NCBI GenBank assembly: GCA_003168375.1 | Contig: PMSI01000001.1 | Coordinates: forward strand, 1,240,001 to 1,304,000 | Source of the DNA: Vulcanimicrobiota bacterium | GTDB lineage: Bacteria; Vulcanimicrobiota; Vulcanimicrobiia; Vulcanimicrobiales; Vulcanimicrobiaceae | Direction: 5' to 3' | Length of the DNA stretch: 64,000 bases | In this document: piece by piece, positions 1-64,000 of the stretch | How the letters are laid out: every line of letters starts with the position of its first letter | How positions within the stretch are numbered: the stretch's first letter is position 1 | The notes under the pieces: model-generated | Seen by the model: only the letters and a program-made list of their open reading frames with translations | What the model was told of the DNA's origin: nothing | Database searches by the model: none | Program-made: the position numbers and the translations under genes

Positions 1-238
1 GCAAGAACGCGAACGGGAACACGTCCCACTTCGAGATGATTCCGACCGGTATCCAGATCGCTTGGACCAGGATGGCGAGCCCGAGCGCGAGCGGCGCCCC
101 GGTCCAGTCGGCGACGCGCTTACAAAAGCGCTCGACGGGGCTGAGGCTGTCCATGTGTTCCTGGTTGACGTCGTGGACCAGCGGGTGTTCGGTGACATCG
201 GAAACCGGCGCGGCCGGGACGGCGGGCGCTGCATTCAT
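1..238 (-). CDS. Membrane protein, DUF1003-like, 3' part cut by the window edge
   Basis: The first 79 codons of a reverse-strand gene are visible, starting at an ATG at 238. The N-terminus is polar and proline/alanine-rich. It is followed by a stretch reading LSPVERFCKRVADWTGAP and then by the first membrane segment (LALGLAILVQAIWIPVGII). A polar leader, a helix with 'ERF..RVADW', and then closely spaced membrane helices resemble DUF1003 membrane proteins, but the diagnostic second half lies outside the window. It is divergent from coaE with 21 bases between the two start codons, so the two share a promoter region. The family call is an inference of moderate strength; the coding call is stronger. 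Confidence 0.55.
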   Translation of the reverse strand, partial: MNAAPAVPAAPVSDVTEHPLVHDVNQEHMDSLSPVERFCKRVADWTGAPLALGLAILVQAIWIPVGIISKWDVFPFAFL

Positions 239-259
239 GCCCCGAGTATACTACGGCCG

Positions 260-874
260 ATGGCGAAGCTCAGGGTCGGGCTCACCGGCGGGATCGGCTC
301 GGGCAAGAGCGCGGTGGCGGCCGCGTTCGCGAAGCGGGGCGCTACCGTGATCGACGCCGACGTCCTGGCCCGCGAGGTCGTCGCACCGCGGTCCGAGGGG
401 CTAGGTGAGATCGCCGCGCTGTGGCCGCAGGCGATCCGCCCCGACGGCGCGCTCGACCGGCCGGCGATGGCGCGGATCGTCTTCAGCGACGAGGCGGCGC
501 GCGCCCAGCTCAACGCGATCACCCATCCCCGCGTCCGCGCCCGGGCCGCCGCGCTCGAGGCTGCCGCCCCGGACGGGCTGATCGTGCACGTGATCCCGCT
601 GCTGTTCGAAGGCGACGCCTGGCGCGGCTTCGAGAAGACCGTCCTGGTGATCGCGCCCGCCGAGGCGCGCATCGTCCGCGTGATCGCCCGCGACGCGACG
701 GAGCGTGCGGCGGTCGAACGGCGGATGGCCGCCCAGATCGATCCGGAGCTGGCGCGCACGCGCGCCGACTTCGTCATCGAGAACGACGGTGATCTCGAAG
801 CCCTGCGCGAAAGGACCATGCGCTGCTACGACGCGCTGCTGCGCGACCTCGAGGCCAAGGAGGATTCGGCGTGA
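260..874 (+). CDS. coaE: Dephospho-CoA kinase
   Basis: The protein phosphorylates dephospho-CoA at the ribose 3'-OH with ATP, the last step of coenzyme A synthesis in the cytosol. It is 204 residues long, typical for CoaE. It opens with the Walker A loop GGIGSGKS at residues 10-17, followed by the family motif VIDADVLAREV and the ITHPRVR segment of the substrate lid. The ATG at 260 is used because it directly precedes the conserved KLRVGLTGGIGSGKS start; longer in-frame readings only add unrelated sequence. Its stop overlaps the GTG start of the next gene by four bases, so the two are probably translationally coupled. Confidence 0.95.
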   Translation: MAKLRVGLTGGIGSGKSAVAAAFAKRGATVIDADVLAREVVAPRSEGLGEIAALWPQAIRPDGALDRPAMARIVFSDEAARAQLNAITHPRVRARAAALEAAAPDGLIVHVIPLLFEGDAWRGFEKTVLVIAPAEARIVRVIARDATERAAVERRMAAQIDPELARTRADFVIENDGDLEALRERTMRCYDALLRDLEAKEDSA

Positions 875-1728
875 CGACTGCCCCCGCTCCGAAACCGCTC
901 GCGTTCGACGCGCTGCTCTCCCGGTCGTGGGCGCTCTTCAAGGGCAACTGGATCGTCGCGCTGCCGCCGTTCATCGCGGCGGCCGCCGCCATGGTCGTCC
1001 TGATCGTCCTCGTGATCGTCTGCGTCACCGCCGCGATCGCGCACGGCAACCCGGAGCATTGGTCCGGCGGGTTCATCGCCACGCTCGTCGGAGCGTACCT
1101 GCTCTTTATCGTCTTCGTGATCGTTGCCACCCTCTGGGCCAGCGTCGCGATGTACGGGATGGCGGACGCCGCGTGGGAGCGAGGCGTCGCGACGCTGGGC
1201 GACGGTATGGCCGCGTTCGGCGCGCGCGCCGGCGCGACGTTCGTGGCGAGCATCGGCTACTTCGGGCTGGCGATCTTGGCGCTGATCTTGCTCCTGCCGA
1301 CGCTCGGGCTCTCGGTCCTGGTGCTCCCGTTCGCGACGATGTACGCGCTGCCCGCGGTCGTGTCGGGCGGGCGCGGCGGCTTTGAAGCGATCGGCGAATC
1401 GTTCCATCTGGTGCGTGACTTCTTCGGACCCTCGGCGATCGTCTATCTCGTCCTGTACGCGATCGCGTACGGGATCAGCCTGCTGATGATCTGCGCGATC
1501 ATACCGCTGGAGTTCGCGACGATCCCGCTGAGTTCGGACACGACGTTCCGCATGCCGTCGATCCCGCTGCTCGGCTTCAGCGGCGCGCTGTACGTCGTGA
1601 CGGTCGTCGCCCTGATCGCATACAACGGCTTCCACACGATCGCGCTGGTCGGGATGTACCGCGATCTGATCGCGCAGCCGAGCCGCCGGGCGCTCCCGCC
1701 TGCCGGCGGAGCGATGCTCCAGCCCTAG
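871..1728 (+). CDS. Multi-pass membrane protein of unknown function
   Basis: This 285-residue protein has a GTG start overlapping the coaE stop. It has a short cytosolic N-terminus (residues 1-30) and then about six hydrophobic segments: near residues 30-55, 70-95, 120-150, 150-165, 185-215 and 230-255. The pattern 'LLSRSWALFKGNWIVALPP' followed by a helix-rich membrane domain resembles integral-membrane proteins annotated as glycerophosphodiester phosphodiesterase membrane-domain-like or DUF975-like. There is no enzymatic motif. Coupling to coaE suggests co-expression, not a shared pathway. I would not assign a function. Confidence 0.8.
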   Translation: MTTAPAPKPLAFDALLSRSWALFKGNWIVALPPFIAAAAAMVVLIVLVIVCVTAAIAHGNPEHWSGGFIATLVGAYLLFIVFVIVATLWASVAMYGMADAAWERGVATLGDGMAAFGARAGATFVASIGYFGLAILALILLLPTLGLSVLVLPFATMYALPAVVSGGRGGFEAIGESFHLVRDFFGPSAIVYLVLYAIAYGISLLMICAIIPLEFATIPLSSDTTFRMPSIPLLGFSGALYVVTVVALIAYNGFHTIALVGMYRDLIAQPSRRALPPAGGAMLQP

Positions 1729-1773
1729 CCCGGGCAGCAACGGTCCCCGGGGGTAACGCAGAAGCCGAGCGGA

Positions 1774-2496
1774 CTACGGTGGCGGGCTGGGGGCGTTTTC
1801 GAAGGCCGGTGCGCTGCGGCCCACGTCGAAAACGCGTTCGTCGCCGATCGCGTCCAAGAACCCGCGCACGACGAAGGTTCCGGTCGTGCGCAGGCCGAGC
1901 GCGCGCGAGAGGCGGATCGTGCCGGTCCCGTCGCGCAGGCGCGGCGTCCCGCCGTCGACGTACGGTTCGCCGGCGATGGTGATCACCGTGCCGGGCTTCG
2001 TCGAGAGCGCTTTCGCGATCGTGTCGGGCGGTTCGAACGCGATCGGTTTGTCGACGACGATACCGAAGTTGGTGCCGAGCATCGCGACGCGCACGGTGTA
2101 GCGGCCGGGCGCGAGCGCGCGCCGGTCGTCGGTCGTCGAGTCGACGATCTCCTGGGCCAGGCGCAGCAGTCCCGGCGGCACGTCGAGCTGGCGGGTGATC
2201 GGGATCGGCTTGTGCCCGGTGACCGACGACCACACCGGTGCGTCGTCGCGCAGCACGTCGACGCGGAAGAGATCGGCGGTCGGAAAGCGCAGCCGGACGA
2301 TGTGGTTCGTCGCGTTGTGGAGGGCGATCGCGACGGTGAACGGCGCGAGCAGCGCGGTGCCTTCGCGTTCCAGCGTGACGTCCGCCCACACACCGTGCGG
2401 GGAGGCCGAGGGCGCCGGTCGCGCTGGCGAGGACGGCGAAGGCCGCGCGGTCGCGACGGCGGCCAGTGAGGCCGCAAACAGCTCAGCGCGCGTCAC
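1774..2496 (-). CDS. Exported BsuPI-domain protein
   Basis: This 240-residue protein starts at GTG 2496 with a hydrophobic export-like leader (LFAASLAAVATA) followed by a Ser/Pro-rich linker. Residues 40-110 read as a BsuPI (intracellular proteinase inhibitor) beta-sandwich: 'ALHNATNHIVRLRFPTADLF', then 'DDAPVWS' and a proline/glycine turn. The domain is named after a Bacillus subtilis inhibitor, but most members have no tested activity. The C-terminal 80 residues contain a second small beta-rich region ending in PSPPP. It lies downstream of the deacylase gene on the same strand, with about 140 bases containing a repeat between them. Inhibition of a protease is not shown. Confidence 0.7.
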   Translation of the reverse strand: MTRAELFAASLAAVATARPSPSSPARPAPSASPHGVWADVTLEREGTALLAPFTVAIALHNATNHIVRLRFPTADLFRVDVLRDDAPVWSSVTGHKPIPITRQLDVPPGLLRLAQEIVDSTTDDRRALAPGRYTVRVAMLGTNFGIVVDKPIAFEPPDTIAKALSTKPGTVITIAGEPYVDGGTPRLRDGTGTIRLSRALGLRTTGTFVVRGFLDAIGDERVFDVGRSAPAFENAPSPPP

Positions 2497-2614
2497 GGGA
2501 CGTGCCGGGCTCGACGAACGGGGTTCCGGCGAAACGGGAAGGCTCGTGGCTGCACCAGAGTGATCGTCTTGTGCGCCACGCGCAGAAGTCCGCCCGGCTC
2601 ACCGGGGTTCACCA

Positions 2615-2656
2615 TGTCATCCTGACCCGTCGACAAGCTCACGATGACGTCGACGG
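2615..2656. repeat. CTTGTCGAAGG-family palindromic repeat, long form (copy 1)
   Basis: This copy reads TGTCATCCTGACCCGTCGAC, then AAGCTCACGATGACGTCGAC. Its outer arms GTCATC/GATGAC pair, so it can form a hairpin. It is the leftmost of at least 13 loci of the family in the window and is slightly diverged. It overlaps the last codons and stop of the deacylase gene, whose C-terminal residues GPSTSS are encoded by the repeat. Confidence 0.8.
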
Positions 2657-4246
2657 GCCGCGGCGCAGCACGCGGCCGGGGCGAGCGCCGGTGACGGCCC
2701 CCTCGCGGACGACCGCGAATCCGTTGACGTAGACGTCGCGGATACCGTCCGGCGGCACGAACGGGTTCTCGTACGTCGCGCGGTCGACCACGTGCTCGTC
2801 GTCGAACACGACCAGATCGGCGCACATCCCCAGCGCGACCTGACCGCGCCCGCGCAGCCCGAACTGCTGCGCCGGCAGCGAGGTCATGCGGCGTACGGCC
2901 TCCGCCGTCTCGAAGACATGCCGCTGCCGGACGTAGCGGCCGAAGACGCGGGGAAACGTTCCGAACGTGCGCGGGTGGGGCACGCCGCGGGCGGTGATCC
3001 CCGAGAAGGCGCGCGCCGACGCGTCGCTCCCGACGGAGCAGAAGCTCGCGCTGAACACCGCTGCGACGTCGTCCTCGCTCATCGAGAAGAAAGCCGAATC
3101 GACGCGCAGCTCTTCTTCGACGAGCAGCCGGATCACCGCGCGCGGCGGCGTCGTCGACCAGCGCCGCGCGATCGCATCGATGCGCATCCCGGCGAGCTCG
3201 GCGTTGCGCTCGCTCGACACGCCGGTGACCAGGATCGTGTCCCAGCCGTCGCCACCGAACTTCGGATCGCGCGCCAGCTCCACCGCGAGCGCCGCGGCGG
3301 CCGCCTGTTCGGGATCGCGCAGGCGTACGAGCGCGGCTTCGTCGCCGCCGTCGCGCACGCTCTTCGGCAGTACCGTCGCAAGCTCGGTCCACGACGCGAC
3401 GTAGGGATAGGCATCGCAGGCGACCGCGATGCCGCGCGTGCGCGCGCGATCGATCGCGGCGAGCGTCCGGTGCACTTTGCCCCAGTTCTTCGTGCCGGCG
3501 GCTTTATGGTGCGAACACTGCACGGCGACCTCCGCGCGTTCACCCACCGCGAGCGCCTCCGCGATCGCATCCTCCGCCGCATCGCCTTCGTCGCGAACGT
3601 GCGATGCATACAGCGGCGCGCCGGCATCACGCGCGGCGCTCGCGCACGCGACGAGCTCGGCGAGATCGGCATAGCGCCCCGGTTCGTAGATCAACCCGCT
3701 CGATACGCCGAGTGCGCCCTCCTCGATCGCGCCGCGAATCAGGCGGTTCTGGGCGTCCAGCTCCTCGCGCTCGAGTCGCCGCGCGTCGGGACCGGCGATG
3801 CACAGCCGCGTCGTGCCCAGACCGACCAGCGAAGCGACGTTCAGTGCGACGCCTTCGCGCTCGACCAGCGTGAAGAACGCGTCGAACGACGTCCATTGCA
3901 CGTCGAGCCGGTAGTCCGCGGCGTCGCGGCGTTTCTTCGCCAGCGCGGCCGCGTACAGCGGCGCGACCGAGGTGCCGCAGTTGCCGCCGATCTCGGTGGT
4001 GACGCCTTGGAGAATCTTCCCCTCGCAGCGCGGGTTCACGAGCCACAACTCGTCGCTATGCGAGTGCACGTCGATGAAACCGGGCGCGAGCGCGAGCCCG
4101 TCGCAGGGGACGCGTTCGCGCGCATCGCGGTCGGAAAGATCTCCGATCGCGACGATCTTTCCGTCGGCGACGGCGATGTCCGTGGTGTATGGCGTCCCGC
4201 CCAGGCCGTCGTAGACCCGCGGGCGCTCGAAGATCGTCCCGAGCAG
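2639..4246 (-). CDS. N-acyl-D-amino-acid deacylase (D-aminoacylase)
   Basis: This is a zinc amidohydrolase expected to remove acyl groups from N-acyl-D-amino acids. The landmarks follow the family order: the HSHSD metal motif after 'APGFID', the GGNCGTS segment with the zinc-binding cysteine, YASHVRDEGD, QCSHHKAAG, CDAYPY and a late GSDAS. The total is about 535 residues, the family norm. The first ATG, GTG or TTG in frame falls at the metal motif itself, yet reading continues upstream with good homology (TIFERPRVYDGLGG) to an in-frame TAA at 4252-4250. The best start is therefore a rare CTG at 4246 with a purine-rich GGAAGCTAGG stretch before it. A repeat encodes the final residues. Confidence 0.85.
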   Translation of the reverse strand: MLGTIFERPRVYDGLGGTPYTTDIAVADGKIVAIGDLSDRDARERVPCDGLALAPGFIDVHSHSDELWLVNPRCEGKILQGVTTEIGGNCGTSVAPLYAAALAKKRRDAADYRLDVQWTSFDAFFTLVEREGVALNVASLVGLGTTRLCIAGPDARRLEREELDAQNRLIRGAIEEGALGVSSGLIYEPGRYADLAELVACASAARDAGAPLYASHVRDEGDAAEDAIAEALAVGERAEVAVQCSHHKAAGTKNWGKVHRTLAAIDRARTRGIAVACDAYPYVASWTELATVLPKSVRDGGDEAALVRLRDPEQAAAAALAVELARDPKFGGDGWDTILVTGVSSERNAELAGMRIDAIARRWSTTPPRAVIRLLVEEELRVDSAFFSMSEDDVAAVFSASFCSVGSDASARAFSGITARGVPHPRTFGTFPRVFGRYVRQRHVFETAEAVRRMTSLPAQQFGLRGRGQVALGMCADLVVFDDEHVVDRATYENPFVPPDGIRDVYVNGFAVVREGAVTGARPGRVLRRGPSTSS

Positions 4247-4315
4247 CGTTTAACCTAGCTTCCGCCGGGTACAGGACAGGCGGTGGGCCGACAGCTCAGG
4301 GGGACTATTTCCAAC

Positions 4316-4546
4316 ATGGCGACCAACGACAACGTGACGACGACGACGGGCGGCGGAATGAGCGTTCGCGAGGCCGGGAAGCGCGGCGGCGATCGGGTCA
4401 AGGCGAAGTATGGGTCCGAGTTCTACGAAGCCATCGGGCGCAAAGGCGGCGAGGCGACGAAGAGCAAGTACGGTCCGTCGTTCTATGAGGAGATCGGCGC
4501 CAAAGGCGGGCAGAAGCTGAAGCGCACGACGAAAACGGCTGGGTGA
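4316..4546 (+). CDS. KGG-repeat stress protein (short paralogue)
   Basis: This 76-residue, highly charged protein is built from tandem units of about 20 residues with the pattern YG..FYE.IG.KGG, the stress-induced KGG family (con-10/GsiB-like). Two full units follow an N-terminal MSVREAGKRGG. Family members are hydrophilic proteins that accumulate under desiccation, starvation or general stress. A molecular role in protecting or binding DNA has been suggested, but nothing here shows it. The ATG at 4316 is preceded by AGGGGG 13 bases upstream. It is followed after three bases by a longer paralogue, so the two form one unit. It is divergent from the deacylase gene. Confidence 0.85.
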   Translation: MATNDNVTTTTGGGMSVREAGKRGGDRVKAKYGSEFYEAIGRKGGEATKSKYGPSFYEEIGAKGGQKLKRTTKTAG

Positions 4547-4549
4547 CGC

Positions 4550-4879
4550 ATGGCCGACCCCAAGAAGGCCGCACCGAAGGTGCGGACGGAAAAAGTCGAT
4601 GGCGAGATGTCGGTTCGCGAAGCCGGTAAAAAAGGCGGCGACACCGTTCGTGATCGGTACGGCTCGGGGTTCTACGAAGAGATCGGGCGCAAGGGTGGTC
4701 AGGCGACGCGCGAGCGGCACGGGGCCGAGTTTTACGAAGCGATCGGCCAAAAAGGCGGCAGGGTCGTGAAGGAAAAATATGGCGCGAATTTCTACGAGCA
4801 GATCGGACACAAGGGCGGTCAGAAGGTCAAGAAATTGATCGCCGAAGCGAAGAAGAACGCGCAGCCCGACGAGACGTAG
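4550..4879 (+). CDS. KGG-repeat stress protein (long paralogue)
   Basis: This 109-residue paralogue of the preceding gene has four KGG units (VREAGKKGG, FYEEIGRKGG, FYEAIGQKGG, FYEQIGHKGG) separated by [DE][RK].G linkers, and a lysine-rich tail ending in AKKNAQPDET. The repeats are nearly identical at protein level but differ in codons, which suggests old internal duplication kept by selection. It was probably produced by duplication of its neighbour with unit expansion. It is hydrophilic, has no signal peptide and is probably cytosolic. No terminator with a U-run is obvious after it. Confidence 0.85.
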   Translation: MADPKKAAPKVRTEKVDGEMSVREAGKKGGDTVRDRYGSGFYEEIGRKGGQATRERHGAEFYEAIGQKGGRVVKEKYGANFYEQIGHKGGQKVKKLIAEAKKNAQPDET

Positions 4880-4896
4880 CGGCCGGCAGCAGGACA

Positions 4897-5049
4897 TTAA
4901 CCGCATGCGCCCCCACGAACCAGCCGGCGAAACTCGGCATGGATCGTTCGCGAGTCCGCGGATCCCTCGGCAGTGAGCGCCAACACCAGACCGTGCGGAG
5001 TCGTCCAAGCGACGCCGCGCGGTTTTGCTTTTCCACCGATCGCGTACAC
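4897..5049 (-). CDS. Possible 50-residue protein after lptC
   Basis: After the lptC stop codon the same frame stays open for another 60 codons to a TAA at 4897. The only plausible start inside it is GTG 5049, giving a product that begins MYAIGGKAKPRGVAWTTPHG and ends VRGGACG. It reads like a small folded protein rather than random GC-rich sequence (balanced Ala/Gly/Leu, a TPHGLVLALTAEG core). However, no strong ribosome site is present and I do not recognise the family. It could also be the detached C-terminus of a longer ancestral protein. Confidence 0.25.
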   Translation of the reverse strand: MYAIGGKAKPRGVAWTTPHGLVLALTAEGSADSRTIHAEFRRLVRGGACG

Positions 5050-5076
5050 GGACCGGCAGCCGGCCTCCGCGACGTC

Positions 5077-5613
5077 TCACGATTTCGTCCCCTCGATCGG
5101 ACCCAGCGTTACGTCACCCGTACGAAAGTTCACCGTCGCCTTGGCGACGATGATCCTCGCCGTCCCCTCGGTGATCGTCGCGGTGTGATTGAGGTCGAGC
5201 AAGTGCGTGCCGCCGTTGTAGTGCGCGCCAATCGTCTGGAACGTCCTCGTGCGCCCCGGACCTTCGTCTACCGTGAACGTTACCGGTCCTGCGATCGCAA
5301 GGTCGTTGGTCAGCGTGTTCACGGTCACGCCGTCGGCCTTCATCAGCACGTCGGGCTTGTTGACGCGGTGAATCCGCCCGTCGCGCACGTGTGCGATCGT
5401 CGCGTTGAGGCCATCGGGGCTCATCGTCACGGTGTCGAAGTCGAGCGACCACGAACGGCGGTCGATCCGCTTGCCGTGAATGCTTCCCCACCGCATTTTG
5501 TTGGGCGCGGCGAACGGCGCGACTTTGATGTCGCTGCCGGCGCGGCCGATCTCGAATCCGACCCAGGCCAGGAATACCAGCAGCGCGATCGCCGCCGGCA
5601 CGCGCCAATTCAC
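5077..5613 (-). CDS. lptC: LptC-like lipopolysaccharide export protein
   Basis: LptC is the single-span periplasmic protein that receives lipopolysaccharide from LptB2FG and passes it to the LptA bridge. The 178-residue product starts with a membrane anchor (VPAAIALLVFLAWVGFEIG, residues 4-22). A periplasmic domain made of short beta strands follows, with the alternating pattern and the 'W.L.FDT...S.DG' and 'TLTNDLAIAGPVTFTV' segments seen in LptC/OstA-like folds. The GTG start at 5613 overlaps the lnt stop (GTGA), so it is coupled to lnt. lptD and an lptF/G permease lie further upstream on the same strand. The assignment rests on fold pattern, anchor and context, since LptC is poorly conserved in sequence. 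Confidence 0.7.
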   Translation of the reverse strand: MNWRVPAAIALLVFLAWVGFEIGRAGSDIKVAPFAAPNKMRWGSIHGKRIDRRSWSLDFDTVTMSPDGLNATIAHVRDGRIHRVNKPDVLMKADGVTVNTLTNDLAIAGPVTFTVDEGPGRTRTFQTIGAHYNGGTHLLDLNHTATITEGTARIIVAKATVNFRTGDVTLGPIEGTKS

Positions 5614-7037
5614 GTGCGCCTCATTCGCAGCGCGAACGGCAGGACGACGATCAGCGCCATCGCGAGCCCGATCGGGATCGGTCCGAGCCGGGCGTACGGC
5701 CCCGGCGCGGGCGCGCCGACGTCGCCGACGACGACCGTCGCCACGTTCAGCACGGTGCGCTGCGTCCACGTTCCGTCGGGCGCGACGATCCCGCTGATCC
5801 CGGTCGCGGCGGAGCGCAGCACCCAGCGCCCCGTCTCGACCGCGCGCAACGTCGCGGCCTGCGCGTGCTCGTACGGACCTTCGGTCGTGCCGAACCACGC
5901 GTCGTCGGTCGCGATCAAGAACAGCGACGGATTGTCGCGCAAGCGGCCGTGCGCGATATCGCCGAAGAACGACTCCCAGCAGATGAGCGCCGTCACCCCG
6001 TCGTACGTCTCGATCGCGTTGTGCCCCGGGGTGAAGCGGCCGATGAGATCGGCGTACGGAAGTCTGCGCAGCCAGGCCGGACCGGGCACGTGCTCCGCGA
6101 ACGGAACGAGCTGCTCCTTGATGTAGAGCGCCGCGATGTCTCTGCGGTTCACGCGTGGATCGAAGATCAGCAGCGCGTTCTCGAGCCGCGTCCCGTCGTC
6201 CCAGAAACCGCCGGTGTAGAGGGTCGTGCCGAGGTCGGCGGCGAGCTTCGCGAAGCGCGCGCGCAGCTCCGGCGCTCGCAGCAAGTCGGTCGTGATGACC
6301 GTCTCCGGCCACAGGATCAGCGACGGATGCTGCGCGCGCAGCGGAAGCGTCATCGCAGTGTAGCGCTGCAGCGAGAGCGCGAGCCCCGTGTCGCTCTGCT
6401 TGATGCTCTGCGCGATCCCGCCTTGCACGGCAGCGACTCGCTTCGTCGGCGGCGCGTAGTGCCGCGCCGGCCAGACGGCGTACGCGAGCGCGGTGCCGAG
6501 TGCGACGCCGACCCAGATCGCCAGCATCGTGCGGGCCCGCCGCGCGTCCCGCGGGGCCTGCAGCCACCAGCCCAGCGCGGCACCGAGCAGGACCGTCACG
6601 AACGTCAAGCCGTAGCCGCCGGCGAACGCCGCGAGCGGACGCAAGGGCGAGTCGACCATCGCGACACCGAGCTGCTCGATCGGGACGCCGAGCACCGTGC
6701 TCGAGCGCACCTGTTCGGCGAGCGCGAACGCGGCGGCGGCGACGAACGGAACGGCGCGCGCGTCGCAGCGGCGCGCCGCGAGCGACGTCGCGTACGCGGC
6801 GAACGCGAACGCGAGCGCTTCGGCGAGGGCGGGGCCGAGATCGAGAATCGGCGCCGCCGGTCCGACGAGCGCACCGGCGGTCTCACCGAACCACGCGAAG
6901 CCGAGCGTGAAGAACAGGAGCCCGCTCGCGTAGCCGACGATCGCGGCCGTGCGTGGTGCCAGGCTGCTCCAAGAATAGACCAAACCGGCGAATGCGAACG
7001 GTGCGATCCACCACCACGTTGCAAGCGGGAAGGCCAA
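5610..7037 (-). CDS. lnt: Apolipoprotein N-acyltransferase
   Basis: Lnt adds the third acyl chain to the N-terminal cysteine of outer-membrane lipoproteins. The 475-residue protein has an N-terminal half of about six membrane helices and a C-terminal periplasmic nitrilase domain. The Glu-Lys-Cys triad is visible in order: E in LILWPETVITTD, K in ALYIKEQLVPF and C in ALICWESFFGD. A last membrane helix closes the protein. The conventional start is TTG 7037. The reading frame stays open upstream with a plausible continuation of the first helix, so a CTG at 7100 is an alternative. The gene is divergent from the lipoprotein gene at 7102, and their start regions nearly touch. Confidence 0.92.
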   Translation of the reverse strand: MAFPLATWWWIAPFAFAGLVYSWSSLAPRTAAIVGYASGLLFFTLGFAWFGETAGALVGPAAPILDLGPALAEALAFAFAAYATSLAARRCDARAVPFVAAAAFALAEQVRSSTVLGVPIEQLGVAMVDSPLRPLAAFAGGYGLTFVTVLLGAALGWWLQAPRDARRARTMLAIWVGVALGTALAYAVWPARHYAPPTKRVAAVQGGIAQSIKQSDTGLALSLQRYTAMTLPLRAQHPSLILWPETVITTDLLRAPELRARFAKLAADLGTTLYTGGFWDDGTRLENALLIFDPRVNRRDIAALYIKEQLVPFAEHVPGPAWLRRLPYADLIGRFTPGHNAIETYDGVTALICWESFFGDIAHGRLRDNPSLFLIATDDAWFGTTEGPYEHAQAATLRAVETGRWVLRSAATGISGIVAPDGTWTQRTVLNVATVVVGDVGAPAPGPYARLGPIPIGLAMALIVVLPFALRMRRT

Positions 7038-7101
7038 ATGCAGCCCCAGCGCGCAGAGAAGCGCGACGGCCGTGCTGCGAACGGTCGCGGAGGAGATCAG
7101 G

Positions 7102-7899
7102 GTGCGTCGGCTCGTTACTGCCGTGGTCGTTGCGGCGATGTTGGTGCTCTCAGGTTGCGGACGTCAGGTAACCGGGTTGAACGTTCCGAGTGGTGTGGCG
7201 GGCGTCGCGCCGGGACAGACCCTGATTCGCTTCGAGACGAACGGTCCGCTCGACTTCGTGAATCTGAGCTATCTGATCGTCCTGAACACGTCCGGGAACA
7301 ACAACCAGCCGTACGCTCAGGGCTTCAACAGCGACTTCAAGAACTGGACGCATTACTTCATCGTCGGCGGCGGAGCGAACTTCGCGAACTCGCCCCAGCT
7401 GAATCAAATCTTTCTGGACCCCACCACCGGCGCGCCGACCCACTACGCCCCGCCGGTCCCGACCGGCTTCATCACGTTCCTTCCGTCGGCCGCGAGCGCG
7501 AACTCGCAGTTCGCCTTCCAGATCACGTTCAACCGCTGCGTGCTCGACGTGCCGCCGCCGTCGACAACCTCGCAGCCCCCGGTCTGCACGAACGGGACGG
7601 GTCCGCCGTTCAGCTTCATCGCGCCGGTCTGGAACATCAGCCTGTTCACGCTCGACCGCACGCTCGCCGCGGTCGACTCGCTCGGCACGAACGGGCCGAA
7701 CGATACGAGCTACAAGTTCTTCATCGACACCACGCAGCCGGTGAACACGAACTTCTTCAAGCCGGCCAGCAACTCGTCGGTCTCGAACCCCTCGGCCTCG
7801 ATCGTCGGGATCGAGGTGCTGAGCGCGCCGTCCACCAACGCGCCGAGCCCCGGGCCGACGCCGACCGCAACCCCCACCCCGGGCGGGCGCACCGTCTGA
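7102..7899 (+). CDS. Secreted lipoprotein with Pro/Thr-rich tail
   Basis: This 265-residue lipoprotein starts at GTG 7102 with AGGAG eight bases upstream. The signal peptide RRLVTAVVVAAMLVLSGC ends in the lipobox LSGC, which puts the acylated cysteine near residue 19. The mature part is rich in Asn, Phe and Thr with many aromatic beta-strand-like segments (NWTHYFIVGGGANF, ITFLPSAASANSQFAF). It ends in a disordered PSPGPTPTATPTPGG tail. Two cysteines in the middle (CVLDVPPP and PPVCTNG) may form a disulfide. No known domain is recognised. It sits opposite lnt, which is needed to mature such proteins. Confidence 0.75.
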   Translation: MRRLVTAVVVAAMLVLSGCGRQVTGLNVPSGVAGVAPGQTLIRFETNGPLDFVNLSYLIVLNTSGNNNQPYAQGFNSDFKNWTHYFIVGGGANFANSPQLNQIFLDPTTGAPTHYAPPVPTGFITFLPSAASANSQFAFQITFNRCVLDVPPPSTTSQPPVCTNGTGPPFSFIAPVWNISLFTLDRTLAAVDSLGTNGPNDTSYKFFIDTTQPVNTNFFKPASNSSVSNPSASIVGIEVLSAPSTNAPSPGPTPTATPTPGGRTV

Positions 7900-7900
7900 G

Positions 7901-7922
7901 CGCCGCCCGCCGGCGGCGTTAT
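7901..7922 (+). terminator. Intrinsic terminator between convergent genes
   Basis: CGCCGCC and GGCGGCG form a perfect 7-bp stem around a 4-base loop directly after the lipoprotein stop. TTATT follows on the plus strand. The hairpin overlaps the stop codon of the metallothionein gene on the other strand and may serve both directions. Confidence 0.55.
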
Positions 7923-8086
7923 TCAGCGTCGCAGGGCGGGTGGCCGCAGGGGCAGTTCGCTTCCATCTCCTCATCGGTCGAGTCGCGCTTTTCGCAGATC
8001 TCGCTGCAGTACGCCGCGCCTTCGACGCCGCCCTTGACGGTGCAGTTGCACTCCTGGAACTCGCAGGGCTGGGTGTAGGTGTTCAT
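7919..8086 (-). CDS. Metallothionein-like Cys-rich protein
   Basis: This is a 55-residue gene starting at ATG 8086. Its eight cysteines and one histidine follow the order C....CNC, then AAYCSEIC, then CPCGHPPC. This matches the layout of prokaryotic metallothioneins (SmtA/BmtA), where 'YCSEAC' and a C-terminal C.CGH..C cluster bind Zn, Cd or Cu. The spacing of the conserved YCS..C and CGH..C blocks is what decides the call. It lies 42 bases after the lptD stop on the same strand and could be read from that operon. The only odd point is a longer acidic linker (STDEEMEAN) between the two clusters. Confidence 0.8.
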   Translation of the reverse strand: MNTYTQPCEFQECNCTVKGGVEGAAYCSEICEKRDSTDEEMEANCPCGHPPCDAE

Positions 8087-8128
8087 GAGACGGTTGTACC
8101 CGGTGCGAACCGAACCCGCTCCCCAAGC

Positions 8129-10885
8129 TCAGATGCCGCCGTTTCCGAACGACTGCGACGAGAAACTCTGCGGGATGATCGAGCCGAGCGAGGTCTGACC
8201 GAGCCCAAAGTTCGCGACGCGCGACGGGAACGCCAGCAGGTTCACGCTGGCCGTCACCTGCTTGAGATCCTGATTGTACGCCAGCCGGATCTCGTAGCAG
8301 TTCCCGACGATGTGGCGATAGTAGATGTTCTTGCTCTCGAGCCGCCCGTGCGCTTTCCAGTTCACGAAGGTCGAGATCTGCAGATCGCTCTGGTACCCGA
8401 ACGGGGTCGAGAGCTGCAGGCTGCTGCGATCGAACCCGTTCCCCGACCCCGGCGTGAAGCTACCGCCGAGCATCAGCGTCGAACGCGGTGACGGGCGCGA
8501 GGTGAGCTGGTACCCGACCGACTGCGCCTGCCGGTTGAAGAACGTCGTCGCCGTCAGCGAGAACGAGTAGACGTCGCCGTTGAAGATGCGCAGCACGTCG
8601 TTGGCCTGCTTCAAGCCGTCGCCGAGCACGTCGATCGACTTGAACGGTTCCGCGAGCGGGCCGTTCACGTGCGACTCGTTGTACGAGATCGTATTGATCA
8701 GGTGTCCGAACAGCGGTGTGGTCAGCGTCGCCTGCTGGCCGATCTGCGCCTTGAGATCGCCGGTACCGTACGCGTCCTGCTGCAGCGTCACGCCGGCCGA
8801 GAGGTCGCTGCCCAGGACGTGCGCGAGCACCGGCCCGATTTGGAAGCGCGCCTCTCCGCGCGCGGTGTTCAGGCCGTTCTTGTTGATGTCGGGCTGCGCT
8901 TGCGGGTCGTCGTAGATGCCGAGCGTGTACTGGGCGGTGATCGGGACCGCGCGCAGGCGCGGGAAGAGCGGATCGTGCGGCCGGATCGCCAGCTCCGGCT
9001 CCTTCTGCACGGTGCTCGCCGTCGTCGTGTTGTAGCGGTCGTAGGTCAGCTCGTAGTCGTACGACCTCCCGGAGAAGCGCGTGAGCGTCTCGTAGTGCAG
9101 CGTCGTGGAGCGATCGAAGCCGGTATTCTGGCTCGTCGTGTACGACATCGTGAAGTCGTTCGAGAGCTTCGGCGAAAACGCACGGTGGTCGCTGATCCCG
9201 TAGTCGTTCGTCGACGCTTGCGTGCCGGTCGAGGTGCGGTGGAAACTGTAGTTCTGCCGGTCGCCGCGCTCGTTGCCGTGATCGATGGCCGCCGTCAGAT
9301 CGTACTGCGGCGGCAGCGAGACCAGCGGTCCGTAGTTGCCGGTGTAGTTCAGCGTGAACTTGCCGCGCATCGAACGCGAGAAGATCTCGTCGTCGTTGAT
9401 CGCGAGGTTGTTGTTGTTGCTGCCGTCGATCTTGTTCTTGAGCCGGTAGAAGTTGACGTCGGTCTGGCGCCGTCCGTCTTTGCGGCGCAGCGTCGCGACG
9501 TAGCCCAGCCCGAGCCCGATGCGCGTGTACTCTTCGATGCGGTAGTAGCCGTAGTAGTAATCGCTCGGCGAGAACCCGATCCGCGCCTTGATCCAGAAGC
9601 CTTCAGCCGCCGAGTACCCGACGATCGGCAGGAAGCCGGGCTGCCGGCGCGAGCCCGGCTCGTCCTGGCGCAACGAGATCACGACGATCGGCAAGTACAG
9701 GATCGCCAGCGCGCCCAGGAAGAGCACCGCCGACTTCGCGACCGCCTTGTCGCCGGGGTAGATGTCGAGCGTCTTGGACTCGATGTGGTAGCCGCCGCGC
9801 GGGTTCTCGCAGGTCGTCAGGTTCGCGCGCTCGACGTGCGTCACGCCGTTGCGGTCGGTCACGATCGTCGTGCCGCTGAAGTGCAGCTTTCCTTGCTCGA
9901 CGCCTTGCGTCGACTCGCCGCGCCCGCGGATAAGGGTCGCCTTCTGCGTCATCGAATCGAAGCGCACCGAGTCGGCGAAGAGCGTCGTGTCGCCGGAACG
10001 GTTCTTCACGAACGTATTGCCGGTGATGTCGATGTAGCGCTGCCCGTCGTAGTGCGCGCGATCGCCGCCCAGCACGCCTTCCTGGTAGAAGATGTTCACG
10101 TGGCCGACGATGTCGAACGTCCCGCCTCGCGTGTTGTCCCCTTCCAGGTGGTCGCCGGTGATCGCGTAGTTCCCGTTTTCCAGAATCTCGCCGACGGCGG
10201 GCGAGGGCGAGGGCGAGGGTGAGCCGGCCCCGATCGGTCCGGAACTGAACACCGGCGCCGGCAGCGGGCTGCTCGAAGGCGGGATCGTCTGCGGGGTGAT
10301 GATCACCGTGCCCGGCGTCCCGCTGGAGGCCGGGGTCGCGCTCGGCACGGGCGGCGGCGTGTTCGCTCCCGGCGACGGCGAGGGCGATGCGACCGGCGGC
10401 ACCAGGATCTGCGGCCCGCTCGGTGCGCTCGGCGACCCGATGTACGGCGAGGGAGTCGGCGAGGGCGACGCGGTCGGTCCCGGCGTGGGCGAGGCCGAAG
10501 CCGACGCCTCCGGTTCCGGCGAGCCGGACGCCTGCGCGTCCGGCGCTGCCTGTGCGTCCGGCTCGGCCTGTGCGTCCGGCGCGGCCTGCGCGTCCTGCGC
10601 GTCTGGCGCGTCCCGCGCGGCCTGCGCGACGCGCGCGACCTGCGCGACGTGCACGACCGGCGCGACATGCACGGCCGGCGTTGCCTGCGCGGCCGGCGTC
10701 GCCTGCGCGACTTGCTCGACTTGCGCGAGCGGGGCGGCCTGCGTGCTGCAGCCGCGCTGCAGCAATGTCAGCGCGTGCACCTGGTCGGCCGTCTGTTCGT
10801 CCGCTATCGCGTCCGGAGGGATCGAGCACAGCGCGAACGAGAGCGCGACAAGGGTCACGCCCAGGCGCCGAACCAGCATTCTCAT
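8129..10885 (-). CDS. lptD: LptD/OstA-like outer-membrane LPS assembly protein
   Basis: LptD forms the outer-membrane barrel that inserts lipopolysaccharide. This 918-residue protein begins at ATG 10885, overlapping the permease stop (ATGA). It has a signal peptide (residues 1-29), then about 170 residues of low complexity (Ala/Gln/Val/Asp-rich, then Ser/Pro-rich). An OstA/LptA-like beta-jellyroll follows (YAITGDHLEGDNTRGGTFDIVGHVNIFYQ and next strands), and then a long C-terminal region of alternating aromatic strands that fits a barrel. The low-complexity spacer between signal and jellyroll is unusual for the family. Operon context with the lptF/G permease supports the call. Confidence 0.8.
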   Translation of the reverse strand: MRMLVRRLGVTLVALSFALCSIPPDAIADEQTADQVHALTLLQRGCSTQAAPLAQVEQVAQATPAAQATPAVHVAPVVHVAQVARVAQAARDAPDAQDAQAAPDAQAEPDAQAAPDAQASGSPEPEASASASPTPGPTASPSPTPSPYIGSPSAPSGPQILVPPVASPSPSPGANTPPPVPSATPASSGTPGTVIITPQTIPPSSSPLPAPVFSSGPIGAGSPSPSPSPAVGEILENGNYAITGDHLEGDNTRGGTFDIVGHVNIFYQEGVLGGDRAHYDGQRYIDITGNTFVKNRSGDTTLFADSVRFDSMTQKATLIRGRGESTQGVEQGKLHFSGTTIVTDRNGVTHVERANLTTCENPRGGYHIESKTLDIYPGDKAVAKSAVLFLGALAILYLPIVVISLRQDEPGSRRQPGFLPIVGYSAAEGFWIKARIGFSPSDYYYGYYRIEEYTRIGLGLGYVATLRRKDGRRQTDVNFYRLKNKIDGSNNNNLAINDDEIFSRSMRGKFTLNYTGNYGPLVSLPPQYDLTAAIDHGNERGDRQNYSFHRTSTGTQASTNDYGISDHRAFSPKLSNDFTMSYTTSQNTGFDRSTTLHYETLTRFSGRSYDYELTYDRYNTTTASTVQKEPELAIRPHDPLFPRLRAVPITAQYTLGIYDDPQAQPDINKNGLNTARGEARFQIGPVLAHVLGSDLSAGVTLQQDAYGTGDLKAQIGQQATLTTPLFGHLINTISYNESHVNGPLAEPFKSIDVLGDGLKQANDVLRIFNGDVYSFSLTATTFFNRQAQSVGYQLTSRPSPRSTLMLGGSFTPGSGNGFDRSSLQLSTPFGYQSDLQISTFVNWKAHGRLESKNIYYRHIVGNCYEIRLAYNQDLKQVTASVNLLAFPSRVANFGLGQTSLGSIIPQSFSSQSFGNGGI

Positions 10886-12045
10886 TGGTCTTCGCGCCAG
10901 ACCAAGATGCCGCCGACCGCCGCCGTGATGATGTTCGGCAGCCAAGCGGCAAGGTACGGGTTGAGTGCGCCGTTCTTGCCGAACGCGGTGGCGAGCGCGG
11001 CCATCCCGTAGTACACGAACAATCCGACGATCGAGAGCACGATCCCGAGCACGCGTCCGTGCTTGCCGAACTTTACCGAGAGCGGCACGGCGAGGATCAC
11101 CGCGATGAACGCTGCGAACGGATAGGCGTAGCGGGTCGCCAGCGTGAGCTGGCGCCCTGCGAGGTCGCTCCCGCCTTGACCGGTCTCCTTGCGGAAGTCG
11201 ATCTCCTTGCGCAGCCGCTTCGTGTCCATCGTCCACGTATCGTTCATCGAACTGCTGAGAAAGTTCTGGCCGTTGTCACCCATCGGCAGTGATATCCGCA
11301 GTTCTTTCGCGGTCACGTCGATCGCGTTGATCTGTCCGTCGGCGTTGATCCGCGTCTGAATCGCGCTCTTGAGCACGATCTCCGTCCCTTCGATGCGGGC
11401 GGACTTCGCGGTCAGCACTTGGACGTACGGCGAGGTGCGCGCGGGCTCGTAGATCTGCACGTTCTGCATCGTCTTGCCGTCCGCCGCGACCGACTGGATG
11501 TAGAACATGTTGCCGGTCGACGGATCGGCGCGGAAGATGTTCGGTTCGATCGGCAGCGTCTGCGACCGGTACAGGATCTGGTAGAAGCTGCGCGTCGAGA
11601 GTTCCGTCGCGGCCGGCGCGAGGTTTTCGTTGATCCAGAACGAGCCGAGCGCGACCGCGACTCCGGCGATCAGCGGCAGGCGGATGATGCGGAAGAACGA
11701 GACGCCCGACGTGCGCATCGCATTGATCTCGTTGTCCGCGGCGAGCCGGCCGAATCCGAGCAGCGTGCCGAACAAACACGCGAACGGGAACGCCAGCGGC
11801 GTCGCCTGCGGCATGCGAAACACCAAGAAACGCATCACCAGCCAGAACGGCGCGCCCTTGTTGACGAGGTAGTCCGCCGCGAGCACGAAGATGTTCGCGA
11901 ACCAGAACAGGAAGAACGCGGCCAGCGCGAAGCCGAACGGCGCGGCGACCTCACGCAGGACGTAGCCGTCGAGGATGCGCAGACGCAGCCGGGGTGGCGC
12001 GGCTCGGGTGAGCGTCGGCGTCCCCACTCCGGGATAGGCCGCCAT
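10882..12045 (-). CDS. LptF/LptG-family LPS export permease
   Basis: This is a YjgP/YjgQ-type permease that, with LptB, extracts lipopolysaccharide from the inner membrane. It has 387 residues. Two N-terminal membrane helices (LDGYVLREVAAPF, then FALAAFFLFWFANIFVLAADY) precede the conserved 'FPFACLFGTLLGFGRLAADNEINAMRTSGVSFFRI' coupling region. A periplasmic beta domain (residues about 150-280) and three C-terminal helices follow. Only one permease gene is present here, so whether it acts as LptF, LptG or a homodimer cannot be told. It is preceded by a lytic transglycosylase gene three bases away and overlaps lptD. Confidence 0.9.
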   Translation of the reverse strand: MAAYPGVGTPTLTRAAPPRLRLRILDGYVLREVAAPFGFALAAFFLFWFANIFVLAADYLVNKGAPFWLVMRFLVFRMPQATPLAFPFACLFGTLLGFGRLAADNEINAMRTSGVSFFRIIRLPLIAGVAVALGSFWINENLAPAATELSTRSFYQILYRSQTLPIEPNIFRADPSTGNMFYIQSVAADGKTMQNVQIYEPARTSPYVQVLTAKSARIEGTEIVLKSAIQTRINADGQINAIDVTAKELRISLPMGDNGQNFLSSSMNDTWTMDTKRLRKEIDFRKETGQGGSDLAGRQLTLATRYAYPFAAFIAVILAVPLSVKFGKHGRVLGIVLSIVGLFVYYGMAALATAFGKNGALNPYLAAWLPNIITAAVGGILVWREDQ

Positions 12046-12048
12046 GCC

Positions 12049-12525
12049 CTACCGGATGCCGGAGACGACGCGGTCGACGTAGGCGCGGGTCTCGGCGAAC
12101 GGCGGAATGCCGTGCGCCGCATCGACCGCACCAGGTCCCGCGTTGTACGCGGCGACCGCGAGCCGGACGTTTCCTTTGTACCGCTTCAGCAGATCTCGCA
12201 GATACCGCGTGCCGCCGTCGACGTTCATGTACGGGTCGAAGGGGTTCGCGACGCGGTACATCGACGCAGTTCCCGGCATCAGTTGCATCAGTCCCTGTGC
12301 TCCGACGCGCGAGACGGCGTTCGGGTCGCCGTGCGACTCCGCGTCGATTACCGAGGCAACGAGCTTCGGGTCGACGGAGTTCGCCTGGGCGTAGGTGCGG
12401 ACGATGTTCTGCAGCTGCGAGGCCGGCATGGCGTGCACCCCGCCGGGCATGAAGCCGCCGCCGCTGCAGCCCGAAAGGCCGGCGAACACGAGGGCAACAC
12501 TGATAAAGAGGGCGCGCGGAGACAC
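12049..12525 (-). CDS. Lipoprotein lytic transglycosylase (SLT domain)
   Basis: The protein cleaves peptidoglycan between MurNAc and GlcNAc with formation of 1,6-anhydro ends. GTG 12525 gives a 158-residue product with a lipoprotein signal ending in LSGC, although the frame is open further upstream. The SLT domain shows the catalytic glutamate in DAESHGDPNAVS, the GLMQLMP signature and the C-terminal AYNAGPGAV motif, all in the expected order. At about 120 residues the catalytic domain is minimal, so the protein has no additional binding module. It is anchored in a membrane by lipidation and is linked to the lpt genes by close spacing. Confidence 0.88.
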   Translation of the reverse strand: MSPRALFISVALVFAGLSGCSGGGFMPGGVHAMPASQLQNIVRTYAQANSVDPKLVASVIDAESHGDPNAVSRVGAQGLMQLMPGTASMYRVANPFDPYMNVDGGTRYLRDLLKRYKGNVRLAVAAYNAGPGAVDAAHGIPPFAETRAYVDRVVSGIR

Positions 12526-12609
12526 GTCAGGACCTCGATTCGCCGGGGCCGCCCGGCGGCCATGCCGCGACCGTACCACGACGGCCAAACCGAACCGAAT
12601 CGAGACAGA

Positions 12610-13464
12610 TCAGCCGCGGTCGCCGATCCCGGGCAGCGCCGGCGCGCACAGCTTCAGCGTCCCGCCGCCCGCTTCGACCACGCCGCGCCAGAAGCGGCAC
12701 AGCCCGGCCAGCTGCGCGTCGCTGGTCTGCATCGACGAGGCACCCGCGGTCAAGCCGACGATCACGACCTCGCTCCCGCCCAAGTCGGGGAGCGCGCCGC
12801 TCGCGCGCAGCGAACGAACCGCCGCCGCGGTCGACGCGGCCGGGTCGCGCTGGTAGCTGAACAGGTTGAGGGTCTTGCTCTGTTGCCATCCGTTGAAGAC
12901 TGCTATCACGACGTGCTTGGAGTCCGTTGTCCGGAGCCTGAGACTTTGCCCAGCCGCGGCGAGGCTACCGAGCGGATCGGACCCAGCTGCCTCTTTTCCC
13001 ACTGTCGGCAATCGGTCCACGGCGGCTGACTCACGCTTGACGAAACCGCCCAGCTCCGCGTGATAGCGCAGCGGGTTGACCGCGTTCTGCCCCGTCGCTT
13101 CGGGGACGGTCCCGCTGAACAGCGGCAGCTCGGTCCAGGCCCGGTCGGTGATCGGCCGCAGCGCGACCTCGGTCCCAGCCCCGGCGCAGGTCGCGACCGC
13201 GTTCGCCATCGCCCGGTACGCCGGCCAGCGCCCGTCCGGGATCGTCGGTCCCGCCGCGACCAGCAGCTCCACGGCCGACCCCGCCGGCAGCTCTTGGGCG
13301 AGCCACCGGCTCGGACACCGGTCCAGGCCCACGGTCGCCGCCGAAGCGCTCTGCCCCCCATCGCACCCGGCCAGCGGCGCCGCCATCAGCAGCGCGGCGA
13401 GCCCGAAAAGCCGGCTACGCCTGTGCCGCACCGGCAACCCCGTTCGCCGAAGCCGCCGCGCCAT
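12610..13464 (-). CDS. Lipoprotein of unknown function
   Basis: This 284-residue product has an Arg-rich start, a hydrophobic stretch LFGLAALLMAAPLAGC with lipobox LAGC, and a mature part without a recognised domain. GGGGTGAGG precedes the ATG at 13464. The chain contains a Rossmann-like pattern (KHVVIAVFNGWQ, then a late SEVVIVGLTAGASS) and alternating strands and helices, which suggests a von Willebrand- or receiver-like fold, but this is weak. The first 50 bases overlap the upstream gene in another frame. That overlap is explained by a repeat insertion that carried the upstream frame past its old stop. Confidence 0.6.
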   Translation of the reverse strand: MARRLRRTGLPVRHRRSRLFGLAALLMAAPLAGCDGGQSASAATVGLDRCPSRWLAQELPAGSAVELLVAAGPTIPDGRWPAYRAMANAVATCAGAGTEVALRPITDRAWTELPLFSGTVPEATGQNAVNPLRYHAELGGFVKRESAAVDRLPTVGKEAAGSDPLGSLAAAGQSLRLRTTDSKHVVIAVFNGWQQSKTLNLFSYQRDPAASTAAAVRSLRASGALPDLGGSEVVIVGLTAGASSMQTSDAQLAGLCRFWRGVVEAGGGTLKLCAPALPGIGDRG

Positions 13465-14272
13465 CAACCTCACCCCGAACATGCCTCGCATTGTCACCCT
13501 GAGCTTGTCGAAGGGCGTTGTCACCCTGAGCTTGTCGAAGGGGGACGGCCCCGTCCAGCAGCGCGCACGCGCGTTCCGCCCCGGCCAGTTCGGAGCGCGT
13601 CGCCTCGAGGTGATGCTGGTCGGCCCGCAGCCGCGCGTGCAGACTCCCCAGCCGCCGGCGCGTCCCCAGCGCCTCGACCGACTCGCGATAATACCCCGAC
13701 GTGAACGCGATGACAATCCCGATGAACGCCAGTGTCGTGAGCGCCGCAGCCTGCACCATCGGCTCCATCGGCGAGTTCGCCGCGTCGATCGACGCCCGCG
13801 CATACCCGAGCCGCAGCTCGTACCCGACCACCAGGAACGCCGCTACCGCGACGATCGCCATGGTCAGGAACACCCAGTCGAGCGGATCGTGCGCCTGCGG
13901 CCTGCGGTGCCGCCGCAGCAGCTCGCCGAGCAAGAGCCCGAGCAAGAACCCGCCGACCGCGAACGCCGCCGTCAGCGCGACCAGCTCGACCGCCGAGGCG
14001 AAGAAGAACACCAGGCTCATCATCCGCGCCGGATACCATTCCAGCACGACCGAGACGAGCGCGAGCAGCGCGATCACCTCGAGAAGCCAGCCGCGCTCGT
14101 AACCCGGCAAGGCGTCGAGCCGGCTCTGCGCGGCGCGGATCCGCGCCTCCCCGCCGGCGCACTTGGCCTCTAGGTCGGCCAACCGCAGCCGAGCGCGATA
14201 CGCCGCGTCGTGCATCGCCGAACGATCGTCGTTGCGGTCGACACGCTCCTGATACGTGGGTGACGTCGTCAT
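13415..14272 (-). CDS. Four-helix membrane protein with flanking coiled coils
   Basis: This 285-residue protein has charged helical ends (residues 8-55 and about 190-235) and four membrane segments between them (near 62-80, 85-112, 128-150 and 162-182). ATG 14272 is chosen with a GGAGG 11 bases upstream; GTG 14290 is possible. It is unrelated to a family I recognise. The last 45 residues are not native: two tandem repeat copies encode PLRQAQGDN twice, after which the frame runs 50 bases into the next gene before stopping. The membrane topology is clear; the function is unknown. Confidence 0.6.
   Translation of the reverse strand: MTTSPTYQERVDRNDDRSAMHDAAYRARLRLADLEAKCAGGEARIRAAQSRLDALPGYERGWLLEVIALLALVSVVLEWYPARMMSLVFFFASAVELVALTAAFAVGGFLLGLLLGELLRRHRRPQAHDPLDWVFLTMAIVAVAAFLVVGYELRLGYARASIDAANSPMEPMVQAAALTTLAFIGIVIAFTSGYYRESVEALGTRRRLGSLHARLRADQHHLEATRSELAGAERACALLDGAVPLRQAQGDNALRQAQGDNARHVRGEVDGAAASANGVAGAAQA
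13492..13545 (+). repeat. Two tandem copies of the CTTGTCGAAGG repeat (short form)
   Basis: Two direct copies of TGTCACCCTGAGCTTGTCGA lie at 13492-13518 and 13519-13545, differing only at the 3' end (AGGGCGT against AGGGGGA). They are inside the C-terminal coding part of the gene on the opposite strand. Confidence 0.9.
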
Positions 14273-14341
14273 CTCCGAGCGCACCTCCACCCCGACCTAC
14301 CGCGCCTCCGCGCCGAATGTTGCGCGATGCCGGGGGCGCGT

Positions 14342-14760
14342 CTACATTGCGCGCCCGGCCTCGTCAGGTTCGGGGATGAAGTCCTTGTGCGTGACGGACA
14401 GGTAGACGACCAGGGCGACGATCGCGCCCAGGAAGAGCGCGCTGGTGACGGTGGTGCCCAGGCCCAGGCCGCCGTCCTTACCGGCCTGCGAGAGCAAATC
14501 TCCCAGTGACGTGCCGAGCGGACGCGTCAAGACGTAGACGATCCAGAACGCCAGCACGCCGTCGATCTTCAAGACGTAGTACGCGGGCCGCGGTCACTGC
14601 GATCAGCGAGGCGAAGACCAGCACCGCGGGGCCGTACCCCAGACCCGACGCTCCGCCAGCAGATCGCCGGCCGACGTGCCCAGTGCGAACGTGAACAGGA
14701 TCGCGCACCAGTAGAACAACTCGCGCTTCGTCGTGCGGATCGAATGAACCGACAGCGTAC
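14342..14760 (-). pseudogene. Decayed COG4705-type membrane-anchored protein
   Basis: Three pieces of one conserved membrane protein lie in order in three frames: SERTLSVHSI...RELFYWCAILFTFALGTSAGD (to about 14650), then SGLGYGPAVLVFASLIAVTAA (about 14590-14650), then GVLAFWIVYVLTRPLGTSLGDLL to the stop at 14342. In intact COG4705 proteins these follow in a single frame after an N-terminal third that is missing here. So the gene has lost its 5' part and carries two frameshifts. Sequencing errors could explain the frameshifts but not the missing N-terminus. Confidence 0.75.
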
Positions 14761-14965
14761 GCTCGCTGAACATCAGCATCGGCTTCGCGCAAGGCGTCGG
14801 GGTGACGATGATCGGTGTCGGAACGAAAAGGACGCCGCTCGCCTCCTTCTCGATCGATGCCGTGAACTCGACCTCCGTCACTCGGGCCGCACAATCGCCG
14901 CAGCATTCCGCGTTGACGAAGCCGGTCGACGCAGCCAGCCTCGTGCCGCTCCTCTCGAAGCTGCT

Positions 14966-15820
14966 CTACGCCTCGGCCGACCTCGTCCCGTGAAAAGCCG
15001 AGAGCAGTTCCTGCACGGAAGCGAGAACATCCGCCGCGAAATCAACGTCACTGTCTCGAGCGAGGAACGAACAGACCATTCTCGGTCCACGATCGTCGAT
15101 CGTTCGAAAATCTCGCTCGAGATTACTCGCCATTCGCGTAAGAGCCGGGTGATCGGACAAACCGCCGAGCCAGGTGCCGGCCGATGCGACTCCTCCGTGG
15201 AGATGCTGTAGCACGTAGAACAAGTCGTATGCATCTTTGTTCTTATCGCGACCGCCCATCGCGAGGCTCTTGAGAACGACCAGTATCTCACCTCGGCAGA
15301 CCGGCAGATTGCGCGCGACGCGCCGACCGTCGAGATCGTGTCCTTCGAGCGGCAGCATCAGCTTGTGCGCGAACGCGAGATCCAGCCCCAGCATCTTGAT
15401 GGCTGCGAGATCGTGCGTGAGATTCTGAAGCCTACCCGCACCGCCGCCGCTCGGCGGATCCAGAGTGATGAGAAAATCGACCTCCGCCCCGGTCGTTATC
15501 GAACGCCAGCGTTGCCGCACGATCGTGCCATCCTCTTTGGTGTCGTTCTCGAAGCCGCCGCGAATGAGCAGATCTCGAATAGCCTCATAGCGCCGTTCGT
15601 CGAGAATGGCGATGTCGAGGGCGAGATCGAGGTCGTGCGTGCCAACGTGAGCGCCGAGATCGGGATCCGACTCGAGACCAGCGAACAGTAGAGAGGGAAC
15701 GACACCGCCCACCACGACGATGTCGTTCGTGCAGACTTCGTCGCCTAGCAGCGTCGCAACCGTCAAGCACAGCGAGTGCACTCGCTCGAGGTCTGCTCGG
15801 GAATATTCGCTTGCGAACAT
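14966..15820 (-). CDS. AbiEii-like nucleotidyltransferase toxin
   Basis: This 284-residue protein shows the nucleotidyltransferase core GTHDLDLALDIAIL (D.D pair near residue 60) after a VVVGGVVPSLL strand. It also has the later KDAYDLFYVL helix typical of AbiEii/DUF1814-like proteins, the toxins of type IV toxin-antitoxin systems. The ATG at 15820 overlaps the stop of the upstream AbiEi-like gene (TGATG), giving tight coupling in the usual antitoxin-toxin order. Family toxins transfer nucleotides to RNA or other targets and cause growth arrest, sometimes on phage infection; activity here is inferred. The GS motif that precedes D.D in canonical members is replaced by GTHD.LD. Confidence 0.7.
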   Translation of the reverse strand: MFASEYSRADLERVHSLCLTVATLLGDEVCTNDIVVVGGVVPSLLFAGLESDPDLGAHVGTHDLDLALDIAILDERRYEAIRDLLIRGGFENDTKEDGTIVRQRWRSITTGAEVDFLITLDPPSGGGAGRLQNLTHDLAAIKMLGLDLAFAHKLMLPLEGHDLDGRRVARNLPVCRGEILVVLKSLAMGGRDKNKDAYDLFYVLQHLHGGVASAGTWLGGLSDHPALTRMASNLERDFRTIDDRGPRMVCSFLARDSDVDFAADVLASVQELLSAFHGTRSAEA

Positions 15821-16869
15821 CAAACGGCGCTCCACATGTCACGAAGAACACGTCGCAGAGACTCTGCGGCCTCGGTGGCTCGCTCCGGTTCGTCGCGAAG
15901 GTCGAGATACGTCAAGACCGGGCTGGCATAGGGTATTCCATCGGTCCCAACCGTGCGGCCGATGCGGGCGCGCCCGTCGTCGACGCAAATCGCAACGTTG
16001 CGGCCGCGGATGTCATCCGTGATGTTCAGCGCGCGGCGCATATCGAGATCGGGGGCTTGCGGCACGTATAGCCGGACGCGGCGAAATGAGCCGAAGCGAG
16101 CGTAATATGCAGCTGCGGGTAGTCCGGTGAACGTCGCCGCCACATTGCGCTCGCTCAACCGCCGCTCCACGTCGTGGAGAGTCTGTTCTCCGGAACGCGA
16201 GGAGAGCAAGCCGAAGGCGACGGCCTTGGGTGCGCGGTATTGCTCCGCCCACGCGTCCAGCAACGTGCTCCAGGAGGTGACCGTGACAACCGAAGCGCGG
16301 CCCTGGCGCTCCACGTTGACATAGTGCTCGTCGCTGAGTGCACGAATGATGCGGCTCAGCGATCCTTTGTCGAGCGCAGTCGCCCGCTCGAGGGCGGCTC
16401 TTGTCCACCGTTGCCCGGGGGCGAGCAGCAGCGCGTGCGAGACACGGCTAGCGGTTCGGCTGAATGCATTGAAGCCTTCACGGTCGGCACGCGGCTCGCT
16501 TCGTCGGAGCCCGCGAATCCGAACGCGAACTTCCGGCAACACGATCTCGGCGTTGCCGTCGGCATCGATCCAAGCGATCCCATGCTCTGCGCAAAGTGCG
16601 GCGCCGTTCGGCGTCATCCGTTCGACGAAGAGGAGCGGTACCACGCCGTTTTTCAAGGACCGGCTGTAGCGCTCCATCTGCAAAACGACCGCGGCTACGG
16701 ACGAACTCCGCCCGCTGTTTTTCAACTCGACGGCGTACGTCCGGCCACCGATATCGATTAGGAGGTCGGGCCCGTCTCGTTTGGTGCCTGCGACCTGAGG
16801 ACTCCGTCTGACCCTGGTGACGGGCGAGGCGAGAACCTCTTCAAAAACTTCGGAAGCCGGCCGGACCAT
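15820..16869 (-). CDS. AbiEi-like antitoxin/regulator with nuclease-fold N-terminus
   Basis: The 349-residue product has three parts. An N-terminal restriction-endonuclease-like fold (DLLIDIGGRTYAVELKNSGR, residues 34-53, with the D...E.K order) comes first. A winged-helix region follows (WTRAALERATALDKGSLSRII, about residues 155-175). The C-terminal domain is of the type found in AbiEi family antitoxins. It starts at ATG 16869 beneath a promoter whose -35/spacer region contains an 18-bp inverted repeat, so autorepression is likely. It directly precedes and overlaps the nucleotidyltransferase gene. The D/E-x-K residues may be structural only. Confidence 0.65.
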   Translation of the reverse strand: MVRPASEVFEEVLASPVTRVRRSPQVAGTKRDGPDLLIDIGGRTYAVELKNSGRSSSVAAVVLQMERYSRSLKNGVVPLLFVERMTPNGAALCAEHGIAWIDADGNAEIVLPEVRVRIRGLRRSEPRADREGFNAFSRTASRVSHALLLAPGQRWTRAALERATALDKGSLSRIIRALSDEHYVNVERQGRASVVTVTSWSTLLDAWAEQYRAPKAVAFGLLSSRSGEQTLHDVERRLSERNVAATFTGLPAAAYYARFGSFRRVRLYVPQAPDLDMRRALNITDDIRGRNVAICVDDGRARIGRTVGTDGIPYASPVLTYLDLRDEPERATEAAESLRRVLRDMWSAV

Positions 16870-16875
16870 GGTTGT

Positions 16876-16905
16876 ATTTTAGCAAGAGTTGTAGAATTCT
16901 GCAAC
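16876..16905 (-). promoter_or_regulatory. Promoter and inverted-repeat operator of the AbiE-like pair
   Basis: On the minus strand a -35-like TTGCAG (16904-16899) and a -10-like TAAAAT (16881-16876) are 17 bases apart. The -10 ends six bases before the ATG at 16869, so the transcript would be leaderless. GTTGTAGAATTCTGCAAC (16888-16905) is an inverted repeat with one mismatched pair and covers the -35 and part of the spacer, as expected of an autoregulatory operator. Confidence 0.5.
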
Positions 16906-16950
16906 CGTCTTTATTTTGTAACAAACAAACTCACAGCCGAGGACATCGAA

Positions 16951-16968
16951 ATCGAACCTACGTTCGAT
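16951..16968. promoter_or_regulatory. Perfect inverted repeat ATCGAAC-N4-GTTCGAT
   Basis: Seven-base arms around CTAC lie between the divergent AbiE-like and mraZ promoters. It could be an operator for either unit or a hairpin in an upstream transcript. It has no U-run, so it is not a terminator. Confidence 0.35.
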
Positions 16969-17005
16969 CTCCCGGCTTCTTGACCAAAGATTGCCCACCG
17001 TACGG

Positions 17006-17069
17006 TTGCCCATGGTACCTAGGTGGGATATAGTGGGACAAAATGGATCGAAGTGGGGGCTAGTGGAGA
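17006..17069 (+). promoter_or_regulatory. dcw promoter with five MraZ boxes
   Basis: TTGCCC (17006) and TATAGT (17029) are separated by 17 bases. Five direct repeats of TGGR start at 17024, 17034, 17044, 17054 and 17064, exactly 10 bases apart (TGGGAT, TGGGAC, TGGATC, TGGGGG, TGGAGA). Repeats of TGGG with this period are the known DNA target of MraZ. The first box overlaps the -10 element and the last is next to the GGAG ribosome site of mraZ, which fits autorepression. Confidence 0.8.
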
Positions 17070-17073
17070 TCCC

Positions 17074-17514
17074 GTGTCGGATCGTCCTCTATTCACCGGT
17101 CTGTCCGAGCACAGCCTTGACGACAAGGGTCGCCTCGTCGTGCCCGCGCGGTTCCGTGAACGGCTAGGCGCCGGCTTCTTTCTGACCATCGCCGAGCCCG
17201 ACCCGTGTCTGGCGATCTTCCCCGCGTCCACCTGGGCCGAGGTCTGCGCGAAAATCGAAGCTGCCGTGGTCAAGGACGCGGAGCACCGCGACTTCGTCCG
17301 CCGTTTCTTCGCGAACACCGAGGAGCTGAGCACGGACGGCAACGGCCGCCTGGTGATCCCCGCAGCGCTGCGCGCATACGCGGGTCTCGAGAAGGACGTC
17401 GTCTCGATCGGCGCTCAGAACCGGGTCGAGCTCTGGGCCAAGGACCGTTACGAGAAGCACGCCCGGCAGCCCGGTACCGGCCGCGACTTCATCACCGAGC
17501 TGGGGCTGTTTTGA
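17074..17514 (+). CDS. mraZ: Transcriptional regulator MraZ
   Basis: MraZ is a ring-forming DNA-binding protein that represses its own dcw promoter. The 146-residue product contains two SpoVT/AbrB-like half-domains with the signatures 'LDDKGRLVVPARFRE' (residues 15-29) and 'TDGNGRLVIPAALR'. GTG 17074 is chosen because GGAG lies six bases before it and the length matches the family (about 145). A longer in-frame reading from 17023 would translate the operator boxes. It is the first gene of the cell-wall/division cluster and is directly followed by rsmH. Confidence 0.93.
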   Translation: MSDRPLFTGLSEHSLDDKGRLVVPARFRERLGAGFFLTIAEPDPCLAIFPASTWAEVCAKIEAAVVKDAEHRDFVRRFFANTEELSTDGNGRLVIPAALRAYAGLEKDVVSIGAQNRVELWAKDRYEKHARQPGTGRDFITELGLF

Positions 17515-18393
17515 TTGTCGCCGCACATCCCCGTCCTCGCGGGGCCGAGTGTCGATGCGCTGGCGATCCGCTCGGATGGAACCTACGTGGATGCAACGTT
17601 CGGTGCCGGTGGGCATTCGGCGTTGATCTTGAACCGGCTGGGTGGAGCGGGCCGGCTGATCGCCTTCGATGCGGACCCCTCGGCGGGCGCGCGGGCGATC
17701 GCCGACTCGCGCTTCACCTTGGTGAACGCGAATTTTCGCGAGCTTTCGCCGCGCCTCGCAGCGCTGGGGATCGAGCGCGTCGACGGCGTGCTGTTCGACT
17801 TGGGGGTGAGCTCGATGCAGTTCGATGAGGCCGAGCGCGGCTTCTCGTTCCGCGCCTCCGCCCCGCTCGACATGCGGATGGACCCGACCCGCGGCGAATC
17901 CGTCGCGGAGTTCCTCGCCAACCGCGACGAGCGCGAGATCGCCGACGCGATCTACGGGTTCGGCGAAGAGCGCAAATCGCGCCGCATCGCTCGCGCGATC
18001 GTCGCGCTGCGCGACGCCGGCACGCCGGTGCGCGATACCACCGACCTCGCGAACGTCGTCGCACGCGCGGTGCGCGCGCCGGCGCACGCACGCATCCACC
18101 CGGCGACGCGGACGTTCCAGGCGCTCCGCATCGCCGTCAACGACGAGCTCGGCGCACTGCGCGACGGGCTCGATGCCGCGCTCGCACGGACCGCGACCGG
18201 CGGACGGATCGCCGTCATCAGCTTCCATTCGCTCGAGGATCGCATCGTGAAGCACACCTTCCGCGAGGACCCGCGCGCCCGCGCGGTGACGCGCAAGCCC
18301 ATCGTCGCCGGCCAGGATGAGCTCGCGACGAACCCGCGCGCGCGCAGCGCCAAGCTGCGCGTCGCCGAGCGGATCGAGGAGGAGGCCGCATGA
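17515..18393 (+). CDS. rsmH: 16S rRNA (cytosine-N4)-methyltransferase RsmH
   Basis: RsmH (MraW) methylates N4 of C1402 in 16S rRNA using S-adenosylmethionine. The 292-residue protein starts with TTG 17515 immediately after the mraZ stop. Key motifs are HIPVLAGPSVDAL at the N-terminus, the SAM-binding DATFGAGGHS, DFDADP-like FDADPSAG, the family motif LFDLGVSSMQFD and the late ISFHSLEDRIVK. Length and order are normal. It overlaps ftsL by four bases. Confidence 0.95.
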   Translation: MSPHIPVLAGPSVDALAIRSDGTYVDATFGAGGHSALILNRLGGAGRLIAFDADPSAGARAIADSRFTLVNANFRELSPRLAALGIERVDGVLFDLGVSSMQFDEAERGFSFRASAPLDMRMDPTRGESVAEFLANRDEREIADAIYGFGEERKSRRIARAIVALRDAGTPVRDTTDLANVVARAVRAPAHARIHPATRTFQALRIAVNDELGALRDGLDAALARTATGGRIAVISFHSLEDRIVKHTFREDPRARAVTRKPIVAGQDELATNPRARSAKLRVAERIEEEAA

Positions 18394-18827
18394 TCGCCCC
18401 GCAGCGCATCGCGCCTCAACCCACGCTCGAGCCGCGCCGGCTCGAACGGGTACGTCACGCGACGCAGCGCCGCACGCGCCGCACGCGCCGCCGCCTGCAG
18501 CGCCCGGTCTTCGCCGTCGTCACGCTCGCGCTGGCCGTGCTGGTCCCGCTGCTCGCCTACGTCACGCTCACCTCCAACGTCACCTCGCTCAGCTTCGCGA
18601 TCGTTCGCGCCGAGCGCGAACGCACCGCGCTCGCGAACGACGCGCAGCGCCGCGACAACAAGATCGCGCGCCTGCAATCTCCCGAACGCCTCGCGGCGCT
18701 CGCCGGCAAGCTGCGGCTGCACGACCCGCACGTCTACGCCGTCGTTCGCGTCCCCGAGCCGAAAGCGCAGCCGAAACCGACCGGCCTCGCCTTCTTCGGG
18801 ACCTGGTTCAGTAGCGGAGTGAAGTAA
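18390..18827 (+). CDS. ftsL: FtsL-like division protein
   Basis: This 145-residue bitopic protein has a basic N-terminus with an Arg cluster (residues 20-38), one membrane helix (PVFAVVTLALAVLVPLLAYVTL, about 39-60) and a periplasmic coiled coil (SLSFAIVRAERERTALANDAQRRDNKIARL). It ends with the 'SPERLAALAGKLRLHDP' segment seen in FtsL proteins. Sequence conservation in FtsL is low, so topology, size and position between rsmH and ftsI carry the call. FtsL would bridge FtsB/FtsQ and FtsW/FtsI, but no ftsB or ftsQ is found in the window. Confidence 0.82.
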   Translation: MIAPQRIAPQPTLEPRRLERVRHATQRRTRRTRRRLQRPVFAVVTLALAVLVPLLAYVTLTSNVTSLSFAIVRAERERTALANDAQRRDNKIARLQSPERLAALAGKLRLHDPHVYAVVRVPEPKAQPKPTGLAFFGTWFSSGVK

Positions 18828-20599
18828 TGGCGGCGCGTGCGTTCGCGCGCGTCGCACCGGTACGAGCGAAGGTTTCGCTCGTCGCGGTCGTCGTGCTGGC
18901 GATGCTCCTGGCGGCGCGGCTCGGCGAGCTCCAGATCCGCGAGGGGCCGAAGCTCGCGCACGCGGCGCAGCTGCAGCACGACACCACCGTCGACTCGTTC
19001 GCGCGCCGCGGCGCGATCCTCGACCGCAACGGCGGCGTGCTGGTGCGTTCGCTCCCGTCCGAGTCGATCTACGCCGCGCCGACCGAGATCGTCGATCCGC
19101 ACGCCGCCGCGCGCAAGCTCGCCCCGCTGCTGCGCAAGCCCGCCGCCGAACTCGAGCGCGCGATGCGCGGCAAGTTCGAGTTCCTCTGGCTCGCGCGCAA
19201 GGTTCCGCACGAGGTCGCGCAGCGCGTCGACGCGCTCGGACTGGCCGGAATCGGCACCAAGTCGGAAGAGACCGGGACGCGCTTCGTCGCCTCGGGCCGG
19301 CTCGCGTCGACCGTGCTCGGCTTCACCGGCACCGACGAGAACGGCCTCGACGGCCTCGAGTACTCGCGCGACAAGCTGCTGCGCGGCGCGCCGGGGAAGA
19401 TGCGCATCGAAGCCGACCAGTTCGGCCGCTCGATCCCGTTCGGCGAGACGCATGTCATCGAGCGTGCCGTCGCCGGCAAGACGATCGTCACCACGCTCGA
19501 TCCCTACCTGCAGTTCGAGGCGGAGCGCCTGCTGCGCGCGGCGGTGAAGAAGTGGAGCGCGCGCGCCGGCACCGCGATCGTGATGGACCCCTGGAACGGC
19601 GAGCTGCTCGCGATCGCCAACGTCCCCGACTTCGACCCGGCGCGCTTCGGCGCGTTCTCGTCCGACTCGTGGCGCGACCGCGCGATCGCCGACGCCTACG
19701 AACCAGGCTCGACGTTCAAGCTGATCACCGCCGCGGCCGCGCTCGAGAGCGGCAAGTTCGCGCCGGGGGTTCGCTTCCCCGCGCGCGATTCGATCGAGGT
19801 CGGCGGGCGCACGATCTACAACGCCGAGGACGGGATGATGGCCGCCGGCATGGTGGGCGGCAGCGAGTCGATCGAGCAGATCGTCGCGTACTCGCACAAC
19901 GTCGGTGCGGCCGAGATCGGGCTTGCGACCGGGCCGACGGCGGTGTACCGCACGATCCGCAGGTTCGGGTTCGGCGATCCGACCGAGGTCGAGCTCCCGG
20001 GCGAGAACCCCGGCATTGTCGCCGCCCCGTCGGAATGGAGCGGCTCCTCGCTCGCGACGATCTCGTTCGGCCACGGGATCTCCATCACGCCGCTCGCGCT
20101 CGCCCGCGCCTACGCCGCGATCGCGAACGGCGGCGTGCTGATCCGCCCGCGCATCGTCGCGGCGATCCAGGACGCGAACGGGAAGACCCTCTACCGGTAC
20201 AACGCCGAGGTTGAGCACCGCGCGATCTCCGAGCGCACCGCCGCGACGCTGCGCGGGTACATGCGCGCCGTCGTCTTGCACGGCACCGGCAACCCGACCG
20301 CGCGCGTGGCGGGCTACACGACCGCCGGCAAGACCGGCACGGCGCAGGTCGTCGAGAACGGGCGCTATCTGAGCGGTGCCTACATCGCCTCGTTCGTCGG
20401 GATGATCCCGGCCGAGCGGCCGCGCTACGTGATCCTGGTCAAGGTCGACCGCCCGCACGGCTCGATCTACGGCTCGCAGGTCGCCGCGCCGGTCTTCGCC
20501 GAGCTCGCCCGCGCCGCGATGTTCCACGCCGGCGTCATGCCCTCGGCGCAGCCGCCGCGCTTGGTCCGTTCGAGCCTTGCGGCGAAGGGAACTCGCTGA
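18827..20599 (+). CDS. ftsI: Peptidoglycan transpeptidase FtsI (PBP3)
   Basis: This is a class B penicillin-binding protein that cross-links septal peptidoglycan. It is 590 residues long with one N-terminal membrane helix (about 15-33), a dimerisation/pedestal domain opening with RRGAILDRNGGVL, and a transpeptidase domain. The active-site motifs are in order: SxxK as STFK at about residue 295, SxN as SHN in YSHNVGAAE, and KTGT in TAGKTGTAQ near residue 502. It overlaps ftsL by one base and murE by one base. There is no PASTA domain. Confidence 0.95.
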   Translation: MAARAFARVAPVRAKVSLVAVVVLAMLLAARLGELQIREGPKLAHAAQLQHDTTVDSFARRGAILDRNGGVLVRSLPSESIYAAPTEIVDPHAAARKLAPLLRKPAAELERAMRGKFEFLWLARKVPHEVAQRVDALGLAGIGTKSEETGTRFVASGRLASTVLGFTGTDENGLDGLEYSRDKLLRGAPGKMRIEADQFGRSIPFGETHVIERAVAGKTIVTTLDPYLQFEAERLLRAAVKKWSARAGTAIVMDPWNGELLAIANVPDFDPARFGAFSSDSWRDRAIADAYEPGSTFKLITAAAALESGKFAPGVRFPARDSIEVGGRTIYNAEDGMMAAGMVGGSESIEQIVAYSHNVGAAEIGLATGPTAVYRTIRRFGFGDPTEVELPGENPGIVAAPSEWSGSSLATISFGHGISITPLALARAYAAIANGGVLIRPRIVAAIQDANGKTLYRYNAEVEHRAISERTAATLRGYMRAVVLHGTGNPTARVAGYTTAGKTGTAQVVENGRYLSGAYIASFVGMIPAERPRYVILVKVDRPHGSIYGSQVAAPVFAELARAAMFHAGVMPSAQPPRLVRSSLAAKGTR

Positions 20600-22149
20600 T
20601 GCGAGAGACTGCCCGGCTCGTCGCGACGCTGGCCGGCGCGCGTGTCGCCGGCTCGCTCCCGCCGTCGGTCGACGCGATCGCCACCGATTCGCGCGCCGTC
20701 CGCCCCGGAACGCTCTTCGTCGCCCTCCGCGGCGAGCGCACGGACGGCCACAACTTCATCGCCGACGCCCTCGCCCGCGGCGCCACCGCGATCGTCCTCG
20801 AAGACCCGAATCTCGCGCTGACGAACGCGATCGTCCTGAGCTTGTCGGACCGCCGGAGCAACCCAAATGTCGCCCTGAGCAACCCCAATGTCGCCCTGAG
20901 CAACCCCAATGTCACCCTGAGCTTGTCGAAGGGTGTCCCCGCGATCATCGTGAGCGACACGCGCGTCGCCGCATCCGCGCTCGCCGACGCGTTTCACGAC
21001 CATCCCTCGCACGCGCTCATCGTCATCGGCGTCACCGGCACCAACGGCAAGACGACGACGACGCACCTCCTGCGCGACGTCCTCGAGGCCGCGGGGATCG
21101 CCTGCGGCGTGATCGGGACGCTCGGCGGTGAGTTCCGCGATCTCCGCTGGCCGCTCGCGAACACGACGCCGCTCGCACTCGAGCTCCACGGCCTGCTCGC
21201 GGCGCAGCGCGACGCCGGCGCGCAGGCGGTCGCGATGGAAGTATCGTCGCACGCGCTGGCGCTGCACCGCGTCGACCACGTGCGCTTCCGCGTCGCCGTG
21301 CTCACCAACATCACGCGCGATCACCTCGACTTCCACGGCACGCTCGAACGGTACGCCGCCGCGAAGCGCCGGCTGCTCGACCTTGCTCCGGATCAGGTGA
21401 TCGATCTCGACGACCCGTTCGGCGCGCGCTTCGCGAGCGAGCTCGACCACCCGTTCCCGTACTACATCGACGCCGAACCGCAAGGCGGTCTCCACGCGAC
21501 CGATCTGCAGCTGCAAGGTGACGGTTCGACGTTCCGCGTCGGGTCGCACGAGTTCACCATCAACCTCCCCGGCCGCTTCAACGTCCGCAACGCGCTCGCC
21601 GCGATGGGTGCTGCAGTAATCCTCAACGTTGGGATCCCGATCGAGACGATCGCGCGCGGCCTCGCCACGACGCGCTCGGTTCCGGGCCGCATGGAGCGCT
21701 TCGGCGCGTTCGGGATCGACGCGATCGTCGACTACGCGCACACCCCGGACGCGCTGGAGAACGTGCTGCGCGCGGTGCGCGAGACGACCAAACGCGATCT
21801 GATCGTCGTGTTCGGCTGCGGCGGCGACCGCGACCACGGCAAACGCGCGCAGATGGGCGAGATCGCCGCCCGGCTCGCCGACCGCGTCATCGTCACCTCG
21901 GACAACCCGCGCAGCGAAGACCCGATGACGATCGCGCGCGATATCGCGAACGGCTACCAGCGGACGCACATCGAGCTCGACCGGCGCAGCGCGATCCGCC
22001 GCGCGATCGACGAGGCACGCGCCGGCGACACCGTCGTCGTCGCCGGCAAAGGCCACGAGACCTACCAGATCGTCGGCCACGAAACCCGCCCCTTCGACGA
22101 CCGCGACGAAGTCCGCATCGCCTTCGCGAAACGCGCGGACTCGCGATGA
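20599..22149 (+). CDS. murE: UDP-MurNAc-L-Ala-D-Glu:meso-DAP ligase with a translated repeat insertion
   Basis: MurE adds the third stem-peptide residue. The 516-residue protein has the Mur-ligase P-loop GVTGTNGKTTTT and the DNPR motif (SDNPRSEDP) that marks meso-DAP-adding enzymes. Between 'ATAIVLED' and 'VPAIIVSDTRVAASAL', which adjoin in normal MurE, about 35 extra residues (near 78-112) are encoded by repeat sequence: three runs of NPNVALS/NPNVTLS and the terminal LSLSKG. The frame is preserved through all copies, and the insertion lies in the N-terminal UDP-binding domain before the ATPase domain, where a loop could tolerate it. It overlaps murF (ATGA). Confidence 0.93.
   Translation: MRETARLVATLAGARVAGSLPPSVDAIATDSRAVRPGTLFVALRGERTDGHNFIADALARGATAIVLEDPNLALTNAIVLSLSDRRSNPNVALSNPNVALSNPNVTLSLSKGVPAIIVSDTRVAASALADAFHDHPSHALIVIGVTGTNGKTTTTHLLRDVLEAAGIACGVIGTLGGEFRDLRWPLANTTPLALELHGLLAAQRDAGAQAVAMEVSSHALALHRVDHVRFRVAVLTNITRDHLDFHGTLERYAAAKRRLLDLAPDQVIDLDDPFGARFASELDHPFPYYIDAEPQGGLHATDLQLQGDGSTFRVGSHEFTINLPGRFNVRNALAAMGAAVILNVGIPIETIARGLATTRSVPGRMERFGAFGIDAIVDYAHTPDALENVLRAVRETTKRDLIVVFGCGGDRDHGKRAQMGEIAARLADRVIVTSDNPRSEDPMTIARDIANGYQRTHIELDRRSAIRRAIDEARAGDTVVVAGKGHETYQIVGHETRPFDDRDEVRIAFAKRADSR
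20831..20934 (+). repeat. Tandem partial and full CTTGTCGAAGG repeats inside murE
   Basis: The block has four beats. A diverged copy (TCGTCCTGAGCTTGTCGGAC) is followed by two 21-bp units reading CCAATGTCGCCCTGAGCAAC (with a small variation), and then a complete copy ending CTTGTCGAAGGG. All are in the VTLSLSKG reading frame of murE. Confidence 0.9.
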
Positions 22150-23516
22150 GACTTCCGATGCGCGAGGCGATCGAAGCGATCCACGCCACCGCGTCAGGCG
22201 AGAGCGCGTTCCCGGAGTCGCTGCTGGTGCAGACGGACACGCGTGCGATCGAGCGCGGCGCGACGTTCCTCGCGCTGCGCGGCGAGCGCTTCGACGGGCA
22301 CGCGTACGTGGAGGAGGCGTTCGTGCGCGGGGCGGCCTGCGCGATCATCGACGACGCGGCGGTCGTGCCGCCGGGCCGCGCCGCGCTGGTCGTAAGCGAC
22401 ACGCTGCGGGCCTACCTCGCACTCGGCCGCCTGGCGCGTTCGCGCGTGAAGGGAACCGTCGTCGCCGTCACCGGCAGCACCGGCAAGACGACGACCAAGC
22501 AGTTTCTGCTCGCGCTCCTGCGCGGCGCCGGGATCCCGGTCGCCGCGACGCCGGAGAACGAGAACAACGAAGTCGGCGTCGCGAAGTTCCTGTGCGGGCT
22601 CGACGACGGCGATGCGCGCGTCGCGATCGTCGAGATGGGCGCGCGCAAGCACCGCGACCTCGACGTGCTGGTCGAGGCCGCGCGCCCCGACGTCGGCGTG
22701 CTGACGAACATCGGCGAGGCGCACCTCGAGATCATGAGCTCGCGCGAACGGATCGCCGAGACGAAGTGGGCGGTCCCCGCGGGTGCGCGCCGCGCCGTGC
22801 TCAACCTCGACGACGCCGCCTCGGTCACGCGCGCCGCCGGCCTCGCCGCGCCGCCGATCTGGTACGGGATCGACGGCGAACGCCCGCCGCACGGCCAGCG
22901 CGCCGTCGTCATCGAGGCCGACGCCGTCTGGACGATCGCCGAGGACGGCACGACCGAGACGTACCACATCGCGATCGGCTTCCCGGGCGACCACAACCGC
23001 CGCAACCTGGCCGGCGCGTTCGCCGCCGCGCTCTTGTGCAACGCGACCGCCGAAGCGCTGGCCGACGCGGTGCGCGGCCTCGCGCTCCCGCACGGCCGCT
23101 ACGAAGTCATCGAGCTCCCCGACGACGTGCGCCTCATTTTCGACGCGTACAACGCCTCGCTCTCGGGAACGCTGGTGACGCTCGCGACGTTCGGCCGCGA
23201 AGAGGCGGAGCGGCGCATCGCGGTGCTCGGCAGCATGGCCGAGCTCGGCGACGAGGCGCCGACGATGCACCACAAGATCGGTGAGATCGCGGGGACGCGC
23301 GCCGACATCGTGCTCGCCGGCGGACGCTACGCCGAAGACACCGCACGCGGCGTCGAAGCGAAGGGCGGCGCGGTCGTCCGCTACGCGAGCAACGAGGACG
23401 CGATCGCCTGGCTGCGCGCCAACGTGCGCCGCGGCGACGCGATCCTGCTCAAGGGCTCGCGCATGTACAAGATGGAGCAGATCGCCGAAGCGCTCGGCGC
23501 CGAGGTGTTTGCGTGA
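22146..23516 (+). CDS. murF: UDP-MurNAc-tripeptide:D-Ala-D-Ala ligase
   Basis: MurF finishes the UDP-MurNAc-pentapeptide by adding D-alanyl-D-alanine. The 456-residue protein shows the N-terminal domain (SLLVQTDTRAIERGATFLALRGERFDG, a MurF/MurE signature), the P-loop AVTGSTGKTTTK, ENENNEVGV, and the C-terminal domain with 'YNASLSGTLVTL' and 'LGSMAELG'. The start at 22146 overlaps murE by four bases; a second in-frame ATG lies four codons on. It overlaps the cofE-like gene at its 3' end by four bases. Confidence 0.95.
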   Translation: MRLPMREAIEAIHATASGESAFPESLLVQTDTRAIERGATFLALRGERFDGHAYVEEAFVRGAACAIIDDAAVVPPGRAALVVSDTLRAYLALGRLARSRVKGTVVAVTGSTGKTTTKQFLLALLRGAGIPVAATPENENNEVGVAKFLCGLDDGDARVAIVEMGARKHRDLDVLVEAARPDVGVLTNIGEAHLEIMSSRERIAETKWAVPAGARRAVLNLDDAASVTRAAGLAAPPIWYGIDGERPPHGQRAVVIEADAVWTIAEDGTTETYHIAIGFPGDHNRRNLAGAFAAALLCNATAEALADAVRGLALPHGRYEVIELPDDVRLIFDAYNASLSGTLVTLATFGREEAERRIAVLGSMAELGDEAPTMHHKIGEIAGTRADIVLAGGRYAEDTARGVEAKGGAVVRYASNEDAIAWLRANVRRGDAILLKGSRMYKMEQIAEALGAEVFA

Positions 23517-24283
23517 TCCCGGTTGCGGTGCGCGAGAGCGGCCTGCCCGAAGGGCTGGTCGCGATCCCGGTGCGCACGCGACTGATCGCGCCGAACGACG
23601 ATCTCGCGGCGCTGGTCGGTGACGCGATTCGCGGGATCGCCCAGCCCGGCGACGTCGTCGCGATCGCCGAGACCGGCGTCGCGATCGCGCAGTCGCGCTT
23701 CATCGCCGCCGAGTCGATCCGCCCCTCGCCGCTCGCGCTCGCGCTCTCGCGCCGTGCCGATCCGATGGCCACGGTGAGTCAGCCCGAGTCGCTGCAACTC
23801 GTCATCGACCAGGTCGGCACGCGCAAAGTCCTGTGGGCGGCGGTCGCGCACGTCTTCGGCCGCCTGCGCGGGCGGCGCGGCGCGTTCTACGAGATCCTCG
23901 GCGAAGCGATCGCCGCGATCGACGGCTACACCGGGACCATGCCGCCGTACGAGCGGGCGATCGTGCTCGGCCCCGCCGAACCCGACCGCGTCGCGACCGA
24001 GCTGGCCGATGCGCTCGGCGTCCACGTCGCGATCGTCGACGCGAACGACCTGCGCCGCGCGAAAGCGCTCGGCGCCTCGCCGCACCTCGACCGCGCCGCC
24101 GTCGAACGCGCCCTGCTCAGCAACCCCGGCGGCAACGGCGACGAACAAACGCCGATCGTCATCCTCACCTGGCGAGCCCCCGGCCCCAACCCGCTTATCG
24201 TACGCCACAATGCCTCCCCGAGCCCATCGAGCGTCGCCACCCCGCCTAATGTCACCCTGAGCTTGTCGAAGGGCGAACGATGA
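23513..24283 (+). CDS. CofE-like (F420:gamma-glutamyl ligase family) protein
   Basis: This 256-residue protein matches the coenzyme F420-0:L-glutamate ligase family: 'GLVAIPVRTRLIAPNDDLAALVGDA' at the N-terminus, 'GDVVAIAETGVAIAQSRF' and later 'PPYERAIVLGPAEP'. CofE adds glutamates to F420-0. In this cluster no other F420 gene is seen, and the gene overlaps both murF and mraY, so an amide-forming role on peptidoglycan precursors is an alternative inference. Homologous ligases (MurT/GatD-type amidation) do not share this fold, so the role remains open. The last ten residues (NVTLSLSKGER) come from a repeat that also provides the mraY ribosome-site region. Confidence 0.75.
   Translation: MIPVAVRESGLPEGLVAIPVRTRLIAPNDDLAALVGDAIRGIAQPGDVVAIAETGVAIAQSRFIAAESIRPSPLALALSRRADPMATVSQPESLQLVIDQVGTRKVLWAAVAHVFGRLRGRRGAFYEILGEAIAAIDGYTGTMPPYERAIVLGPAEPDRVATELADALGVHVAIVDANDLRRAKALGASPHLDRAAVERALLSNPGGNGDEQTPIVILTWRAPGPNPLIVRHNASPSPSSVATPPNVTLSLSKGER
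24249..24275 (+). repeat. CTTGTCGAAGG repeat, short form, at the cofE-like/mraY junction
   Basis: AATGTCACCCTGAGCTTGTC and the following GAAGGGCGAA lie at the very end of the cofE-like gene. The AAGGGCGA stretch falls just before the mraY ATG at 24280 and may act as its ribosome site. Confidence 0.9.
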
Positions 24284-25308
24284 GCGACATCGGGATCAAC
24301 CTGCCGTGGTGGGTGCTGCTCGCGTTGTACTTCCCTGGTTACAGCGGCCTGTTGTTCGTTCCGTTGCTGATCTGCGGCGGCGTCGCGTTCGCGCTCGCGG
24401 TGCTGCTCGGGCGTCCGCTCATCGCAACGCTCCGCAAGGCCGCCGCGCGGCAGACCGCATACGACGACGCGCCGCAGACGCACCAAGCGAAGACCGGAAC
24501 GCCCACGATGGGCGGTGTGCTGTTCGGCCTGGCACCACTGGTCGCGATCGCATTCGCCCCGTCACGCGAGACGGTCGCACTCGCGCTGCTCGTGTACGGC
24601 TGCATGGCGATCGGCGCGATCGACGACATCGCAAAGATCCGCGGCCGGAACAACCGCGGGCTGCGCGCGCTGCCGAAGTTCGCGCTCACGGCGGTCGTCG
24701 CCGTCGCGTTCCTGGTCGTCGCCGGCCCCCAACCGACCGTGCTGCTCGGAATCGGCGAGGTACCGGCGTGGTTCTGGTACGGGCTCTCCGTCATCGTCGT
24801 GCTCTCGACGACGCATGCGGTGAATCTCACCGACGGCCTCGACGGCCTCGCCTCAGGCGTCGCGGTACCACCGCTCCTCGTGCTCGCGTACACGGCGTAT
24901 GCCACACTGCGGCAGACGTGGGACAGCGCGCTCGCCGCGCTGGCCCTCGCCGCCGCGACCGTCGGCGCGGTGCTCGGTTTCCTGGTCTACAACAGGCATC
25001 CGGCACGCGTTTTCATGGGCGACACCGGATCGCTCGCACTCGGCGGTGCGCTGGCGGGGATCGCGATCCTCACGCATACGCAACTGTTCCTGTTGCTCAT
25101 CGGCGGCGTGTTCGCGGCCGAAACCCTAAGTGTCATCATCCAAGTCGCCTCGTTCAAGACCACTGGCCGTCGCGTGTTTCTGATGAGCCCGCTCCACCAT
25201 CACTTCGAACTTGCCGGGTGGCCGGAGACCAAGGTGACGTCGCGGTTCTGGCTCGCATCGCTGGTCCTCTCGCTGCTGGGCTTCGCCCTGATCGTGCGCA
25301 CCGTATGA
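24280..25308 (+). CDS. mraY: Phospho-MurNAc-pentapeptide transferase MraY
   Basis: MraY transfers phospho-MurNAc-pentapeptide to undecaprenyl phosphate to make lipid I. The 342-residue, ten-helix protein carries HQAKTGTPTMGG (cytosolic loop 1), the aspartates in GAIDDIAK, the NLTDGLDGLA motif, 'VFMGDTGSLALGG' and the HHHFELAGW loop near the end. All catalytic segments are present. The ATG overlaps the previous gene (ATGA) and its stop overlaps murD. Confidence 0.96.
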   Translation: MSDIGINLPWWVLLALYFPGYSGLLFVPLLICGGVAFALAVLLGRPLIATLRKAAARQTAYDDAPQTHQAKTGTPTMGGVLFGLAPLVAIAFAPSRETVALALLVYGCMAIGAIDDIAKIRGRNNRGLRALPKFALTAVVAVAFLVVAGPQPTVLLGIGEVPAWFWYGLSVIVVLSTTHAVNLTDGLDGLASGVAVPPLLVLAYTAYATLRQTWDSALAALALAAATVGAVLGFLVYNRHPARVFMGDTGSLALGGALAGIAILTHTQLFLLLIGGVFAAETLSVIIQVASFKTTGRRVFLMSPLHHHFELAGWPETKVTSRFWLASLVLSLLGFALIVRTV

Positions 25309-26723
25309 TCGAATCCACCAGCGGTCGCTTCGACCGCACCGACCACGCTCTCGTCATCGGCCTGGGCCGCAGTGGCCGTGCGAGCGTCGAGGTGCTGCGC
25401 GCGCGGATCGGCTCGGTCGTCGCGACCGACGAAGCGCCGCCCGAGCAGCTTGCCGACGCGCTCGACGAGTTGCGCGCCGCGAACGTCACCTTCGTCCCGC
25501 CGAGCGAACTCGAGGCGGCGCTCGAGCACGTCACCGTCGCCGTGCTCTCGCCGGGGATCGCGCTCAACAACCCGCTCGTGCGCCGCGTGCAGGCCGCCGG
25601 GATCCCGGTCTTCAGCGAGGTCGAGGTCGCGTACCGGCTGTGCAAGGCGCCGATCGTCGCGGTCACCGGGACCAAGGGCAAGACGACGACCACCGCGCTG
25701 GTCGGCGCACTGTTCGCCGCCGCCGGCAAGACCGTGCACGTCGGCGGCAACATCGGCAACCCGCTGATCCGCGAGACCGTCGACGCCGCGGCCGGCGACT
25801 GGGTCGTCGCGGAGGTCTCGTCGTTCCAGTTGGAGTCGATCCGCTCGTTCAAGCCGCGCATCTCGCTGATCCTCAACGTCACGCCCGATCACCTCGACCG
25901 CTACCACTCGATGGAAGAGTACGCCGAAGCGAAGTTCCGCATCTTCACCAACCAAGGCCCGGGCGACACGTTCGTCGGCAACCTCGACGATCCGATCGTC
26001 GCATCGGCGTCGGAAGGACAGTACGGCGACCGCATCAAGACCCCCGCGCTGTGGTTCTCGGACGAGCCGCACCGCCAGTCGACGCTCTATCTGCGCAACC
26101 ACGAGCTGATCGTGTACGCGCCGCCGACCGGCGATCCGCGCCCGGTCGACATCCTGCCGGTGCGCGAGATCGCACTGCTCGGCCGCCACAACGTCGAGAA
26201 CGTGATGGGCGCCGTCCTGGTCGCGCTCGCCGCCGGCTTGCCGGTCGCAGCGATCCGCGAAGGCGTGCGCACGTTCCGTCCGCTCGGCCACCGGCTGGAG
26301 CCCGTCGCCGAAGTCGACGGCGTGCAGTACGTCGATGACTCGAAGGCGACCAACCCCGGCTCGGTGATCGCCGCGATGCGCGCCTTCGCCGAGAAACCGA
26401 TCGTGCTGATCGCCGGCGGCAAAGCAAAAGGCACCGATTTCGCCGAGATGGGGAAGGTGATCAGCTCGCGCGCGAAGGCCGTCGTGCTGATCGGCGACGC
26501 CGCCGAAGAGATCGCGGGCGTGGTGAAGCGCGCCAAAGTCGAGTTGGCGAGCTCGATGGAGGACGCGGTCGCGCGAGCACGCGATCTCGCCGACCCGGGC
26601 GACGTCATCCTGCTTTCGCCGGGCTGCGCCTCGTTCGACATGTTCCGCTCCGCCGAACACCGCGGCGAACAATTCGCCAACGCCGTCCACGCCCTCGAAA
26701 AACCCGTCGCAAGTGCACGTTAA
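25305..26723 (+). CDS. murD: UDP-MurNAc-L-alanine:D-glutamate ligase
   Basis: MurD adds D-glutamate to UDP-MurNAc-L-Ala. The 472-residue protein starts at ATG 25305 inside the mraY stop (ATGA). It has a Rossmann N-terminus (ALVIGLGRSGRASVEVL), the P-loop AVTGTKGKTTTTAL, the conserved EVSSFQLE and 'NVTPDHLDRYHSMEEY' segments, and 'YVDDSKATNPGSV' plus 'LLSPGCASFDMF' in the C-terminal domain. The length is typical. It overlaps ftsW by 11 bases. Confidence 0.96.
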   Translation: MIESTSGRFDRTDHALVIGLGRSGRASVEVLRARIGSVVATDEAPPEQLADALDELRAANVTFVPPSELEAALEHVTVAVLSPGIALNNPLVRRVQAAGIPVFSEVEVAYRLCKAPIVAVTGTKGKTTTTALVGALFAAAGKTVHVGGNIGNPLIRETVDAAAGDWVVAEVSSFQLESIRSFKPRISLILNVTPDHLDRYHSMEEYAEAKFRIFTNQGPGDTFVGNLDDPIVASASEGQYGDRIKTPALWFSDEPHRQSTLYLRNHELIVYAPPTGDPRPVDILPVREIALLGRHNVENVMGAVLVALAAGLPVAAIREGVRTFRPLGHRLEPVAEVDGVQYVDDSKATNPGSVIAAMRAFAEKPIVLIAGGKAKGTDFAEMGKVISSRAKAVVLIGDAAEEIAGVVKRAKVELASSMEDAVARARDLADPGDVILLSPGCASFDMFRSAEHRGEQFANAVHALEKPVASAR

Positions 26724-27915
26724 CCCGCAAACCGCCCGAGCTCACCGGGCTAACGCCCCAAACCCTAATGTCACCCTGAGCCTGTCGAAGGGCGAACCCT
26801 GGTCCGCCGGCCGCCATCGCGTCACGCTCAAACCGCCGGATGCACTGCTGCTCGGTTCGGTCGCGTTTTTGATCGCGCTCGGGCTCGTCATGGTCTTCAG
26901 CGCCTCGAGCGCGACCGCGTACGCCGACTACCACGACACCGCGCACTATCTCAAGCGCCAAGTCATCTATCTGCTGGTCGGCCTGGTGCTGGCGTATGTC
27001 GTCTACCGCCTCGACTACCGCAAGCTGCGCGGGATCGCACCGGCGGTCGTCGCGGTGACGTTCGTGCTACTGGTGGTGACGCTGATCCCGCACGTCGGGT
27101 TTGCCGCCGGCGGTTCGCGCCGCTGGCTCGGCCTGCACGCGCTCTCGTTCCAGCCCTCGGAACTCGGCAAGCTCGCGCTGGTGCTGTTCCTCGCCGCGAA
27201 GCTCTCACAGCTCGGCGAAGGGATTCGCTCGCTCTCGAAAGGCGTCGCGCCGGCGCTGTTCGTCACGCTGCTGCTCGCGGCGCCGGTCTTCGTCGAGCCC
27301 GACATGGGGACGGGCTCGCTCTACATCTTCACCGCGTTCGCGATCCTGTTCGCCGCCGGCGCGCGCTTCGAGCACCTGATCATGTGCGCGCTCGCCATGC
27401 TCCCGGCCGCGGCGATCGCGGTCGGCTCGTCGGCCTACAAGCGCGCCCGCGTCTTCGCCTTCCTCGACCCGTGGAAGGACGCGCAGAACACCGGCTTCCA
27501 CATCGTGCAGTCGCTGCTCGCGCTCGGCAGCGGCGGCCTGTTCGGCCTGGGCCTGGGCGCCTCTCGCCAGAAATACTTCTACCTGCCGATGCCGCACACC
27601 GACTTCATCTTCGCCGTGATCGGTGAAGAGCTGGGGATGCTGGGCTGCATCACGGTGATCGCGCTCTTCGTGCTGTTCGCGGTCCGCGCCGTTACGCTCG
27701 CGATCAAGTGCCCGGACCGCTTCGGCATGCTGCTCGCGCTCGGCTGCACGTTCATGATCGTGATCCAAGCCTTCATCAACATCGGCGTCGTCACGTCGTC
27801 CTGGCCGGTCACCGGCGTCCCGCTCCCCTTCATATCGTTCGGCGGCACCTCGCTAGTCGTCTGCCTCATCGCGGTAGCCCTCATCGCCAACATCACCCGC
27901 CACCGCCATGCGTAA
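26713..27915 (+). CDS. ftsW: Peptidoglycan glycosyltransferase FtsW with repeat-encoded N-terminus
   Basis: FtsW polymerises septal peptidoglycan from lipid II (SEDS family). The 400-residue protein has ten membrane helices and the SEDS signatures 'GGSRRWLGLHALSFQPSELGKLALV', 'EPDMGTGSL', 'QNTGFHIVQSLLALGSGGLFGLGLGASRQK' and 'GVPLPFISFGGTS'. The native protein should begin near 'KPPDALLLG' (residue 41), but no ATG, GTG or TTG start is available there. The GTG at 26713 lies upstream of a repeat, so residues 20-27 (VTLSLSKG) are repeat-encoded and translated. It overlaps murD. Confidence 0.94.
   Translation: MHVNPQTARAHRANAPNPNVTLSLSKGEPWSAGRHRVTLKPPDALLLGSVAFLIALGLVMVFSASSATAYADYHDTAHYLKRQVIYLLVGLVLAYVVYRLDYRKLRGIAPAVVAVTFVLLVVTLIPHVGFAAGGSRRWLGLHALSFQPSELGKLALVLFLAAKLSQLGEGIRSLSKGVAPALFVTLLLAAPVFVEPDMGTGSLYIFTAFAILFAAGARFEHLIMCALAMLPAAAIAVGSSAYKRARVFAFLDPWKDAQNTGFHIVQSLLALGSGGLFGLGLGASRQKYFYLPMPHTDFIFAVIGEELGMLGCITVIALFVLFAVRAVTLAIKCPDRFGMLLALGCTFMIVIQAFINIGVVTSSWPVTGVPLPFISFGGTSLVVCLIAVALIANITRHRHA
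26769..26795 (+). repeat. CTTGTCGAAGG repeat, short form, inside ftsW
   Basis: TGTCACCCTGAGCCTGTCGA plus AGGGCGA in the VTLSLSKG frame, between the ftsW start codon and the first membrane helix. Confidence 0.9.
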
Positions 27916-27932
27916 CGCCCTTGTCGTCCTCC

Positions 27933-28928
27933 ATGCGTAGCAAACCCGCGGCGCCGGCGCGAATCATTGTCACCCTTGTCACCCTGAGCTGCCTCATTGT
28001 CACCCTGAGCTTGTCGAAGGGGGACAATGCCACCGCCCTCGCCGCCGACGCTCCCGTCCCCTCGCTGCTGGTCGCAACGCCCACGTTCTTGGTGTACGCC
28101 GAAGGCGACCACCGCAACGCGGCCGTCGCGGGCGGCGGCGCGACCGGTTACCGCATCTTGGGCACGATCGCGGACGGCAGCGTGGTGGTGAGCTACGACG
28201 ACGGCGCGTTCGGCGCCGTCGAGACCGTCTCGCCGAGCCTCCAGTCGCGCAAGATCAAGACGTTCGCGCGCGGCACGGCGATCTTCCGCGGCAACGAAGG
28301 CTTCCTCGCGCTCGAGTCGGGCTCGCAGCTCGTGCGCCGCTACGACGCGCGCGGCTCGCTGGTCGGCGCGCCGACCGCGGCGCTCGGCGTGAGCGAAGCG
28401 CTCGGCGTCGGCGATTCGATCATCACGCTCGGCAGCGGACGGCTGCGCGTGTGGGACCGCAACGGCCGTTTGCAGCGCGACGTCCTCATGGACGGCAACT
28501 CGCTGGTCCCGCTCCCCGACGACCGCTTCGCGGTGAACGACGTGCGCGACGGCGAGGTGCGCGCGTACACCACCGCGCTCGAACAAACCGCCACGCTGCG
28601 CTACGTCGGCCTGCCGGCGCGCGCGATCGCCACCGCGCCCGACGGCACGCTCGCCGTCCTTGCCGGCAATCCCGGCTGCACGCTCCCCAACGCCGAGATC
28701 GACGTCTTCACCGACCTGCACGCGCAGCCCGTCGCGCGCATCCACGACAACGTCACCTCGACAACGGCGCTCGCGGTCGGCCCCGACTTCGTCTACGCCG
28801 TCAACGCCCCGTGCCGCAGCGGCGAAGAGGGCTCGATCGCCGTCTTCACGCGAACCGGCGCCCAATACGGCATCATGCACAGCCTCGGCACGCCAACATC
28901 GCTCCTCCCCTTCACCGCGAAGCGCTAA
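27933..28928 (+). CDS. Exported propeller-like protein with repeat-derived leader
   Basis: This 331-residue protein follows ftsW by 17 bases. The body (residues about 45-331) has repeated strands of about 40 residues (GYRILGTIADGSVVVSYDDG, AIFRGNEGFLALESG, DSIITLGSGRLRVWDRNG, DGTLAVLAGNPGC), which suggests a beta-propeller. The leader reads IIVTLVTLSCLIVTLSLSKG and looks like a signal peptide, but nearly all of it is encoded by three concatenated repeat copies. No in-frame start lies after the repeats. No catalytic motif is visible. Position in the dcw cluster hints at an envelope role only. Confidence 0.65.
   Translation: MRSKPAAPARIIVTLVTLSCLIVTLSLSKGDNATALAADAPVPSLLVATPTFLVYAEGDHRNAAVAGGGATGYRILGTIADGSVVVSYDDGAFGAVETVSPSLQSRKIKTFARGTAIFRGNEGFLALESGSQLVRRYDARGSLVGAPTAALGVSEALGVGDSIITLGSGRLRVWDRNGRLQRDVLMDGNSLVPLPDDRFAVNDVRDGEVRAYTTALEQTATLRYVGLPARAIATAPDGTLAVLAGNPGCTLPNAEIDVFTDLHAQPVARIHDNVTSTTALAVGPDFVYAVNAPCRSGEEGSIAVFTRTGAQYGIMHSLGTPTSLLPFTAKR
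27967..28025 (+). repeat. Concatenated CTTGTCGAAGG repeats in the propeller-protein leader
   Basis: Two truncated copies (TTGTCACCC and TTGTCACCCTGAGCTGCC) are followed by a complete one (ATTGTCACCCTGAGCTTGTC, GAAGGGGGA). Together they encode a run of hydrophobic residues. Confidence 0.9.
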
Positions 28929-28956
28929 AGGTTGGGCGGCGAACGCCGCCCTTCCA
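28928..28956. repeat. AAAGGTTGGGCGGC hairpin repeat (copy 1)
   Basis: A 7-bp stem GGGCGGC/GCCGCCC with loop GAAC, flanked by AAAGGTT and TTCC, directly follows the propeller gene stop. The same unit occurs at 32182 and 34893. It may act as a terminator although the U-run is short. Confidence 0.75.
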
Positions 28957-28982
28957 TTTCAAAGTGGCGTGGCACCACCCCG

Positions 28983-29030
28983 ATGTCACCCTGATCCTTC
29001 GACAGGCTCAGGATGACGTCGAAGGGCGAA
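28983..29030 (+). repeat. CTTGTCGAAGG-family palindrome, long form
   Basis: TGTCACCCTGATCCTTCGAC followed by AGGCTCAGGATGACGTCGAA. This is the long form in which the repeat core is followed by its own inverse, giving a hairpin. Confidence 0.88.
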
Positions 29031-29050
29031 CGATGTGACGGGCGTGCGAT

Positions 29051-31123
29051 GTGCCGGACGCCGCTGCTTCAGGGAATCCTCACGCTTTGGCTAATGGTCA
29101 CAGCGTGAAGCGGCCGCCCGGGATCCTCGCCGCGTCGCTCAGCGTCGCGTTCTTCCTGATCCCGCTCTATCCGGCGTTCATCGGGTTGACCGGAGCACCG
29201 GTCCCGGGAATCTTGCTCCTCCCGCGGTCGCTGACGATCGCGCTGCTCGTACTCGTCGCTGCGATCGTCGCGTATTGGGCGTTGCTGCTCTCGGCGATGC
29301 CGCGCCGGCCGATGCCGACGCTGCTCCCCGTCGCTGCGCTCCCCGCCGCGGTGCTACTCTCGGCGCTGCTCGGATTCGATCCGCTCGCCGGCGCCGTCTT
29401 CATCGCGATCCTGCTCTTCGGCGTGATCGCGCACGCGACGATCTTGCGCTTTTATCGCCTGCCGAGCGTCATCCCGGCGATCCTCAGGGCGTACTTGCTC
29501 TCGGGGATGCTGGCCTCACTGCTCGCGATCGTGCTCGTGTACGCGCGAGAACCGGCCGGCATGTACACGATTGGGCACGGCCGCGCGATCGGAACGTTCG
29601 TACTGCCGGGAGAACTCGCGGGATACCTCATCGTGTTCGTCCCGGTCGCGCTCGCGCTCACGCAGGCGAAGAAGCTGAACCTGGACGCGCTGGCGTGGCC
29701 CGCGCTCGTGCTCGGCTCGATCGCGTTCGTGATGACGTTCTCGCGCGCGGGCTGGGTCGGCATGGCGGCCGCACTCGCCCTGTTCGCGTTCTTGTACCGC
29801 CGCGGTCACGGCGGCACGCGCCTCGCGATCGCGATCGCGTGCGCCGCGGTCCTCGTGCTCGCGCTGATCTTCAACGCGCACCACGATCCGTCCGAGAACT
29901 TCACGCGCTCGTCGATCTGGGCCGGCGCACTCCAGATAACGGCATTCTTCCCGCTCACCGGCATCGGACCGTTCGACTTCGCGCGCATGTACCGACTGTT
30001 CCGCATGCCGGGCGGCGAGCTGCTCGCGTTTCACGCGCACAGCGTGGTCCTGACGATCGCCGCCGAGACGGGACTCGTCGGGCTCGCAGCGCTCATCTTT
30101 GGCTGGTGGCGGTTCGTCGTCGAGCTGCGCGCGCGGCTGCGGCCCGACGCGACCTACGGCGTAGTCGCGCTCGGCATCGCGGCCGGACTCGCCGGCACGT
30201 GGGTGCAAGGTCTGATCGACACGGTCAGCATCGTGATCTTCGGGTTGTGGCTGCCGTTCATGGCGCTCGCCCTCGCCTGCGCCGGCCACGAGCGCCCTGC
30301 GCAAAACGTCGCGCTCGCCCGTCCGCGCAACCCGCGCGCGCGTCGCGTGATCGTCGCGACCGCCGCGGCGTTCGCGCTGCTGTGCGCGTCACTGCAGTTC
30401 GCGTCGAGCGCGCTGTTCTCGCGCTATGCCGCCCCGCTCTCGCTGGTGCGGTATCTCCCGAAGCAGCTCGGGATTCAGATCTACGACGGGCTCACGCGCG
30501 TCATTCCGCTGCCGCTGGTCGACCTGTACCTGACGGACGACGCGCTCGTTCGTCACGACCTGCCGTCGGCCGAACGATACGCCGCCCGAATCCCCGCCGG
30601 CCCGCTCGCGAGCGAGACGCGAGCGCGCGTGGCGCTGGCTCAGGGCGACGAGGAACGCGCGTTTCGACTCTTCTTGGAAGCCGGCGACGACGCGGCGCTG
30701 CAGTCGTACATCAGCATGCGCGCGGACTGGTACAACGGAAACGTGCGCGAGGCGCACCGGCTCGAGGGGATCGTCCGCGACCGTCTCGCCGCCGCCGGAA
30801 CGCGTCCGGACGCGCTAGCCGACAGCTGGTGGCGGCTCGGCACCTACGCCGCGCGGCTCGGCGATCTCCGCGAAGCCGCGCGCGACGCCGACCACGCGAT
30901 CGCGCTCGCTCCGCTGAACACGAAGTACCTCAAAGACGCAGGGGCCTTCGCGCTCCGCCGCGGCGACTGGAGCACCGCCGCCGCCCGCTTCTCGCGCGCC
31001 GCCGAGATCGACCCCACCGACTACACCGCCGCCCGCCTCGCCGTCTACGCCCGCCAAAAACTCTTCGAATCCCAACCCAACCCCACCCCACCGCATCACC
31101 CTGACCCTTCATTGTCACCCTGA
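29051..31123 (+). CDS. O-antigen-ligase-like membrane protein with C-terminal TPR region
   Basis: This 690-residue protein has about twelve membrane helices in its N-terminal 450 residues, including the Wzy_C/WaaL-type segment 'GIGPFDFARMYRLF...HAHSVVLTIAAETGLVGL' with the conserved H(A)HS after a periplasmic loop. Residues about 520-680 are soluble helical repeats resembling TPRs (VALAQGDEERAFRLFLEAGDDAA, DLREAARDADHAIALAPLNTKYLKDAGAFALRRGDW). Proteins of this type ligate O-antigen or polymerise surface glycans. GTG 29051 is used; GTG 29105 is possible. The stop codon is supplied by a repeat (HPDPSLSP then TGA). Confidence 0.8.
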   Translation: MPDAAASGNPHALANGHSVKRPPGILAASLSVAFFLIPLYPAFIGLTGAPVPGILLLPRSLTIALLVLVAAIVAYWALLLSAMPRRPMPTLLPVAALPAAVLLSALLGFDPLAGAVFIAILLFGVIAHATILRFYRLPSVIPAILRAYLLSGMLASLLAIVLVYAREPAGMYTIGHGRAIGTFVLPGELAGYLIVFVPVALALTQAKKLNLDALAWPALVLGSIAFVMTFSRAGWVGMAAALALFAFLYRRGHGGTRLAIAIACAAVLVLALIFNAHHDPSENFTRSSIWAGALQITAFFPLTGIGPFDFARMYRLFRMPGGELLAFHAHSVVLTIAAETGLVGLAALIFGWWRFVVELRARLRPDATYGVVALGIAAGLAGTWVQGLIDTVSIVIFGLWLPFMALALACAGHERPAQNVALARPRNPRARRVIVATAAAFALLCASLQFASSALFSRYAAPLSLVRYLPKQLGIQIYDGLTRVIPLPLVDLYLTDDALVRHDLPSAERYAARIPAGPLASETRARVALAQGDEERAFRLFLEAGDDAALQSYISMRADWYNGNVREAHRLEGIVRDRLAAAGTRPDALADSWWRLGTYAARLGDLREAARDADHAIALAPLNTKYLKDAGAFALRRGDWSTAAARFSRAAEIDPTDYTAARLAVYARQKLFESQPNPTPPHHPDPSLSP

Positions 31124-31141
31124 GCCTGTCGAAGGGCGGGG
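31094..31141 (+). repeat. CTTGTCGAAGG-family repeat forming the 3' end of the O-antigen-ligase gene
   Basis: A truncated unit (CATCACCCTGACCCTTC) is followed by a complete short form (ATTGTCACCCTGAGCCTGTC, GAAGGGCGGG). The TGA stop of the upstream gene is the TGA of CACCCTGAG. Confidence 0.9.
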
Positions 31142-31150
31142 GAAGTGCGC

Positions 31151-31480
31151 CTAGAGTTCGTGCCGCAGCAATTCCCGGAGCGACTCCAAGCCGGCCGTCG
31201 CTGTCTGCCAAACGACGGCATCATCCACCTCGTCGTAATCATGCCGGTAGACATTGCCGGCGCCGGCGATCCCCGTCCAGGGGACGCCTGGGTATCGATC
31301 TTTCAGGTTATCGGAAAGGCGTCGGCTAGCTTCGGAAATGATCTCGAGATTCCGCAGCACCGCATCGCGAATCATCGGAGTGCGAACGAAGACGTCCTCA
31401 GTAACATCTGTCAAATAGTCATCGATCGCACGGATTGCTTTGGCGACGTGCGCGAGATACGTCGTGTCGCGGCCGTTCAC
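31151..31480 (-). CDS. hepT: HepT-like HEPN ribonuclease toxin
   Basis: This 109-residue all-helical protein of the HepT/DUF86 family has the C-terminal signature GNVYRHDYDEVDDAVVW (residues about 74-90), which corresponds to the R-x4-H-x-Y region of HEPN ribonucleases. Here the usual arginine four residues before the histidine is a glycine and an arginine sits next to the histidine, as in the 'GN..RH.Y' subclass. HepT proteins cut RNA and are neutralised by MntA through adenylylation of the tyrosine. The ATG overlaps the mntA stop (ATGA). The pair is inverted relative to the dcw genes around it. Confidence 0.82.
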   Translation of the reverse strand: MNGRDTTYLAHVAKAIRAIDDYLTDVTEDVFVRTPMIRDAVLRNLEIISEASRRLSDNLKDRYPGVPWTGIAGAGNVYRHDYDEVDDAVVWQTATAGLESLRELLRHEL

Positions 31481-32085
31481 GTGCCGAAGATCGGAACGCC
31501 GGTTCTCTCCACAGCGATCTTGAAGGCGCTCGGAAACGTCTGCTCGTTGGACAAGTCCACGCGGCGCCCAAGCCGCTGCTCGATATACGCCTGGGTGTCC
31601 GCTATGTCAAATGCCGAGAGTCGCAGACCCGGGCGAAAGCGCGCCAGCAGATCGACATCGTTCGGATGCGATTTGCGGCGCGAGACGCTGCCGAACAGTC
31701 GCAGCGATTCGATCCCACGTCGGCGCAGTTCGGGCTCCTCTGCCTTGAGCACGCGGACGATTTCGTCGCGCAGGTCGGACTCGCCGGGCGGGGATTTTAT
31801 CGCGATGATGATTGCGTGATCGTCGCGCGGGTCGCGGGCGACCAGGCCGGCCTCGGGCGAGGGCGGACCTAGGGAGAGGCCTCGCAGCCGAGCGCGGATC
31901 CCCTTGATGTGTCGCTCGACCGCTCGATCGGGCTCGTTCGGCAAGGAAACGACGATCGCAGAGGGGCTCCGCGCGAAGGCATACGTCGTCACGCCGTGTC
32001 CTTCGAGAAAGTCGACGACGGCTTCGGTGATCGCCCGATCGTTCGCGTCGGGCCCGCGTGCACTGGACGAGGCAGTCACATTCAT
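31477..32085 (-). CDS. mntA: MntA-like nucleotidyltransferase antitoxin with extra N-terminal domain
   Basis: The C-terminal 100 residues carry the minimal nucleotidyltransferase motif LFGSVSRRKSHPNDVDLLARF (GS-x10-D-x-D). MntA antitoxins use it to AMPylate HepT. The N-terminal 100 residues (AITEAVVDFLEGHGVTTYAF..., IVVSLPNEPDRAVERHIKGIRARL) form an additional alpha/beta domain that is not part of minimal MntA and that I do not recognise. The 202-residue product starts at ATG 32085. Its gene is followed by hepT with a four-base overlap, the usual order being reversed in some systems. Confidence 0.78.
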   Translation of the reverse strand: MNVTASSSARGPDANDRAITEAVVDFLEGHGVTTYAFARSPSAIVVSLPNEPDRAVERHIKGIRARLRGLSLGPPSPEAGLVARDPRDDHAIIIAIKSPPGESDLRDEIVRVLKAEEPELRRRGIESLRLFGSVSRRKSHPNDVDLLARFRPGLRLSAFDIADTQAYIEQRLGRRVDLSNEQTFPSAFKIAVERTGVPIFGT

Positions 32086-32140
32086 ACAATTCCGCGTCCG
32101 GGCTATCGTTCCCGGCCCCAGGCGGCCCGCCCCCGGCCGC

Positions 32141-32181
32141 TGTCATCCTGACCCTTCGACAAGCTCAAGCGAAGGGCGAAC
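32141..32181 (+). repeat. CTTGTCGAAGG-family repeat between mntA and murG
   Basis: TGTCATCCTGACCCTTCGAC with AAGCTCAAGCGAAGGGCGAA. It is immediately followed by the second hairpin repeat family at 32182. Confidence 0.88.
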
Positions 32182-32211
32182 AAAGGTTGGCCGGCTGACG
32201 CCGGCCTTCCG
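32182..32211. repeat. AAAGGTTGG hairpin repeat (copy 2, compensated stem)
   Basis: The stem is GGCCGGC/GCCGGCC with loop TGAC. Compared with the other two copies (GGGCGGC/GCCGCCC) the third pair is swapped from G-C to C-G on both arms, so pairing is kept. Confidence 0.75.
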
Positions 32212-32252
32212 TCGTCATGCCCGTGCGCACCCCGCCGAGCGACACCCCCTAA

Positions 32253-32300
32253 TGTCATCCTGACCCTTCGACAAGCTCAGGATGACGTCGAAGGGCGGGG
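32253..32300 (+). repeat. CTTGTCGAAGG-family palindrome, long form, upstream of murG
   Basis: TGTCATCCTGACCCTTCGAC followed by AAGCTCAGGATGACGTCGAA and GGGCGGGG. GTCATCCTGA/TCAGGATGAC are perfect inverted arms. It lies about 50 bases upstream of the murG start, so it sits in the untranslated leader. Confidence 0.92.
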
Positions 32301-32347
32301 ATCGCGAAGGGCGGGGGACGCGCCCCGAAAATCGAACCCCCGTTGAC

Positions 32348-33505
32348 GTGAAGCTGCGCGTCGCGTTCACCGGCGGAGGGACCGGCGGCCACGTCTATCC
32401 GGCGCTCGCGATCGACGACGCGCTGCGCGCCGCGGAGCCGCCCGGCGTCTACGAAGCGCGCTTTTTCGGCAACCGCCACGGCCTCGAAGCGACGCTGGTG
32501 ACGACGATCCCGCTCACGTTCGTTCCGAGCGCGCCGCTGCAGCGCTCGTTCTCGCTCTCCACCGTGCGCACCATCGTCGCGAACAGCGCCGGCGTCGTGG
32601 TCGCGCTCGGCGCGCTGGCGCGCTTCAAACCGAACCTCGTCGTCGCGACCGGCGGTTACGTCTGCTTCCCGGTCGTCGTCGCCGCGCGCATCCTGCGTCT
32701 GCTGCGCATCATCCCCGCGCGCATCGCGCTGCTCGAGATCAACGTCACCCCCGGCCTGACGAACCGGCTCCTCACACCGCTGGTCGACGAAGTCTGGACG
32801 ACCTACGCCGCCTCCGAACGCTCCTTCGGGCGGAAGACCGTCGTGACGGGCGCGCCGGTGCGCGCCTCGCTGCGCGTCGTGAAGGACGCGCCGAGCGCGC
32901 GCGAGCGTCTCGGCCTCGACCCCGACCGCACCACCGTCGTCGTGATGGGCGGCAGCCAGGGCGCGCGCTCGATCAACGAGGCGGTCACGGCGCTGGTGAC
33001 CCGCCGCACGCTGCCCTACAACTGGCAGGTTCTGCACGTCTGCGGCGCGCGCGACTACGTGTACATGCAGGCCGAACAGCGCGAGCTCGCGCCCGGCAAC
33101 CGCGTCGTGCTCGTGCCGTATCTCGACGATCCGGCCGACGCCTACGCCGCCGCCGACGTGCTGATCGCCCGCTCCGGCGCCTCGACCCTGGCCGAGGCGG
33201 CGGTCACCGGCACCCCGAGCATTCTGATCCCGTATCCGTTCGCCGCCGATCAGCACCAGGCGCACAACGCCGCCCTGTTCGAAAGCGCCGGCGCCGCGGT
33301 CGTCCTCCCCGACGCGAAGGTCGACGGCGACCTGCTGTGGTGGACGCTGCGCGAGATCCTCGACACCGACCAGGTCGTGACGATGCGACGGGCCGCACGG
33401 TCGCTGGCGCCGCGCAACGCAGCTGCGACAATTGTCGAACGGATCGGGCGCATCGTTCCCGCGCGGGTGCAAGACGGCGCCGAAGCGAACGAACAACACC
33501 CGTGA
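32348..33505 (+). CDS. murG: Lipid II synthase MurG
   Basis: MurG transfers GlcNAc to lipid I at the inner face of the membrane. The 385-residue GT-B protein starts at GTG 32348 just before the first conserved strand and the glycine-rich loop FTGGGTGGHVYPALAI. Further signatures are 'PNLVVATGGYVCFPVV', 'VMGGSQGARSINEAV', 'ARSGASTLAEAAVTGTPSILIPYP' and 'ADQHQAHNAALF'. An in-frame extension to 32282 would translate repeat sequence and is not needed. It overlaps murC (GTGA). Confidence 0.95.
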   Translation: MKLRVAFTGGGTGGHVYPALAIDDALRAAEPPGVYEARFFGNRHGLEATLVTTIPLTFVPSAPLQRSFSLSTVRTIVANSAGVVVALGALARFKPNLVVATGGYVCFPVVVAARILRLLRIIPARIALLEINVTPGLTNRLLTPLVDEVWTTYAASERSFGRKTVVTGAPVRASLRVVKDAPSARERLGLDPDRTTVVVMGGSQGARSINEAVTALVTRRTLPYNWQVLHVCGARDYVYMQAEQRELAPGNRVVLVPYLDDPADAYAAADVLIARSGASTLAEAAVTGTPSILIPYPFAADQHQAHNAALFESAGAAVVLPDAKVDGDLLWWTLREILDTDQVVTMRRAARSLAPRNAAATIVERIGRIVPARVQDGAEANEQHP

Positions 33506-34890
33506 AAGGCACGGCGTACCATCTCGTCGGCGTCGGCGGGATCGGCATGAGCGCGATCGCGCGGCTGCTCCTCGCCCGCGGCGCGCAGGTGAGCGGTTCG
33601 GACGTGCAGCGCACGCCGCTGATCGACATGCTGGAAGCCGAAGGCGTGCGCATCGCGATCGGCCACCGCGCCGAGAACGTCGGCGACGCCGCGGTCGTGG
33701 TCGTCTCCTCCGCGATCGCGCACGAAAACGCCGAGTTCGTCGACGCGATCGAACGCAAGCTCGACGTGGTGACGCGCGGCGCGATGCTGGCCGAGCTAGC
33801 GAAAGGCCACAAGGTGGTCGCGGTCGCCGGCACGCACGGCAAGACGACGACCACCGCGATGCTGGCCACGATCTTCGAAGCCGCCGGACTCGACCCGACC
33901 GTCGCCGTCGGCGGGATCCGCGTCGACACCGGCACCAACGCCCGCGTCGGCAACGGAACGTGGTTCGTGACCGAGAGCGACGAGTCCGACGGTTCGTTCC
34001 TGTACCTGAACCCGACGATCGCGGTCGTGACGAACATCGAGAACGACCACGTCGCGTCGGACGCCGACCTGCCGCGCCTGCTCGAGCAGTTCACCGTCTT
34101 CGCGAACAAGGTTCCGGCGCACGGGAAAGTCGTGGTCGGCAACGACAACCGCGCAAGCAAAGCCGTCGGCCGCCAGGCGCAGGCGCCGGTCTCGACCTTC
34201 GCCACGCGCGACGCCGACGCGGACCTCACCGCAACGGACGTGCGCTTCGCCGACCTCGGCGCGCGCTTCACCGTCTGCGACCGCGGCGTCGAACTCGGCG
34301 AGATCGAGCTGCACGTGCCGGGCGAGATCAACGTGCAGAACGCGCTGGCGGCGATCGGCGCTGCGCGCGCAGTCGGGATCCGCTTCGACGACATCGCCCC
34401 CGCGCTCGCCGCCTTCCGCGGCGTGCAGCGCCGCTTCGAAGTCGTCGGCCGCGGTGCACTGACGGTCGTCGACGACTACGCGCACCACCCGACCGCGATC
34501 GCACAAACGATCGCTGCCGCGCGCAACTTCGCGCACGACGGTCCGCTGATCGTCGCCTTCCAACCGCACCGCTACACGCGCACGCAATACCTAAAAGACG
34601 AGTTCGCCACCGCCCTCGCCGGCGCCGACCACGTCTACCTAACGCCCGTCTACGCCGCGTCCGAAAAACCAATCGACGGCGTCAGCGAACGCCTCATCGG
34701 CGACCCCCTCGCCGCCTCCGGCACACCCGTCATCTACGTCGCCGACGTAGAAGATCTCCTCGAAACGATCCCCCGCGAGTCCCCCGAAGGCGCGCTGATC
34801 CTGATGCTCGGAGCTGGCTCAATCACCACCGTAGCCCACCGCCTCGGCGAACGCATCTCGCGCATCGCCGCACCCCTAATGTCACCCTGA
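33502..34890 (+). CDS. murC: UDP-MurNAc:L-alanine ligase
   Basis: MurC adds the first stem-peptide residue. The 462-residue protein starts at GTG 33502 with the Rossmann motif LVGVGGIGMSAIAR, the P-loop AVAGTHGKTTTTAML, 'TNIENDHVASD', 'VQRRFEVVG' and the C-terminal 'DDYAHHPTAI' and 'FQPHRYTRT' motifs. All catalytic blocks are present. The last residues PLMSP and the TGA stop are read from a truncated repeat, so the original stop has been replaced. Confidence 0.95.
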   Translation: MKGTAYHLVGVGGIGMSAIARLLLARGAQVSGSDVQRTPLIDMLEAEGVRIAIGHRAENVGDAAVVVVSSAIAHENAEFVDAIERKLDVVTRGAMLAELAKGHKVVAVAGTHGKTTTTAMLATIFEAAGLDPTVAVGGIRVDTGTNARVGNGTWFVTESDESDGSFLYLNPTIAVVTNIENDHVASDADLPRLLEQFTVFANKVPAHGKVVVGNDNRASKAVGRQAQAPVSTFATRDADADLTATDVRFADLGARFTVCDRGVELGEIELHVPGEINVQNALAAIGAARAVGIRFDDIAPALAAFRGVQRRFEVVGRGALTVVDDYAHHPTAIAQTIAAARNFAHDGPLIVAFQPHRYTRTQYLKDEFATALAGADHVYLTPVYAASEKPIDGVSERLIGDPLAASGTPVIYVADVEDLLETIPRESPEGALILMLGAGSITTVAHRLGERISRIAAPLMSP

Positions 34891-34892
34891 GC
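34878..34892 (+). repeat. Truncated CTTGTCGAAGG repeat supplying the murC stop
   Basis: TAATGTCACCCTGAG is the first third of the short form. It ends the murC frame with TGA and is followed at once by the second hairpin repeat. Confidence 0.85.
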
Positions 34893-34925
34893 AAAAGGTT
34901 GGGCGGCTAACGCCGCCCTTCCGTT
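34893..34925. repeat. AAAGGTTGGGCGGC hairpin repeat (copy 3)
   Basis: The stem GGGCGGC/GCCGCCC has loop TAAC. It is positioned just after the murC stop, as copy 1 is after the propeller gene, so a role in transcription termination or mRNA 3'-end stability is plausible. Confidence 0.75.
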
Positions 34926-34981
34926 GCAGAATCCATTGTGCGCTGACGCGCCCGTGAACGTCACGCATCGCCCCAACCCCG

Positions 34982-35010
34982 ATGTCACCCTGAGCTTGTC
35001 GAAGGGCGAA
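34982..35010 (+). repeat. CTTGTCGAAGG repeat, short form, between murC and the DUF3592-like gene
   Basis: GATGTCACCCTGAGCTTGTC and GAAGGGCGAACGAT lie just downstream of the 3' end of the DUF3592-like gene on the other strand. The remaining bases between 34926 and 35034 show no gene. Confidence 0.88.
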
Positions 35011-35034
35011 CGATCGCGACCTGCAGCGCGGCGC

Positions 35035-35556
35035 TCACCGCGGCGGCGGAAGATACACGCCGCCATGCTGCTGATCGAACGGCCGTATCGGCGGCACGCC
35101 GCCCCACTCGAAGAGTCCGGCAATCAAGATCCACGCAGCAGTCAGCGCGATCAACAAGCCAAGCAGAACGAAAATAGCACCGGCCACCTCGTTGAGCGTA
35201 CGCAAGCCGCGGCCGCCCAGCGTAACGCTCCGAGGATCGGTCGCGGAGTACAGGATCGCAACCGCGCGCCCCTCCCGCAATCGGTTCCACACAACGGCCG
35301 GCAACACGATCTTCGCGGAGCGGCTGATTCCGCCGACATCGCGGAAGGACACCAGCGCGAAAAACCGCCCCACAAGATACGGCCCGGTATACGCAAGCCG
35401 CTCGATCACCGCGGTCGCGGCGACACCGTCCCGCGTTCTTCGCGACAACACCCAATATGCGCGCCCGATCCACGCCAGACCGACGCCGATGCAACCCGTG
35501 AAGAGCAGCCCCGCAATCGTCCCCCACGCAGCGGTGCCGTGACTCTCCACCCGCAC
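35035..35556 (-). CDS. DUF3592-like membrane protein
   Basis: This 173-residue protein from GTG 35556 has two membrane segments, one at the start (GTIAGLLFTGCIGVGLAWI) and one at the end (AIFVLLGLLIALTAAWILIAGLF). Between them is a small beta domain reading 'GVAATAVIERLAYTGPYLVGRFFALVSFRDVGG' and 'REGRAVAILYSATDPRSVTLGG'. This two-helix plus beta-barrel layout with 'V.Y...P......G' is typical of DUF3592. It is inverted between murC and murB and is divergent from murB across a repeat. It has no obvious role in peptidoglycan synthesis. Confidence 0.72.
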   Translation of the reverse strand: MRVESHGTAAWGTIAGLLFTGCIGVGLAWIGRAYWVLSRRTRDGVAATAVIERLAYTGPYLVGRFFALVSFRDVGGISRSAKIVLPAVVWNRLREGRAVAILYSATDPRSVTLGGRGLRTLNEVAGAIFVLLGLLIALTAAWILIAGLFEWGGVPPIRPFDQQHGGVYLPPPR

Positions 35557-35596
35557 CCCATTGCGGTGCCGACGAAGACCACCTTTGCGAAACGAT

Positions 35597-35626
35597 GTCA
35601 CCCCGCGCGTGTCGAAGGGCGAACTC
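35597..35626 (+). repeat. Diverged CTTGTCGAAGG repeat upstream of murB (last copy)
   Basis: GATGTCACCCCGCGCGTGTC and GAAGGGCGAACTC lie five bases before the murB start. This is the rightmost copy seen in the window. Confidence 0.75.
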
Positions 35627-35631
35627 AGGTG

Positions 35632-36561
35632 AAAACAGTCCCCCACCTCGACGACACCGACCGCACCGCACTCCACGACCACTTCGGCGAGCGCGCCCAC
35701 TTCGACGCGCCACTCGCCCCCCACACCTGGTGGAAGATCGGCGGCCCAGCCGACGCCCTCGTCGACGTCGAAACCTCGGACGAACTCGCCTTCGTCCTCC
35801 GCCGCGTCTTCAAGCGCAGGCTCCCGATGTTCGTCCTCGGCTCCGGCTCGAATCTGCTGGTCGGCGACGGCGGAATCCGCGGCATCGTCCTCCGCCTCTC
35901 GGGCGACTTCACCACGCTAGACGTCCGCGCCGAAGACACTGCCGTGATCGCCGAAGCCGGCGGCAGCGCCAGCCTCCCCGCCCTTTGCACGAAGGTTGCC
36001 ACCCTCGGCGGCATCGGGGTCGACGGCCTAGCCGGCATCCCCGCGACCGTCGGCGGCTCGATCCGCATGAACGCCGGCACCGACCGCGAGATCGGCGAGT
36101 TCGCGACCGAGGTGGTCGTCCAAACCCCCGCCCGCCCCGACCCGCACCCGATCGACGTCGGCTGGCGCTACCGGCAGACCTCGATCCCCCCGGACGCGAT
36201 CGTCGCCCGCACCAGCCTGCGCTTCGAGCGCGGCGACCCCAAGGCGGTCCGGGAGCGGCTCCAGTCCCGGCTGGTCCGGCGCAAGGCGACCCAGCCGGTC
36301 GCGATCCCGAACTCCGGCTCGTGCTTCCGGAACCCCGAGGGCGACCACGCCGGCCGGCTGATCGAGGCCGTCGGGGCCAAGGGCTGGCGCGAGGGCGGGG
36401 CGGAAGTGTCGGGCTTGCACGCCAACTTCATCGTCAACACGGGCGACGCGTCCGCACGCGACGTCGCCACCCTCCTCGCCCGGGTGCGGAGAGCGGTGGA
36501 AGAGCGGTTCGGCGTCGACCTACACCTCGAAGTTCACCTGGTCGGAGAGTTCACGGCTTGA
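35632..36561 (+). CDS. murB: UDP-N-acetylenolpyruvoylglucosamine reductase
   Basis: MurB reduces UDP-GlcNAc-enolpyruvate to UDP-MurNAc using FAD and NADPH. The 309-residue protein (GTG 35632) has TWWKIGGPADALV, the FAD-binding 'VLGSGSNLLVGDGGIRGIVLRL', 'GIPATVGGSIRMNAG', the active-site 'NSGSCFRNPEGDHAGRLIEA' and the C-terminal 'HANFIVNTGDASARDV'. It is a type II MurB by length and lacks the Tyr loop of type I. It is coupled to ddl by an overlapping TTGA. Confidence 0.95.
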   Translation, partial: KTVPHLDDTDRTALHDHFGERAHFDAPLAPHTWWKIGGPADALVDVETSDELAFVLRRVFKRRLPMFVLGSGSNLLVGDGGIRGIVLRLSGDFTTLDVRAEDTAVIAEAGGSASLPALCTKVATLGGIGVDGLAGIPATVGGSIRMNAGTDREIGEFATEVVVQTPARPDPHPIDVGWRYRQTSIPPDAIVARTSLRFERGDPKAVRERLQSRLVRRKATQPVAIPNSGSCFRNPEGDHAGRLIEAVGAKGWREGGAEVSGLHANFIVNTGDASARDVATLLARVRRAVEERFGVDLHLEVHLVGEFTA

Positions 36562-37481
36562 AAGTCGCGGTCGTCATGGGCGGTCCCAGCGCGGAGCGCG
36601 AGGTCTCGATCGAGAGCGGGACGTGTGTGATGCGCGCGCTCGCGACGCTCGGCCACGACGCGAAATCGCTCGACTTCGACGAACGGTTCATCGACGCGCT
36701 GCGCGAGATCGCGCCCGACGTGGTGTTCAACGCGCTGCACGGCCGCGGCGGCGAAGACGGCACGATCCAAGGCGTGCTCGAGTGGATGGGGATCCCGTAC
36801 ACCGGCAGCGGCGTCGCCGCATGCGCGATCTCGATGGACAAACACCTGACGAAGAAGCTCCTCGCCGCCGAAGGCCTCCCCACGCCGGCCTGGGACGTCT
36901 TCGACCTCACCGGTGGCACGCTGCCGCTGCTCCCCGGTTCACTGGAATTGCCGCTGGTCGCAAAACCGCGCGCAAGCGGTTCGAGCGCCGGTGTCGCGAT
37001 CGTGAAAACGCACGAAGCCTGGACCAAAGCGATGATCGACGCCAGCTCGCGCACGCCGGAGATCCTGGCGGAAGAGTTCGTCCCGGGGCGAGAGTTCTCG
37101 TGCGGCGTGCTGGGTGAAGAAGCGCTGCCAGTGGTGGAGATCGTTTCGACAGACGAGTTCTACAGCTACGACGCGAAGTACAAACCGGGTGGGTCTCGGC
37201 ATCTGATTCCGGCGCCGATCGATCACGACCTCACCGCGCGGCTGCAGACGCTGGCGTTATCGGTGCATCGGTTGATTGGGTTGCGGGATTATTCGCGCAC
37301 GGATTTCATCGTAACCGACCACGGACGACCGACGATTCTTGAAGTGAACGCGCTGCCGGGAATGACCCCGCAGAGTCTGCTTCCGGATGAAGCGCAGCAC
37401 GCGGGAATCTCATACGAAGCGCTCGTGGAACGACTGCTTCAATATGCTCTCGCGCGGCTGAATCAAATTTCCGTCAGCTAG
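36558..37481 (+). CDS. ddl: D-alanine--D-alanine ligase
   Basis: Ddl makes the D-Ala-D-Ala used by MurF. The 307-residue ATP-grasp protein starts with TTG 36558, then VAVVMGGPSAEREVSIESG. It also contains 'HGRGGEDGTIQGVLEWMGIPYTGSG', 'AKPRASGSSAGVAIVK', 'EEFVPGREFSCGVLG', 'YSYDAKY' and the metal-binding 'EVNALPGMTPQSLLP'. The YDAKY loop with Tyr is normal for D-Ala (not D-lactate) specificity. It is the last dcw gene here; ftsQ, ftsA and ftsZ do not follow. Confidence 0.96.
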   Translation: MKVAVVMGGPSAEREVSIESGTCVMRALATLGHDAKSLDFDERFIDALREIAPDVVFNALHGRGGEDGTIQGVLEWMGIPYTGSGVAACAISMDKHLTKKLLAAEGLPTPAWDVFDLTGGTLPLLPGSLELPLVAKPRASGSSAGVAIVKTHEAWTKAMIDASSRTPEILAEEFVPGREFSCGVLGEEALPVVEIVSTDEFYSYDAKYKPGGSRHLIPAPIDHDLTARLQTLALSVHRLIGLRDYSRTDFIVTDHGRPTILEVNALPGMTPQSLLPDEAQHAGISYEALVERLLQYALARLNQISVS

Positions 37482-37637
37482 CCGTCTGTGCAGTAGCTGG
37501 CACCTCACAAGAACGTAGTCTTCACCGGGAAGTGGTTCGGCGAATGGAGGCCTTATTGAACGGGCTGTTCTCGGCGGGAGGGCGCCCCCGGTTGTTCCGG
37601 GCTAATATGCCTTCGCAGGCGAGGCTCGGCGTTTTCA

Positions 37638-37655
37638 GTGCCACCCAGGTGGCAC
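37638..37655. promoter_or_regulatory. Inverted repeat GTGCCACC-CA-GGTGGCAC upstream of the TIGR02391 gene
   Basis: A perfect 8-base-arm palindrome lies about 70 bases before the first gene of the restriction-modification-like group. The octamer GGTGGCAC recurs in a second palindrome before the methyltransferase gene. Controller proteins of RM systems bind such paired boxes. The rest of 37482-37727 shows no gene. Confidence 0.45.
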
Positions 37656-37727
37656 ACCACGGGCCTATGGTGTGGTCGTGAAGCGTGTCCCGGCGCCTTG
37701 TTATTTCGCAGCCGCGAGGTATTCCAC

Positions 37728-38549
37728 ATGATTCCGCAATTCAATGACGCATCTCTGGACGCGCTCTCGCGAACACTTGGTGAGGCCTTGGTGGGATCCG
37801 ACATGACCCGGATGTTCCGCGCATGCCACGTCACCGACACTAGCGGAGAGAGCACCAAGTGGAAGCGCATCTACCACACTTTCGCGGGGCGACAGCGCGA
37901 GGATCGCTGCGCGAACGCCTTGGGAGCGTTCATCGAGACAGCACTGGCGCCGGCGCGGTGGTCCGGGCGTCGTGACGAGTATGCGCAAGTTCGCGATGCA
38001 CTGAACGAGACGCTGCTGCTCTCCGGAATCGAGCTCGGCGCTGACGGCAAGCTGCGCCTTGTGAAGGCCGCGACGAACTTGGACGAATCTTCCGAGCGCG
38101 CGAACCGGTTGAGCGCGAAGCTGAAGCAGCGTTCAGTGCATCCAAGTGTGTTGAAGTTCTCGCAACGCTTACTGATTCGCGACGGCAACTACTTTCACGC
38201 CGTGTTCGAAGCAACGAAAGGTGTCATGGACCGCTTGCGCACCCTTTCAGGGTCTTGCGCGGACGGGAACGCCCTGATCGACGAGACGCTCGAGTGCGGC
38301 AGGCGCCCATTTCCAATCGTCGCCTTGAGCCGATACGACACCCCGTCACTCCAAAATGAGCAAAAGGGTATCGCCCACATGGCGCGCGGATTGGTTCATG
38401 CATTCCGGAACGTCACGGCGCATGAGCCACAGGTCGAGTGGAACATCTCAGAGGCGGACGCGCTGGACATGATGTCGACAGCGTCGCTCATCCATCGAAG
38501 GCTTGACGCAGCGGTTGTTACCACCGCTTATCAACCAGTAGCCGTGTAA
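37728..38549 (+). CDS. TIGR02391 (Ymh) family protein with HEPN-like motif
   Basis: This 273-residue protein starts at ATG 37728 behind GAGG. The C-terminal half matches TIGR02391: 'NYFHAVFEATKGVMDRLRTLSG', 'DGNALIDETL', 'NEQKGIAHMARGLVHAFRNVTAHEP' and 'ASLIHRRLDAA'. The segment FRNVTAH is an R-x4-H motif of the HEPN type, so an RNase role is possible. The N-terminal 130 residues are unfamiliar. Members of the family occur beside restriction and defence genes, and this one heads such a group. Function is not established. Confidence 0.72.
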   Translation: MIPQFNDASLDALSRTLGEALVGSDMTRMFRACHVTDTSGESTKWKRIYHTFAGRQREDRCANALGAFIETALAPARWSGRRDEYAQVRDALNETLLLSGIELGADGKLRLVKAATNLDESSERANRLSAKLKQRSVHPSVLKFSQRLLIRDGNYFHAVFEATKGVMDRLRTLSGSCADGNALIDETLECGRRPFPIVALSRYDTPSLQNEQKGIAHMARGLVHAFRNVTAHEPQVEWNISEADALDMMSTASLIHRRLDAAVVTTAYQPVAV

Positions 38550-38586
38550 GGCCGTTTTCGGACCGACAGATGGCGTAAGTCGGCAT

Positions 38587-38602
38587 GGTGCCCGGTGGCA
38601 CC
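38587..38602. promoter_or_regulatory. Inverted repeat GGTGCC-CGGT-GGCACC before the methyltransferase gene
   Basis: A perfect 6-base-arm palindrome shares the octamer GGTGGCAC with the palindrome at 37638. It lies in the 260-base gap before the methyltransferase start, which otherwise holds no gene. Confidence 0.45.
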
Positions 38603-38810
38603 ACGTGCTCCTGTCGCTGTTCTCCCCGCTATGCCCAGATAGCTGACAAAGCGTAGGAATCGGGGTTTAGCACGGCGACCTAGTCGATCCGAAAAACTTC
38701 GTGCCAACGCCCGTTTGCCCACAAGATATTGTGGACTGCCCGTGGAAGCCTGTGGACAATTCACGGGGACCGGGTTCCCTTGTGCGGAGGAGACCACCAT
38801 CGCCCTCGTC

Positions 38811-39839
38811 ATGCCGGTGCGCCGGGTCACGCCCGTGCGGCCCAACCGCCCCGGGATCGTTGAATTCGATCCCGCGCTCGCGATCGCGGACAACTCGTCC
38901 GTGGCGCTTGCACACCTTCGCGCGGTAAACGCGAAGTACCGTCGCCGAATCTGGCCTGAGCCTTTCGACCGGACTACTCATCGCTTGCGGATCGGCGACG
39001 CTCGTGACCTCTCGTGGTTGCCTGACGCGTCGGTACACCTCGTTGTCACGTCACCGCCTTACTTCACGCTCAAGGAATACGCGAAGCGCGATGGCCAAAT
39101 GGGCGAGATCGCCGACTATGAGACATTTCTCTCCGAGCTCGACAGAGTTTGGAAAGAGTGCGCGCGAGTTCTTGTTCCCGGGGGGCGTATCTGCTGCGTC
39201 GTCGGCGACGTATGCGTTCCTCGTAAGAAGGGTGGTCGGCACTACGTCCTGCCGCTGCACGCAGACATCCAGGTCCGGGCGCGCAGTACGGGGCTGGACT
39301 GCCTCACCCCGATCCTTTGGACGAAGATCGCCAACGGCGCGAACGAGGCGGAAGGGAATGGGGCCGGTTTCTACGGTAAGCCCTACCAGCCGGGGGCCGT
39401 CGTGAAGAACGATGTCGAGTACATCCTTTTCCTGCGCAAGGGCGGCGAATATCGCAAACCCGATCCCACGCAGAAGATGCTATCGATGATGAACAGAGCC
39501 GAAATGCGCAAATGGCTCCATTCGCGTTGGGCAGACGTACCTGGAGCGTCGACGCGAACCGGCCACCCCGCGCCCTTCCCGCAGGAAATCGCGCAGCGTC
39601 TTATCCGCTTGTTTTCGTTCGCGGGCGACATCGTCCTCGATCCATTCGTCGGGACCGGCTCGACGATGGTCGCGGCGATCGAGACCGGCCGGAACTCCAT
39701 CGGGGTCGATATCGAGCCGATGTACGCGGAGTTTGCCGCGAAACGGATCGGGAAAGCGGTGGCCGCGGTACGGGACCATACCTGCGGCGCCAACAAGCCC
39801 GAGATTGTCGCTCTGGAGGGGGATCGAGAGTCGGCCTGA
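38811..39839 (+). CDS. Site-specific DNA methyltransferase, beta class (N4-cytosine or N6-adenine)
   Basis: The protein transfers a methyl group from SAM to an exocyclic amino group in a specific DNA site. The catalytic motif IV (VVTSPPYF, near residue 80) precedes the SAM-binding motif I (DPFVGTGSTMVAA, near residue 277), the circularly permuted beta-class order. The S-P-P-Y form favours N4-cytosine but is also found in N6-adenine enzymes. A target-recognition region lies between them. ATG 38811 is the likely start (342 residues), although the frame is open to TTG 38715. The gene is followed by a candidate nuclease gene after 19 bases. Confidence 0.88.
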   Translation: MPVRRVTPVRPNRPGIVEFDPALAIADNSSVALAHLRAVNAKYRRRIWPEPFDRTTHRLRIGDARDLSWLPDASVHLVVTSPPYFTLKEYAKRDGQMGEIADYETFLSELDRVWKECARVLVPGGRICCVVGDVCVPRKKGGRHYVLPLHADIQVRARSTGLDCLTPILWTKIANGANEAEGNGAGFYGKPYQPGAVVKNDVEYILFLRKGGEYRKPDPTQKMLSMMNRAEMRKWLHSRWADVPGASTRTGHPAPFPQEIAQRLIRLFSFAGDIVLDPFVGTGSTMVAAIETGRNSIGVDIEPMYAEFAAKRIGKAVAAVRDHTCGANKPEIVALEGDRESA

Positions 39840-39858
39840 TCCAACGTCGAGTAACATA

Positions 39859-40602
39859 GTGGCCGTCGCCCAGGACTTTCGACTCCTTTCTGCCTTTGAA
39901 GCCCTTTATTCCCGGCATCCGTATGTTCATCGTGCCTCCACGCACGGCGACAACATGGCGACCGAACTCTTCGAAGATCTTTTCGTTCGTTCGATGGCGC
40001 GCGATCCGGCATCACGATTCGTCGTAAGGGTGAATGACGCCACGCGTGTCGTCGACCGCCGGAACAAGAGCTACAATGTGTCGGCTCGCCGGGGTGACGG
40101 CCTTCTTGGTGAGGTCATGCATGGTGCGCCTACGGCGTCGCTTCCAGGCTTCGCAGTGAAGCGCGGCCCAACGGTAGCAACCGAAATCGGCGTCGAGATG
40201 AAGATCGTTGCGAAGGCGATGCTCAAGCAGATCGGCCGAGTATGCACGGACTTGAATAATCAAAAGAACGAATTCGCCGCGCACACCGGCTCGCGTCCTC
40301 CGATATCGGTCGCGATTGTTGCAGTCAACTTTGCACCGATCTACTGTGGCCTCGAGAAGAAGCGTAAATACATCACTGACGGTAAGACGTACCGTCATCC
40401 GATCCAAGAGGCGGCGGAGGCGAAGCGGCGCCTGGAAACCTTCGTGAAGCCAAACTACGACTTCTTCATCATGCTGGAGTACAGCGCTACGAACATGAAG
40501 CCATATCCCTTCTCATGGGTCAATCCGACGGGACAGGTCGCCGACTACAATGCTGAACTTTCACGGCTGGCGGTAGAGTATGAAGCACGATTCGGAAAGT
40601 AA
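39859..40602 (+). CDS. Candidate restriction endonuclease partner
   Basis: This 247-residue protein lies directly after the methyltransferase gene. It is not similar to a family I recognise. Residues 109-125 (TEIGVEMKIVAKAMLKQ) have an acidic/lysine pattern (E...E.K, then K...KQ) compatible with a PD-(D/E)xK nuclease core, preceded by a variable acidic region. It later has 'PISVAIVAVNFAPIY' as a central strand. Position between a methyltransferase and a small HTH protein is the main reason for proposing an endonuclease. GTG 39859 is used; ATG 39955 would shorten it by 32 residues. Confidence 0.5.
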   Translation: MAVAQDFRLLSAFEALYSRHPYVHRASTHGDNMATELFEDLFVRSMARDPASRFVVRVNDATRVVDRRNKSYNVSARRGDGLLGEVMHGAPTASLPGFAVKRGPTVATEIGVEMKIVAKAMLKQIGRVCTDLNNQKNEFAAHTGSRPPISVAIVAVNFAPIYCGLEKKRKYITDGKTYRHPIQEAAEAKRRLETFVKPNYDFFIMLEYSATNMKPYPFSWVNPTGQVADYNAELSRLAVEYEARFGK

Positions 40603-40786
40603 CGCTCGGGCCGCAGAGTTCGCTCGCCGGCTGAGACTTACAGGCCTGCGCCTTACGGAGTTTCAGAAAAGATCTGGACTTACGCGCAATGTGATCTACA
40701 ATCTGTCGAAAGGTCAAAAGCCTTCGTCGAGCGAGCAGGCAGCGCACTTAGAGAGAGCATTTGCCGAGCTCGAAAACAAATCGTAG
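40580..40786 (+). CDS. Small HTH protein, possible RM controller
   Basis: This 68-residue protein has a lambda-repressor-like helix-turn-helix: FARRLRLTGLRLTEFQKRSGLTRNVIYNLSKGQKP, with the second helix around 'RNVIYNLSKG'. Its size is like C proteins that time restriction-modification expression. The start overlaps the end of the candidate nuclease gene by 23 bases, so the two are coupled. The palindromes at 37638 and 38587 are candidate binding sites. (The LSKG here is ordinary sequence, not the window's repeat.). Confidence 0.7.
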   Translation: MKHDSESNARAAEFARRLRLTGLRLTEFQKRSGLTRNVIYNLSKGQKPSSSEQAAHLERAFAELENKS

Positions 40787-40791
40787 CAATA

Positions 40792-40950
40792 GTGAGGAAC
40801 ACGAACCGCCTCGGCCCGCCTTTTTTGGCAACGAATGCTAAGAGCCAAGGCTGGGGTCCGCGCAAGATGCGAGAAATCATGTGGCTGAAGCCAATCCGGT
40901 ACATCATGACGGACGTAACGCGGTTCCCTGGTCTCTCCGTGAGAAAGTGA
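40792..40950 (+). CDS. Possible 52-residue ORF between the HTH and DUF262 genes
   Basis: From GTG 40792 an open frame gives a basic peptide starting VRNTNRLGPPFLATNAKSQG and ending at TGA 40950, ten bases before the DUF262 start. It has no recognised family and a weak start. It is listed because it fills an otherwise empty 170-base gap within a same-strand run. Confidence 0.2.
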   Translation: MRNTNRLGPPFLATNAKSQGWGPRKMREIMWLKPIRYIMTDVTRFPGLSVRK

Positions 40951-40959
40951 AGAGCACGA

Positions 40960-42009
40960 GTGGAAATTCGCCAGACCCCCATGACTATTGCCGACTACTG
41001 CGTGGCCTTAGAACGCGGTGACATAGAAGTAAATAGAACTTATCAACGAAGTGACAATGTGTGGCCCTCCCAAGCGCGCTCGTTCTTGATTGAGACCATT
41101 TGTTCTGGCTATCCAATCCCGAAGTTCATCTTGAATCAAAAGATAGACTTTCGAACGAAGAACCCTATTAAAGAAATCGTCGATGGACAGCAACGGTCGA
41201 AAACGATAGCTGACTTCTACAACAACAAACTTCGTCTGTCTCGTACGCTTAAGGAGAAGCACCTTGCTGGCAAGGTGTACGACGAGTTACCGGAGGACAT
41301 GCAGGCTGTCTTCCTCAACTTCTCGTTGGACATTGATCTCTTTGTTGGCGCGACATTTGCCGACGTTGTGGAGGCCTTTAGACGCCTTAACAGCTACACG
41401 TTCCCGGTAAATGCACCAGAAAAACGTCACGCGCGGTATCAACGCGGCATCAAATGGTTTATCTTTTACTTCTGCCGCCAATATGAGGAGTATTTCCGGC
41501 GCTCTGAAACCTTCAGTGAGAAGAGCGTCGTGCGCATGCTCGATACGACACTAGTTGCAGAGGTATGGCACGCACTTGAAAACGGAATTCGAACTACGAA
41601 GTCTGCCGACTTGGACGCGCTCTACAAGAAGCATGACGTAGAGCCATTTGGTAGTGAGCCGATCATTGGTCTGTTAACAGAGGCGTTCGACACGCTGCAG
41701 GGTTGGAGTGACCTCTATGGTACTGCGTTGAGTAAGCCCTATATGATATACGGCCTGTCCCTCGCTATTGTTCATGTTCGACACAAGATCGAGACCCTGG
41801 AGCCCGCTTTTCCGCTGGCGGTGCCGGCAAAAATCGACCCCGTTCTTGCAATACGAAACCTCACGACGCTTGCGACGGCGTTTGAATCAAAGGACCTTAG
41901 CGGGCCATATAAGAGCTTCATTGACGCGAGCACTGAGAAGACCAATGTTGATACACAGCGTATCCAGCGCTTCCGCTGGTTCTGCGAGGCTTTGACGAGC
42001 GAGATTTAA
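40960..42009 (+). CDS. DUF262 (ParB/GmrSD-like) protein
   Basis: This 349-residue protein (GTG 40960) has an N-terminal DUF262 domain: 'IADYCVALERGDIEVNRTYQRSDNVW', then 'IKEIVDGQQRSKTIADFY' with the DGQQR motif used for nucleotide hydrolysis or nicking in ParB-like and GmrS proteins. The C-terminal 200 residues are helical. Codon use is visibly more AT-rich than in the dcw genes. It is followed after three bases by a HEPN-like gene. DUF262 proteins act in defence (GmrSD, BrxU, SspE); the substrate here is unknown. Confidence 0.8.
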   Translation: MEIRQTPMTIADYCVALERGDIEVNRTYQRSDNVWPSQARSFLIETICSGYPIPKFILNQKIDFRTKNPIKEIVDGQQRSKTIADFYNNKLRLSRTLKEKHLAGKVYDELPEDMQAVFLNFSLDIDLFVGATFADVVEAFRRLNSYTFPVNAPEKRHARYQRGIKWFIFYFCRQYEEYFRRSETFSEKSVVRMLDTTLVAEVWHALENGIRTTKSADLDALYKKHDVEPFGSEPIIGLLTEAFDTLQGWSDLYGTALSKPYMIYGLSLAIVHVRHKIETLEPAFPLAVPAKIDPVLAIRNLTTLATAFESKDLSGPYKSFIDASTEKTNVDTQRIQRFRWFCEALTSEI

Positions 42010-42012
42010 GCA

Positions 42013-42672
42013 TTGCGGCGGGTTAAGGCACTAAGAACGCTGAGGTTGATGGCGTTTTCCCGTCTCGATAAGGCTGAGAGCCTCGTATTCCCGACGGCCC
42101 GTCCCCCATTCCGTTTCCAGAAGGCAGCAATTAGTTACTGCATCATTGATCTCGTCGACTTATGGGGCGCCTTCATTCGCGCACTGTACGTGTCAAGCGC
42201 CCTGGGTGCGACAATCGGAAAGAGTCGTAAAATCGGTTGCGCCCGACCGTTCACATTGGCGATTGATGCCTTCACGTTTTCGGCCGCTTGGAAGTTTAGC
42301 CGGAGTGCCGCTGGCCGCCGTGCCGGCGCCGTCACGCCGCCGTACAGCCGAGAAGCAGAGCCGGCATGGCATCACTCGAACAACGTCGCAAATCTGGCAG
42401 TCACGCTCGCGCTTACGAACCAACCGTCGATCTCAGCCGGGCTTGCAAGAGCTGGCTCGACGCCTGATGACCTTATTGCATTCCGAAACTTCTTTGCGCA
42501 CCGCAACGAGGAGACGAGGGCGATCGCGGCAACACGCCTCTATCGGTACGCGATAACACCAAGGGCCACACTAGAAGAGTCGCTGTACGCTCACGTTCCT
42601 GGTTATGCGGTGACGTTGATTGAACTGTGGTTCGGTGACCTTCGTGATGCGATCGATCGTCTGACTCGCTGA
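42013..42672 (+). CDS. HEPN-like protein paired with DUF262
   Basis: This 219-residue helical protein has the motif LIAFRNFFAHRNEET at about residues 154-168, an R-x4-H signature of HEPN ribonucleases, flanked by helices. TTG 42013 starts three bases after the DUF262 stop, so the two form a unit. HEPN proteins in defence islands cut RNA on activation. I do not recognise the N-terminal part. The unit is closed by a terminator at 42734. Confidence 0.65.
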   Translation: MRRVKALRTLRLMAFSRLDKAESLVFPTARPPFRFQKAAISYCIIDLVDLWGAFIRALYVSSALGATIGKSRKIGCARPFTLAIDAFTFSAAWKFSRSAAGRRAGAVTPPYSREAEPAWHHSNNVANLAVTLALTNQPSISAGLARAGSTPDDLIAFRNFFAHRNEETRAIAATRLYRYAITPRATLEESLYAHVPGYAVTLIELWFGDLRDAIDRLTR

Positions 42673-42733
42673 CAAAAGCTCGGACTCCCTATTGACAAGA
42701 TAGACCTGGATCACTATCGTCCAGTTATTGCAT

Positions 42734-42763
42734 ACCGGCCGGGTTCGCTCGCGCCGGTTTTCT
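42734..42763 (+). terminator. Intrinsic terminator after the DUF262-HEPN unit
   Basis: ACCGGC and GCCGGT pair around a 13-base loop and are followed by TTTCT. It lies 61 bases past the HEPN stop. Bases 42764-42941 hold no gene. Confidence 0.55.
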
Positions 42764-42941
42764 ATGTCCCTAGGTGTCCACGACATCGAAGCCGTGAGGG
42801 GCGGGCGGGGCGGCCGTTGTCAGGGTCACGACGTCGCCGAGGCGCTTCTGAACCTATGACGAATTGTTCGAACGGGAACGGTTTATCACCGAACATACCG
42901 CAGAAACTGGGGGCGATTTCCGACCCTTAGACTCATTACCA

Positions 42942-45900
42942 TCACCATGCGCCGCCTTGAAACTCCATATCTCGTTTCGATTGCTCCGCAGCCATTGCCA
43001 CCAACCGATCACGTATTTCGGCCAGCCATATCCGTGTAACCGGTTTCCCAAAATCAGGGAGCCGTTGAGTGAATTCAACTCTAGCCTGATAATGCGGGCC
43101 CCTTGGACCGACCGATGCAAAACTAATGAGGTTTCCTTCAAAAGCACCCCGCACGTGTTCGTCCTGAGCAAAATGCTCCAGCAGCATATTCGCCTGTGGA
43201 CTAGGCTGCAACTGCCCCTCCGTATCGGTTGAGAACAGCGACGACGTCTGGGCCACAAAGGCGGGAAGAAACTCCGGAAGGCGCCAGCACGCAGCCAGCA
43301 GATCGTCTATCGGCAGGTCGTCAAGGGCCGAGCGGTGTTCGTGTGCCCCGGCTGGCAGGTAACGAAGGATTCCCATTAAACGATACCGCTCGATATCGCT
43401 CGCAGTATCGAGCACCTGTAGAAACATGTTCCACGCTATCGCCCGATATTGTGCGAACAGCGAGGGGACGAACTCGGAAAGGCGACTAGAGGCATCGACC
43501 TTGATGTCACCCTTCGCAAGGACAAAGATATCTGTCGCCAATGAAGCAGCAAGCTCTTCGTTCTCTGGCGCGGCGAGCAATCGCTTCACGTCCTCAATCA
43601 CAGACCAATCATGGATACCATTTAGGGGCTGGCGAGCGATATCCATGTGTATGATTGCAGCCTTGATGTAAGGAGAGAAGAATTTCCACCGCTCTCGATG
43701 CGACACGGTCTGCATGCTAGCAATGAAATACACAACGTGATACGCCGGCTGCTCAAGCAATGTGTCGAGCAGGCGAACGACCGTCTCGCGCGAACATGAT
43801 TCTAGCGCGCTTCCGTAAGCGAGAGCTTCGAATTGCTGCGCGTCGATGCGTTTCTCGCGAAGGGCCAGCAGCAATCGTTCAATGTCCGCATCCGTCGGCC
43901 GTACGATCGCCGAAAGTTGCGCGAGTCTTTCAAGCAAGAGACCGCGCTCGAGGATTTCATCCATTGTGCGATCGTACCGTGCGCGGTCATGCTGAGCGAG
44001 CGAGACGAGCCCGCCCGCGAGTGGTCCGATATTACGCTCATCTACCGGCGTTGCGGCTGTCTGTGTGATCAGTTCCTGGAGCACGCGGTCGTCGTAATCT
44101 GTGGCGGCAAGCAAGCCCTGACCAAACTCAATCCCCTTTTGCTGGTTTCCGCGCACAACTAGCGGAAGCACATCCTTGAGCCTTCCGTCTCGGACGACTT
44201 CGGCAGCGAATTCGGCAGCGCGCCGCTCCCCAAGGTCGATGTATGCCCCGTCCCGCTCTTCAAAGTCGACGGGCGGGTCTGTTACGATTAGGCGCACGCG
44301 CTCCGGGAGGCTTGTTGGGGTGATGGCCGCGAGGATGCCTTCGACGCGCCGCCGCACCTCAGGCTTTCCCTTTGCCTCGTATTGCAACGCAGCGCGAAGG
44401 TGGTCGATCGCCTCTTTCCACGGTTGCGGGGCGTATCGATTCATAGTGCGCACGACGTCATCGAGCTCCGCTAACTCCTCGCGCGCAACGAGATGACGGA
44501 TCGAAGCAGCCACGGCACGTCGAATCACTTCGCCAGCATTGCCGGGCAGCAAGGCTATCTGCTTTCCACGCTCAGTCAACGCGGAGCGATATTCCGCGGC
44601 TTCTTGCGCGCTCGGGCGCCACTCGGTTACCGGCCGGCCAATATTCGGCGGCTCAATCCAAGTTGAACCGACGCCGCTATCTGATCTCAAGGCTGCGGCG
44701 ACACAAGTCGCCGCAACAAGTACCTTAGCGTCATCTCCAGAACGAATGAGTTCATCGATGACCTGCAACCGCAGCTCGCTTGACGCCTCCGTTTGCGCCC
44801 CAATGGGAACGAATCTCGCGGCAAGGACGCCGGTTGCGTTATTGGCGATGGATTCGTTCTCAGCAGCCGCGAGTTGGGCGAGGACGCGCACAGCATCAAC
44901 AAAACACTCTTTGGGGTAGATGAGATACTCCAAAGCGAAAATGACATCTCGTCGTCCATCTTTATATGCCAGCAGATCGTCGCGTTCGCGACGCATGAAG
45001 ATACGCGTCAGCGCCGCGAGAGCCGCCGACGGGTCGACCTTTGATAATGCGCGAAAGATCCGAGCGCCACGATTCGTGCTCAGTGCTTGGGCATCACCGA
45101 TCAACCCGTCGACGGCCAACAATTTTCCCGCGATTTCTCGCGCCTCCGTCACCGTGTCTAGATGTGCGAATTGCCTGCAGAGGTATTCGACCAATCTTCG
45201 CGGCATCGCGGGATCAAAGAGCCGCTCCCTCATGACGGGGTAGGACTGAATCCATTCTGCGGCGAGTTGCACGGCCATCGGTGGCGGCGTGACCCGCAAG
45301 AGGCTCCCGACCTCGACGAGAATTCCGCGTTGGCGAAATTGTTGCACAAGCTCGTCGAACCGCGGAACCTCCATCGGTTGGCACAAGTGGACGCGAAGGT
45401 ACTCAAGATGATCCCCGAACGGGGCCTCGAAACCGACGTGTTCAAATAGAGCCAATGTGCGGATCACTTGGCGAGCGTCGCGGTCATTGTCTTCGATGCC
45501 GAGGATTCTGGCCATGAATCGCTCACCCGGGAGATCCTCCGCCCGCTCACCGTGTTCTCGGACGGCTCTCGCCAATCTTACGGCGATGAGCGGCCATCCG
45601 TCGGCACGGGATACTATACGATCGAGTCCCATCGGGCTAAATGCTCCTGGGAATTCCGCTTCGACGATTGCACGGATCTCATCGTGTTCGAGACGCGGAA
45701 GGCGGGCCAGAGCCGTCCCGCCGGGCATTCGTGTTCCTCGGTAGTCGATGGTGAGCAGACTGATGTTCGAGCCATGCACCTCGTCCTCGAGGGCCTCGTG
45801 AAGTTCGGCGGGACAATTATCAACGATCAACGTTCCGGCCGAGGAATGCCGGCACCAATTCATAATCATGCCGCGAACCTGGTCTGCGACTCCCGCGCGC

Positions 45901-46730
45901 GCAACATCGATGTATACGCAGCCAACGCCCGACGATTCCAAGGTCTTTACGGTCTCAAGCGCGAGTCGTGTTTTTCCAAGACCCGGTAGGCCATCTAGCC
46001 GAAACGCGCCGGCTGGTTCGGAAATCTTCGCCTTGAGTTCGGCCGCGATTCCTTTTGTGGATTCGAGCTCGACGTATCGGTTCGCGTAGGCTTTTTGTCG
46101 CGACCATTCCTCTACGGAGCGGAGTTCGTGCGCGTAGGTCCTACCAACACAGTTCGAAACGTACGCGATTGCGGGAATGTAGGAGGCAATCCATGCGGCA
46201 ATCGTGCTTGCACCCCACACTTCAATATTTCGCGCGCCTTCGCCGAGATACTTCGCTACGGTCTCCCGCATAAGGCGAAGACGTTCCGATACCATCTCTA
46301 CAGTTAGGTCCTCGGCGCCGGCAATCAGGATGTACCACCCGTCTGACTCAAGGAGTCTGCGAACGGCGGGCTTCAGGTCATTGCCGTCCTGCGTACAAAG
46401 CTCGTCGGCGCACTTTTGCGGTCCCATGGCCGTTGCCTTATATTGAAAACCGGTCAAACGCGCAGGAATGACGCCAGCGCGATCGGGATCACCGTCCCAG
46501 TGCACGCGGGCGTCGAGTCCCCCGTCCCTAACCGTCATGGCGTGCGTGATGTCCGCGACGGTCGGCGGGAGGCCGACTTTCCGCAGCTCAAAGGCGATGA
46601 GCTGGTTGCAAACCGCTGTCAGCTGGTCGTCCGACAACTGCTTCACGTCGGCAGCGTCGATCAATCCCAGTTCAGGCACCTTGAGTATCGGTTCCGTCGT
46701 ATGTTGCCACGCCTTTGCCCCTCGCCGCAT
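42942..46730 (-). CDS. STAND-type ATPase with N-terminal nuclease-like domain (Avs-like defence candidate)
   Basis: This 1262-residue protein starts at ATG 46730. Residues about 60-105 look like a PD-(D/E)xK nuclease (TVRDGGLDARVHW ... GFQYKATA: D, then Q-x-K). A P-loop GLPGLGKTRLALE lies at about 247-258, with a Walker B-like TLIVDNCP and later a winged-helix/arginine-finger region. The last 600 residues are irregular helical repeats. Nuclease + STAND + helical sensor is the layout of Avs antiphage receptors and related defence ATPases. No protein of known Avs subtype is recognised, so this is a candidate only. It is convergent with the DUF262-HEPN unit. Confidence 0.7.
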   Translation of the reverse strand: MRRGAKAWQHTTEPILKVPELGLIDAADVKQLSDDQLTAVCNQLIAFELRKVGLPPTVADITHAMTVRDGGLDARVHWDGDPDRAGVIPARLTGFQYKATAMGPQKCADELCTQDGNDLKPAVRRLLESDGWYILIAGAEDLTVEMVSERLRLMRETVAKYLGEGARNIEVWGASTIAAWIASYIPAIAYVSNCVGRTYAHELRSVEEWSRQKAYANRYVELESTKGIAAELKAKISEPAGAFRLDGLPGLGKTRLALETVKTLESSGVGCVYIDVARAGVADQVRGMIMNWCRHSSAGTLIVDNCPAELHEALEDEVHGSNISLLTIDYRGTRMPGGTALARLPRLEHDEIRAIVEAEFPGAFSPMGLDRIVSRADGWPLIAVRLARAVREHGERAEDLPGERFMARILGIEDNDRDARQVIRTLALFEHVGFEAPFGDHLEYLRVHLCQPMEVPRFDELVQQFRQRGILVEVGSLLRVTPPPMAVQLAAEWIQSYPVMRERLFDPAMPRRLVEYLCRQFAHLDTVTEAREIAGKLLAVDGLIGDAQALSTNRGARIFRALSKVDPSAALAALTRIFMRRERDDLLAYKDGRRDVIFALEYLIYPKECFVDAVRVLAQLAAAENESIANNATGVLAARFVPIGAQTEASSELRLQVIDELIRSGDDAKVLVAATCVAAALRSDSGVGSTWIEPPNIGRPVTEWRPSAQEAAEYRSALTERGKQIALLPGNAGEVIRRAVAASIRHLVAREELAELDDVVRTMNRYAPQPWKEAIDHLRAALQYEAKGKPEVRRRVEGILAAITPTSLPERVRLIVTDPPVDFEERDGAYIDLGERRAAEFAAEVVRDGRLKDVLPLVVRGNQQKGIEFGQGLLAATDYDDRVLQELITQTAATPVDERNIGPLAGGLVSLAQHDRARYDRTMDEILERGLLLERLAQLSAIVRPTDADIERLLLALREKRIDAQQFEALAYGSALESCSRETVVRLLDTLLEQPAYHVVYFIASMQTVSHRERWKFFSPYIKAAIIHMDIARQPLNGIHDWSVIEDVKRLLAAPENEELAASLATDIFVLAKGDIKVDASSRLSEFVPSLFAQYRAIAWNMFLQVLDTASDIERYRLMGILRYLPAGAHEHRSALDDLPIDDLLAACWRLPEFLPAFVAQTSSLFSTDTEGQLQPSPQANMLLEHFAQDEHVRGAFEGNLISFASVGPRGPHYQARVEFTQRLPDFGKPVTRIWLAEIRDRLVAMAAEQSKRDMEFQGGAW

Positions 46731-47057
46731 AGTGGGTTGCCATGATTGGCATAGCAAGCCTGTTCGGCGACGGTGGCGACTTCACCTAATCGCTGCGTTC
46801 CACTTTGGCATTACGACGAAGGGTTCTCCCGTTCAAGCGCTCGCCCGGGGAAATTCGGCCGGCGTGCTTGTTCCGGACATCCCGGGGGCCAGACCCTCTG
46901 CGAGGCCCGCGAATGGGTCCTTGCGCCGGGTGGTTTGAACCGTGGCGTCTCGCGTAGCTACCCGTCGTGCCCGCCAGCCGCAATTCATAGTCAGCCGCTG
47001 CTCTTTTCCTCACGGTATCCATGAGTTGGCGCCCAACGCAGAACGAGTACATCACGG
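46731..47057. other. Intergenic stretch without a recognisable gene
   Basis: Several short frames are open on both strands, but none shows a domain, start site or codon bias that persuades me. It should contain the promoter of the STAND gene near 46740-46800. Confidence 0.5.
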
Positions 47058-47357
47058 CTATGCCAGGTCCGAGTCCATGAGGAAGCACAACATTCGATAG
47101 TCGCCGTAAGCGGCGGACTCGATGTACATGCCAGCCTTGCGCAGCAGCGCGATGTCGCGGCGAAACGATCGAACCGACATGCCGAATCGCCGCTGGTAGT
47201 CTGCGATCCGCACGGGATCACGACGCGCCAACAGCGCGGTAAGCCAGATGAGGCGTATGACCCGGAAGGCGACGCCTTCACGCTGGGCATACGGCGGGCG
47301 CGCGTGGTGGCGCGCCGGGGACATCGACGCGGGCGCGTCGAATCGAGCGGTTGTCAT
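47058..47357 (-). CDS. Small DNA-binding protein, DeoR/WYL-type winged-helix only
   Basis: This 99-residue protein starts at ATG 47357. It has a disordered basic start and then a helix-turn-helix: 'VIRLIWLTALLARRDPVRIADYQRRFGMSVRSFRRDIALLRKAGMYIES'. The 'S.R.F.RDI..L..AG' pattern is that of the N-terminal HTH of WYL and DeoR-type regulators. No effector domain follows, so it is either a stand-alone regulator or the remaining end of a larger one. Confidence 0.55.
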   Translation of the reverse strand: MTTARFDAPASMSPARHHARPPYAQREGVAFRVIRLIWLTALLARRDPVRIADYQRRFGMSVRSFRRDIALLRKAGMYIESAAYGDYRMLCFLMDSDLA

Positions 47358-47988
47358 CCGGTGGAGCACTCCATCGGGTGACGGACTCGGTCGGTGTTGC
47401 TGCACCGGCCGAGTCGCCTTGTATTGTCCGCGCGTAGCGCGTGTCATCATTGTAGCATCACGCCATGCAGCGAGCAACATCGTCGCATGATCTTCTGCGA
47501 CGATTACAAGTTAGGTATTGACCTCCGCGCTCGGTTCGTACTTACGTGATGCCATGTCTTGGTTTCACATCGCTTCGTGTCGCTCGGGCGGCGGAACGCC
47601 AGCACCGTGCCCGCGCGATCTCTGGCGTTGACGTCCGTGGAATACCAACGTCAGCGAATTCGCCCCGGGGAGCGCCGCCGCCAACCTCCGCGCCAGCGCG
47701 TCGGCGAGTCCGGCGCGTTCTATCACATCGCATCCGGCAACTCCATGGACGAGTGACCCTTCAAGCCGCAAACGACCCTCGGTTGGGCGCGCAAATCCGG
47801 CGTAGGGACTCAGGCAGTCCGCGATTGCAGGTAGATCGCCTGGCCAATCGCCGCGCCCTAGTGCGCTCGCTCGAAGTGGGACATGCGACCGTCGAAGCCG
47901 ACCGGGTGGGGCCGCGTAGTGTCGACCTCGTAGGCGACATAGCGGCGCGCGGCCGGAAACGCGCTGAAGCAAGAGGAAAGGTCAGGCC
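47358..47988. other. 630-base stretch without a confident gene
   Basis: Open frames on both strands (for example 47565-47972 minus and 47546-47992 plus) lack recognisable motifs. The minus strand near 47860-47960 reads FPAARRYVAYEVDTTRPHP, which is protein-like but has no start or partner. Because a truncated antitoxin domain follows at 47989, the missing N-terminal and partner genes may have decayed here. Confidence 0.4.
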
Positions 47989-48210
47989 TTGAGGCTCGTT
48001 TGTCGCTGTTGCTTGGCATTTGGCGGCAGATACTGGACCGTCGCTCGCGCCGTCTATGCCTTTGGCGATGTAGCGAAGGCGCTGCGATGGCTGCGACGGG
48101 AAGCGCCGTCGCTGGGAGGGCGAAAGCCGATCGAGTTATTGCGTACCGCAATGGGGACGCGCGATGTACTCTCGGCTCTTGACCGGATCAAGTTCGGCGG
48201 CGTCTCCTGA
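47989..48210 (+). pseudogene. Truncated MbcA/ParS/Xre-type antitoxin (DUF2384 toxin-binding domain)
   Basis: The 73-codon frame from TTG 47989 ends in 'VYAFGDVAKALRWLRREAPS' and 'LGGRKPIELLRTAMGTRDVLSALDRIKFGGVS', the C-terminal domain that binds RES-type toxins. Full antitoxins have about 60-80 more N-terminal residues with an Xre-like DNA-binding domain. Here they are absent, and no RES toxin follows. AAGAGGAAAGG before the TTG could still allow translation. Confidence 0.6.
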
Positions 48211-48334
48211 CGTTTGCACCTAAACCCCATGGAAGCCACAGGGCGCCTGCACAGCAGGCCACAGTCGACCTGCGAACGCTCGTCGCGCGGCCGATGCCCT
48301 GTCGCGCGAACACTCGCGACCGGACGAGCGACTG

Positions 48335-49018
48335 TTAGCGGCGGTTCCTCTTGAGGTAATCGGATAGAGATGCTGCTCCGGTGCGATCCAAGAGCGTCTC
48401 GAGCTTCATGTCGGACCGAAAGCCGGCCGCAAACTCAGAGCCGTACTTGTCGCGAAGTGTTCCGACGTGGGTATCTCCGCGCTTTCGCAAGATCGTGCCG
48501 TCTGAATCACGATAGCGTGCGTCCAACCCTGACCGCGCTGTGCCGCCTCGCGGAGTGTACTCGCCGGAACTCCTCGAGCCTGAGAGTGTCGCTGTATTTT
48601 GCGACGGAGGCCTGCCGCCAAGCATCCCGTTGTTTCTCGCGGCCACCGCCTTCGCCGCGCTCTTCGTCATGCCTCCGGCGCGTCCGAGCTCGGCCATCCA
48701 GCGGCGGGTGCCAAACACGCCTTGCACGAGTCCCGGGATGTAGTGGTCGACGTCCAGCTGTGGCCAGTGCAGTCCCGTTCCTGGACCTTCGATCACGACA
48801 TCGCTGAGCCGGTCAGGCGTGGCGTCCGCGAGACCCTGAAGGTTTGCGCGGGCAATATGCAGCGAGTTGCCGTTGTCGAAACCGATCACGACACTTTCGT
48901 TCTGCTCGTCGTATCGAACCGATACAGCGCGCGGTTCGCGAGCGATCTTCGCCGCTGCGATTGCGGCATCGATCTCAGCGTCCGAGACCTGTACTGGGCT
49001 AGCGTTCTTCGCCATCAT
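48335..49018 (-). CDS. DUF2442 protein fused to a small C-terminal domain
   Basis: This 227-residue protein starts at ATG 49018, with GGGAGG six bases upstream. Residues 10-90 are a DUF2442 domain (VSVRYDEQNESVVIGFDNGNSLHIARANLQGL), often an antitoxin-like partner. A middle linker follows (AARNNGMLGGRPPSQ). The C-terminal 60 residues (DSDGTILRKRGDTHVGTLRDKYG, then SDMKLETLLDRTGAASLSDYLK) are found in other bacteria as a separate small protein. The role is unknown, and no toxin gene adjoins it. Confidence 0.68.
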   Translation of the reverse strand: MMAKNASPVQVSDAEIDAAIAAAKIAREPRAVSVRYDEQNESVVIGFDNGNSLHIARANLQGLADATPDRLSDVVIEGPGTGLHWPQLDVDHYIPGLVQGVFGTRRWMAELGRAGGMTKSAAKAVAARNNGMLGGRPPSQNTATLSGSRSSGEYTPRGGTARSGLDARYRDSDGTILRKRGDTHVGTLRDKYGSEFAAGFRSDMKLETLLDRTGAASLSDYLKRNRR

Positions 49019-49101
49019 GCATATCCTCCCAGGCCTTCGCCAATCGGTCAAACGCGCCGGCCGCCGCGGCGAGCACCTTCTTTACGTCGCTACGACGAGA
49101 G

Positions 49102-49212
49102 CTGTCAAATCTGTCAAAACCGGTCTGGCCTGCCAAACCTGTCAAAACCGTCTGGGCTGCCAAACCTGTCAAAACCCGTTTGGCCTGCCAAATCTGCCAA
49201 AATCGGGCGCTG
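49102..49212. repeat. Four tandem 28-bp units (CTGCCAAACCTGTCAAAACC family)
   Basis: Units start at 49102, 49130, 49157 and 49185, each reading CTG(T/C)CAAA(T/C)CTG(T/C)CAAAA(C/T)C plus a variable GC-rich end. A two-unit array of the same sequence is at 62524. Both arrays lie near a UDG-like paralogue. On the minus strand the units read TTTTGACAG and TTTGGCAG. Confidence 0.85.
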
Positions 49213-49252
49213 CGGACAAGGCGCAATAGGCTGCGTCGGCCGAACTCGTGAG

Positions 49253-50014
49253 CTAAGAGAACCAGGCGGCGATGCGGCCGCGAAGCGCATCGGCGTTCTC
49301 CTGGAACTGTCGAGCGCGGTGGCCGTTGCTGCCGGATGGATGCGGCACGCCGATTAGAATGCGGTCGCTCGAGAGCGCACCCCGGTCGCGAAGATACGTA
49401 ACGCCGGTCGTCGCAGCGACGCCGAGCGGCACGACGAGAGCGTCCGGCGCATGGGCGAGACGCGGCCCGAGCAGTTCGTCGATCATGTGTCGGAAGAGTC
49501 CGACGCGTGCCAGATCGATGCCGCCGCCGGAGAAATTGCGGAGCTCGGGCCCGACGAAAACCGGATAGACGAGCGCGGACGTCGCCGCGGCATGTGCTCG
49601 CGCTTCATCGAACAACTCATTGCTGTCGTGGATCCCGAGGGCCGCTGGAACCCCGATCGCATCGAGCATACTGCAGAGATTCCGGCGCATACTGCCGGCG
49701 AAGGCAACGCGATGTCGCAAGATGCCAGCGTAGGTTGCCGGATCTTCTCGAATCGCCTTCGGCGTCTCCGCAAAGGCTCGGGCGGCTTCCGTCACCTGCG
49801 ACAAGCCGGGCGTCAGCCCCACGAAGACGACTTTCGCATCGGCGGGCGGCATTGCGCCAAATGCAGCATAGTACACGCGATAACGTCCCTCTGAAGCGAG
49901 CAAATATTCATCGTTGAGCAGCCCAACCTGATCGAATGAGGCCGGCGCGTAGCGCGCTCGAAACTCCGCCAGTCGCGCTGTGCTGAACGGTGAGGTCGAC
50001 TCGCTGAACGTCAC
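49253..50014 (-). CDS. UDG-superfamily-like protein, copy 1
   Basis: This 253-residue protein starts at GTG 50014, overlapping the upstream gene stop. It has 'AKVVFVGLTPGLSQ' (a GxxPG loop after a strand) near residue 66 and a late PHPSGSNGHR. Both are placed as the water-activating and DNA-intercalation motifs of uracil-DNA glycosylases, with 'AFAGSMRRNLCSMLDAIG' between them. Members of this group are often annotated as UDG family but lack demonstrated activity. A second copy with about 80% identity and no gaps lies at 59964. The partner gene upstream is intact here and truncated there. Confidence 0.6.
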   Translation of the reverse strand: MTFSESTSPFSTARLAEFRARYAPASFDQVGLLNDEYLLASEGRYRVYYAAFGAMPPADAKVVFVGLTPGLSQVTEAARAFAETPKAIREDPATYAGILRHRVAFAGSMRRNLCSMLDAIGVPAALGIHDSNELFDEARAHAAATSALVYPVFVGPELRNFSGGGIDLARVGLFRHMIDELLGPRLAHAPDALVVPLGVAATTGVTYLRDRGALSSDRILIGVPHPSGSNGHRARQFQENADALRGRIAAWFS

Positions 50015-50709
50015 GGAACCGCGTTGCCTAAGGCTAGATCGATCAAGGCGCCGCGCTGACCGTTCATCTGACGTACGGTCAGGTGCGGCGTCAGGACGAC
50101 CCGGGTCTTGCCATCGTCGGCAACCTCGAATGGGCCCGACCGCTGCCACTCTCGATGCGTCGGAAACAGCTGCTTGTAGTCGCCCCAGTACTGCGAACCG
50201 TAGGCGACGACAATGCGCGGTCCGTATGCGAGGTGCTTGCACAGCAGGTCGATGCGCTTCGGTTTCTGCTCGGCGAGGTACCGTTCGCGCGTAGGATACT
50301 CGGGGAAGATCTCGGCGTACGGCCAGTCGACGATCCCACGCGCCGGCAGCGGCAGCAGCTCGATCAGTGCACCGCGTTCGCCCGTGCGCCCGAGCCGATC
50401 GCGTTGATACGCGCGGACCTCATCCGTCGAGGCCGAGCGAACGCCCTCGAGTGCGAGCAGAATCCGGATGATCGGATTCCAGGTCGACTGGATCGGCGGC
50501 CGATCGCCCGAGAGAAATTTCTCCGGGTGCGCCTTCGCCGACTCGCCAAGGTCCATCAGCTGCTCGAACCCAGACCGTATCACCAACTGCTCTTCGAGTG
50601 GCGGCGGCAGCGTGAGCCCCTCCTCCATGCCGATGAAGACCGCCTCGGCCGTCGGGTTCCCGAAGCCGAGAAACGTGAGCAGCCGCTCCCGATCGATGCT
50701 GCGTTGCAT
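50011..50709 (-). CDS. Partner protein of the UDG-like gene, unknown function
   Basis: This 232-residue protein (ATG 50709) starts with 'LGFGNPTAEAVFIGMEEGL', a strand-loop element much like the first motif of the downstream UDG-like protein. It also has 'STWNPIIRILLALEGV', 'ALIELLPLPARG', 'RIVVAYGSQYWGDY' and ends in DLALGNAVP. It may have the same overall fold. It overlaps the downstream gene by four bases. At the second UDG-like locus only its last 42 codons survive (60722). Confidence 0.6.
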   Translation of the reverse strand: MQRSIDRERLLTFLGFGNPTAEAVFIGMEEGLTLPPPLEEQLVIRSGFEQLMDLGESAKAHPEKFLSGDRPPIQSTWNPIIRILLALEGVRSASTDEVRAYQRDRLGRTGERGALIELLPLPARGIVDWPYAEIFPEYPTRERYLAEQKPKRIDLLCKHLAYGPRIVVAYGSQYWGDYKQLFPTHREWQRSGPFEVADDGKTRVVLTPHLTVRQMNGQRGALIDLALGNAVP

Positions 50710-50961
50710 GGGTCACCCCGTTCGGACTGAGGGGTCCGTGGTATTGAACAGCGCTGCGAGGCTCGCCCGCGAATCGTGCCGCAGCTGCTCCGAAGCGCCC
50801 GGATTCGTTACCGATCCGTCGACGGCTCCCCCGCGTGCTATAGGCATGGATCGAAGGGGCTAACACAGGCCCAACGGGAAAACGGGCGCACTTCCCGACC
50901 GTCTAACAGTCGCGGCCGTGTCGAAAAGGCGAGGAGCCGCACGGTCCGAAGACCTGCGAGG

Positions 50962-51861
50962 ATGCTCGGAAACGTTCTCCGGGGACTCGGATCCGATACC
51001 GCCGCCGGGGTACGGCGCCTCCTCTCCATCATCGTGCTGATCGCCGGGATCGTGTTCCTCGCGTTCGTCGCGTGGATCGTGCTGCAGGTCCACACGTCGA
51101 ACGACTGGTCGGAGATCCGGCAGGTCTTCGGCCCGATCGTCGCCTGGGCGCTGCTTGCGGTCTTCACCGCGTGCGCGGCGGTGATCGTCGACGCGAGCGA
51201 GCGGCGCAACGCGCTTCGCCTCGCAGCGGCACGCGCCGGCGCGGCCGCGGCGTCTTCCGGTCCGATGACGGTTTCGACGCATGCGTGGCGCGGAGCGGCG
51301 CTCGCCGGGCTCGCAACCGTTGCGTTCAGCCTCGCGCTCGTTTCGTCGACGCAGATCGGTCACTTGCGGTCGATCACGACGTTCGATCTGCGCGGTCGCG
51401 ACAACGTGGCGCCATGCGTCGCGAAGGTGTGGTCACCATCGATCGCGCGCACGGACGATCACGTTCCGATCGACCTGAGCGTCTATTGCCCGAGCGCGCC
51501 GGCGCAGGGGATGCCGACGGTCGTGGCGTCGTACGGACCGGACGACGTGAAGGTCGTGACCTCGTTCGCCGCCGCCAAGACGACGCGCCCGAACGAACGC
51601 GTCTGGCGCTGGTTCGTCACGTTCGGAAGCGGGGAGCAGCCGCTGGACGTGCGTCTCACCTTCATCGGCGATCAGATCGCCGTGCCGCTGGATCGGATCA
51701 GCGTATCGAAACCGACAACGTTCATGTCGTTGACCGAGGACACGACCGCGATCGGCGGCCTGCTCGGTGCGGTGATCGGCGTCCTCGGCACGCTCGGCTC
51801 ACTGTTCAAAGGCTGGCGTGGCCAGCCGTCGACCGTCGAGACGACCGACCCGGCCGCCTAA
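50962..51861 (+). CDS. Membrane protein with periplasmic beta domain, unknown function
   Basis: This 299-residue protein from ATG 50962 has membrane helices near residues 13-37, 50-68 and 98-118. A periplasmic region of about 140 residues follows, with two cysteines (VAPCVAKVW, SVYCPSAP), and then a C-terminal helix (GGLLGAVIGVLGTLGSLF). No known domain is recognised. It is convergent with the pilin-like gene. Its stop TAA overlaps a 'NNLDDD-stop' end of a gene relic on the other strand. Confidence 0.65.
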   Translation: MLGNVLRGLGSDTAAGVRRLLSIIVLIAGIVFLAFVAWIVLQVHTSNDWSEIRQVFGPIVAWALLAVFTACAAVIVDASERRNALRLAAARAGAAAASSGPMTVSTHAWRGAALAGLATVAFSLALVSSTQIGHLRSITTFDLRGRDNVAPCVAKVWSPSIARTDDHVPIDLSVYCPSAPAQGMPTVVASYGPDDVKVVTSFAAAKTTRPNERVWRWFVTFGSGEQPLDVRLTFIGDQIAVPLDRISVSKPTTFMSLTEDTTAIGGLLGAVIGVLGTLGSLFKGWRGQPSTVETTDPAA

Positions 51862-51940
51862 TCGTCGTCCAGATTGTTGACTTCCATGCACTGCAGAAAG
51901 TCGAGCAAATCCGCGACCGGAGGACGGCCACCCAGCGCGC
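51858..51940 (-). pseudogene. 3' relic ending in LDFLQ..E.NNLDDD
   Basis: The minus strand reads GRPPVADLLDFLQCMEVNNL then DDD and TAG. The same ending (LDLLQ..EDNNLDDD) closes the recombinase relic at 55362, and the last 20 bases recur at 59890. The upstream part of the gene is missing. Confidence 0.45.
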
Positions 51941-51992
51941 GCGAAGCGCCCGGTTATGCAGCTCTAGCGGGTGGAAGCTCATCGTGGTTGGC

Positions 51993-52493
51993 TTATGGCG
52001 AACCGATGACACCGATTGCCTGCGCGTAACTGAGGTGGACACATTTGCCCGGCGAGCAGGCTGGCCCGCCCACGCCGCGCGGAATCGGCCGTGGGTCCAA
52101 GTAGCGCGCATCCACCTGTGCGTCTCCGTCAGAGATGAGGTAGTGACCCATGCGCGGATCGGGACCAGGAGCGCTGTAACCGTAGCGTGCGCCGGTGGGA
52201 CTACCCGGAACGACCGGCACCATCTTTAGATAGGTCGGAGTGAGTGCGTCGAGCGTCTTTGGATACGCGTTTTGGTGGTCGACAGCGTACTCTTCGAGCG
52301 CCGTCGCGATCGTCTTGAGAAACGCGAGGTCGACGATCGTGTAGATGGCGCGCGGGTCGCGGCTGACGTTCATGGCGCCCGCGATCTGCACGTCGAGCAG
52401 GGGGACAGATGGCATAGACCCTGCGGCACGCGCCCCATCCGACACGCACGCAAGCGCGGCAATCGAGAGAACTGCGAATAGGCGTCGTCTCAT
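51993..52493 (-). CDS. Exported protein with GspG/pseudopilin-like C-terminal domain
   Basis: This 166-residue protein starts at ATG 52493 behind AAGGAGA. A signal peptide (RRRLFAVLSIAALACVSDGARA) is followed by 'DLAFLKTIATALEEYAVDHQNAYPKTLDALTPTYLKMVPVVPGSPTG', then 'RYGYSAPG' and 'GHYLISDGDAQVDARYLD'. The pattern 'I...L..Y..D...YP..L..L.P.YL...P..P' is that of type II secretion major pseudopilins, but the pilin N-terminal helix and prepilin cleavage site are replaced by an ordinary signal peptide. So it is a secreted relative, not a pilus subunit. Confidence 0.72.
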   Translation of the reverse strand: MRRRLFAVLSIAALACVSDGARAAGSMPSVPLLDVQIAGAMNVSRDPRAIYTIVDLAFLKTIATALEEYAVDHQNAYPKTLDALTPTYLKMVPVVPGSPTGARYGYSAPGPDPRMGHYLISDGDAQVDARYLDPRPIPRGVGGPACSPGKCVHLSYAQAIGVIGSP

Positions 52494-52520
52494 GATGCTC
52501 TCCTTTATGTCGAACACAGT

Positions 52521-52640
52521 CTACTTCTGGAACGCGGCTCCGCTGACGCCGTGCCAGCTCAGCTGCACGAAAAACTGCGGCCGCGGCAGCGGGATTGCCA
52601 CCGTCTGAAAGTACCCGCCGCCCGCGGTGGGGAGCGGCAT
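52521..52640 (-). pseudogene. 39-codon 3' fragment of an unidentified gene
   Basis: The minus strand reads MPLPTAGGGYFQTVAIPLPR, then PQFFVQLSWHGVSGAAFQK and TAG. It looks like the C-terminus of a folded protein. Upstream it is closed by a TGA in frame, so it is a fragment. Confidence 0.35.
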
Positions 52641-52858
52641 GGCGTACCGGGGCGTCGCGAGCTCCTTTCAGCTCAAATGTCGCCAGTGCCTGGTGAGGTG
52701 CCGGGGGCATCCCTTCAGGTCGCCCGGCTTGAAGCCGGTGCTCGTCTCGCGCGACCTTCATTTTCTCGTCGCTCGCGATTCCAGCGGTCACCTCCGCATC
52801 GATCGCGTCAAGCTGTTCGGCCGACACCTTTGAGGAGGTGCGGAGCTGATCCCAAGAC

Positions 52859-52978
52859 CTAGGCATCGTCGCACTTCGCTTGTCGGGCCGCTTCGATCGC
52901 GGCCGCAGCAACCAGCGCGTCGATTCGCGCTGCGCGAACCGGATCAGAGCGCGTTCGTTCGACCAGCGTAGGCCCGCC
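52859..52978 (-). pseudogene. Fragment of a HigA-like antitoxin
   Basis: The frame reads GPTLVERTRSDPVRAARIDA then LVAAAAIEAARQAKCDDA and stop. It matches the N-terminal part of the intact antitoxin at 62878 (GGTTLVERTKRDPVRAAQIN). A second frame starting at ATG 52866 (MPRSWDQLRTSSKVSAEQLD) resembles the start of another antitoxin. Both are broken. The segment 52641-52858 between these relics has no intact gene. Confidence 0.5.
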
Positions 52979-53112
52979 GTCTGCGCAATACCGAAGTTAC
53001 TTCCCCCAATCGGAGACGAGTTCGGTATTGAACTCTGCGCGTTATCCGTACTTTAATACGTGTCATGAGAGAATTCCACGACAAGGTCGGTCGCACGCGG
53101 CGCGATGAACAG

Positions 53113-53146
53113 AAGAAGAGAGGAGGCGTCTCATCGCCTCCTCTCT
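53113..53146 (-). terminator. Intrinsic terminator of the 53197 gene
   Basis: GAGAGGAGGCG (53118-53128) and CGCCTCCTCTC (53135-53145) form a perfect 11-bp stem with a six-base loop. On the minus strand it is followed by TTCTTCTG. A close relative with the same GGCGATG loop side is at 62665. Bases 52979-53112 hold no gene. Confidence 0.65.
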
Positions 53147-53196
53147 CGAAACCGCCTGAAGGGCTCGATCGAGATGCTTGTCGACGAGAAAGCGAG

Positions 53197-53706
53197 CTAT
53201 TGCTTTATGTTCCCAACGATCGCCATGTTGGTGTCTGACATCGATTTTTCTATGTTCGACACCGTCTGGAGCAACTTCGAACGCGTATCCATGAGCAGCT
53301 GAAGTTGCATGGAGTTCATCTGGGAAATCTCGGAATCAGCGTTCGAGCTGATGTCGACGCCGAGCCGCGCGGCAGCTGCCACCAAGAGATAGTACGCGAG
53401 GACGTGGAGTTGGGCGCTCGTCGCCCTCGGAGCGACGACGAGCGCTTCGTGATACGCGACGGCGGTCAGATTCGCAGCCTGCTTCGAGCGCGCCGCGGAG
53501 ACGACTGCGCCGATCGCGGGCGGCATGCGCGCGCGCACGGCTTCCGGCAGGGCGGCGCTTATAGAGTGGAAGCGTTTGCGCGTGGCGCCGGAAAGGGTCA
53601 GGCTCGGCTTGGATGCGATGCCCGCCTTCGGCCCAACATCGGCTGCAAAAACGAAACCGGTCATCACCGCGCTCAACGCGGCCAGCCCAACCAAGAACCT
53701 TCTCAT
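53197..53706 (-). CDS. Exported helical protein of unknown function
   Basis: This 169-residue protein starts at ATG 53706 behind GGAGAGAGG. A signal peptide (RRFLVGLAALSAVMTGFVFAADV) is followed by about 145 residues of helices ending in 'SQMNSMQLQLLMDTRSKLLQTVSNIEKSMSDTNMAIVGNIKQ', a likely coiled coil. Internal segments 'LPEAVRARMPPAIGAVVSAARSKQAANL' suggest helical hairpins. I do not recognise the family. A strong terminator follows. Confidence 0.6.
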   Translation of the reverse strand: MRRFLVGLAALSAVMTGFVFAADVGPKAGIASKPSLTLSGATRKRFHSISAALPEAVRARMPPAIGAVVSAARSKQAANLTAVAYHEALVVAPRATSAQLHVLAYYLLVAAAARLGVDISSNADSEISQMNSMQLQLLMDTRSKLLQTVSNIEKSMSDTNMAIVGNIKQ

Positions 53707-53864
53707 GAGAACCTCTCTCCGGCTTCCCACACCACTGCCGGCGCTTAAGATTAGCACGGATACGGTCGGGCTCGCCTGACTGACGGTCGTCCCATGGGCG
53801 CCGATGGGCGAACCGGCCTGCGTCGCGAGAGGACTTCAATCGGGACACCCTGCATCGACACGAA

Positions 53865-55322
53865 ATGCTGTCACGACGCCAAGTACTACAATCTGCCGGC
53901 GCTACCGCTGTGCTGGCGGCTCTCCCAGCCGGTATCGCAGCGGCCGCGCCGAACACGGGTACGGCGCCGAATGCAGACATCACCGGCCAACTCGCCCGCT
54001 ACATGATTGCGGCACGGGAGAACGCCCTGCCGCCGACGGTGTTGGCCGCCGGCAAGCAGCGCATCCTCGATACATTTGCGGCGATGCTGTCCGGCTGCCG
54101 CCTCAAGCCGGGCTTGTTGGCCGTCGAATATGTTCGCGGGCTGGGCGGGGCGCCACAGGCATCGGTCATCGGCGCCGATTTCCGTACGACAGAGATCAAC
54201 GCAGCATTCGCCAACGGGATGTGCGCGCATGCGGCTGAGACCGATGATTTTGAGCCGGTCACCAAGGCGCATCCTGGCTGCTCGACGATTCCCTCCGCGC
54301 TGGCGGTGGCCGAAAAGGAGGGGCGGAGCGGACAGGAGTTCATTCGCGCCGTGGCGCTGGGATATGACCTCGGCTGCCGCCTGCTGATGGCGCTCGGCCC
54401 CGACCTCGTACGCGGAACGCATCGCGCCGCGGAGGGTACAAGCTCGACCTTCTGCGCTTTGGGCGCTGCGGCATCGCTGGCGCGGCTCGACGAGACCGGA
54501 ATGCGCTACGCCATCTCTTATTCTGCGCAACAAGTGTCGGGATTGTGGAGCTGGGTGAAGGACAAGGATCACATCGAGAAGGCGTTCGACTTTGGGGGGA
54601 TGGGCGCGCGCAACGGCGTCACGGCGGTAACCTTGGTGCAGGCAGGCGTGACCGGCGTCTTCGATGTTCTCGACGGCACCCATAACCTCTTCATCGCACT
54701 CTCGACAGATCCGAAACCGCAAGAGATGCTGAAAGGCCTCGGCAGCCATTTCTATGTCACCGATTCGGCCATCAAGAAATTCGCGGTTGGGTACCCGATA
54801 CAAGCGCCTCTGGATGCGTTCTTGACGCTGCGCAAGCAGTATAATCTGACACCCGGTAATGTCCGGAGCATTATCGTGAAGCTGCCGCCGGATACGATCG
54901 GTATCGTCGGCGACAGTGCCATGACGGATGTCAATTGCGCGCATATCATTGCGATCGCGCTTTTGAAAGGCACCGTATCGTTCGCCGATAGCAACGACGT
55001 GGCTCTCATGCGCGATCCCCAAATTCTGCAGCAGCGCGCAAAAGTGACGGTGACCGCCGACCAGGCCTTGGCGGATCCGGCGGCGCCGCGCGGCGCCATC
55101 GTCGAAGTAACGTTGACGAACGGTCAGCAAGTCTCGCATCACACGAAATTTCCGCCTGGAACCAAAGAAAATCCGCTGAGCACGGCGGAGATCAACGAGA
55201 AGGCGAGGGGGTTGATAGCACCCGTCCTTGGCGCGGAAAAGACGGAGCGGCTGATTGCCCAAATCAACAATCTGGAAAATCTTCGCGATATCCGAGAGCT
55301 TCGGCCACTCATCACGGCGTGA
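53865..55322 (+). CDS. MmgE/PrpD-family protein with Tat signal
   Basis: This 485-residue protein matches MmgE/PrpD: 'RILDTFAAMLSGCRLKPG', 'FANGMCAHAAETDDFEP', 'KAHPGCSTIPSALAVAEKEGRSG', 'YDLGCRLLMALG', 'AFDFGGMGARNGVTAV' and the C-terminal 'LPPDTIGIVGD'. Family enzymes include 2-methylcitrate dehydratase, cis-aconitate decarboxylase and epimerases. Here an N-terminal SRRQVLQSAGATAVLAALPA is a twin-arginine signal, so the enzyme should act outside the cytoplasm, which is unusual for the family. It may belong with the three-gene cassette beyond 55.7 kb. Confidence 0.82.
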   Translation: MLSRRQVLQSAGATAVLAALPAGIAAAAPNTGTAPNADITGQLARYMIAARENALPPTVLAAGKQRILDTFAAMLSGCRLKPGLLAVEYVRGLGGAPQASVIGADFRTTEINAAFANGMCAHAAETDDFEPVTKAHPGCSTIPSALAVAEKEGRSGQEFIRAVALGYDLGCRLLMALGPDLVRGTHRAAEGTSSTFCALGAAASLARLDETGMRYAISYSAQQVSGLWSWVKDKDHIEKAFDFGGMGARNGVTAVTLVQAGVTGVFDVLDGTHNLFIALSTDPKPQEMLKGLGSHFYVTDSAIKKFAVGYPIQAPLDAFLTLRKQYNLTPGNVRSIIVKLPPDTIGIVGDSAMTDVNCAHIIAIALLKGTVSFADSNDVALMRDPQILQQRAKVTVTADQALADPAAPRGAIVEVTLTNGQQVSHHTKFPPGTKENPLSTAEINEKARGLIAPVLGAEKTERLIAQINNLENLRDIRELRPLITA

Positions 55323-55335
55323 ACGTTTCGGCGGG

Positions 55336-55383
55336 ATCGAATCCCGTTCGGGCGTTTCGCCCTAATCGTCGTCCAGGTTGTTA
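55336..55383. repeat. Left copy of a direct repeat bounding the 55.7-59.8 kb cassette
   Basis: GATCGAATCCCGTTCGGGCG, then TTTCGCCCTAATCGTCGTCC and AGGTTGTT. The copy at 59862-59913 is about 90% identical over the shared 45 bases. The segment includes a 'NNLDDD-stop' gene end on the minus strand and two small hairpins (CGGGATCGAATCCCG; GGGCGTTTCGCCC), the first shaped like a tRNA T-arm. Confidence 0.7.
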
Positions 55384-55710
55384 TCTTCTTTATATTGGAG
55401 AAGGTCGAGCGACAATCGGATTTCGGGGTGCTCTGCGAGCCACGGATTCTCCGCGATCGCCTCAGTTCGGTTCCCTTTATCGCGTATCCGCCGGCGGTCG
55501 CTTTCATTTTGCGCGCCGCAGAGAGGCGCTGAGCGATAAGCGTCCGCTCGTACTCAGCACTGACGCGAGGATCTGCTGCGTCAGCTTCGAGATCGAGTCG
55601 ATCCCGTTCGTTTCGGTCGCAGAGAGCGCGCGGACGTCGTGCTGAGACGGGCGATGTTCGGGGGCCTCTTCGAGAGGCGCACCGTTCCGTCGCATCGCGA
55701 CTCGAGCGGG
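55362..55710 (-). pseudogene. Serine-recombinase relic
   Basis: On the minus strand 'DVRALSATETNGIDSISKLT' and 'QQILASVLS' are followed, after one frameshift, by 'AEYERTLIAQRLSAARKMKA' and 'TAGGYA'. This is the segment of large serine recombinases between catalytic and DNA-binding domains (E-x-E-R-x-L-I...R...A...K...GG). After a further frame change comes 'EAIAENPWLAEHPEIRLSL', ending in 'NNLDDD'. The catalytic N-terminal domain is missing. It sits at the edge of the metabolic cassette and beside its bounding repeat. Confidence 0.6.
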
Positions 55711-55717
55711 TTCGAGG

Positions 55718-57139
55718 TCAGCCGTTCAGAAGATGCGCGACCACGTCTGTAGCGCTGTAGACCAGTCCGTCCGGCGGCAGGAAACGTGTGATACCGGGCA
55801 GGTCGTCTCCCGAGGTCACCAAAGCTCGTTCGATGAGCTTTCCCTTTCGTGCTTGGGGATGCCCGATCGTCGCCATCAACGAGTTGCACAGACACTTCTT
55901 GCCCACCGTGCTCTCCCGCTTTCCGCCTTTGGAGACGTAGAGCGTCACCGGCTCCGCGGGACAGCGGTAACCGATCGTGCCATCCGGGCTTCTGTAAGCC
56001 TCGCGCAGGTAGCCGAGATCGCAGATCCGCGGCCTAGCCGCATAGACTTCCCGCTCCGACAACGAGCCTTTCAACGGCGCGACCTTGAACGGAAAGCCCG
56101 TCGGCGAGGCCAGTCCGTCAGTGGAGACTCGGGCCTCTCCGGAAACGACTGATGCCAAGATCGTCGATTTATACTCTTCCTTCAGCCCCGACTCGGCGCA
56201 GAACGCGAACGCCGTTCCGACTTGGACGCCTGCGGCGCCGAGCTCCATGGCTTCGCGTAGCTTTCCGGGGGCACCGTAGCCCCCGGCGAGCCAGAACGGC
56301 AGGCCCAGCTCGCGGATCTTCTCAAGGTCTACCCGGTCGCGTTCTCCGTAGCTCGCTTCACCCGCCCCGTCGGGCTGAGGTTTCCCGCGCGGGGGCGCGT
56401 TGTGGCCGCCCGCAGTCGGCCCCTCGATGACGAATCCGTCTACCCTTCCGTTGGCTCGCTTGCACACCGATGTGGCGAGCGTGTTGGAGGAGACGATAGC
56501 GAGAAATTTCGGGCGATCGAGCGGCGGGAGCGCGCGCTCCATAAATTCTCGCGGATCGAATGTCATCGTCGTGTCGTCGCCGTCCTGCGCGCCCGACACG
56601 GTCAGGGGGTACGTCGCCGGCTCGTGATCGGCGAAACGATCGAGCACGCCCGGGATCTTCACGGGGACGCCCGCACCGATCAAGACGTAACCGACACCCG
56701 CGAGCATCGCACCATAGAGTGAAGGCAGGTGCGGTATCTGGATCTTCTCGAGGTAGTTGATTCCTACCGCATTGCCGTGCCCTTCGCGAGCGAGTTGCAC
56801 TTCGACGAAGTTGGCCACGATGCAGAGTTCCTGGAACTCGCGCGGGCTCTTTTTCGCCGGCATCGGCAGGGTTTGGTACGATTCGCTCTCCCGCTTGCCG
56901 CCGGGAACGTAATACGCCTGCCAGATGCGCTGGGCCATCTTGGGGAAGGGAAAGCGCTCGAGACCGCGGCGCATGTGCCCGCCGGGATCCCCGTCTTGCA
57001 ACCGCCTGGCCAAGATCAGATCCAGCGCCGTTCCTGAGACGACCCCAAGCTGACCGAGTTCGGACACCGCCCGCGCAAGTCGCCATGAGGAGACGCCCGC
57101 GCCCATGCCCCCCTGGATGATCGTCGGATTTCCACCCAT
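55718..57139 (-). CDS. Nitronate monooxygenase-family flavoprotein
   Basis: This is an FMN TIM-barrel enzyme of the 2-nitropropane dioxygenase/nitronate monooxygenase family. Key features in the 473 residues are the N-terminal IIQGGMGAGVSSWRLA, 'FVIEGPTAGGHNAPPRG' (the FMN-site histidine) and 'GLPFWLAGGYGAPGKLREAMELGAAGVQVGTAFAFCAESG'. A cysteine-bearing insertion (KKCLCNSLMATIG) near the C-terminus is typical of a long subgroup. The substrate is unknown. It is the third gene of a tight operon with a ThDP enzyme (10 bases upstream) and a dehydrogenase. Confidence 0.85.
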   Translation of the reverse strand: MGGNPTIIQGGMGAGVSSWRLARAVSELGQLGVVSGTALDLILARRLQDGDPGGHMRRGLERFPFPKMAQRIWQAYYVPGGKRESESYQTLPMPAKKSPREFQELCIVANFVEVQLAREGHGNAVGINYLEKIQIPHLPSLYGAMLAGVGYVLIGAGVPVKIPGVLDRFADHEPATYPLTVSGAQDGDDTTMTFDPREFMERALPPLDRPKFLAIVSSNTLATSVCKRANGRVDGFVIEGPTAGGHNAPPRGKPQPDGAGEASYGERDRVDLEKIRELGLPFWLAGGYGAPGKLREAMELGAAGVQVGTAFAFCAESGLKEEYKSTILASVVSGEARVSTDGLASPTGFPFKVAPLKGSLSEREVYAARPRICDLGYLREAYRSPDGTIGYRCPAEPVTLYVSKGGKRESTVGKKCLCNSLMATIGHPQARKGKLIERALVTSGDDLPGITRFLPPDGLVYSATDVVAHLLNG

Positions 57140-57149
57140 ATAGTCTTAG

Positions 57150-58775
57150 CTAACAGAGCTCCATCTCGATGAGCCTGGGACCCTTCTCAGCGAGCGCCTG
57201 AGAGAGCTCGGAGGATAGTTCTTCCGCTGTCGCGACCGCCACGGAAGGCACCCCCAGGCCCTCGGCGAGTTTGACCCAATCAACGCCGGACAGATCGGTA
57301 AGTCTCTTGACCGTGGGGCCCAGTTGGCGGGTTCCCAACTGGGAAGCTTCGAATTTCAGAATGTCGTAGCTTTGGTTGGAACAGATCAGCGTCACCACGT
57401 CCAGCTTTTCTTTCGCCTGGGTCCACAAGGCCTGGACGGTATAGAGCGCGGAGCCGTCGGCCTGGAAATCGATGACCTTTCGGCTCGGACAAGCCACGGC
57501 CGCTCCGGTGGCGCAGGGCGCGCCCTGGCCAATAGCGCCGCCGGTCAAAGTCAGCAGCGTGAACGGTTTCGCGAGGGTGGCGAAATAGTGGTAAGATTGG
57601 CTGGTGGTGTTGCCTTCGTCCATCACCACAGCTCCCTCAGGTTGCATAGCCGCCAGCAGCGCGCAAACCTTGTCGCGCGTGAGTGCGCCTGTCGGCGTAG
57701 GGATCTCGCCGGCGCGGGTCAGAAGCTCTTTTGGGGGCGCGGACGGCGTTCCCAACGCCTCGGCGAGTCTGCCCAATTCCGCGAGCGCATCGGGCCCCTC
57801 TCCCAAAGCGACGACCTCTTGAGCGGCGCTCAGAAGGCTGGGGGGCGTATCCTTGTAGCCGAAAAAGGTGACGGGCGCCGGGGCGCCGGCCAAAACGACC
57901 GCCTCATAAGAATCTAGAAGGTTCTGCGCGACAGCCGGCACGTAAGGGACTCGGTCAATGTGCGGCATGCCGACGCCGCGCTCCATGCGGGCGGGGAAGG
58001 TCTCGGCGATCAGATCGCACCCGCAGGCGGCCTTTATGCAGGCCGCTTTCATTTGTCCCTCCCGCGAAAGGCTCCGGCCCCCAAGTATGATCACCGCCTT
58101 CTTGCCGCGCTTCAGGAGTCTGGCGGCGTTCGCGATCGCCTGTTCATCGACCGTTTTGGAAGGCGAGGGAGCCTCTGGCGCCGGCTTTGCGACGACGGGT
58201 TTGGTCTGAAGGTCAAAAGGCACGATCAAAGTAGCCACTTGTCCGCGCCGGGCTGCCGCCAAGGCGTCGGAGACGTCCACGCCGAGGTTCTGAGCGCGCG
58301 ACGTGGTTCTTCGCCATCCGTTGAGAGTGCCGGCGAGCGCTTCGATGTCCATGGCGAGAGGGGGGTCGTAGGGCCGGTGCCAGGTGGCGTGTTCGCCTAC
58401 GACGACCAGCATCGGTGTATGCGCCCGGCGCGCGTTGTGCAGATTGCAAAGGCCGTTCGCCAGTCCGGGACCGAGGTGCAGCAAGGCCATGGCCGGCTTT
58501 TCGGCCATGCGGCCGTAACCGTCTGCGGCGCCGGTGCATACGCCCTCAAACAGACCCAGGATCGGACGTATCTTCGGCGCGCCGTCCAGAGCCTCCACCA
58601 TGGGCATCTCGGTGGTTCCGGGGTTGGCGAAGCATACTTCGACCCCGCGCTCGGCGGCTGTCTCCATCAGGAGCTCCGCGCCGATCATTGTTCTCTCCGC
58701 TTTGATCGTCTGCAGATCTTTATTGCTCGCTTCAAGCGGCGCCGTTTCGTTCCGCCGCGCGACCGGGTCAGCCAT
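57150..58775 (-). CDS. ThDP-dependent enzyme, acetolactate synthase/decarboxylase-like
   Basis: This 541-residue protein starts at ATG 58775 behind GGGAGG. It has the ThDP-enzyme layout: N-terminal PYR domain with the activating glutamate in 'LFEGVCTGAADGYGRM', a central domain, and a C-terminal PP domain with 'FQADGSALYTVQALWTQAKEKLDVVTLICSNQSYDIL'. The usual GDG...NN metal site appears as ADG...N. It is near benzoylformate decarboxylase and catabolic acetolactate synthase-like proteins. No small subunit adjoins it. The neighbours (a 2-hydroxyacid dehydrogenase and a nitronate monooxygenase) suggest a 2-oxoacid pathway. Confidence 0.85.
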   Translation of the reverse strand: MADPVARRNETAPLEASNKDLQTIKAERTMIGAELLMETAAERGVEVCFANPGTTEMPMVEALDGAPKIRPILGLFEGVCTGAADGYGRMAEKPAMALLHLGPGLANGLCNLHNARRAHTPMLVVVGEHATWHRPYDPPLAMDIEALAGTLNGWRRTTSRAQNLGVDVSDALAAARRGQVATLIVPFDLQTKPVVAKPAPEAPSPSKTVDEQAIANAARLLKRGKKAVIILGGRSLSREGQMKAACIKAACGCDLIAETFPARMERGVGMPHIDRVPYVPAVAQNLLDSYEAVVLAGAPAPVTFFGYKDTPPSLLSAAQEVVALGEGPDALAELGRLAEALGTPSAPPKELLTRAGEIPTPTGALTRDKVCALLAAMQPEGAVVMDEGNTTSQSYHYFATLAKPFTLLTLTGGAIGQGAPCATGAAVACPSRKVIDFQADGSALYTVQALWTQAKEKLDVVTLICSNQSYDILKFEASQLGTRQLGPTVKRLTDLSGVDWVKLAEGLGVPSVAVATAEELSSELSQALAEKGPRLIEMELC

Positions 58776-58793
58776 GTTGGGACCTCCCGAATG

Positions 58794-59825
58794 CTATGGG
58801 TTGATGACGTAAAGCGGATCCAGTCCGGCGAGCGCGCGTCCGACGTTTCCGATCGCCATGATCATGATCCTACGAGCGCTTTCGCTGGATACGCCGGCGA
58901 TGTGCGGCGACAGCAGAAGCTTGTCTTCCTCGACCTTGAGCAAGGGATCAGCTGCGCCCGGCGGTTCTTCGGCAAAAACGTCAATGGCCGCGCCGGCGAT
59001 CACTCCGTCGCGCAGCGCCTGCGCCAGAGCGGTCTCGTCGACGAGACTTCCGCGGGCCACATTGATCAGGTATGCCCCATCCTTCATGGAGGAAAGCTCG
59101 TTGGCACCGATCATGTTCCGGTTGGCCTCGGTCGAGGGCGCGTGCAAACTCACGATATCGCTGGATATCAGCAACGTCCGCAGGGCGCAGTATTCCACGC
59201 CGCACTGCGCCTCGACTTCCTTCGGAGCTTGGCGCACGTCGTAATAAAGCACTTTGTTCAAGCCGAACGGCCTGAGCCTGAGGGCCACGTCGCGCCCGAT
59301 CTGGCCGAGGCCGACGATACCCCACGTCTTGTGCTGCAGCTCGGAGGGGTGGAGCGCCGTCTGCTCCCATCGGCCCTCGCGCACGCTGCGGTTGGCGGGA
59401 ATGAGCTTTCGCAGCATGGCCAGTCCGAAGGCGATGGTGTGCTCGGCTACGCTGACGGTATTTGCGCCTGGCGTGTTGGCCACCCGGATTCCCCGCTCCG
59501 AGCAAGCTTTGATGTCGATGTGCTCATAACCGACGCTGGGCTGCTGGATCAGCTTGAGCTTGAGTGGTCCTGCCTTCGCCAGCAAATCTCGCCCGATCCC
59601 ACGCTTGAAGGTAAAGTCTCCAAGGACGGCGTCCGCTTTGGTGATGGCTTTGGCGAGTTCTTCGTCGCTCATGTCGTGGCCGGCGATAATGTCCGTGTCG
59701 GCGGCCCCGGGCGAGAGATTAAGCAGGGACTTGAGCACCGGGACGGGGAGCGGCGCCATTGATAACAGAGTCTTTTTGTTCGGAAGTCCGCTGGTGCCGG
59801 GATTCTTTGGCGTTGGCACTTCCAT
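58794..59825 (-). CDS. D-2-hydroxyacid dehydrogenase (NAD-dependent)
   Basis: This 343-residue protein of the D-isomer 2-hydroxyacid dehydrogenase family has the NAD-binding WGIVGLGQIGRDVALRL, 'NVARGSLVDETAL' and 'LSPHIAGVSSES' with the catalytic histidine. The Arg and Glu of the triad are in 'ARGSLVDE' and 'DVFAEEPP'. It would reduce a 2-oxoacid or oxidise a D-2-hydroxyacid. It is the first gene of the operon; the ThDP enzyme follows after 18 bases. ATG 59825 is preceded by AGGTGGAGGAATGA. Confidence 0.9.
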   Translation of the reverse strand: MEVPTPKNPGTSGLPNKKTLLSMAPLPVPVLKSLLNLSPGAADTDIIAGHDMSDEELAKAITKADAVLGDFTFKRGIGRDLLAKAGPLKLKLIQQPSVGYEHIDIKACSERGIRVANTPGANTVSVAEHTIAFGLAMLRKLIPANRSVREGRWEQTALHPSELQHKTWGIVGLGQIGRDVALRLRPFGLNKVLYYDVRQAPKEVEAQCGVEYCALRTLLISSDIVSLHAPSTEANRNMIGANELSSMKDGAYLINVARGSLVDETALAQALRDGVIAGAAIDVFAEEPPGAADPLLKVEEDKLLLSPHIAGVSSESARRIMIMAIGNVGRALAGLDPLYVINP

Positions 59826-59861
59826 CGTTCATTCCTCCACCTAACCTCGATACGCTGAACG

Positions 59862-59913
59862 GTTTCGAATCCCGTTCGCGCGTCTCGCCCCTAATCGTCG
59901 TCCAGGTTGTTGT
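59862..59913. repeat. Right copy of the direct repeat bounding the cassette
   Basis: GGTTTCGAATCCCGTTCGCG, then CGTCTCGCCCCTAATCGTCG and TCCAGGTTGTT. It lies 36 bases upstream of the dehydrogenase start. The pair 55336/59862 is 4.5 kb apart and in the same orientation. The interval 59914-59963 is otherwise empty. Confidence 0.7.
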
Positions 59914-59963
59914 TGCTACAAGGTACTCCTCGTCAAGGCCTCTTCACCGATTCCGGCGCACAC

Positions 59964-60725
59964 TCAAGAGAACCAGTCTGTGATGCGGCTGCGCAACGCG
60001 TCAGCGTTATCCTGGAACTGCCGCTTGCGGTGGCCATTGCTGCCGGACGGATGCGGCATGCCGGTGAGAACACGCTCGATGGAAATGGCGCCGTGATCGC
60101 GGAGATACGATACGCCAGTCGCCGCAGCGACGCCTAGTGGCACGATTAGAGCACCCGGCGCGTGGGCAAGGCGCGGCGCGAGCAGTTCGTCCATCATGCG
60201 CCGGAAGAGCGCGATGCGTGCGAGGTCGATGCCGGTGCCGGAGAAATTGCGGAGCTCGGGCCCGACGAACACCGGATAGACAAGCGCCGACGTCGCTGCG
60301 GCAGATGCCATCGCGTTGCTGAACAGCTCGTTGCTTTCGCGGATCCCGAGGGCTGACGGGACCCCGATCGCATCGAGCATGCTACAGAGATTCCGGCGCA
60401 TACTGCCGGCGAACGCGACGCGATGTCGCAGGATGCCGGAGTACGTCACTGGATCGTCTCGGATTGCCTTCGGGGTCTCCACAAAGGCACGGGCGGCTTC
60501 CACGACCTGTGAGAAGCCGGGCGTCAGGCCCACGAAGACGACTTTCGCATCGGCCGGCGGCAATGCGCCGAGCGCTGCGTAGTACACTCGGTAGCGACCC
60601 TCCGCGGCGATCAGATACTGATCGTCGAGGAGTGAGAGCTTGTCGAACGACGCTGGCGCGTATCGCGCGCGAAACTCGGCTAATCGTGCTGCGCTGAACG
60701 GCGAGGGCTGCTCGGCGACCGTCAC
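59964..60725 (-). CDS. UDG-superfamily-like protein, copy 2
   Basis: This 253-residue protein (GTG 60725) is colinear with the protein at 49253, about 80% identical by eye and without gaps. The same motifs are kept (AKVVFVGLTPGFSQ; PHPSGSNGHR). Most differences are conservative, so both copies look functional. The GTG overlaps the stop of a truncated partner gene. Homology between the two loci ends just past the 3' stop of this gene and inside the partner gene, which marks the duplicated segment. Confidence 0.6.
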   Translation of the reverse strand: MTVAEQPSPFSAARLAEFRARYAPASFDKLSLLDDQYLIAAEGRYRVYYAALGALPPADAKVVFVGLTPGFSQVVEAARAFVETPKAIRDDPVTYSGILRHRVAFAGSMRRNLCSMLDAIGVPSALGIRESNELFSNAMASAAATSALVYPVFVGPELRNFSGTGIDLARIALFRRMMDELLAPRLAHAPGALIVPLGVAAATGVSYLRDHGAISIERVLTGMPHPSGSNGHRKRQFQDNADALRSRITDWFS

Positions 60726-60848
60726 GGCACAGCGTTGCCCAGAGACAGGTCGATCAGTGCGTCGCGCTGGCCGTTCATCTGGCGTGCCGTCAGGTGCGGC
60801 GTGAGGACGACCCTGGTCCTGCCGTCGTCGGCAACCTCGAACGGGTTC
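60722..60848 (-). pseudogene. 3' remnant of the UDG-like partner gene
   Basis: The minus strand reads NPFEVADDGRTRVVLTPHLT then ARQMNGQRDALIDLSLGNAVP and TGA. It is almost identical to the last 42 codons of the gene at 50011. The rest of the gene is missing and the fic gene begins its 3' end eight bases away. Confidence 0.8.
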
Positions 60849-60856
60849 CATTGTGC

Positions 60857-62074
60857 CTACTGGTTTGCGAATAGCCGTGGGAACAGAGCTTCCGCAGCAC
60901 CTGGAGGAAATTGCAGGGACACGGGTCCTTTCGGCGTTTCCGAGGCGAGGAGACCCTCCTCGACCGTCTGGTTCAACACGCGTCTCGCAGTGCGCTCGGG
61001 CAGTCCCGTGATGCGAGACGCTTCCCCTCGTTCAATCTCACCTCGTATCGCAGCCTCTTCCAGAAGCTTAGCCGCCTCGGGTCGTAGCCGATCGTCGCGT
61101 TCGACGAACGCACTCAACCGCCGTGTAAGTGTGTTCAATTCGAACAGGCCCGCCATAAATCTGACTTGATCGAGGCATACTTGAAGGAACCACAACACGA
61201 AATCAGAGAGCGCGCGGTGCGACAGGTTGCCTCGTCCATCGGTGTCGTTCTGACGCGGGGTATCGGCCATATCCATCATACTCTTGTACTCCGCCCGGTT
61301 TTCAAGCCCGCGCGCCAGACCGCGAGATACCGACCACAATCCATGAGCCCCGATCCCCGCGGCGTGGCCCATTGCGTGGCTCATGAGACGGCTCACACGA
61401 CCGTTCCCATCGGAAAACGGATGAATGTAATTCAAGCGATGGTGTGCCGTTGCGACCGCGATGATTCGCGCAGCCTTTCCCATGTCGTCGAAGCGGTAGC
61501 GCGCCTCGAAGTATTGCATAAAGTCGACGATTCGCGCGCTCGACGGAGGCTGGTGCCTACCGACGATGACATCATCGTCCGGATCCGAGCGCCATTCGCC
61601 CGGCCGCATCCGGTACTCCCGGTTCTTCTTGCGCACGTTCAGCATCGCGTCGGGTGCGTTCCGGTAGAACTCGCGATGAAGCCATTGAATGAATTCGCCG
61701 GATGCCGGCTCCGGTAACTGGCCCGACGCAGCGAGCCGATCGACCTCCGCTTGAACGGTGACGTGCGCCAAAGCCTCGAGCTGGAGATTTCTGCGCCCTT
61801 CGTCTTCGTCGAACTCACCAGCGAGAGCACGTTCGATCTCGCGAGGTCGTGTGTTATGACCCTCGATCAAGTTGCTGTAGTACGCGTTCATGATTCGAAC
61901 GAGACTCGCGAGGCTCGCCGCCGTTCGAGGGTGTAGAGCCGTTCCGAGAGCAGCGGACTCCGCAGCTAATTCCGCAATCACATCGGCTATCGGACCCGAG
62001 ACGACCTCAAGTCGCGTAGGCTCGATGCGATCGACGCTCTCCGGCCGGTCGTTGGCCGATTTAGCTAAGTCCAT
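60857..62074 (-). CDS. Fic-family AMP transferase, class II (self-inhibited)
   Basis: Fic proteins transfer AMP or other groups to protein hydroxyls. The 405-residue protein has the complete active site HPFSDGNGRVSR near residues 217-228. It also has an inhibitory motif S-x-x-x-E-G (YYSNLIEGHNT) at about 66-71, which puts the inhibitory helix N-terminal to the Fic domain (class II), so no separate antitoxin is needed. A winged-helix domain follows at the C-terminus (GEIERGEASRITGLPERTARRVLNQTVEEGLL), common in DUF4172/Fic regulators. ATG 62074 is the start. Confidence 0.9.
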   Translation of the reverse strand: MDLAKSANDRPESVDRIEPTRLEVVSGPIADVIAELAAESAALGTALHPRTAASLASLVRIMNAYYSNLIEGHNTRPREIERALAGEFDEDEGRRNLQLEALAHVTVQAEVDRLAASGQLPEPASGEFIQWLHREFYRNAPDAMLNVRKKNREYRMRPGEWRSDPDDDVIVGRHQPPSSARIVDFMQYFEARYRFDDMGKAARIIAVATAHHRLNYIHPFSDGNGRVSRLMSHAMGHAAGIGAHGLWSVSRGLARGLENRAEYKSMMDMADTPRQNDTDGRGNLSHRALSDFVLWFLQVCLDQVRFMAGLFELNTLTRRLSAFVERDDRLRPEAAKLLEEAAIRGEIERGEASRITGLPERTARRVLNQTVEEGLLASETPKGPVSLQFPPGAAEALFPRLFANQ

Positions 62075-62329
62075 TATCCTTGATATTACGGGTCAAAATC
62101 GGTCGTGTCCAGCAATTTTGGCCGATCCTGTGGCCGATCCTGTGGCCTGCGATGCCGCTTCCATGGCAGCAACCGCTCGCTCGCCTAGGACAAACATCCC
62201 GCTGCGAACGTACCTCGAAGGACACGTCTTAGGGAGCAGTCTGACGTTCGCGCGTCGCGCGTATGAGTTGCGTTCTGGAGTGCACACCATGGGGAAGTTG
62301 AAAGCCGGCGCGAGCGAACCCGGCCGGCA
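62075..62329. other. Stretch upstream of fic without a confident gene
   Basis: A minus-strand frame 62093-62380 stays open and ends just before fic with 'SRYVRSGMFVLGERAVAAME', faintly like a ParD antitoxin helix. It overlaps the small-RNA-like element and I do not call it. The promoter of fic should lie here. Confidence 0.35.
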
Positions 62330-62411
62330 TGCAATGAGCGGTATCGCCTCACGCCAAAGGGCGACCCCGGGGACATGCATCGCGCGCGATGCAGAGGTTA
62401 CGCCCGGGGTC
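62330..62411 (-). ncRNA. Candidate small RNA, copy X (two-stem element)
   Basis: The core at 62363-62411 folds as a 9-bp outer stem (GACCCCGGG/CCCGGGGTC) enclosing a 7-bp hairpin (TGCATCG/CGATGCA, loop CGCG). On the minus strand a -35-like TTGTCG (62450-62445) and -10-like TATACT (62426-62421), 18 bases apart, would start transcription at the outer stem. The downstream hairpin near 62335 (GAGGCG..CGCTC) is a degenerate terminator. Confidence 0.55.
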
Positions 62412-62523
62412 TACGCGCTCAGTATACCGTACCGCCGGTCATCGCGACAACCTATGGATGCTCCAATCAGTGGGCACGCGGCACCGTTGCCCCCAGCGCT
62501 CCGCGTACGCTCGTTCGGCGACC

Positions 62524-62580
62524 CTGTCAAGTCAGTCAAAATCCGTCTGAGCTGTCAAAGCTGCCAAAACCTGCGCATAG
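62524..62580. repeat. Two tandem 28-bp units of the CTGTCAAA...CAAAACC family
   Basis: Units start at 62524 and 62552 and match the four-unit array at 49102. Bases 62412-62659 otherwise contain the promoter of copy X and no gene. Confidence 0.7.
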
Positions 62581-62659
62581 TGGGCCATGGATTCTGCGGG
62601 TCTACCGCACGTCTATTCGGATCATGTCGATCTTGAGTGACCCCTGTCGCCGCACGGTG

Positions 62660-62752
62660 AACAAAAAAGAGGGGGCGTTCATCGCCTCCCTCTCCAAACC
62701 ATCGACTCCGGGGACTTTCATGCCGTCGCATGAAGAGGTTGATCCCGGAGTC
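62660..62752 (-). ncRNA. Candidate small RNA, copy Y (two-stem element plus terminator)
   Basis: The core at 62704-62752 has the same 49-nt layout as copy X: an outer stem GACTCCGGG/CCCGGAGTC and an inner hairpin TTCATGC/GCATGAA with loop CGTC. All four pair differences from X are compensated. On the minus strand a -35-like TTGCTA (62791-62786) and -10-like TACACT (62768-62763), 17 bases apart, precede it. A GC-rich hairpin with a run of six Ts (62693-62663) ends it, giving an RNA of about 90 nt. Confidence 0.65.
62662..62694 (-). terminator. Intrinsic terminator of copy Y
   Basis: On the minus strand AGAGGGAGGCG and CGCCCCCTCT pair (one mismatch, one bulge) around ATGAA and are followed by TTTTTTG. 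It is related to the hairpin at 53113 and, in degraded form, to the one after copy X. Confidence 0.75.
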
Positions 62753-62877
62753 TGCTCGGGTCAGTGTACCTCACGCGCGATCATGTAGCAAGCGACTTCG
62801 TGGCGCTAAGAAAGATCCTGCGCTCCGTCCGTACACCGGCAAACTTGCCGTTTCATGAATTACGCGAAGGGCCGAGG

Positions 62878-63348
62878 CTAGGCGATCTTTCGGTCGACGG
62901 ACTTCGTGTGGTTCGACCTGGATCGCACGACCAAGCCGGTTCGGGATTTCACGGGTGCGCTGGCCTTCGCTGGCACGTTCGGAATTAATCCGCGGTACGC
63001 CTCAATGAACTTCTCTCGCCTTCGATCCTTGGTGCGCGGGACGAACGCCGGCATGAAGTCGTAGCCTAGGGCTTCAGCGATCATCACGAGCCGACTGAGG
63101 GTCGCCCGGCTCAGGCCTCCGTGAAGATCGCGCGAGATCTGTGGCGGCTTCGCGTTCATTCGGCGGGCCAATTCGGCGGCGGTCACATGCTCGAGTTCCA
63201 TGATTCGCTGCAGCAGCTGCTCGACCGATGCCTCGGCGACGATGGCATTGATTTGTGCCGCACGCACGGGATCGCGTTTGGTCCGTTCGACGAGGGTCGT
63301 TCCACCTCGCCGTTTTCTTGCTTCATCCGCGGTCATAATACGTGCCAT
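62878..63348 (-). CDS. HigA-like antitoxin (Xre HTH)
   Basis: This 156-residue protein starts at ATG 63348, overlapping the toxin gene by 26 bases. An N-terminal extension with 'TLVERTKRDPVRAAQINAIV' precedes a helix-turn-helix: 'VTAAELARRMNAKPPQISRDLHGGLSRATLSRLVMIAEALGYDF'. Toxin-first order with an Xre antitoxin is typical of HigBA. It should bind and neutralise the upstream toxin and repress the operon. The C-terminal 35 residues are basic and disordered. A fragment of a paralogue is at 52859. Confidence 0.8.
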   Translation of the reverse strand: MARIMTADEARKRRGGTTLVERTKRDPVRAAQINAIVAEASVEQLLQRIMELEHVTAAELARRMNAKPPQISRDLHGGLSRATLSRLVMIAEALGYDFMPAFVPRTKDRRREKFIEAYRGLIPNVPAKASAPVKSRTGLVVRSRSNHTKSVDRKIA

Positions 63349-63751
63349 TATTCACTCGCTTGAAATAGTTGTGCCGTGCTAACAATGTTCGCGCCACGAC
63401 GCGATCGCCGGTCTTATCGCGCTTCTCGCCTTCTTTGAGGTAGTGGCCGAAGACGATCCATGTGTGCCCGCGCGGTTCGCGGAATGCAGTAAAGCGATGC
63501 TTGCCGGCCTTCATTGCGAGCACGAGCGGCTTCTCATGCTCTGCGTTGACCCGCGACTGTGCCGGTCTCTGTCCCGGCTCGACGTTGCCCCAATGGTCCA
63601 GACTGCCTTCGAAGTCGTTTTGCTCGCGAGGACGGAGCGATTCGAATGCGTCGAATCCCGGCATCGAACCGTCATCGGCCCAGAACCATTCGAAGCTTCG
63701 GTGCATCCCGTTATGAATCGTTAGGTCAGAAGCAGATCGTCGCTTTCCCAT
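63323..63751 (-). CDS. HigB/RelE-like toxin (phage Gp49-like)
   Basis: This 142-residue protein (ATG 63751) is placed first in a toxin-antitoxin operon. It has a short beta-rich core: 'HRSFEWFWADDGSMPGFDAFESL', 'KHRFTAFREPRGHTWIVFGHYLKEGEKRDKTG'. The 'F...P.......L....K..........G...F.....P........I..GF.K....' course fits Gp49/HigB-like RNases, which cut mRNA at the ribosome. The similarity is moderate, so the operon order and the Xre partner carry weight. An inverted repeat 15 bases upstream is the likely operator. Confidence 0.68.
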   Translation of the reverse strand: MGKRRSASDLTIHNGMHRSFEWFWADDGSMPGFDAFESLRPREQNDFEGSLDHWGNVEPGQRPAQSRVNAEHEKPLVLAMKAGKHRFTAFREPRGHTWIVFGHYLKEGEKRDKTGDRVVARTLLARHNYFKRVNNGTYYDRG

Positions 63752-63765
63752 ACCCGCGTGAAAAT

Positions 63766-63783
63766 GATAACATAAAGGTTACC
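63766..63783. promoter_or_regulatory. Operator-like inverted repeat of the HigBA operon
   Basis: GATAAC-ATAAAG-GTTACC has six-base arms with one mismatch. It is 15 bases upstream of the toxin ATG in an AT-rich stretch that may contain the promoter. HigA-type proteins bind such sites. Confidence 0.4.
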
Positions 63784-63835
63784 GTAGAAGCAAGTTGACC
63801 GGCAACGTTTAAGTGCCGTCCTAGCGTGCCGATAA

Positions 63836-64000
63836 CGGTACCAAGGCATCCGCGCCGGCCCGCGAGGAGAATTCCTCGCCGCCAAGGTTCGCGCATTGCG
63901 GCACGAGGTCGGCGGCTTCTACGCCCCCGACGGCATCATCGACGCTCCGCTCGGCCCGCTTGCCTATCGCGCCGTCCTCGAATGCAAGAGCGCGCCGAAC
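63836..64000 (+). CDS. Open frame running off the right edge
   Basis: From the TAA at 63833 the frame is open to the window end and reads GIRAGPRGEFLAAKVRALRH, then EVGGFYAPDGII and later 'YRAVLECKSAPN'. It is protein-like, but no ATG or GTG is present, so it may be a gene relic or use TTG. Without the rest no family can be named. Confidence 0.3.

Follow-up and report, generated by a model that had tools for sequence, protein, structure and literature searches.

The closest described counterparts of the locus analysed here come from several separate lines. In the controller-protein restriction-modification (R-M) systems, such as PvuII with C.PvuII, a small HTH protein is genetically linked to the R-M genes. 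XhoI is a restriction enzyme that cuts CTCGAG. NucC, BbvCI, NgoMIV, EcoRI, BsaWI, PaqCI and AgeI are PD-(D/E)XK nucleases, although NucC, a second-messenger-activated effector nuclease, falls outside the Type II restriction enzymes. TTHA0409 of Thermus thermophilus HB8 (2zie/2zif/2zig) is a putative beta-class N4-cytosine methyltransferase (PMC5173035). Ymh-family HEPN proteins have been predicted to be RNases, and HEPN genes of the Ymh and MAE_28990 families are known near R-M genes, the MAE_28990 genes in operons with ParB/DUF262 and methylase genes (Anantharaman et al. 2013, PMC3710099). The PD-lambda-3 system of E. coli works by abortive infection (PMC13190303).

The window, i.e. the whole stretch of 64,000 nucleotides of Vulcanimicrobiota DNA that was analysed, contains the four co-directional genes on the + strand reported in the initial annotation, followed by DUF262, possible HEPN and PD-lambda-4_A genes that it did not mention (Table 1). 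We hold it likely that the methyltransferase, a PD-(D/E)XK endonuclease and the HTH protein are encoded by a Type II R-M operon, situated in an island beside independent TIGR02391, DUF262 and PD-lambda-4_A genes. In such a system the methyltransferase would protect a sequence in the host DNA, probably at cytosine N4, the 247-residue endonuclease would cut the same sequence when unmethylated, and the small HTH protein encoded at the end of the operon would tune both enzymes. The system is ordinary in kind; its new parts are an endonuclease family unnamed in Pfam, NCBIfam, PADLOC and PDB, and a conserved regulator.

Table 1. Genes and inverted repeats of the island, with the evidence for each
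Feature	Position in the window	Strand	Evidence
TIGR02391/Ymh HEPN protein (PF09509; PD-lambda-3_B homologue)	37728..38549	+	Pfam, NCBIfam and PADLOC matches
Beta-class DNA methyltransferase, TTHA0409-like	38811..39839	+	PF01555 E 4e-40; 2zie E 3e-97
Predicted PD-(D/E)XK restriction endonuclease, 247 aa	39859..40602	+	conserved residues, AlphaFold2 model, fold comparison
Small HTH protein, 68 aa, likely R-M controller	40580..40786	+	homologues in 7 phylum genomes
DUF262 (GmrSD_N) protein, defence-island neighbour	40960..42009	+	PF03235 E 6e-15; PADLOC matches
Possible HEPN-like protein, candidate DUF262 partner	42049..42672	+	motif R-N-F-F-A-H only
PD-Lambda-4_A homologue, 1271 residues	42942-46757	-	PADLOC 3.6e-81, whole length
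Perfect inverted repeat, 8-base arms, 2-base spacer	37638..37655	.	sequence letters
Perfect inverted repeat, 7-base arms, 4-base spacer	38586..38603	.	sequence letters

Judged by their sequences and their constant association, the methyltransferase and the 247-residue nuclease are probably a Type II restriction-modification pair. A single-sequence scan of genome contigs gave no match, and a three-sequence alignment seeded with the window, genome G045 and a Paraburkholderia terrae plasmid was then the basis of the pair search, which gave 63 further loci in bacterial genomes and one in a viral contig. At 64 of the 66 loci a methyltransferase homologue lies directly upstream of the nuclease gene on the same strand, and in the two exceptions (L036 and L051) the nuclease gene stands at a contig end that is cut before a full methyltransferase. 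The assignment of the group to restriction-modification was right, and so was the recognition of a candidate nuclease in the unrecognised protein, which is the true partner of the methyltransferase.

The pair loci span at least eight phyla. According to the record titles the hosts belong to Acidobacteriota, Pseudomonadota, Chloroflexota, Verrucomicrobiota, Planctomycetota, Nitrospirota, Myxococcales/Deltaproteobacteria, Binataceae and the window's own phylum. Since the nuclease has no family name despite this spread, annotation likely lists its genes as hypothetical, and defence finders likely miss the R-M systems that contain them. No third gene is conserved beside the pair, and the flanks differ between lineages. 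The nuclease frame is broken at about a dozen loci (e.g. L045, L050 and L058-L066), with the methyltransferase mostly intact, which may reflect either decay or assembly error. Inspection by eye placed the pair just downstream of RNR-large-subunit-like genes at L043, L052, L054, L056 and L066 (four Chloroflexi and one Acidobacteria).

The insertion downstream of ddl that carries these genes is a defence island. Homology to genomes of the same genus ends at 37456, where ddl ends, and is found again at 47067-47477 in G007 and G008, the content between these points being different, and the G+C content drops across the island from about 0.70 to 0.50-0.60. Behind the R-M genes, the DUF262 protein matched NsnA (1e-29) and PD-T4-2_A (8e-8) in PADLOC. 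The protein encoded next to it gave no Pfam match, and searches of plasmids and of the 147 other genomes in the phylum yielded no homologue; the PD-Lambda-4_A homologue gave weak ATPase matches only in Pfam.

The downstream HEPN-like protein could be the functional partner of the R-M genes, so that the methyltransferase, the nuclease, the HTH protein, DUF262 and HEPN would form a five-gene module. The order MT-RE-HTH-DUF262-HEPN (MAE_28990) is found in G045 and MT-RE-DUF262-HEPN on the Paraburkholderia plasmid, and the published MAE_28990 operons cited above are of the same sort. However, a DUF262 gene lies near the pair only in these two cases and possibly at L020 and L023, of 66 loci. The DUF262 protein of the window is not close to those of G045 and Paraburkholderia (at best 28.6% over 70 aa), the HEPN-like protein beside it shows no sequence homology, and a gap of 173 bases separates the HTH gene from DUF262. 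We consider the five-gene module unlikely and treat the downstream genes as neighbours of the R-M operon in the island.

At the other end of the group the TIGR02391 gene had been proposed as the head of the R-M system. The family assignment was confirmed, with matches to PF09509 (E 1e-32, 112.8 bits at a cut-off of 25), to NCBIfam (E 5e-27) and to PADLOC PD-Lambda-3_B (209 bits, residues 2-265, full length), and the R-x4-H motif pointed out in the initial annotation reads R-N-V-T-A-H (R227, H232) and is invariant in 15 of 15 relatives. The protein thus resembles the B component of PD-lambda-3 over its full length, but B seems to occur alone here: the A component gave no match in the genome at E 0.01, in a search run without a positive control, and none among the scanned neighbours.

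If the four genes acted as one system, the TIGR02391 protein would be an RNase suicide arm, triggered by failed restriction or by inhibition of the methyltransferase, in the manner of PrrC or RloC. Its gene is adjacent to the R-M genes on the same strand, HEPN genes including those of the Ymh family are known in such neighbourhoods, and PD-lambda-3, the closest tested relative system, is abortive. Against this, TIGR02391 accompanies the pair at 0 of the 66 loci, and fifteen plasmid relatives adjoin Hachiman, Shedu, ABC-three-component (ABC-3C), Abi, RES, type I restriction, PD-lambda-3_A and other genes, none of these relatives standing beside the pair. Moreover, the gap between the TIGR02391 and methyltransferase genes amounts to 261 bases and has an inverted repeat inside, and within the genus the only trace of the gene is a C-terminal fragment in G004, 81% identical, which lies at a site unrelated to this one. 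A suicide arm of this kind therefore seems improbable to us, and the TIGR02391 gene is best read as a single mobile defence gene that came to lie in this island and not as a part of the R-M operon. The expectation that the genes of the group recur together elsewhere holds accordingly for the methyltransferase and the nuclease and fails for TIGR02391. The layout had also been regarded as non-standard, yet a HEPN gene beside R-M genes is an already published pattern (PMC3710099), from which the present case differs in that no conserved linkage ties the HEPN gene at the head to the pair.

Profile searches of the 247-residue protein upheld its unrecognised status: no convincing match was obtained in Pfam, NCBIfam, PADLOC or the PDB sequences, and a Pfam scan of 51 members of the family gave no meaningful match either. 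The members have in common the pattern R-R-G-D ... E-I-G-x-E-x-K, with D80 and E113 present in 51 of 51 and K115 in 49 of 51. The AlphaFold2 model is confident, with a pLDDT of 92.8 and a pTM of 0.90. Foldseek returned weak matches for this model, the best being NucC (E 0.006), and in a structural second look the Z values were 8.8 for NucC, 7.8 for BbvCI, 7.4 for NgoMIV, 6.1 for EcoRI and 5.3 for AgeI; BsaWI and PaqCI likewise came ahead of almost every unrelated entry. Nucleases with a restriction fold make up nearly all of the top of this list, and only they were retained from it; the Rab, G-protein and esterase entries at Z 4-5 were taken as background. Since these Z values are moderate, the fold call rests on their combination with the conserved D, E and K residues and the methyltransferase partner. 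On this basis the protein is predicted to be a restriction endonuclease of the PD-(D/E)XK fold with D80, E113 and K115 as the predicted catalytic residues. That it is instead an accessory nuclease or a NucC-like effector, with the methyltransferase merely its immunity or partner, has in its favour the top rank of NucC in the fold comparison and is hardly probable, because this Z exceeds that of BbvCI by only about 1 and that of NgoMIV by 1.4, its partner is in every case a methyltransferase, and in relatives the same operon slot is filled by the XhoI family.

The methyltransferase was correctly assigned to the beta class in the initial annotation. It belongs to the N6_N4 family, and its motif IV (TSPPY) precedes motif I (DPFVGTGST), both being intact. 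The nearest solved structure is TTHA0409, a member of the same methyltransferase subfamily over 264 residues, and the target is probably N4-cytosine by this relationship, TTHA0409 being itself only a putative N4-cytosine methylase.

Homologues of the methyltransferase within the phylum are found with other nucleases. In G036 (58% identity to the window methyltransferase over 265 aa) the partner is a nuclease of the XhoI family (PF04555 E 4e-65), and in G115 (60% identity) it is an XhoI-family nuclease 50% identical to that of G036. The homologue in G038 is paired with a truncated XhoI-like frame, that in G137 with a different, unclassified nuclease-like protein encoded downstream (L125 995-1717) and bearing an IAIEIK motif, and no recognised nuclease was found beside the homologue in G047. 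The G036 and G115 operons agree with that of the window in the MT-RE-HTH order and in the homology of the methyltransferase and of the HTH protein; the difference lies in the endonuclease, which is of another family by sequence. Membership of the window nuclease in the XhoI family was rejected, as 0 of the 51 members matched PF04555 even at E 0.1, and a comparison with the XhoI profile by hhalign gave a probability of 0.2%, with no sequence relation found. A PF04555 search of the window's own genome, run without a positive control, was empty. As read from the G036 and G115 operons, one endonuclease has replaced another while the methyltransferase and the HTH protein stayed as a conserved scaffold.

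Since similar methyltransferases of the same phylum pair with XhoI-family nucleases, the recognition site of the window nuclease is perhaps CTCGAG-like, and our guess by analogy is CTCGAG or a sequence close to it; the XhoI-family operons in this way predict the cut site directly. CTCGAG is depleted at the host loci under an order-4 model (250 seen against 446 expected, the strongest of 64 palindromes), but under an order-2 model the ratio of 0.82 is ordinary and control DNA is also low (98 of 128). It could further be imagined, though we would back it only tentatively, that the methyltransferase and the HTH protein serve as a reusable chassis on which sequence-unrelated endonucleases are exchanged while one site is kept, the unnamed family having solved an XhoI-type site independently.

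The nuclease and HTH genes share 23 bases where the one ends and the other begins, and a similar overlap exists in G045. The protein matches Pfam HTH_3 weakly (E 0.036), while its G045 relative, 71% identical, scores 1.2e-4. Homologues were found in 7 of 149 genomes of the phylum, and 7 of 7 lie beside a beta-class methyltransferase gene. The HTH gene follows the nuclease gene in the same operon (MT-RE-HTH) in the window, G045, G036 and G115, the nucleases of the first two being of the unnamed family and those of the last two of the XhoI family. It is divergent from the methyltransferase gene in G032 and G021, and in G061 it stands two genes downstream of that gene. That all its homologues adjoin methyltransferase genes is the best evidence for placing the HTH gene in R-M operons, and it makes the earlier suggestion of a controller credible; by this linkage the protein is likely the controller of the R-M genes, and its family could be used to flag further R-M operons. 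In comparison with PvuII and C.PvuII, the HTH gene is here the last in the operon, the family match is weak, and no C-box was found; no shared dyad or operator was detected among seven upstream regions, from six loci, of homologous HTH or methyltransferase genes. In G061 a 760-residue protein (L098 1911-4190), without a Pfam match and GHKL-type-ATPase-like by eye, is encoded between the methyltransferase and the HTH homologue. The coordinates L095 4364-5092 and L116 1776-2549 hold XhoI-family nucleases in MT-RE-HTH operons with the HTH and methyltransferase families of the window.

Two perfect palindromes upstream of the first and second genes had been described as sharing an octamer, as would be expected of operators for a common controller. 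The letters agree with the description: the repeat at 37638-37655 reads GTGCCACC-CA-GGTGGCAC, that at 38586-38603 reads TGGTGCC-CGGT-GGCACCA, and the octamer GGTGGCAC is common to both. The interpretation as a common operator is not supported. The octamer lies one base past the dyad centre in the first repeat and straddles the centre in the second, and with this different offset the two sites are not one palindrome. Its count in the window is near the chance level, 4 against 2.5 expected, one copy lying inside ddl, and by a simple estimate about two common octamers are expected between two regions of 250 bases. Perfect repeats with 8-base arms and spacers of up to 8 bases number 46 in the window, compared with 30-46 in Markov shuffles. 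Neither these octamer counts and palindrome statistics nor the genome counts and the comparison of upstream regions support an operator for a common controller. Each palindrome may be an operator or a hairpin in its own right, an RNA hairpin in the case of 38586-38603, which lies 37 bases past the TIGR02391 stop. The repeat at 37638-37655 is the only exact copy in the genome, and the core of the second, GGTGCC-N4-GGCACC, occurs at one other genome site.

Follow-up and report, generated by a model that had tools for sequence, protein, structure and literature searches.

Two structured elements of a Vulcanimicrobiota genome, here called X and Y, are best explained as solitary copies of an RNA antitoxin whose gene normally stands divergent to that of an AbiF-like HEPN toxin, a reading to which we assign a probability of about 0.7. 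The elements lie in a stretch of 64,000 nucleotides from contig PMSI01000001.1 (the window; positions are counted from its first letter). Their membership in a divergently transcribed RNA family linked to Abi_2 genes is close to certain. The computed evidence comprises this membership, the strand, the promoter and terminator pattern, the linkage to Abi_2, the AbiF-like fold of one partner protein and a partner undetected in this genome. The antitoxin activity of the RNA we infer from AbiF.

The two elements are:
62363..62411, minus strand: RNA element X, with a 9-bp closing stem, an AACCUCU bulge region and a 7-bp hairpin with a tetraloop
62704..62752, minus strand: RNA element Y, with the layout of X

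An earlier note on this DNA had described X and Y as two copies of a structured RNA, apparently transcribed from the minus strand, and homologues and further covariation (below) support this. Re-alignment confirmed that the two 49-mers lie at these coordinates and align without gaps, sharing the base in 35 of 49 columns. Re-reading bears out both stems, the outer of 9 bp and the inner of 7 bp, and all four stem pairs that differ between the copies (one outer, three inner) are compensated as the note had said. The AACCUC is mostly unpaired in the predicted fold. Folding z-scores for the two elements are -4.7 and -5.2 on the plus strand, and -3.6 and -4.9 on the minus strand. Because both strands fold well, energy alone cannot choose the strand.

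The signals around the elements are found on the minus strand:
62421..62426, minus strand: -10 box of X, TATACT, 9 nt upstream of the stem, with the same box in the copy of genome G004 (below)
62445..62450, minus strand: -35-like box of X, TTGTCG, spacing 18
62335..62351, minus strand: weak hairpin 3' of X without a T-run, perhaps a decayed terminator
62763..62768, minus strand: -10 box of Y, TACACT, 10 nt upstream of the stem
62786..62791, minus strand: -35-like box of Y, TTGCTA, spacing 17
62663..62695, minus strand: intrinsic terminator of Y, a strong hairpin followed by T6, with a homologous terminator in the G004 copy
62657..62799, minus strand: gene stretch of Y (promoter, RNA and terminator), whose homologue in G004 is the Abi-linked RNA gene (72% over 145 columns)

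The promoter-like boxes have the spacing claimed for them (18 in X, 17 in Y), and the hairpin with six Ts that had been noticed 3' of Y is there. The promoter-to-stem distances of 9 nt in X and 10 nt in Y agree with the family, in which the distance is mostly 9-11 nt on the CUCU strand. When tested for a T-run, Y has one past a separate hairpin and X has none. Judged by these signals, Y appears intact, and X lacks a T-tract.

A covariance model built from X and Y only (R1) found one clear homologue in 149 genomes of the phylum. This homologue lies in G004, a genome of the same genus (G004:C88:3826-3874, E 8.6e-7), so that the covariance search proposed in the note did return a further copy, in addition to relatives with added covariation. 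On its minus strand the same -10 box is followed by the element and then by a strong terminator. The element adjoins a 268-aa Abi-like frame on the opposite strand, whose protein matches the PADLOC PD-T4-5 model (E 4.7e-19) and has no Pfam match even at E<=10. Three more R1 matches, in G026, G039 and G102 (E 0.03, 0.83 and 0.008), appear to be chance hits; Abi matches are absent from these loci. Over 83 loci, R1 gave four matches at E<=0.1, three of them elements adjacent to Abi genes and one an orphan element (L180).

X and Y share a segment of the chromosome with other genes:
60845..63907, no strand assigned: variable island holding a Fic gene, X, Y, an HTH gene and a small toxin-like frame

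The flanks of this segment are nearly identical to those of the Abi locus of G004 (60708-60844, 92.7%; 63908-64000, 93.5%), which makes it one variable island with different contents in the two genomes. At this position G004 has other frames, one RNA copy and an Abi_2-like gene instead. The left edge of the island, the 137 nt at 60708-60844, is the part that matches the end of a longer G004 frame (L005:3-665), itself without a Pfam match. Alignment scores over the whole gene were 114 for Y against the G004 copy and 73 for Y against X. Since Y is nearer to the G004 copy than to X, the two are no fresh duplication; long separate histories seem likely, yet CCUCU and the stems have been kept.

The family was defined more widely from 80 loci in public genomes that encode relatives of the partner protein. 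Upstream sequence was displayed for the first 26 loci, and the same element was visible in many of these. A second covariance model (R2) was built from 21 loci, 20 of them in genomes outside the 149-genome set of the phylum and one (L111) with a title that names no group. Rows dropped before the model was built were L063, L082, L087, L091, L096, L108, L121 and L125, as well as L011, L012, L014, L018, L020, L005, X and Y. In a sequence-only alignment 98.8% of the cells are paired and 6 pairs show double changes. Values as high arose in 0 of 500 shuffles on four of five measures and in 29 of 500 on the fifth; the pairing of the outer helix in this test is partly selected, because seed candidates were picked only if an AG.G motif was enclosed by an outer stem of 5 bp or more, and helices 2 and 3 are unaffected. 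The consensus RNA reads CCCCGG-ACC-CGC-CUCU-GC..GC-AU-GCG-C-CCGGGG.

R2 matches 46 of the 80 Abi loci at E<=0.014, including 25 of the 59 loci that were not seeds, and every match lies opposite the gene strand. The other 34 loci have no match at this threshold, and of the matches weaker than E 0.014 several are found on the other strand or at another position. Record titles place Pseudomonadota, Actinomycetota, a cyanobacterium (L070) and Binatota (L067) among the 46 loci. Within the 64-kb window, X and Y are the first- and second-ranked matches (27.0 bits, E 5.6e-4, and 19.5 bits, E 0.031). These scores are well under those of most members, which mostly reach 40-60 bits, and the same model also gives X on the plus strand (E 0.14), scores the G004 copy similarly on both strands (E about 0.7-0.8), and recovered none of X, Y and the G004 copy in a stricter scan of the 149 genomes (E<=0.5). 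That X and Y are the top two in the window for a model made from other bacteria, and are also the sole matches found in their genome, is more than chance. CCUCU and the outer stem are preserved in both, as is a top hairpin, here longer; of the middle 3-bp helix of the family just two of three pairs form.

Within the phylum, relatives of the G004 partner protein are encoded by 9 of the 149 genomes. An element with the layout of X and Y lies directly 5' of the gene and on the opposite strand in seven of these nine, as judged by eye and by folding. R2 scores strongly on the elements of L010 (G124) and L009 (G031), weakly on L020 (E 0.046) and at just E 0.4-0.7 on others. It missed the G008 element and one G007 element at E<=1, and R1 finds the latter (E 0.0027). 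No element was seen by eye in G138, and R2 found none in G138 or G137 at E<=1. Two RNA elements of G007 (G007:C51 and G007:C8; L012 and L020) have as neighbours short Abi frames, 142 and 127 aa in length, which suggests that the RNA can outlive the gene.

The PD-T4-5 model of PADLOC was the best match for all nine partner proteins tested. Abi_2 (PF07751) matches six of seven proteins from the phylum at E<=10 (best 1.7e-9), and a Swt1-type HEPN model also matches four of the seven. The RNR..H motif of HEPN proteins is invariant in alignments of 7 and 27 members. The AlphaFold2 model of the L050 protein (Sedimenticola; pLDDT 95) is closest to the PbAbiF-ncRNA structure 8vz6 (Z 13.0, rmsd 3.2, 205 residues, 15% identity; next Z 4.5). 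As the tool itself notes, a Z near 13 can be chance for a helical protein, but an AbiF-like fold is supported by the distance to the next-best rows and by the family match. Foldseek also ranked PbAbiF first for this model (E 0.04). Sequence matches to solved structures were confined to designed ankyrin-repeat entries and their fusions, and were taken as spurious. In the source genome of X and Y, searches with one protein, two alignments and Pfam found no Abi_2 gene, and a profile found no Abi remnant near the elements (60801-64000; the best score, -2.5 bits, is chance).

Signals of transcription are asymmetric in the 46 loci matched by R2. A run of at least four Ts follows the element on the RNA strand in 27 of 46 and on the other strand in none. 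The promoter score reached 9 of 12 or more for 18 of 46 elements on the RNA strand; the opposite strand gave 2 of 46 and shuffles 1.3% (mononucleotide shuffles were used for these statistics). The two measures point to the strand opposite the gene as the one that is probably transcribed. A strand-specific pattern of this kind argues against mobile DNA hairpins such as REP sequences, integron attC sites or the ends of insertion sequences, which long imperfect hairpins within a variable island might otherwise bring to mind. Such hairpins are also at odds with the fixed position beside Abi_2 and with a copy number of just two, since neither a search with the element pattern nor the covariance model of X and Y found a further copy in the 4.43 Mb genome. 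We regard this explanation as extremely improbable.

Copies away from an Abi_2 gene were found in other genomes too. R2 was run over two sets of genomes, one of 31 with 38 matches and one of 289 with 20; as 3 matches are common to both, 55 are distinct. The 31 genomes were chosen because they hold Abi loci (32 loci were asked for, without L082), and 29 of them have a match; the scan of 289 found matches in 12 genomes. An Abi match lies within the fetched locus for 46 of the 55, in some cases to a broken gene (L161, L162). Of the remaining nine, L169 and L181 are too close to a contig end for a verdict, and L166, which has no CCUCU, is probably a false member. The other six (L163, L168, L176, L177, L180 and L183) we take to be orphans, judged over about 1.5 kb. 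The promoter boxes of L163 are poor and the best-scoring boxes of L177 are 40 nt away; L180 and L176 have kept good ones. L180 stands between frames that we take to be priA-like, just upstream, and ATP-synthase-like, after it. Genome G449 has three RNA copies, and the one Abi match that it gives is fragmentary, within a frame of 83 aa. In G354:C68 (L182:1302-3015) a row of five copies surrounds one Abi gene; each copy has promoter-like boxes, and neighbouring copies are about 200 nt apart on each side of the gene. Because orphans exist in the family, an adjacent Abi_2 gene is usual for membership but not required.

X and Y could also be family members that no longer function, left over from Abi_2 loci lost from the variable island. 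The lack of an Abi_2 gene in the genome, the lack of a T-run in X and the two elements of same-genus G007 beside their short abi frames are consistent with this. Leftovers would not be expected to have every stem difference compensated, to keep a promoter and a terminator as Y does or to retain CCUCU and the stems over what seem to be long separate histories; the good promoter boxes of the orphans L180 and L176 point the same way. We consider relics unlikely and prefer the reading of X and Y as solitary antitoxin RNAs.

The divergent position allows a different role, in which the RNA or its transcription represses abi by antisense or promoter interference, the promoter overlapping the abi start, and the RNA binds no protein. 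In several loci the RNA-strand -35 box, by eye, does overlap the first abi codons. A structure and an unpaired motif that are conserved across phyla speak against such a role, as do RNA copies found in tandem and away from abi genes. In the related AbiF system the RNA neutralises the HEPN toxin through direct binding, in cis and in trans (excerpts of PMC12373285). Such interference seems quite improbable, and binding to the toxin remains the preferred reading.

The note had proposed that AACCTC contacts the ribosome-binding site of a neighbouring toxin mRNA. An sRNA that regulates the adjacent toxin-antitoxin mRNA would fit the shared strand and the largely unpaired AACCUC, but no complementary site exists at either gene start. 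GAGGTT and AGAGG are absent from the minus strand of 62753-64000, where GAGGT occurs at two sites (62772 and 63308), neither at a gene start. The HigBA label given to these genes is unproven: the supposed HigB frame (63323-63751) has no Pfam match up to E = 1, and the gene downstream of it encodes a Cro/C1-type HTH protein (62878-63348; Pfam). Relatives of the element usually have an Abi_2-like HEPN gene, rather than HigBA, beside them. Regulation of the neighbouring mRNA is accordingly very improbable. CCUCU is conserved as the family's unpaired motif next to the 3-bp helix, an arrangement shared with abiF RNA, and need not have an anti-Shine-Dalgarno role. The HTH protein and a weakly HTH-like frame of G004 (L005:775-1221) have an N-terminal TLVERT..DPVRAA stretch in common, which hints at possible module swapping in the island.

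Rfam gave no match at the gathering score within the 64-kb window, in agreement with the note that had known no named family with this layout. No Rfam family matches the element in the 15 loci scanned of the 46 positive for R2. Relaxed matches (STnc320, P10, U1A_PIE, ctRNA and others) belong to unrelated families, lie far below the cut-offs and seldom overlap the elements. Three plasmid matches to 62330-62800 from a distant DNA search were judged chance. A literature search, which most subscription papers fell outside, returned no paper on a divergent RNA beside Abi_2. As far as searched, the RNA family of X and Y is apparently uncatalogued.

Type III systems such as ToxIN combine a protein ribonuclease toxin with a structured RNA antitoxin. 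PbAbiF-AbiFr (8vz6) is described as a type III toxin-antitoxin system and a proposed ancestor of Cas13 (excerpts of PMC12737573 and PMC12373285); its likeness to the new family lies in the fold of the L050 protein, on which the comparison was made. AbiF-like HEPN toxins with their RNAs are more generally proposed as ancestors of Cas13 (excerpts of PMC12165695 and PMC12737573). A review attributes inhibition of the enzyme to bulge nucleotides in the PbAbiF RNA (PMC12737573). The abiF RNA (RF03085), or RCd22 of Clostridioides difficile, likewise has an Abi_2/AbiF-type HEPN toxin as its partner, and like the new RNA it has its own promoter and terminator. The RF03085 consensus, as seen on phage phiC2, shares the GC-rich closing stem, the 3-bp helix and the adjacent CUCU. 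The top hairpin is extra in the new family, and RCd22 has two motifs in a single transcript, unlike the new family. The abiF RNA lies upstream on the strand of the gene and can read into abiF (PMC12373285, in part), whereas the new RNA is on the opposite strand. Neither X and Y nor the 15 Abi-linked relatives scanned reach the gathering score of RF03085; conversely, the abiF RNA of phage phiC2 goes unmatched by R2. Membership of the X/Y family in RF03085 was rejected since the covariance models do not recognise each other and 46 of 46 elements lie opposite the gene. Without a mutual match, the tie to abiF consists of the fold of the partner and a short motif.

PD-T4-5, a plasmid-borne abortive infection gene of E. 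coli active against T4, resembles the partners as their best PADLOC match. It is a distant relative of AbiF/D (excerpts of PMC9519451), and those excerpts mention no RNA; the new family has a divergent one. ToxI carries repeats (excerpts of PMC12373285). The tandem repeats of ToxIN are cut from one transcript, whereas the repeats of L182 look like separate promoter-RNA units. By analogy with these systems, the family probably acts as a type III-like antitoxin.

Other types of divergent RNA occur upstream of Abi genes. A second type (GGCUUUGAG..CCCCUCAUCGUC, or the GCGUGAGG variant) holds the same position in 14 of the 34 R2-negative loci at E<=0.014 (L076, L077, L085, L088, L090, L093, L094, L102, L109, L110, L113, L117, L122 and L123). 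Rfam gave one weak match, to L102, in the 7 of these 14 loci that were scanned. A third type, a hairpin of GCGACAGCC..GG(U/C)CCUCGC with a T-run, is found in 5 of the 34 (L061, L084, L100, L103 and L106), and L081 has a similar hairpin.

In the mechanism that we propose, the RNA would usually be encoded back to back with an Abi_2 (PD-T4-5/AbiF-like) HEPN ribonuclease gene. It would be made constantly off its own promoter as a transcript of about 50 to 95 nt, and would fold into the closing stem, the 3-bp helix, the unpaired CUCU and the top hairpin. The CUCU region may sit in the groove of the HEPN dimer and block the cleavage of single-stranded RNA, as reported for abiF RNAs. Phage infection would halt the supply of RNA, free the toxin and kill the cell. 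In the genome of X and Y the toxin has presumably been lost, and the two RNAs, Y intact and X possibly decaying, would most likely be trans-acting orphan antitoxins against incoming elements that carry Abi_2.

With a second RNA architecture, on the opposite strand and unmatched in Rfam, the PD-T4-5 branch would gain an antitoxin, and a single toxin fold would seem able to exchange its RNA partner. We tentatively propose, at somewhat less than even odds, that widespread, divergently encoded RNA antitoxins guard AbiF-like HEPN toxins in Pseudomonadota, Actinomycetota, Cyanobacteriota and other phyla, that different-looking RNA types hold the same divergent position in other branches and that X, Y and other free-standing copies act from the chromosome as a shield against Abi_2 toxins borne by plasmids or phages, which they would disarm on arrival. 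With such solitary copies, the idea of RNA anti-addiction becomes directly testable.
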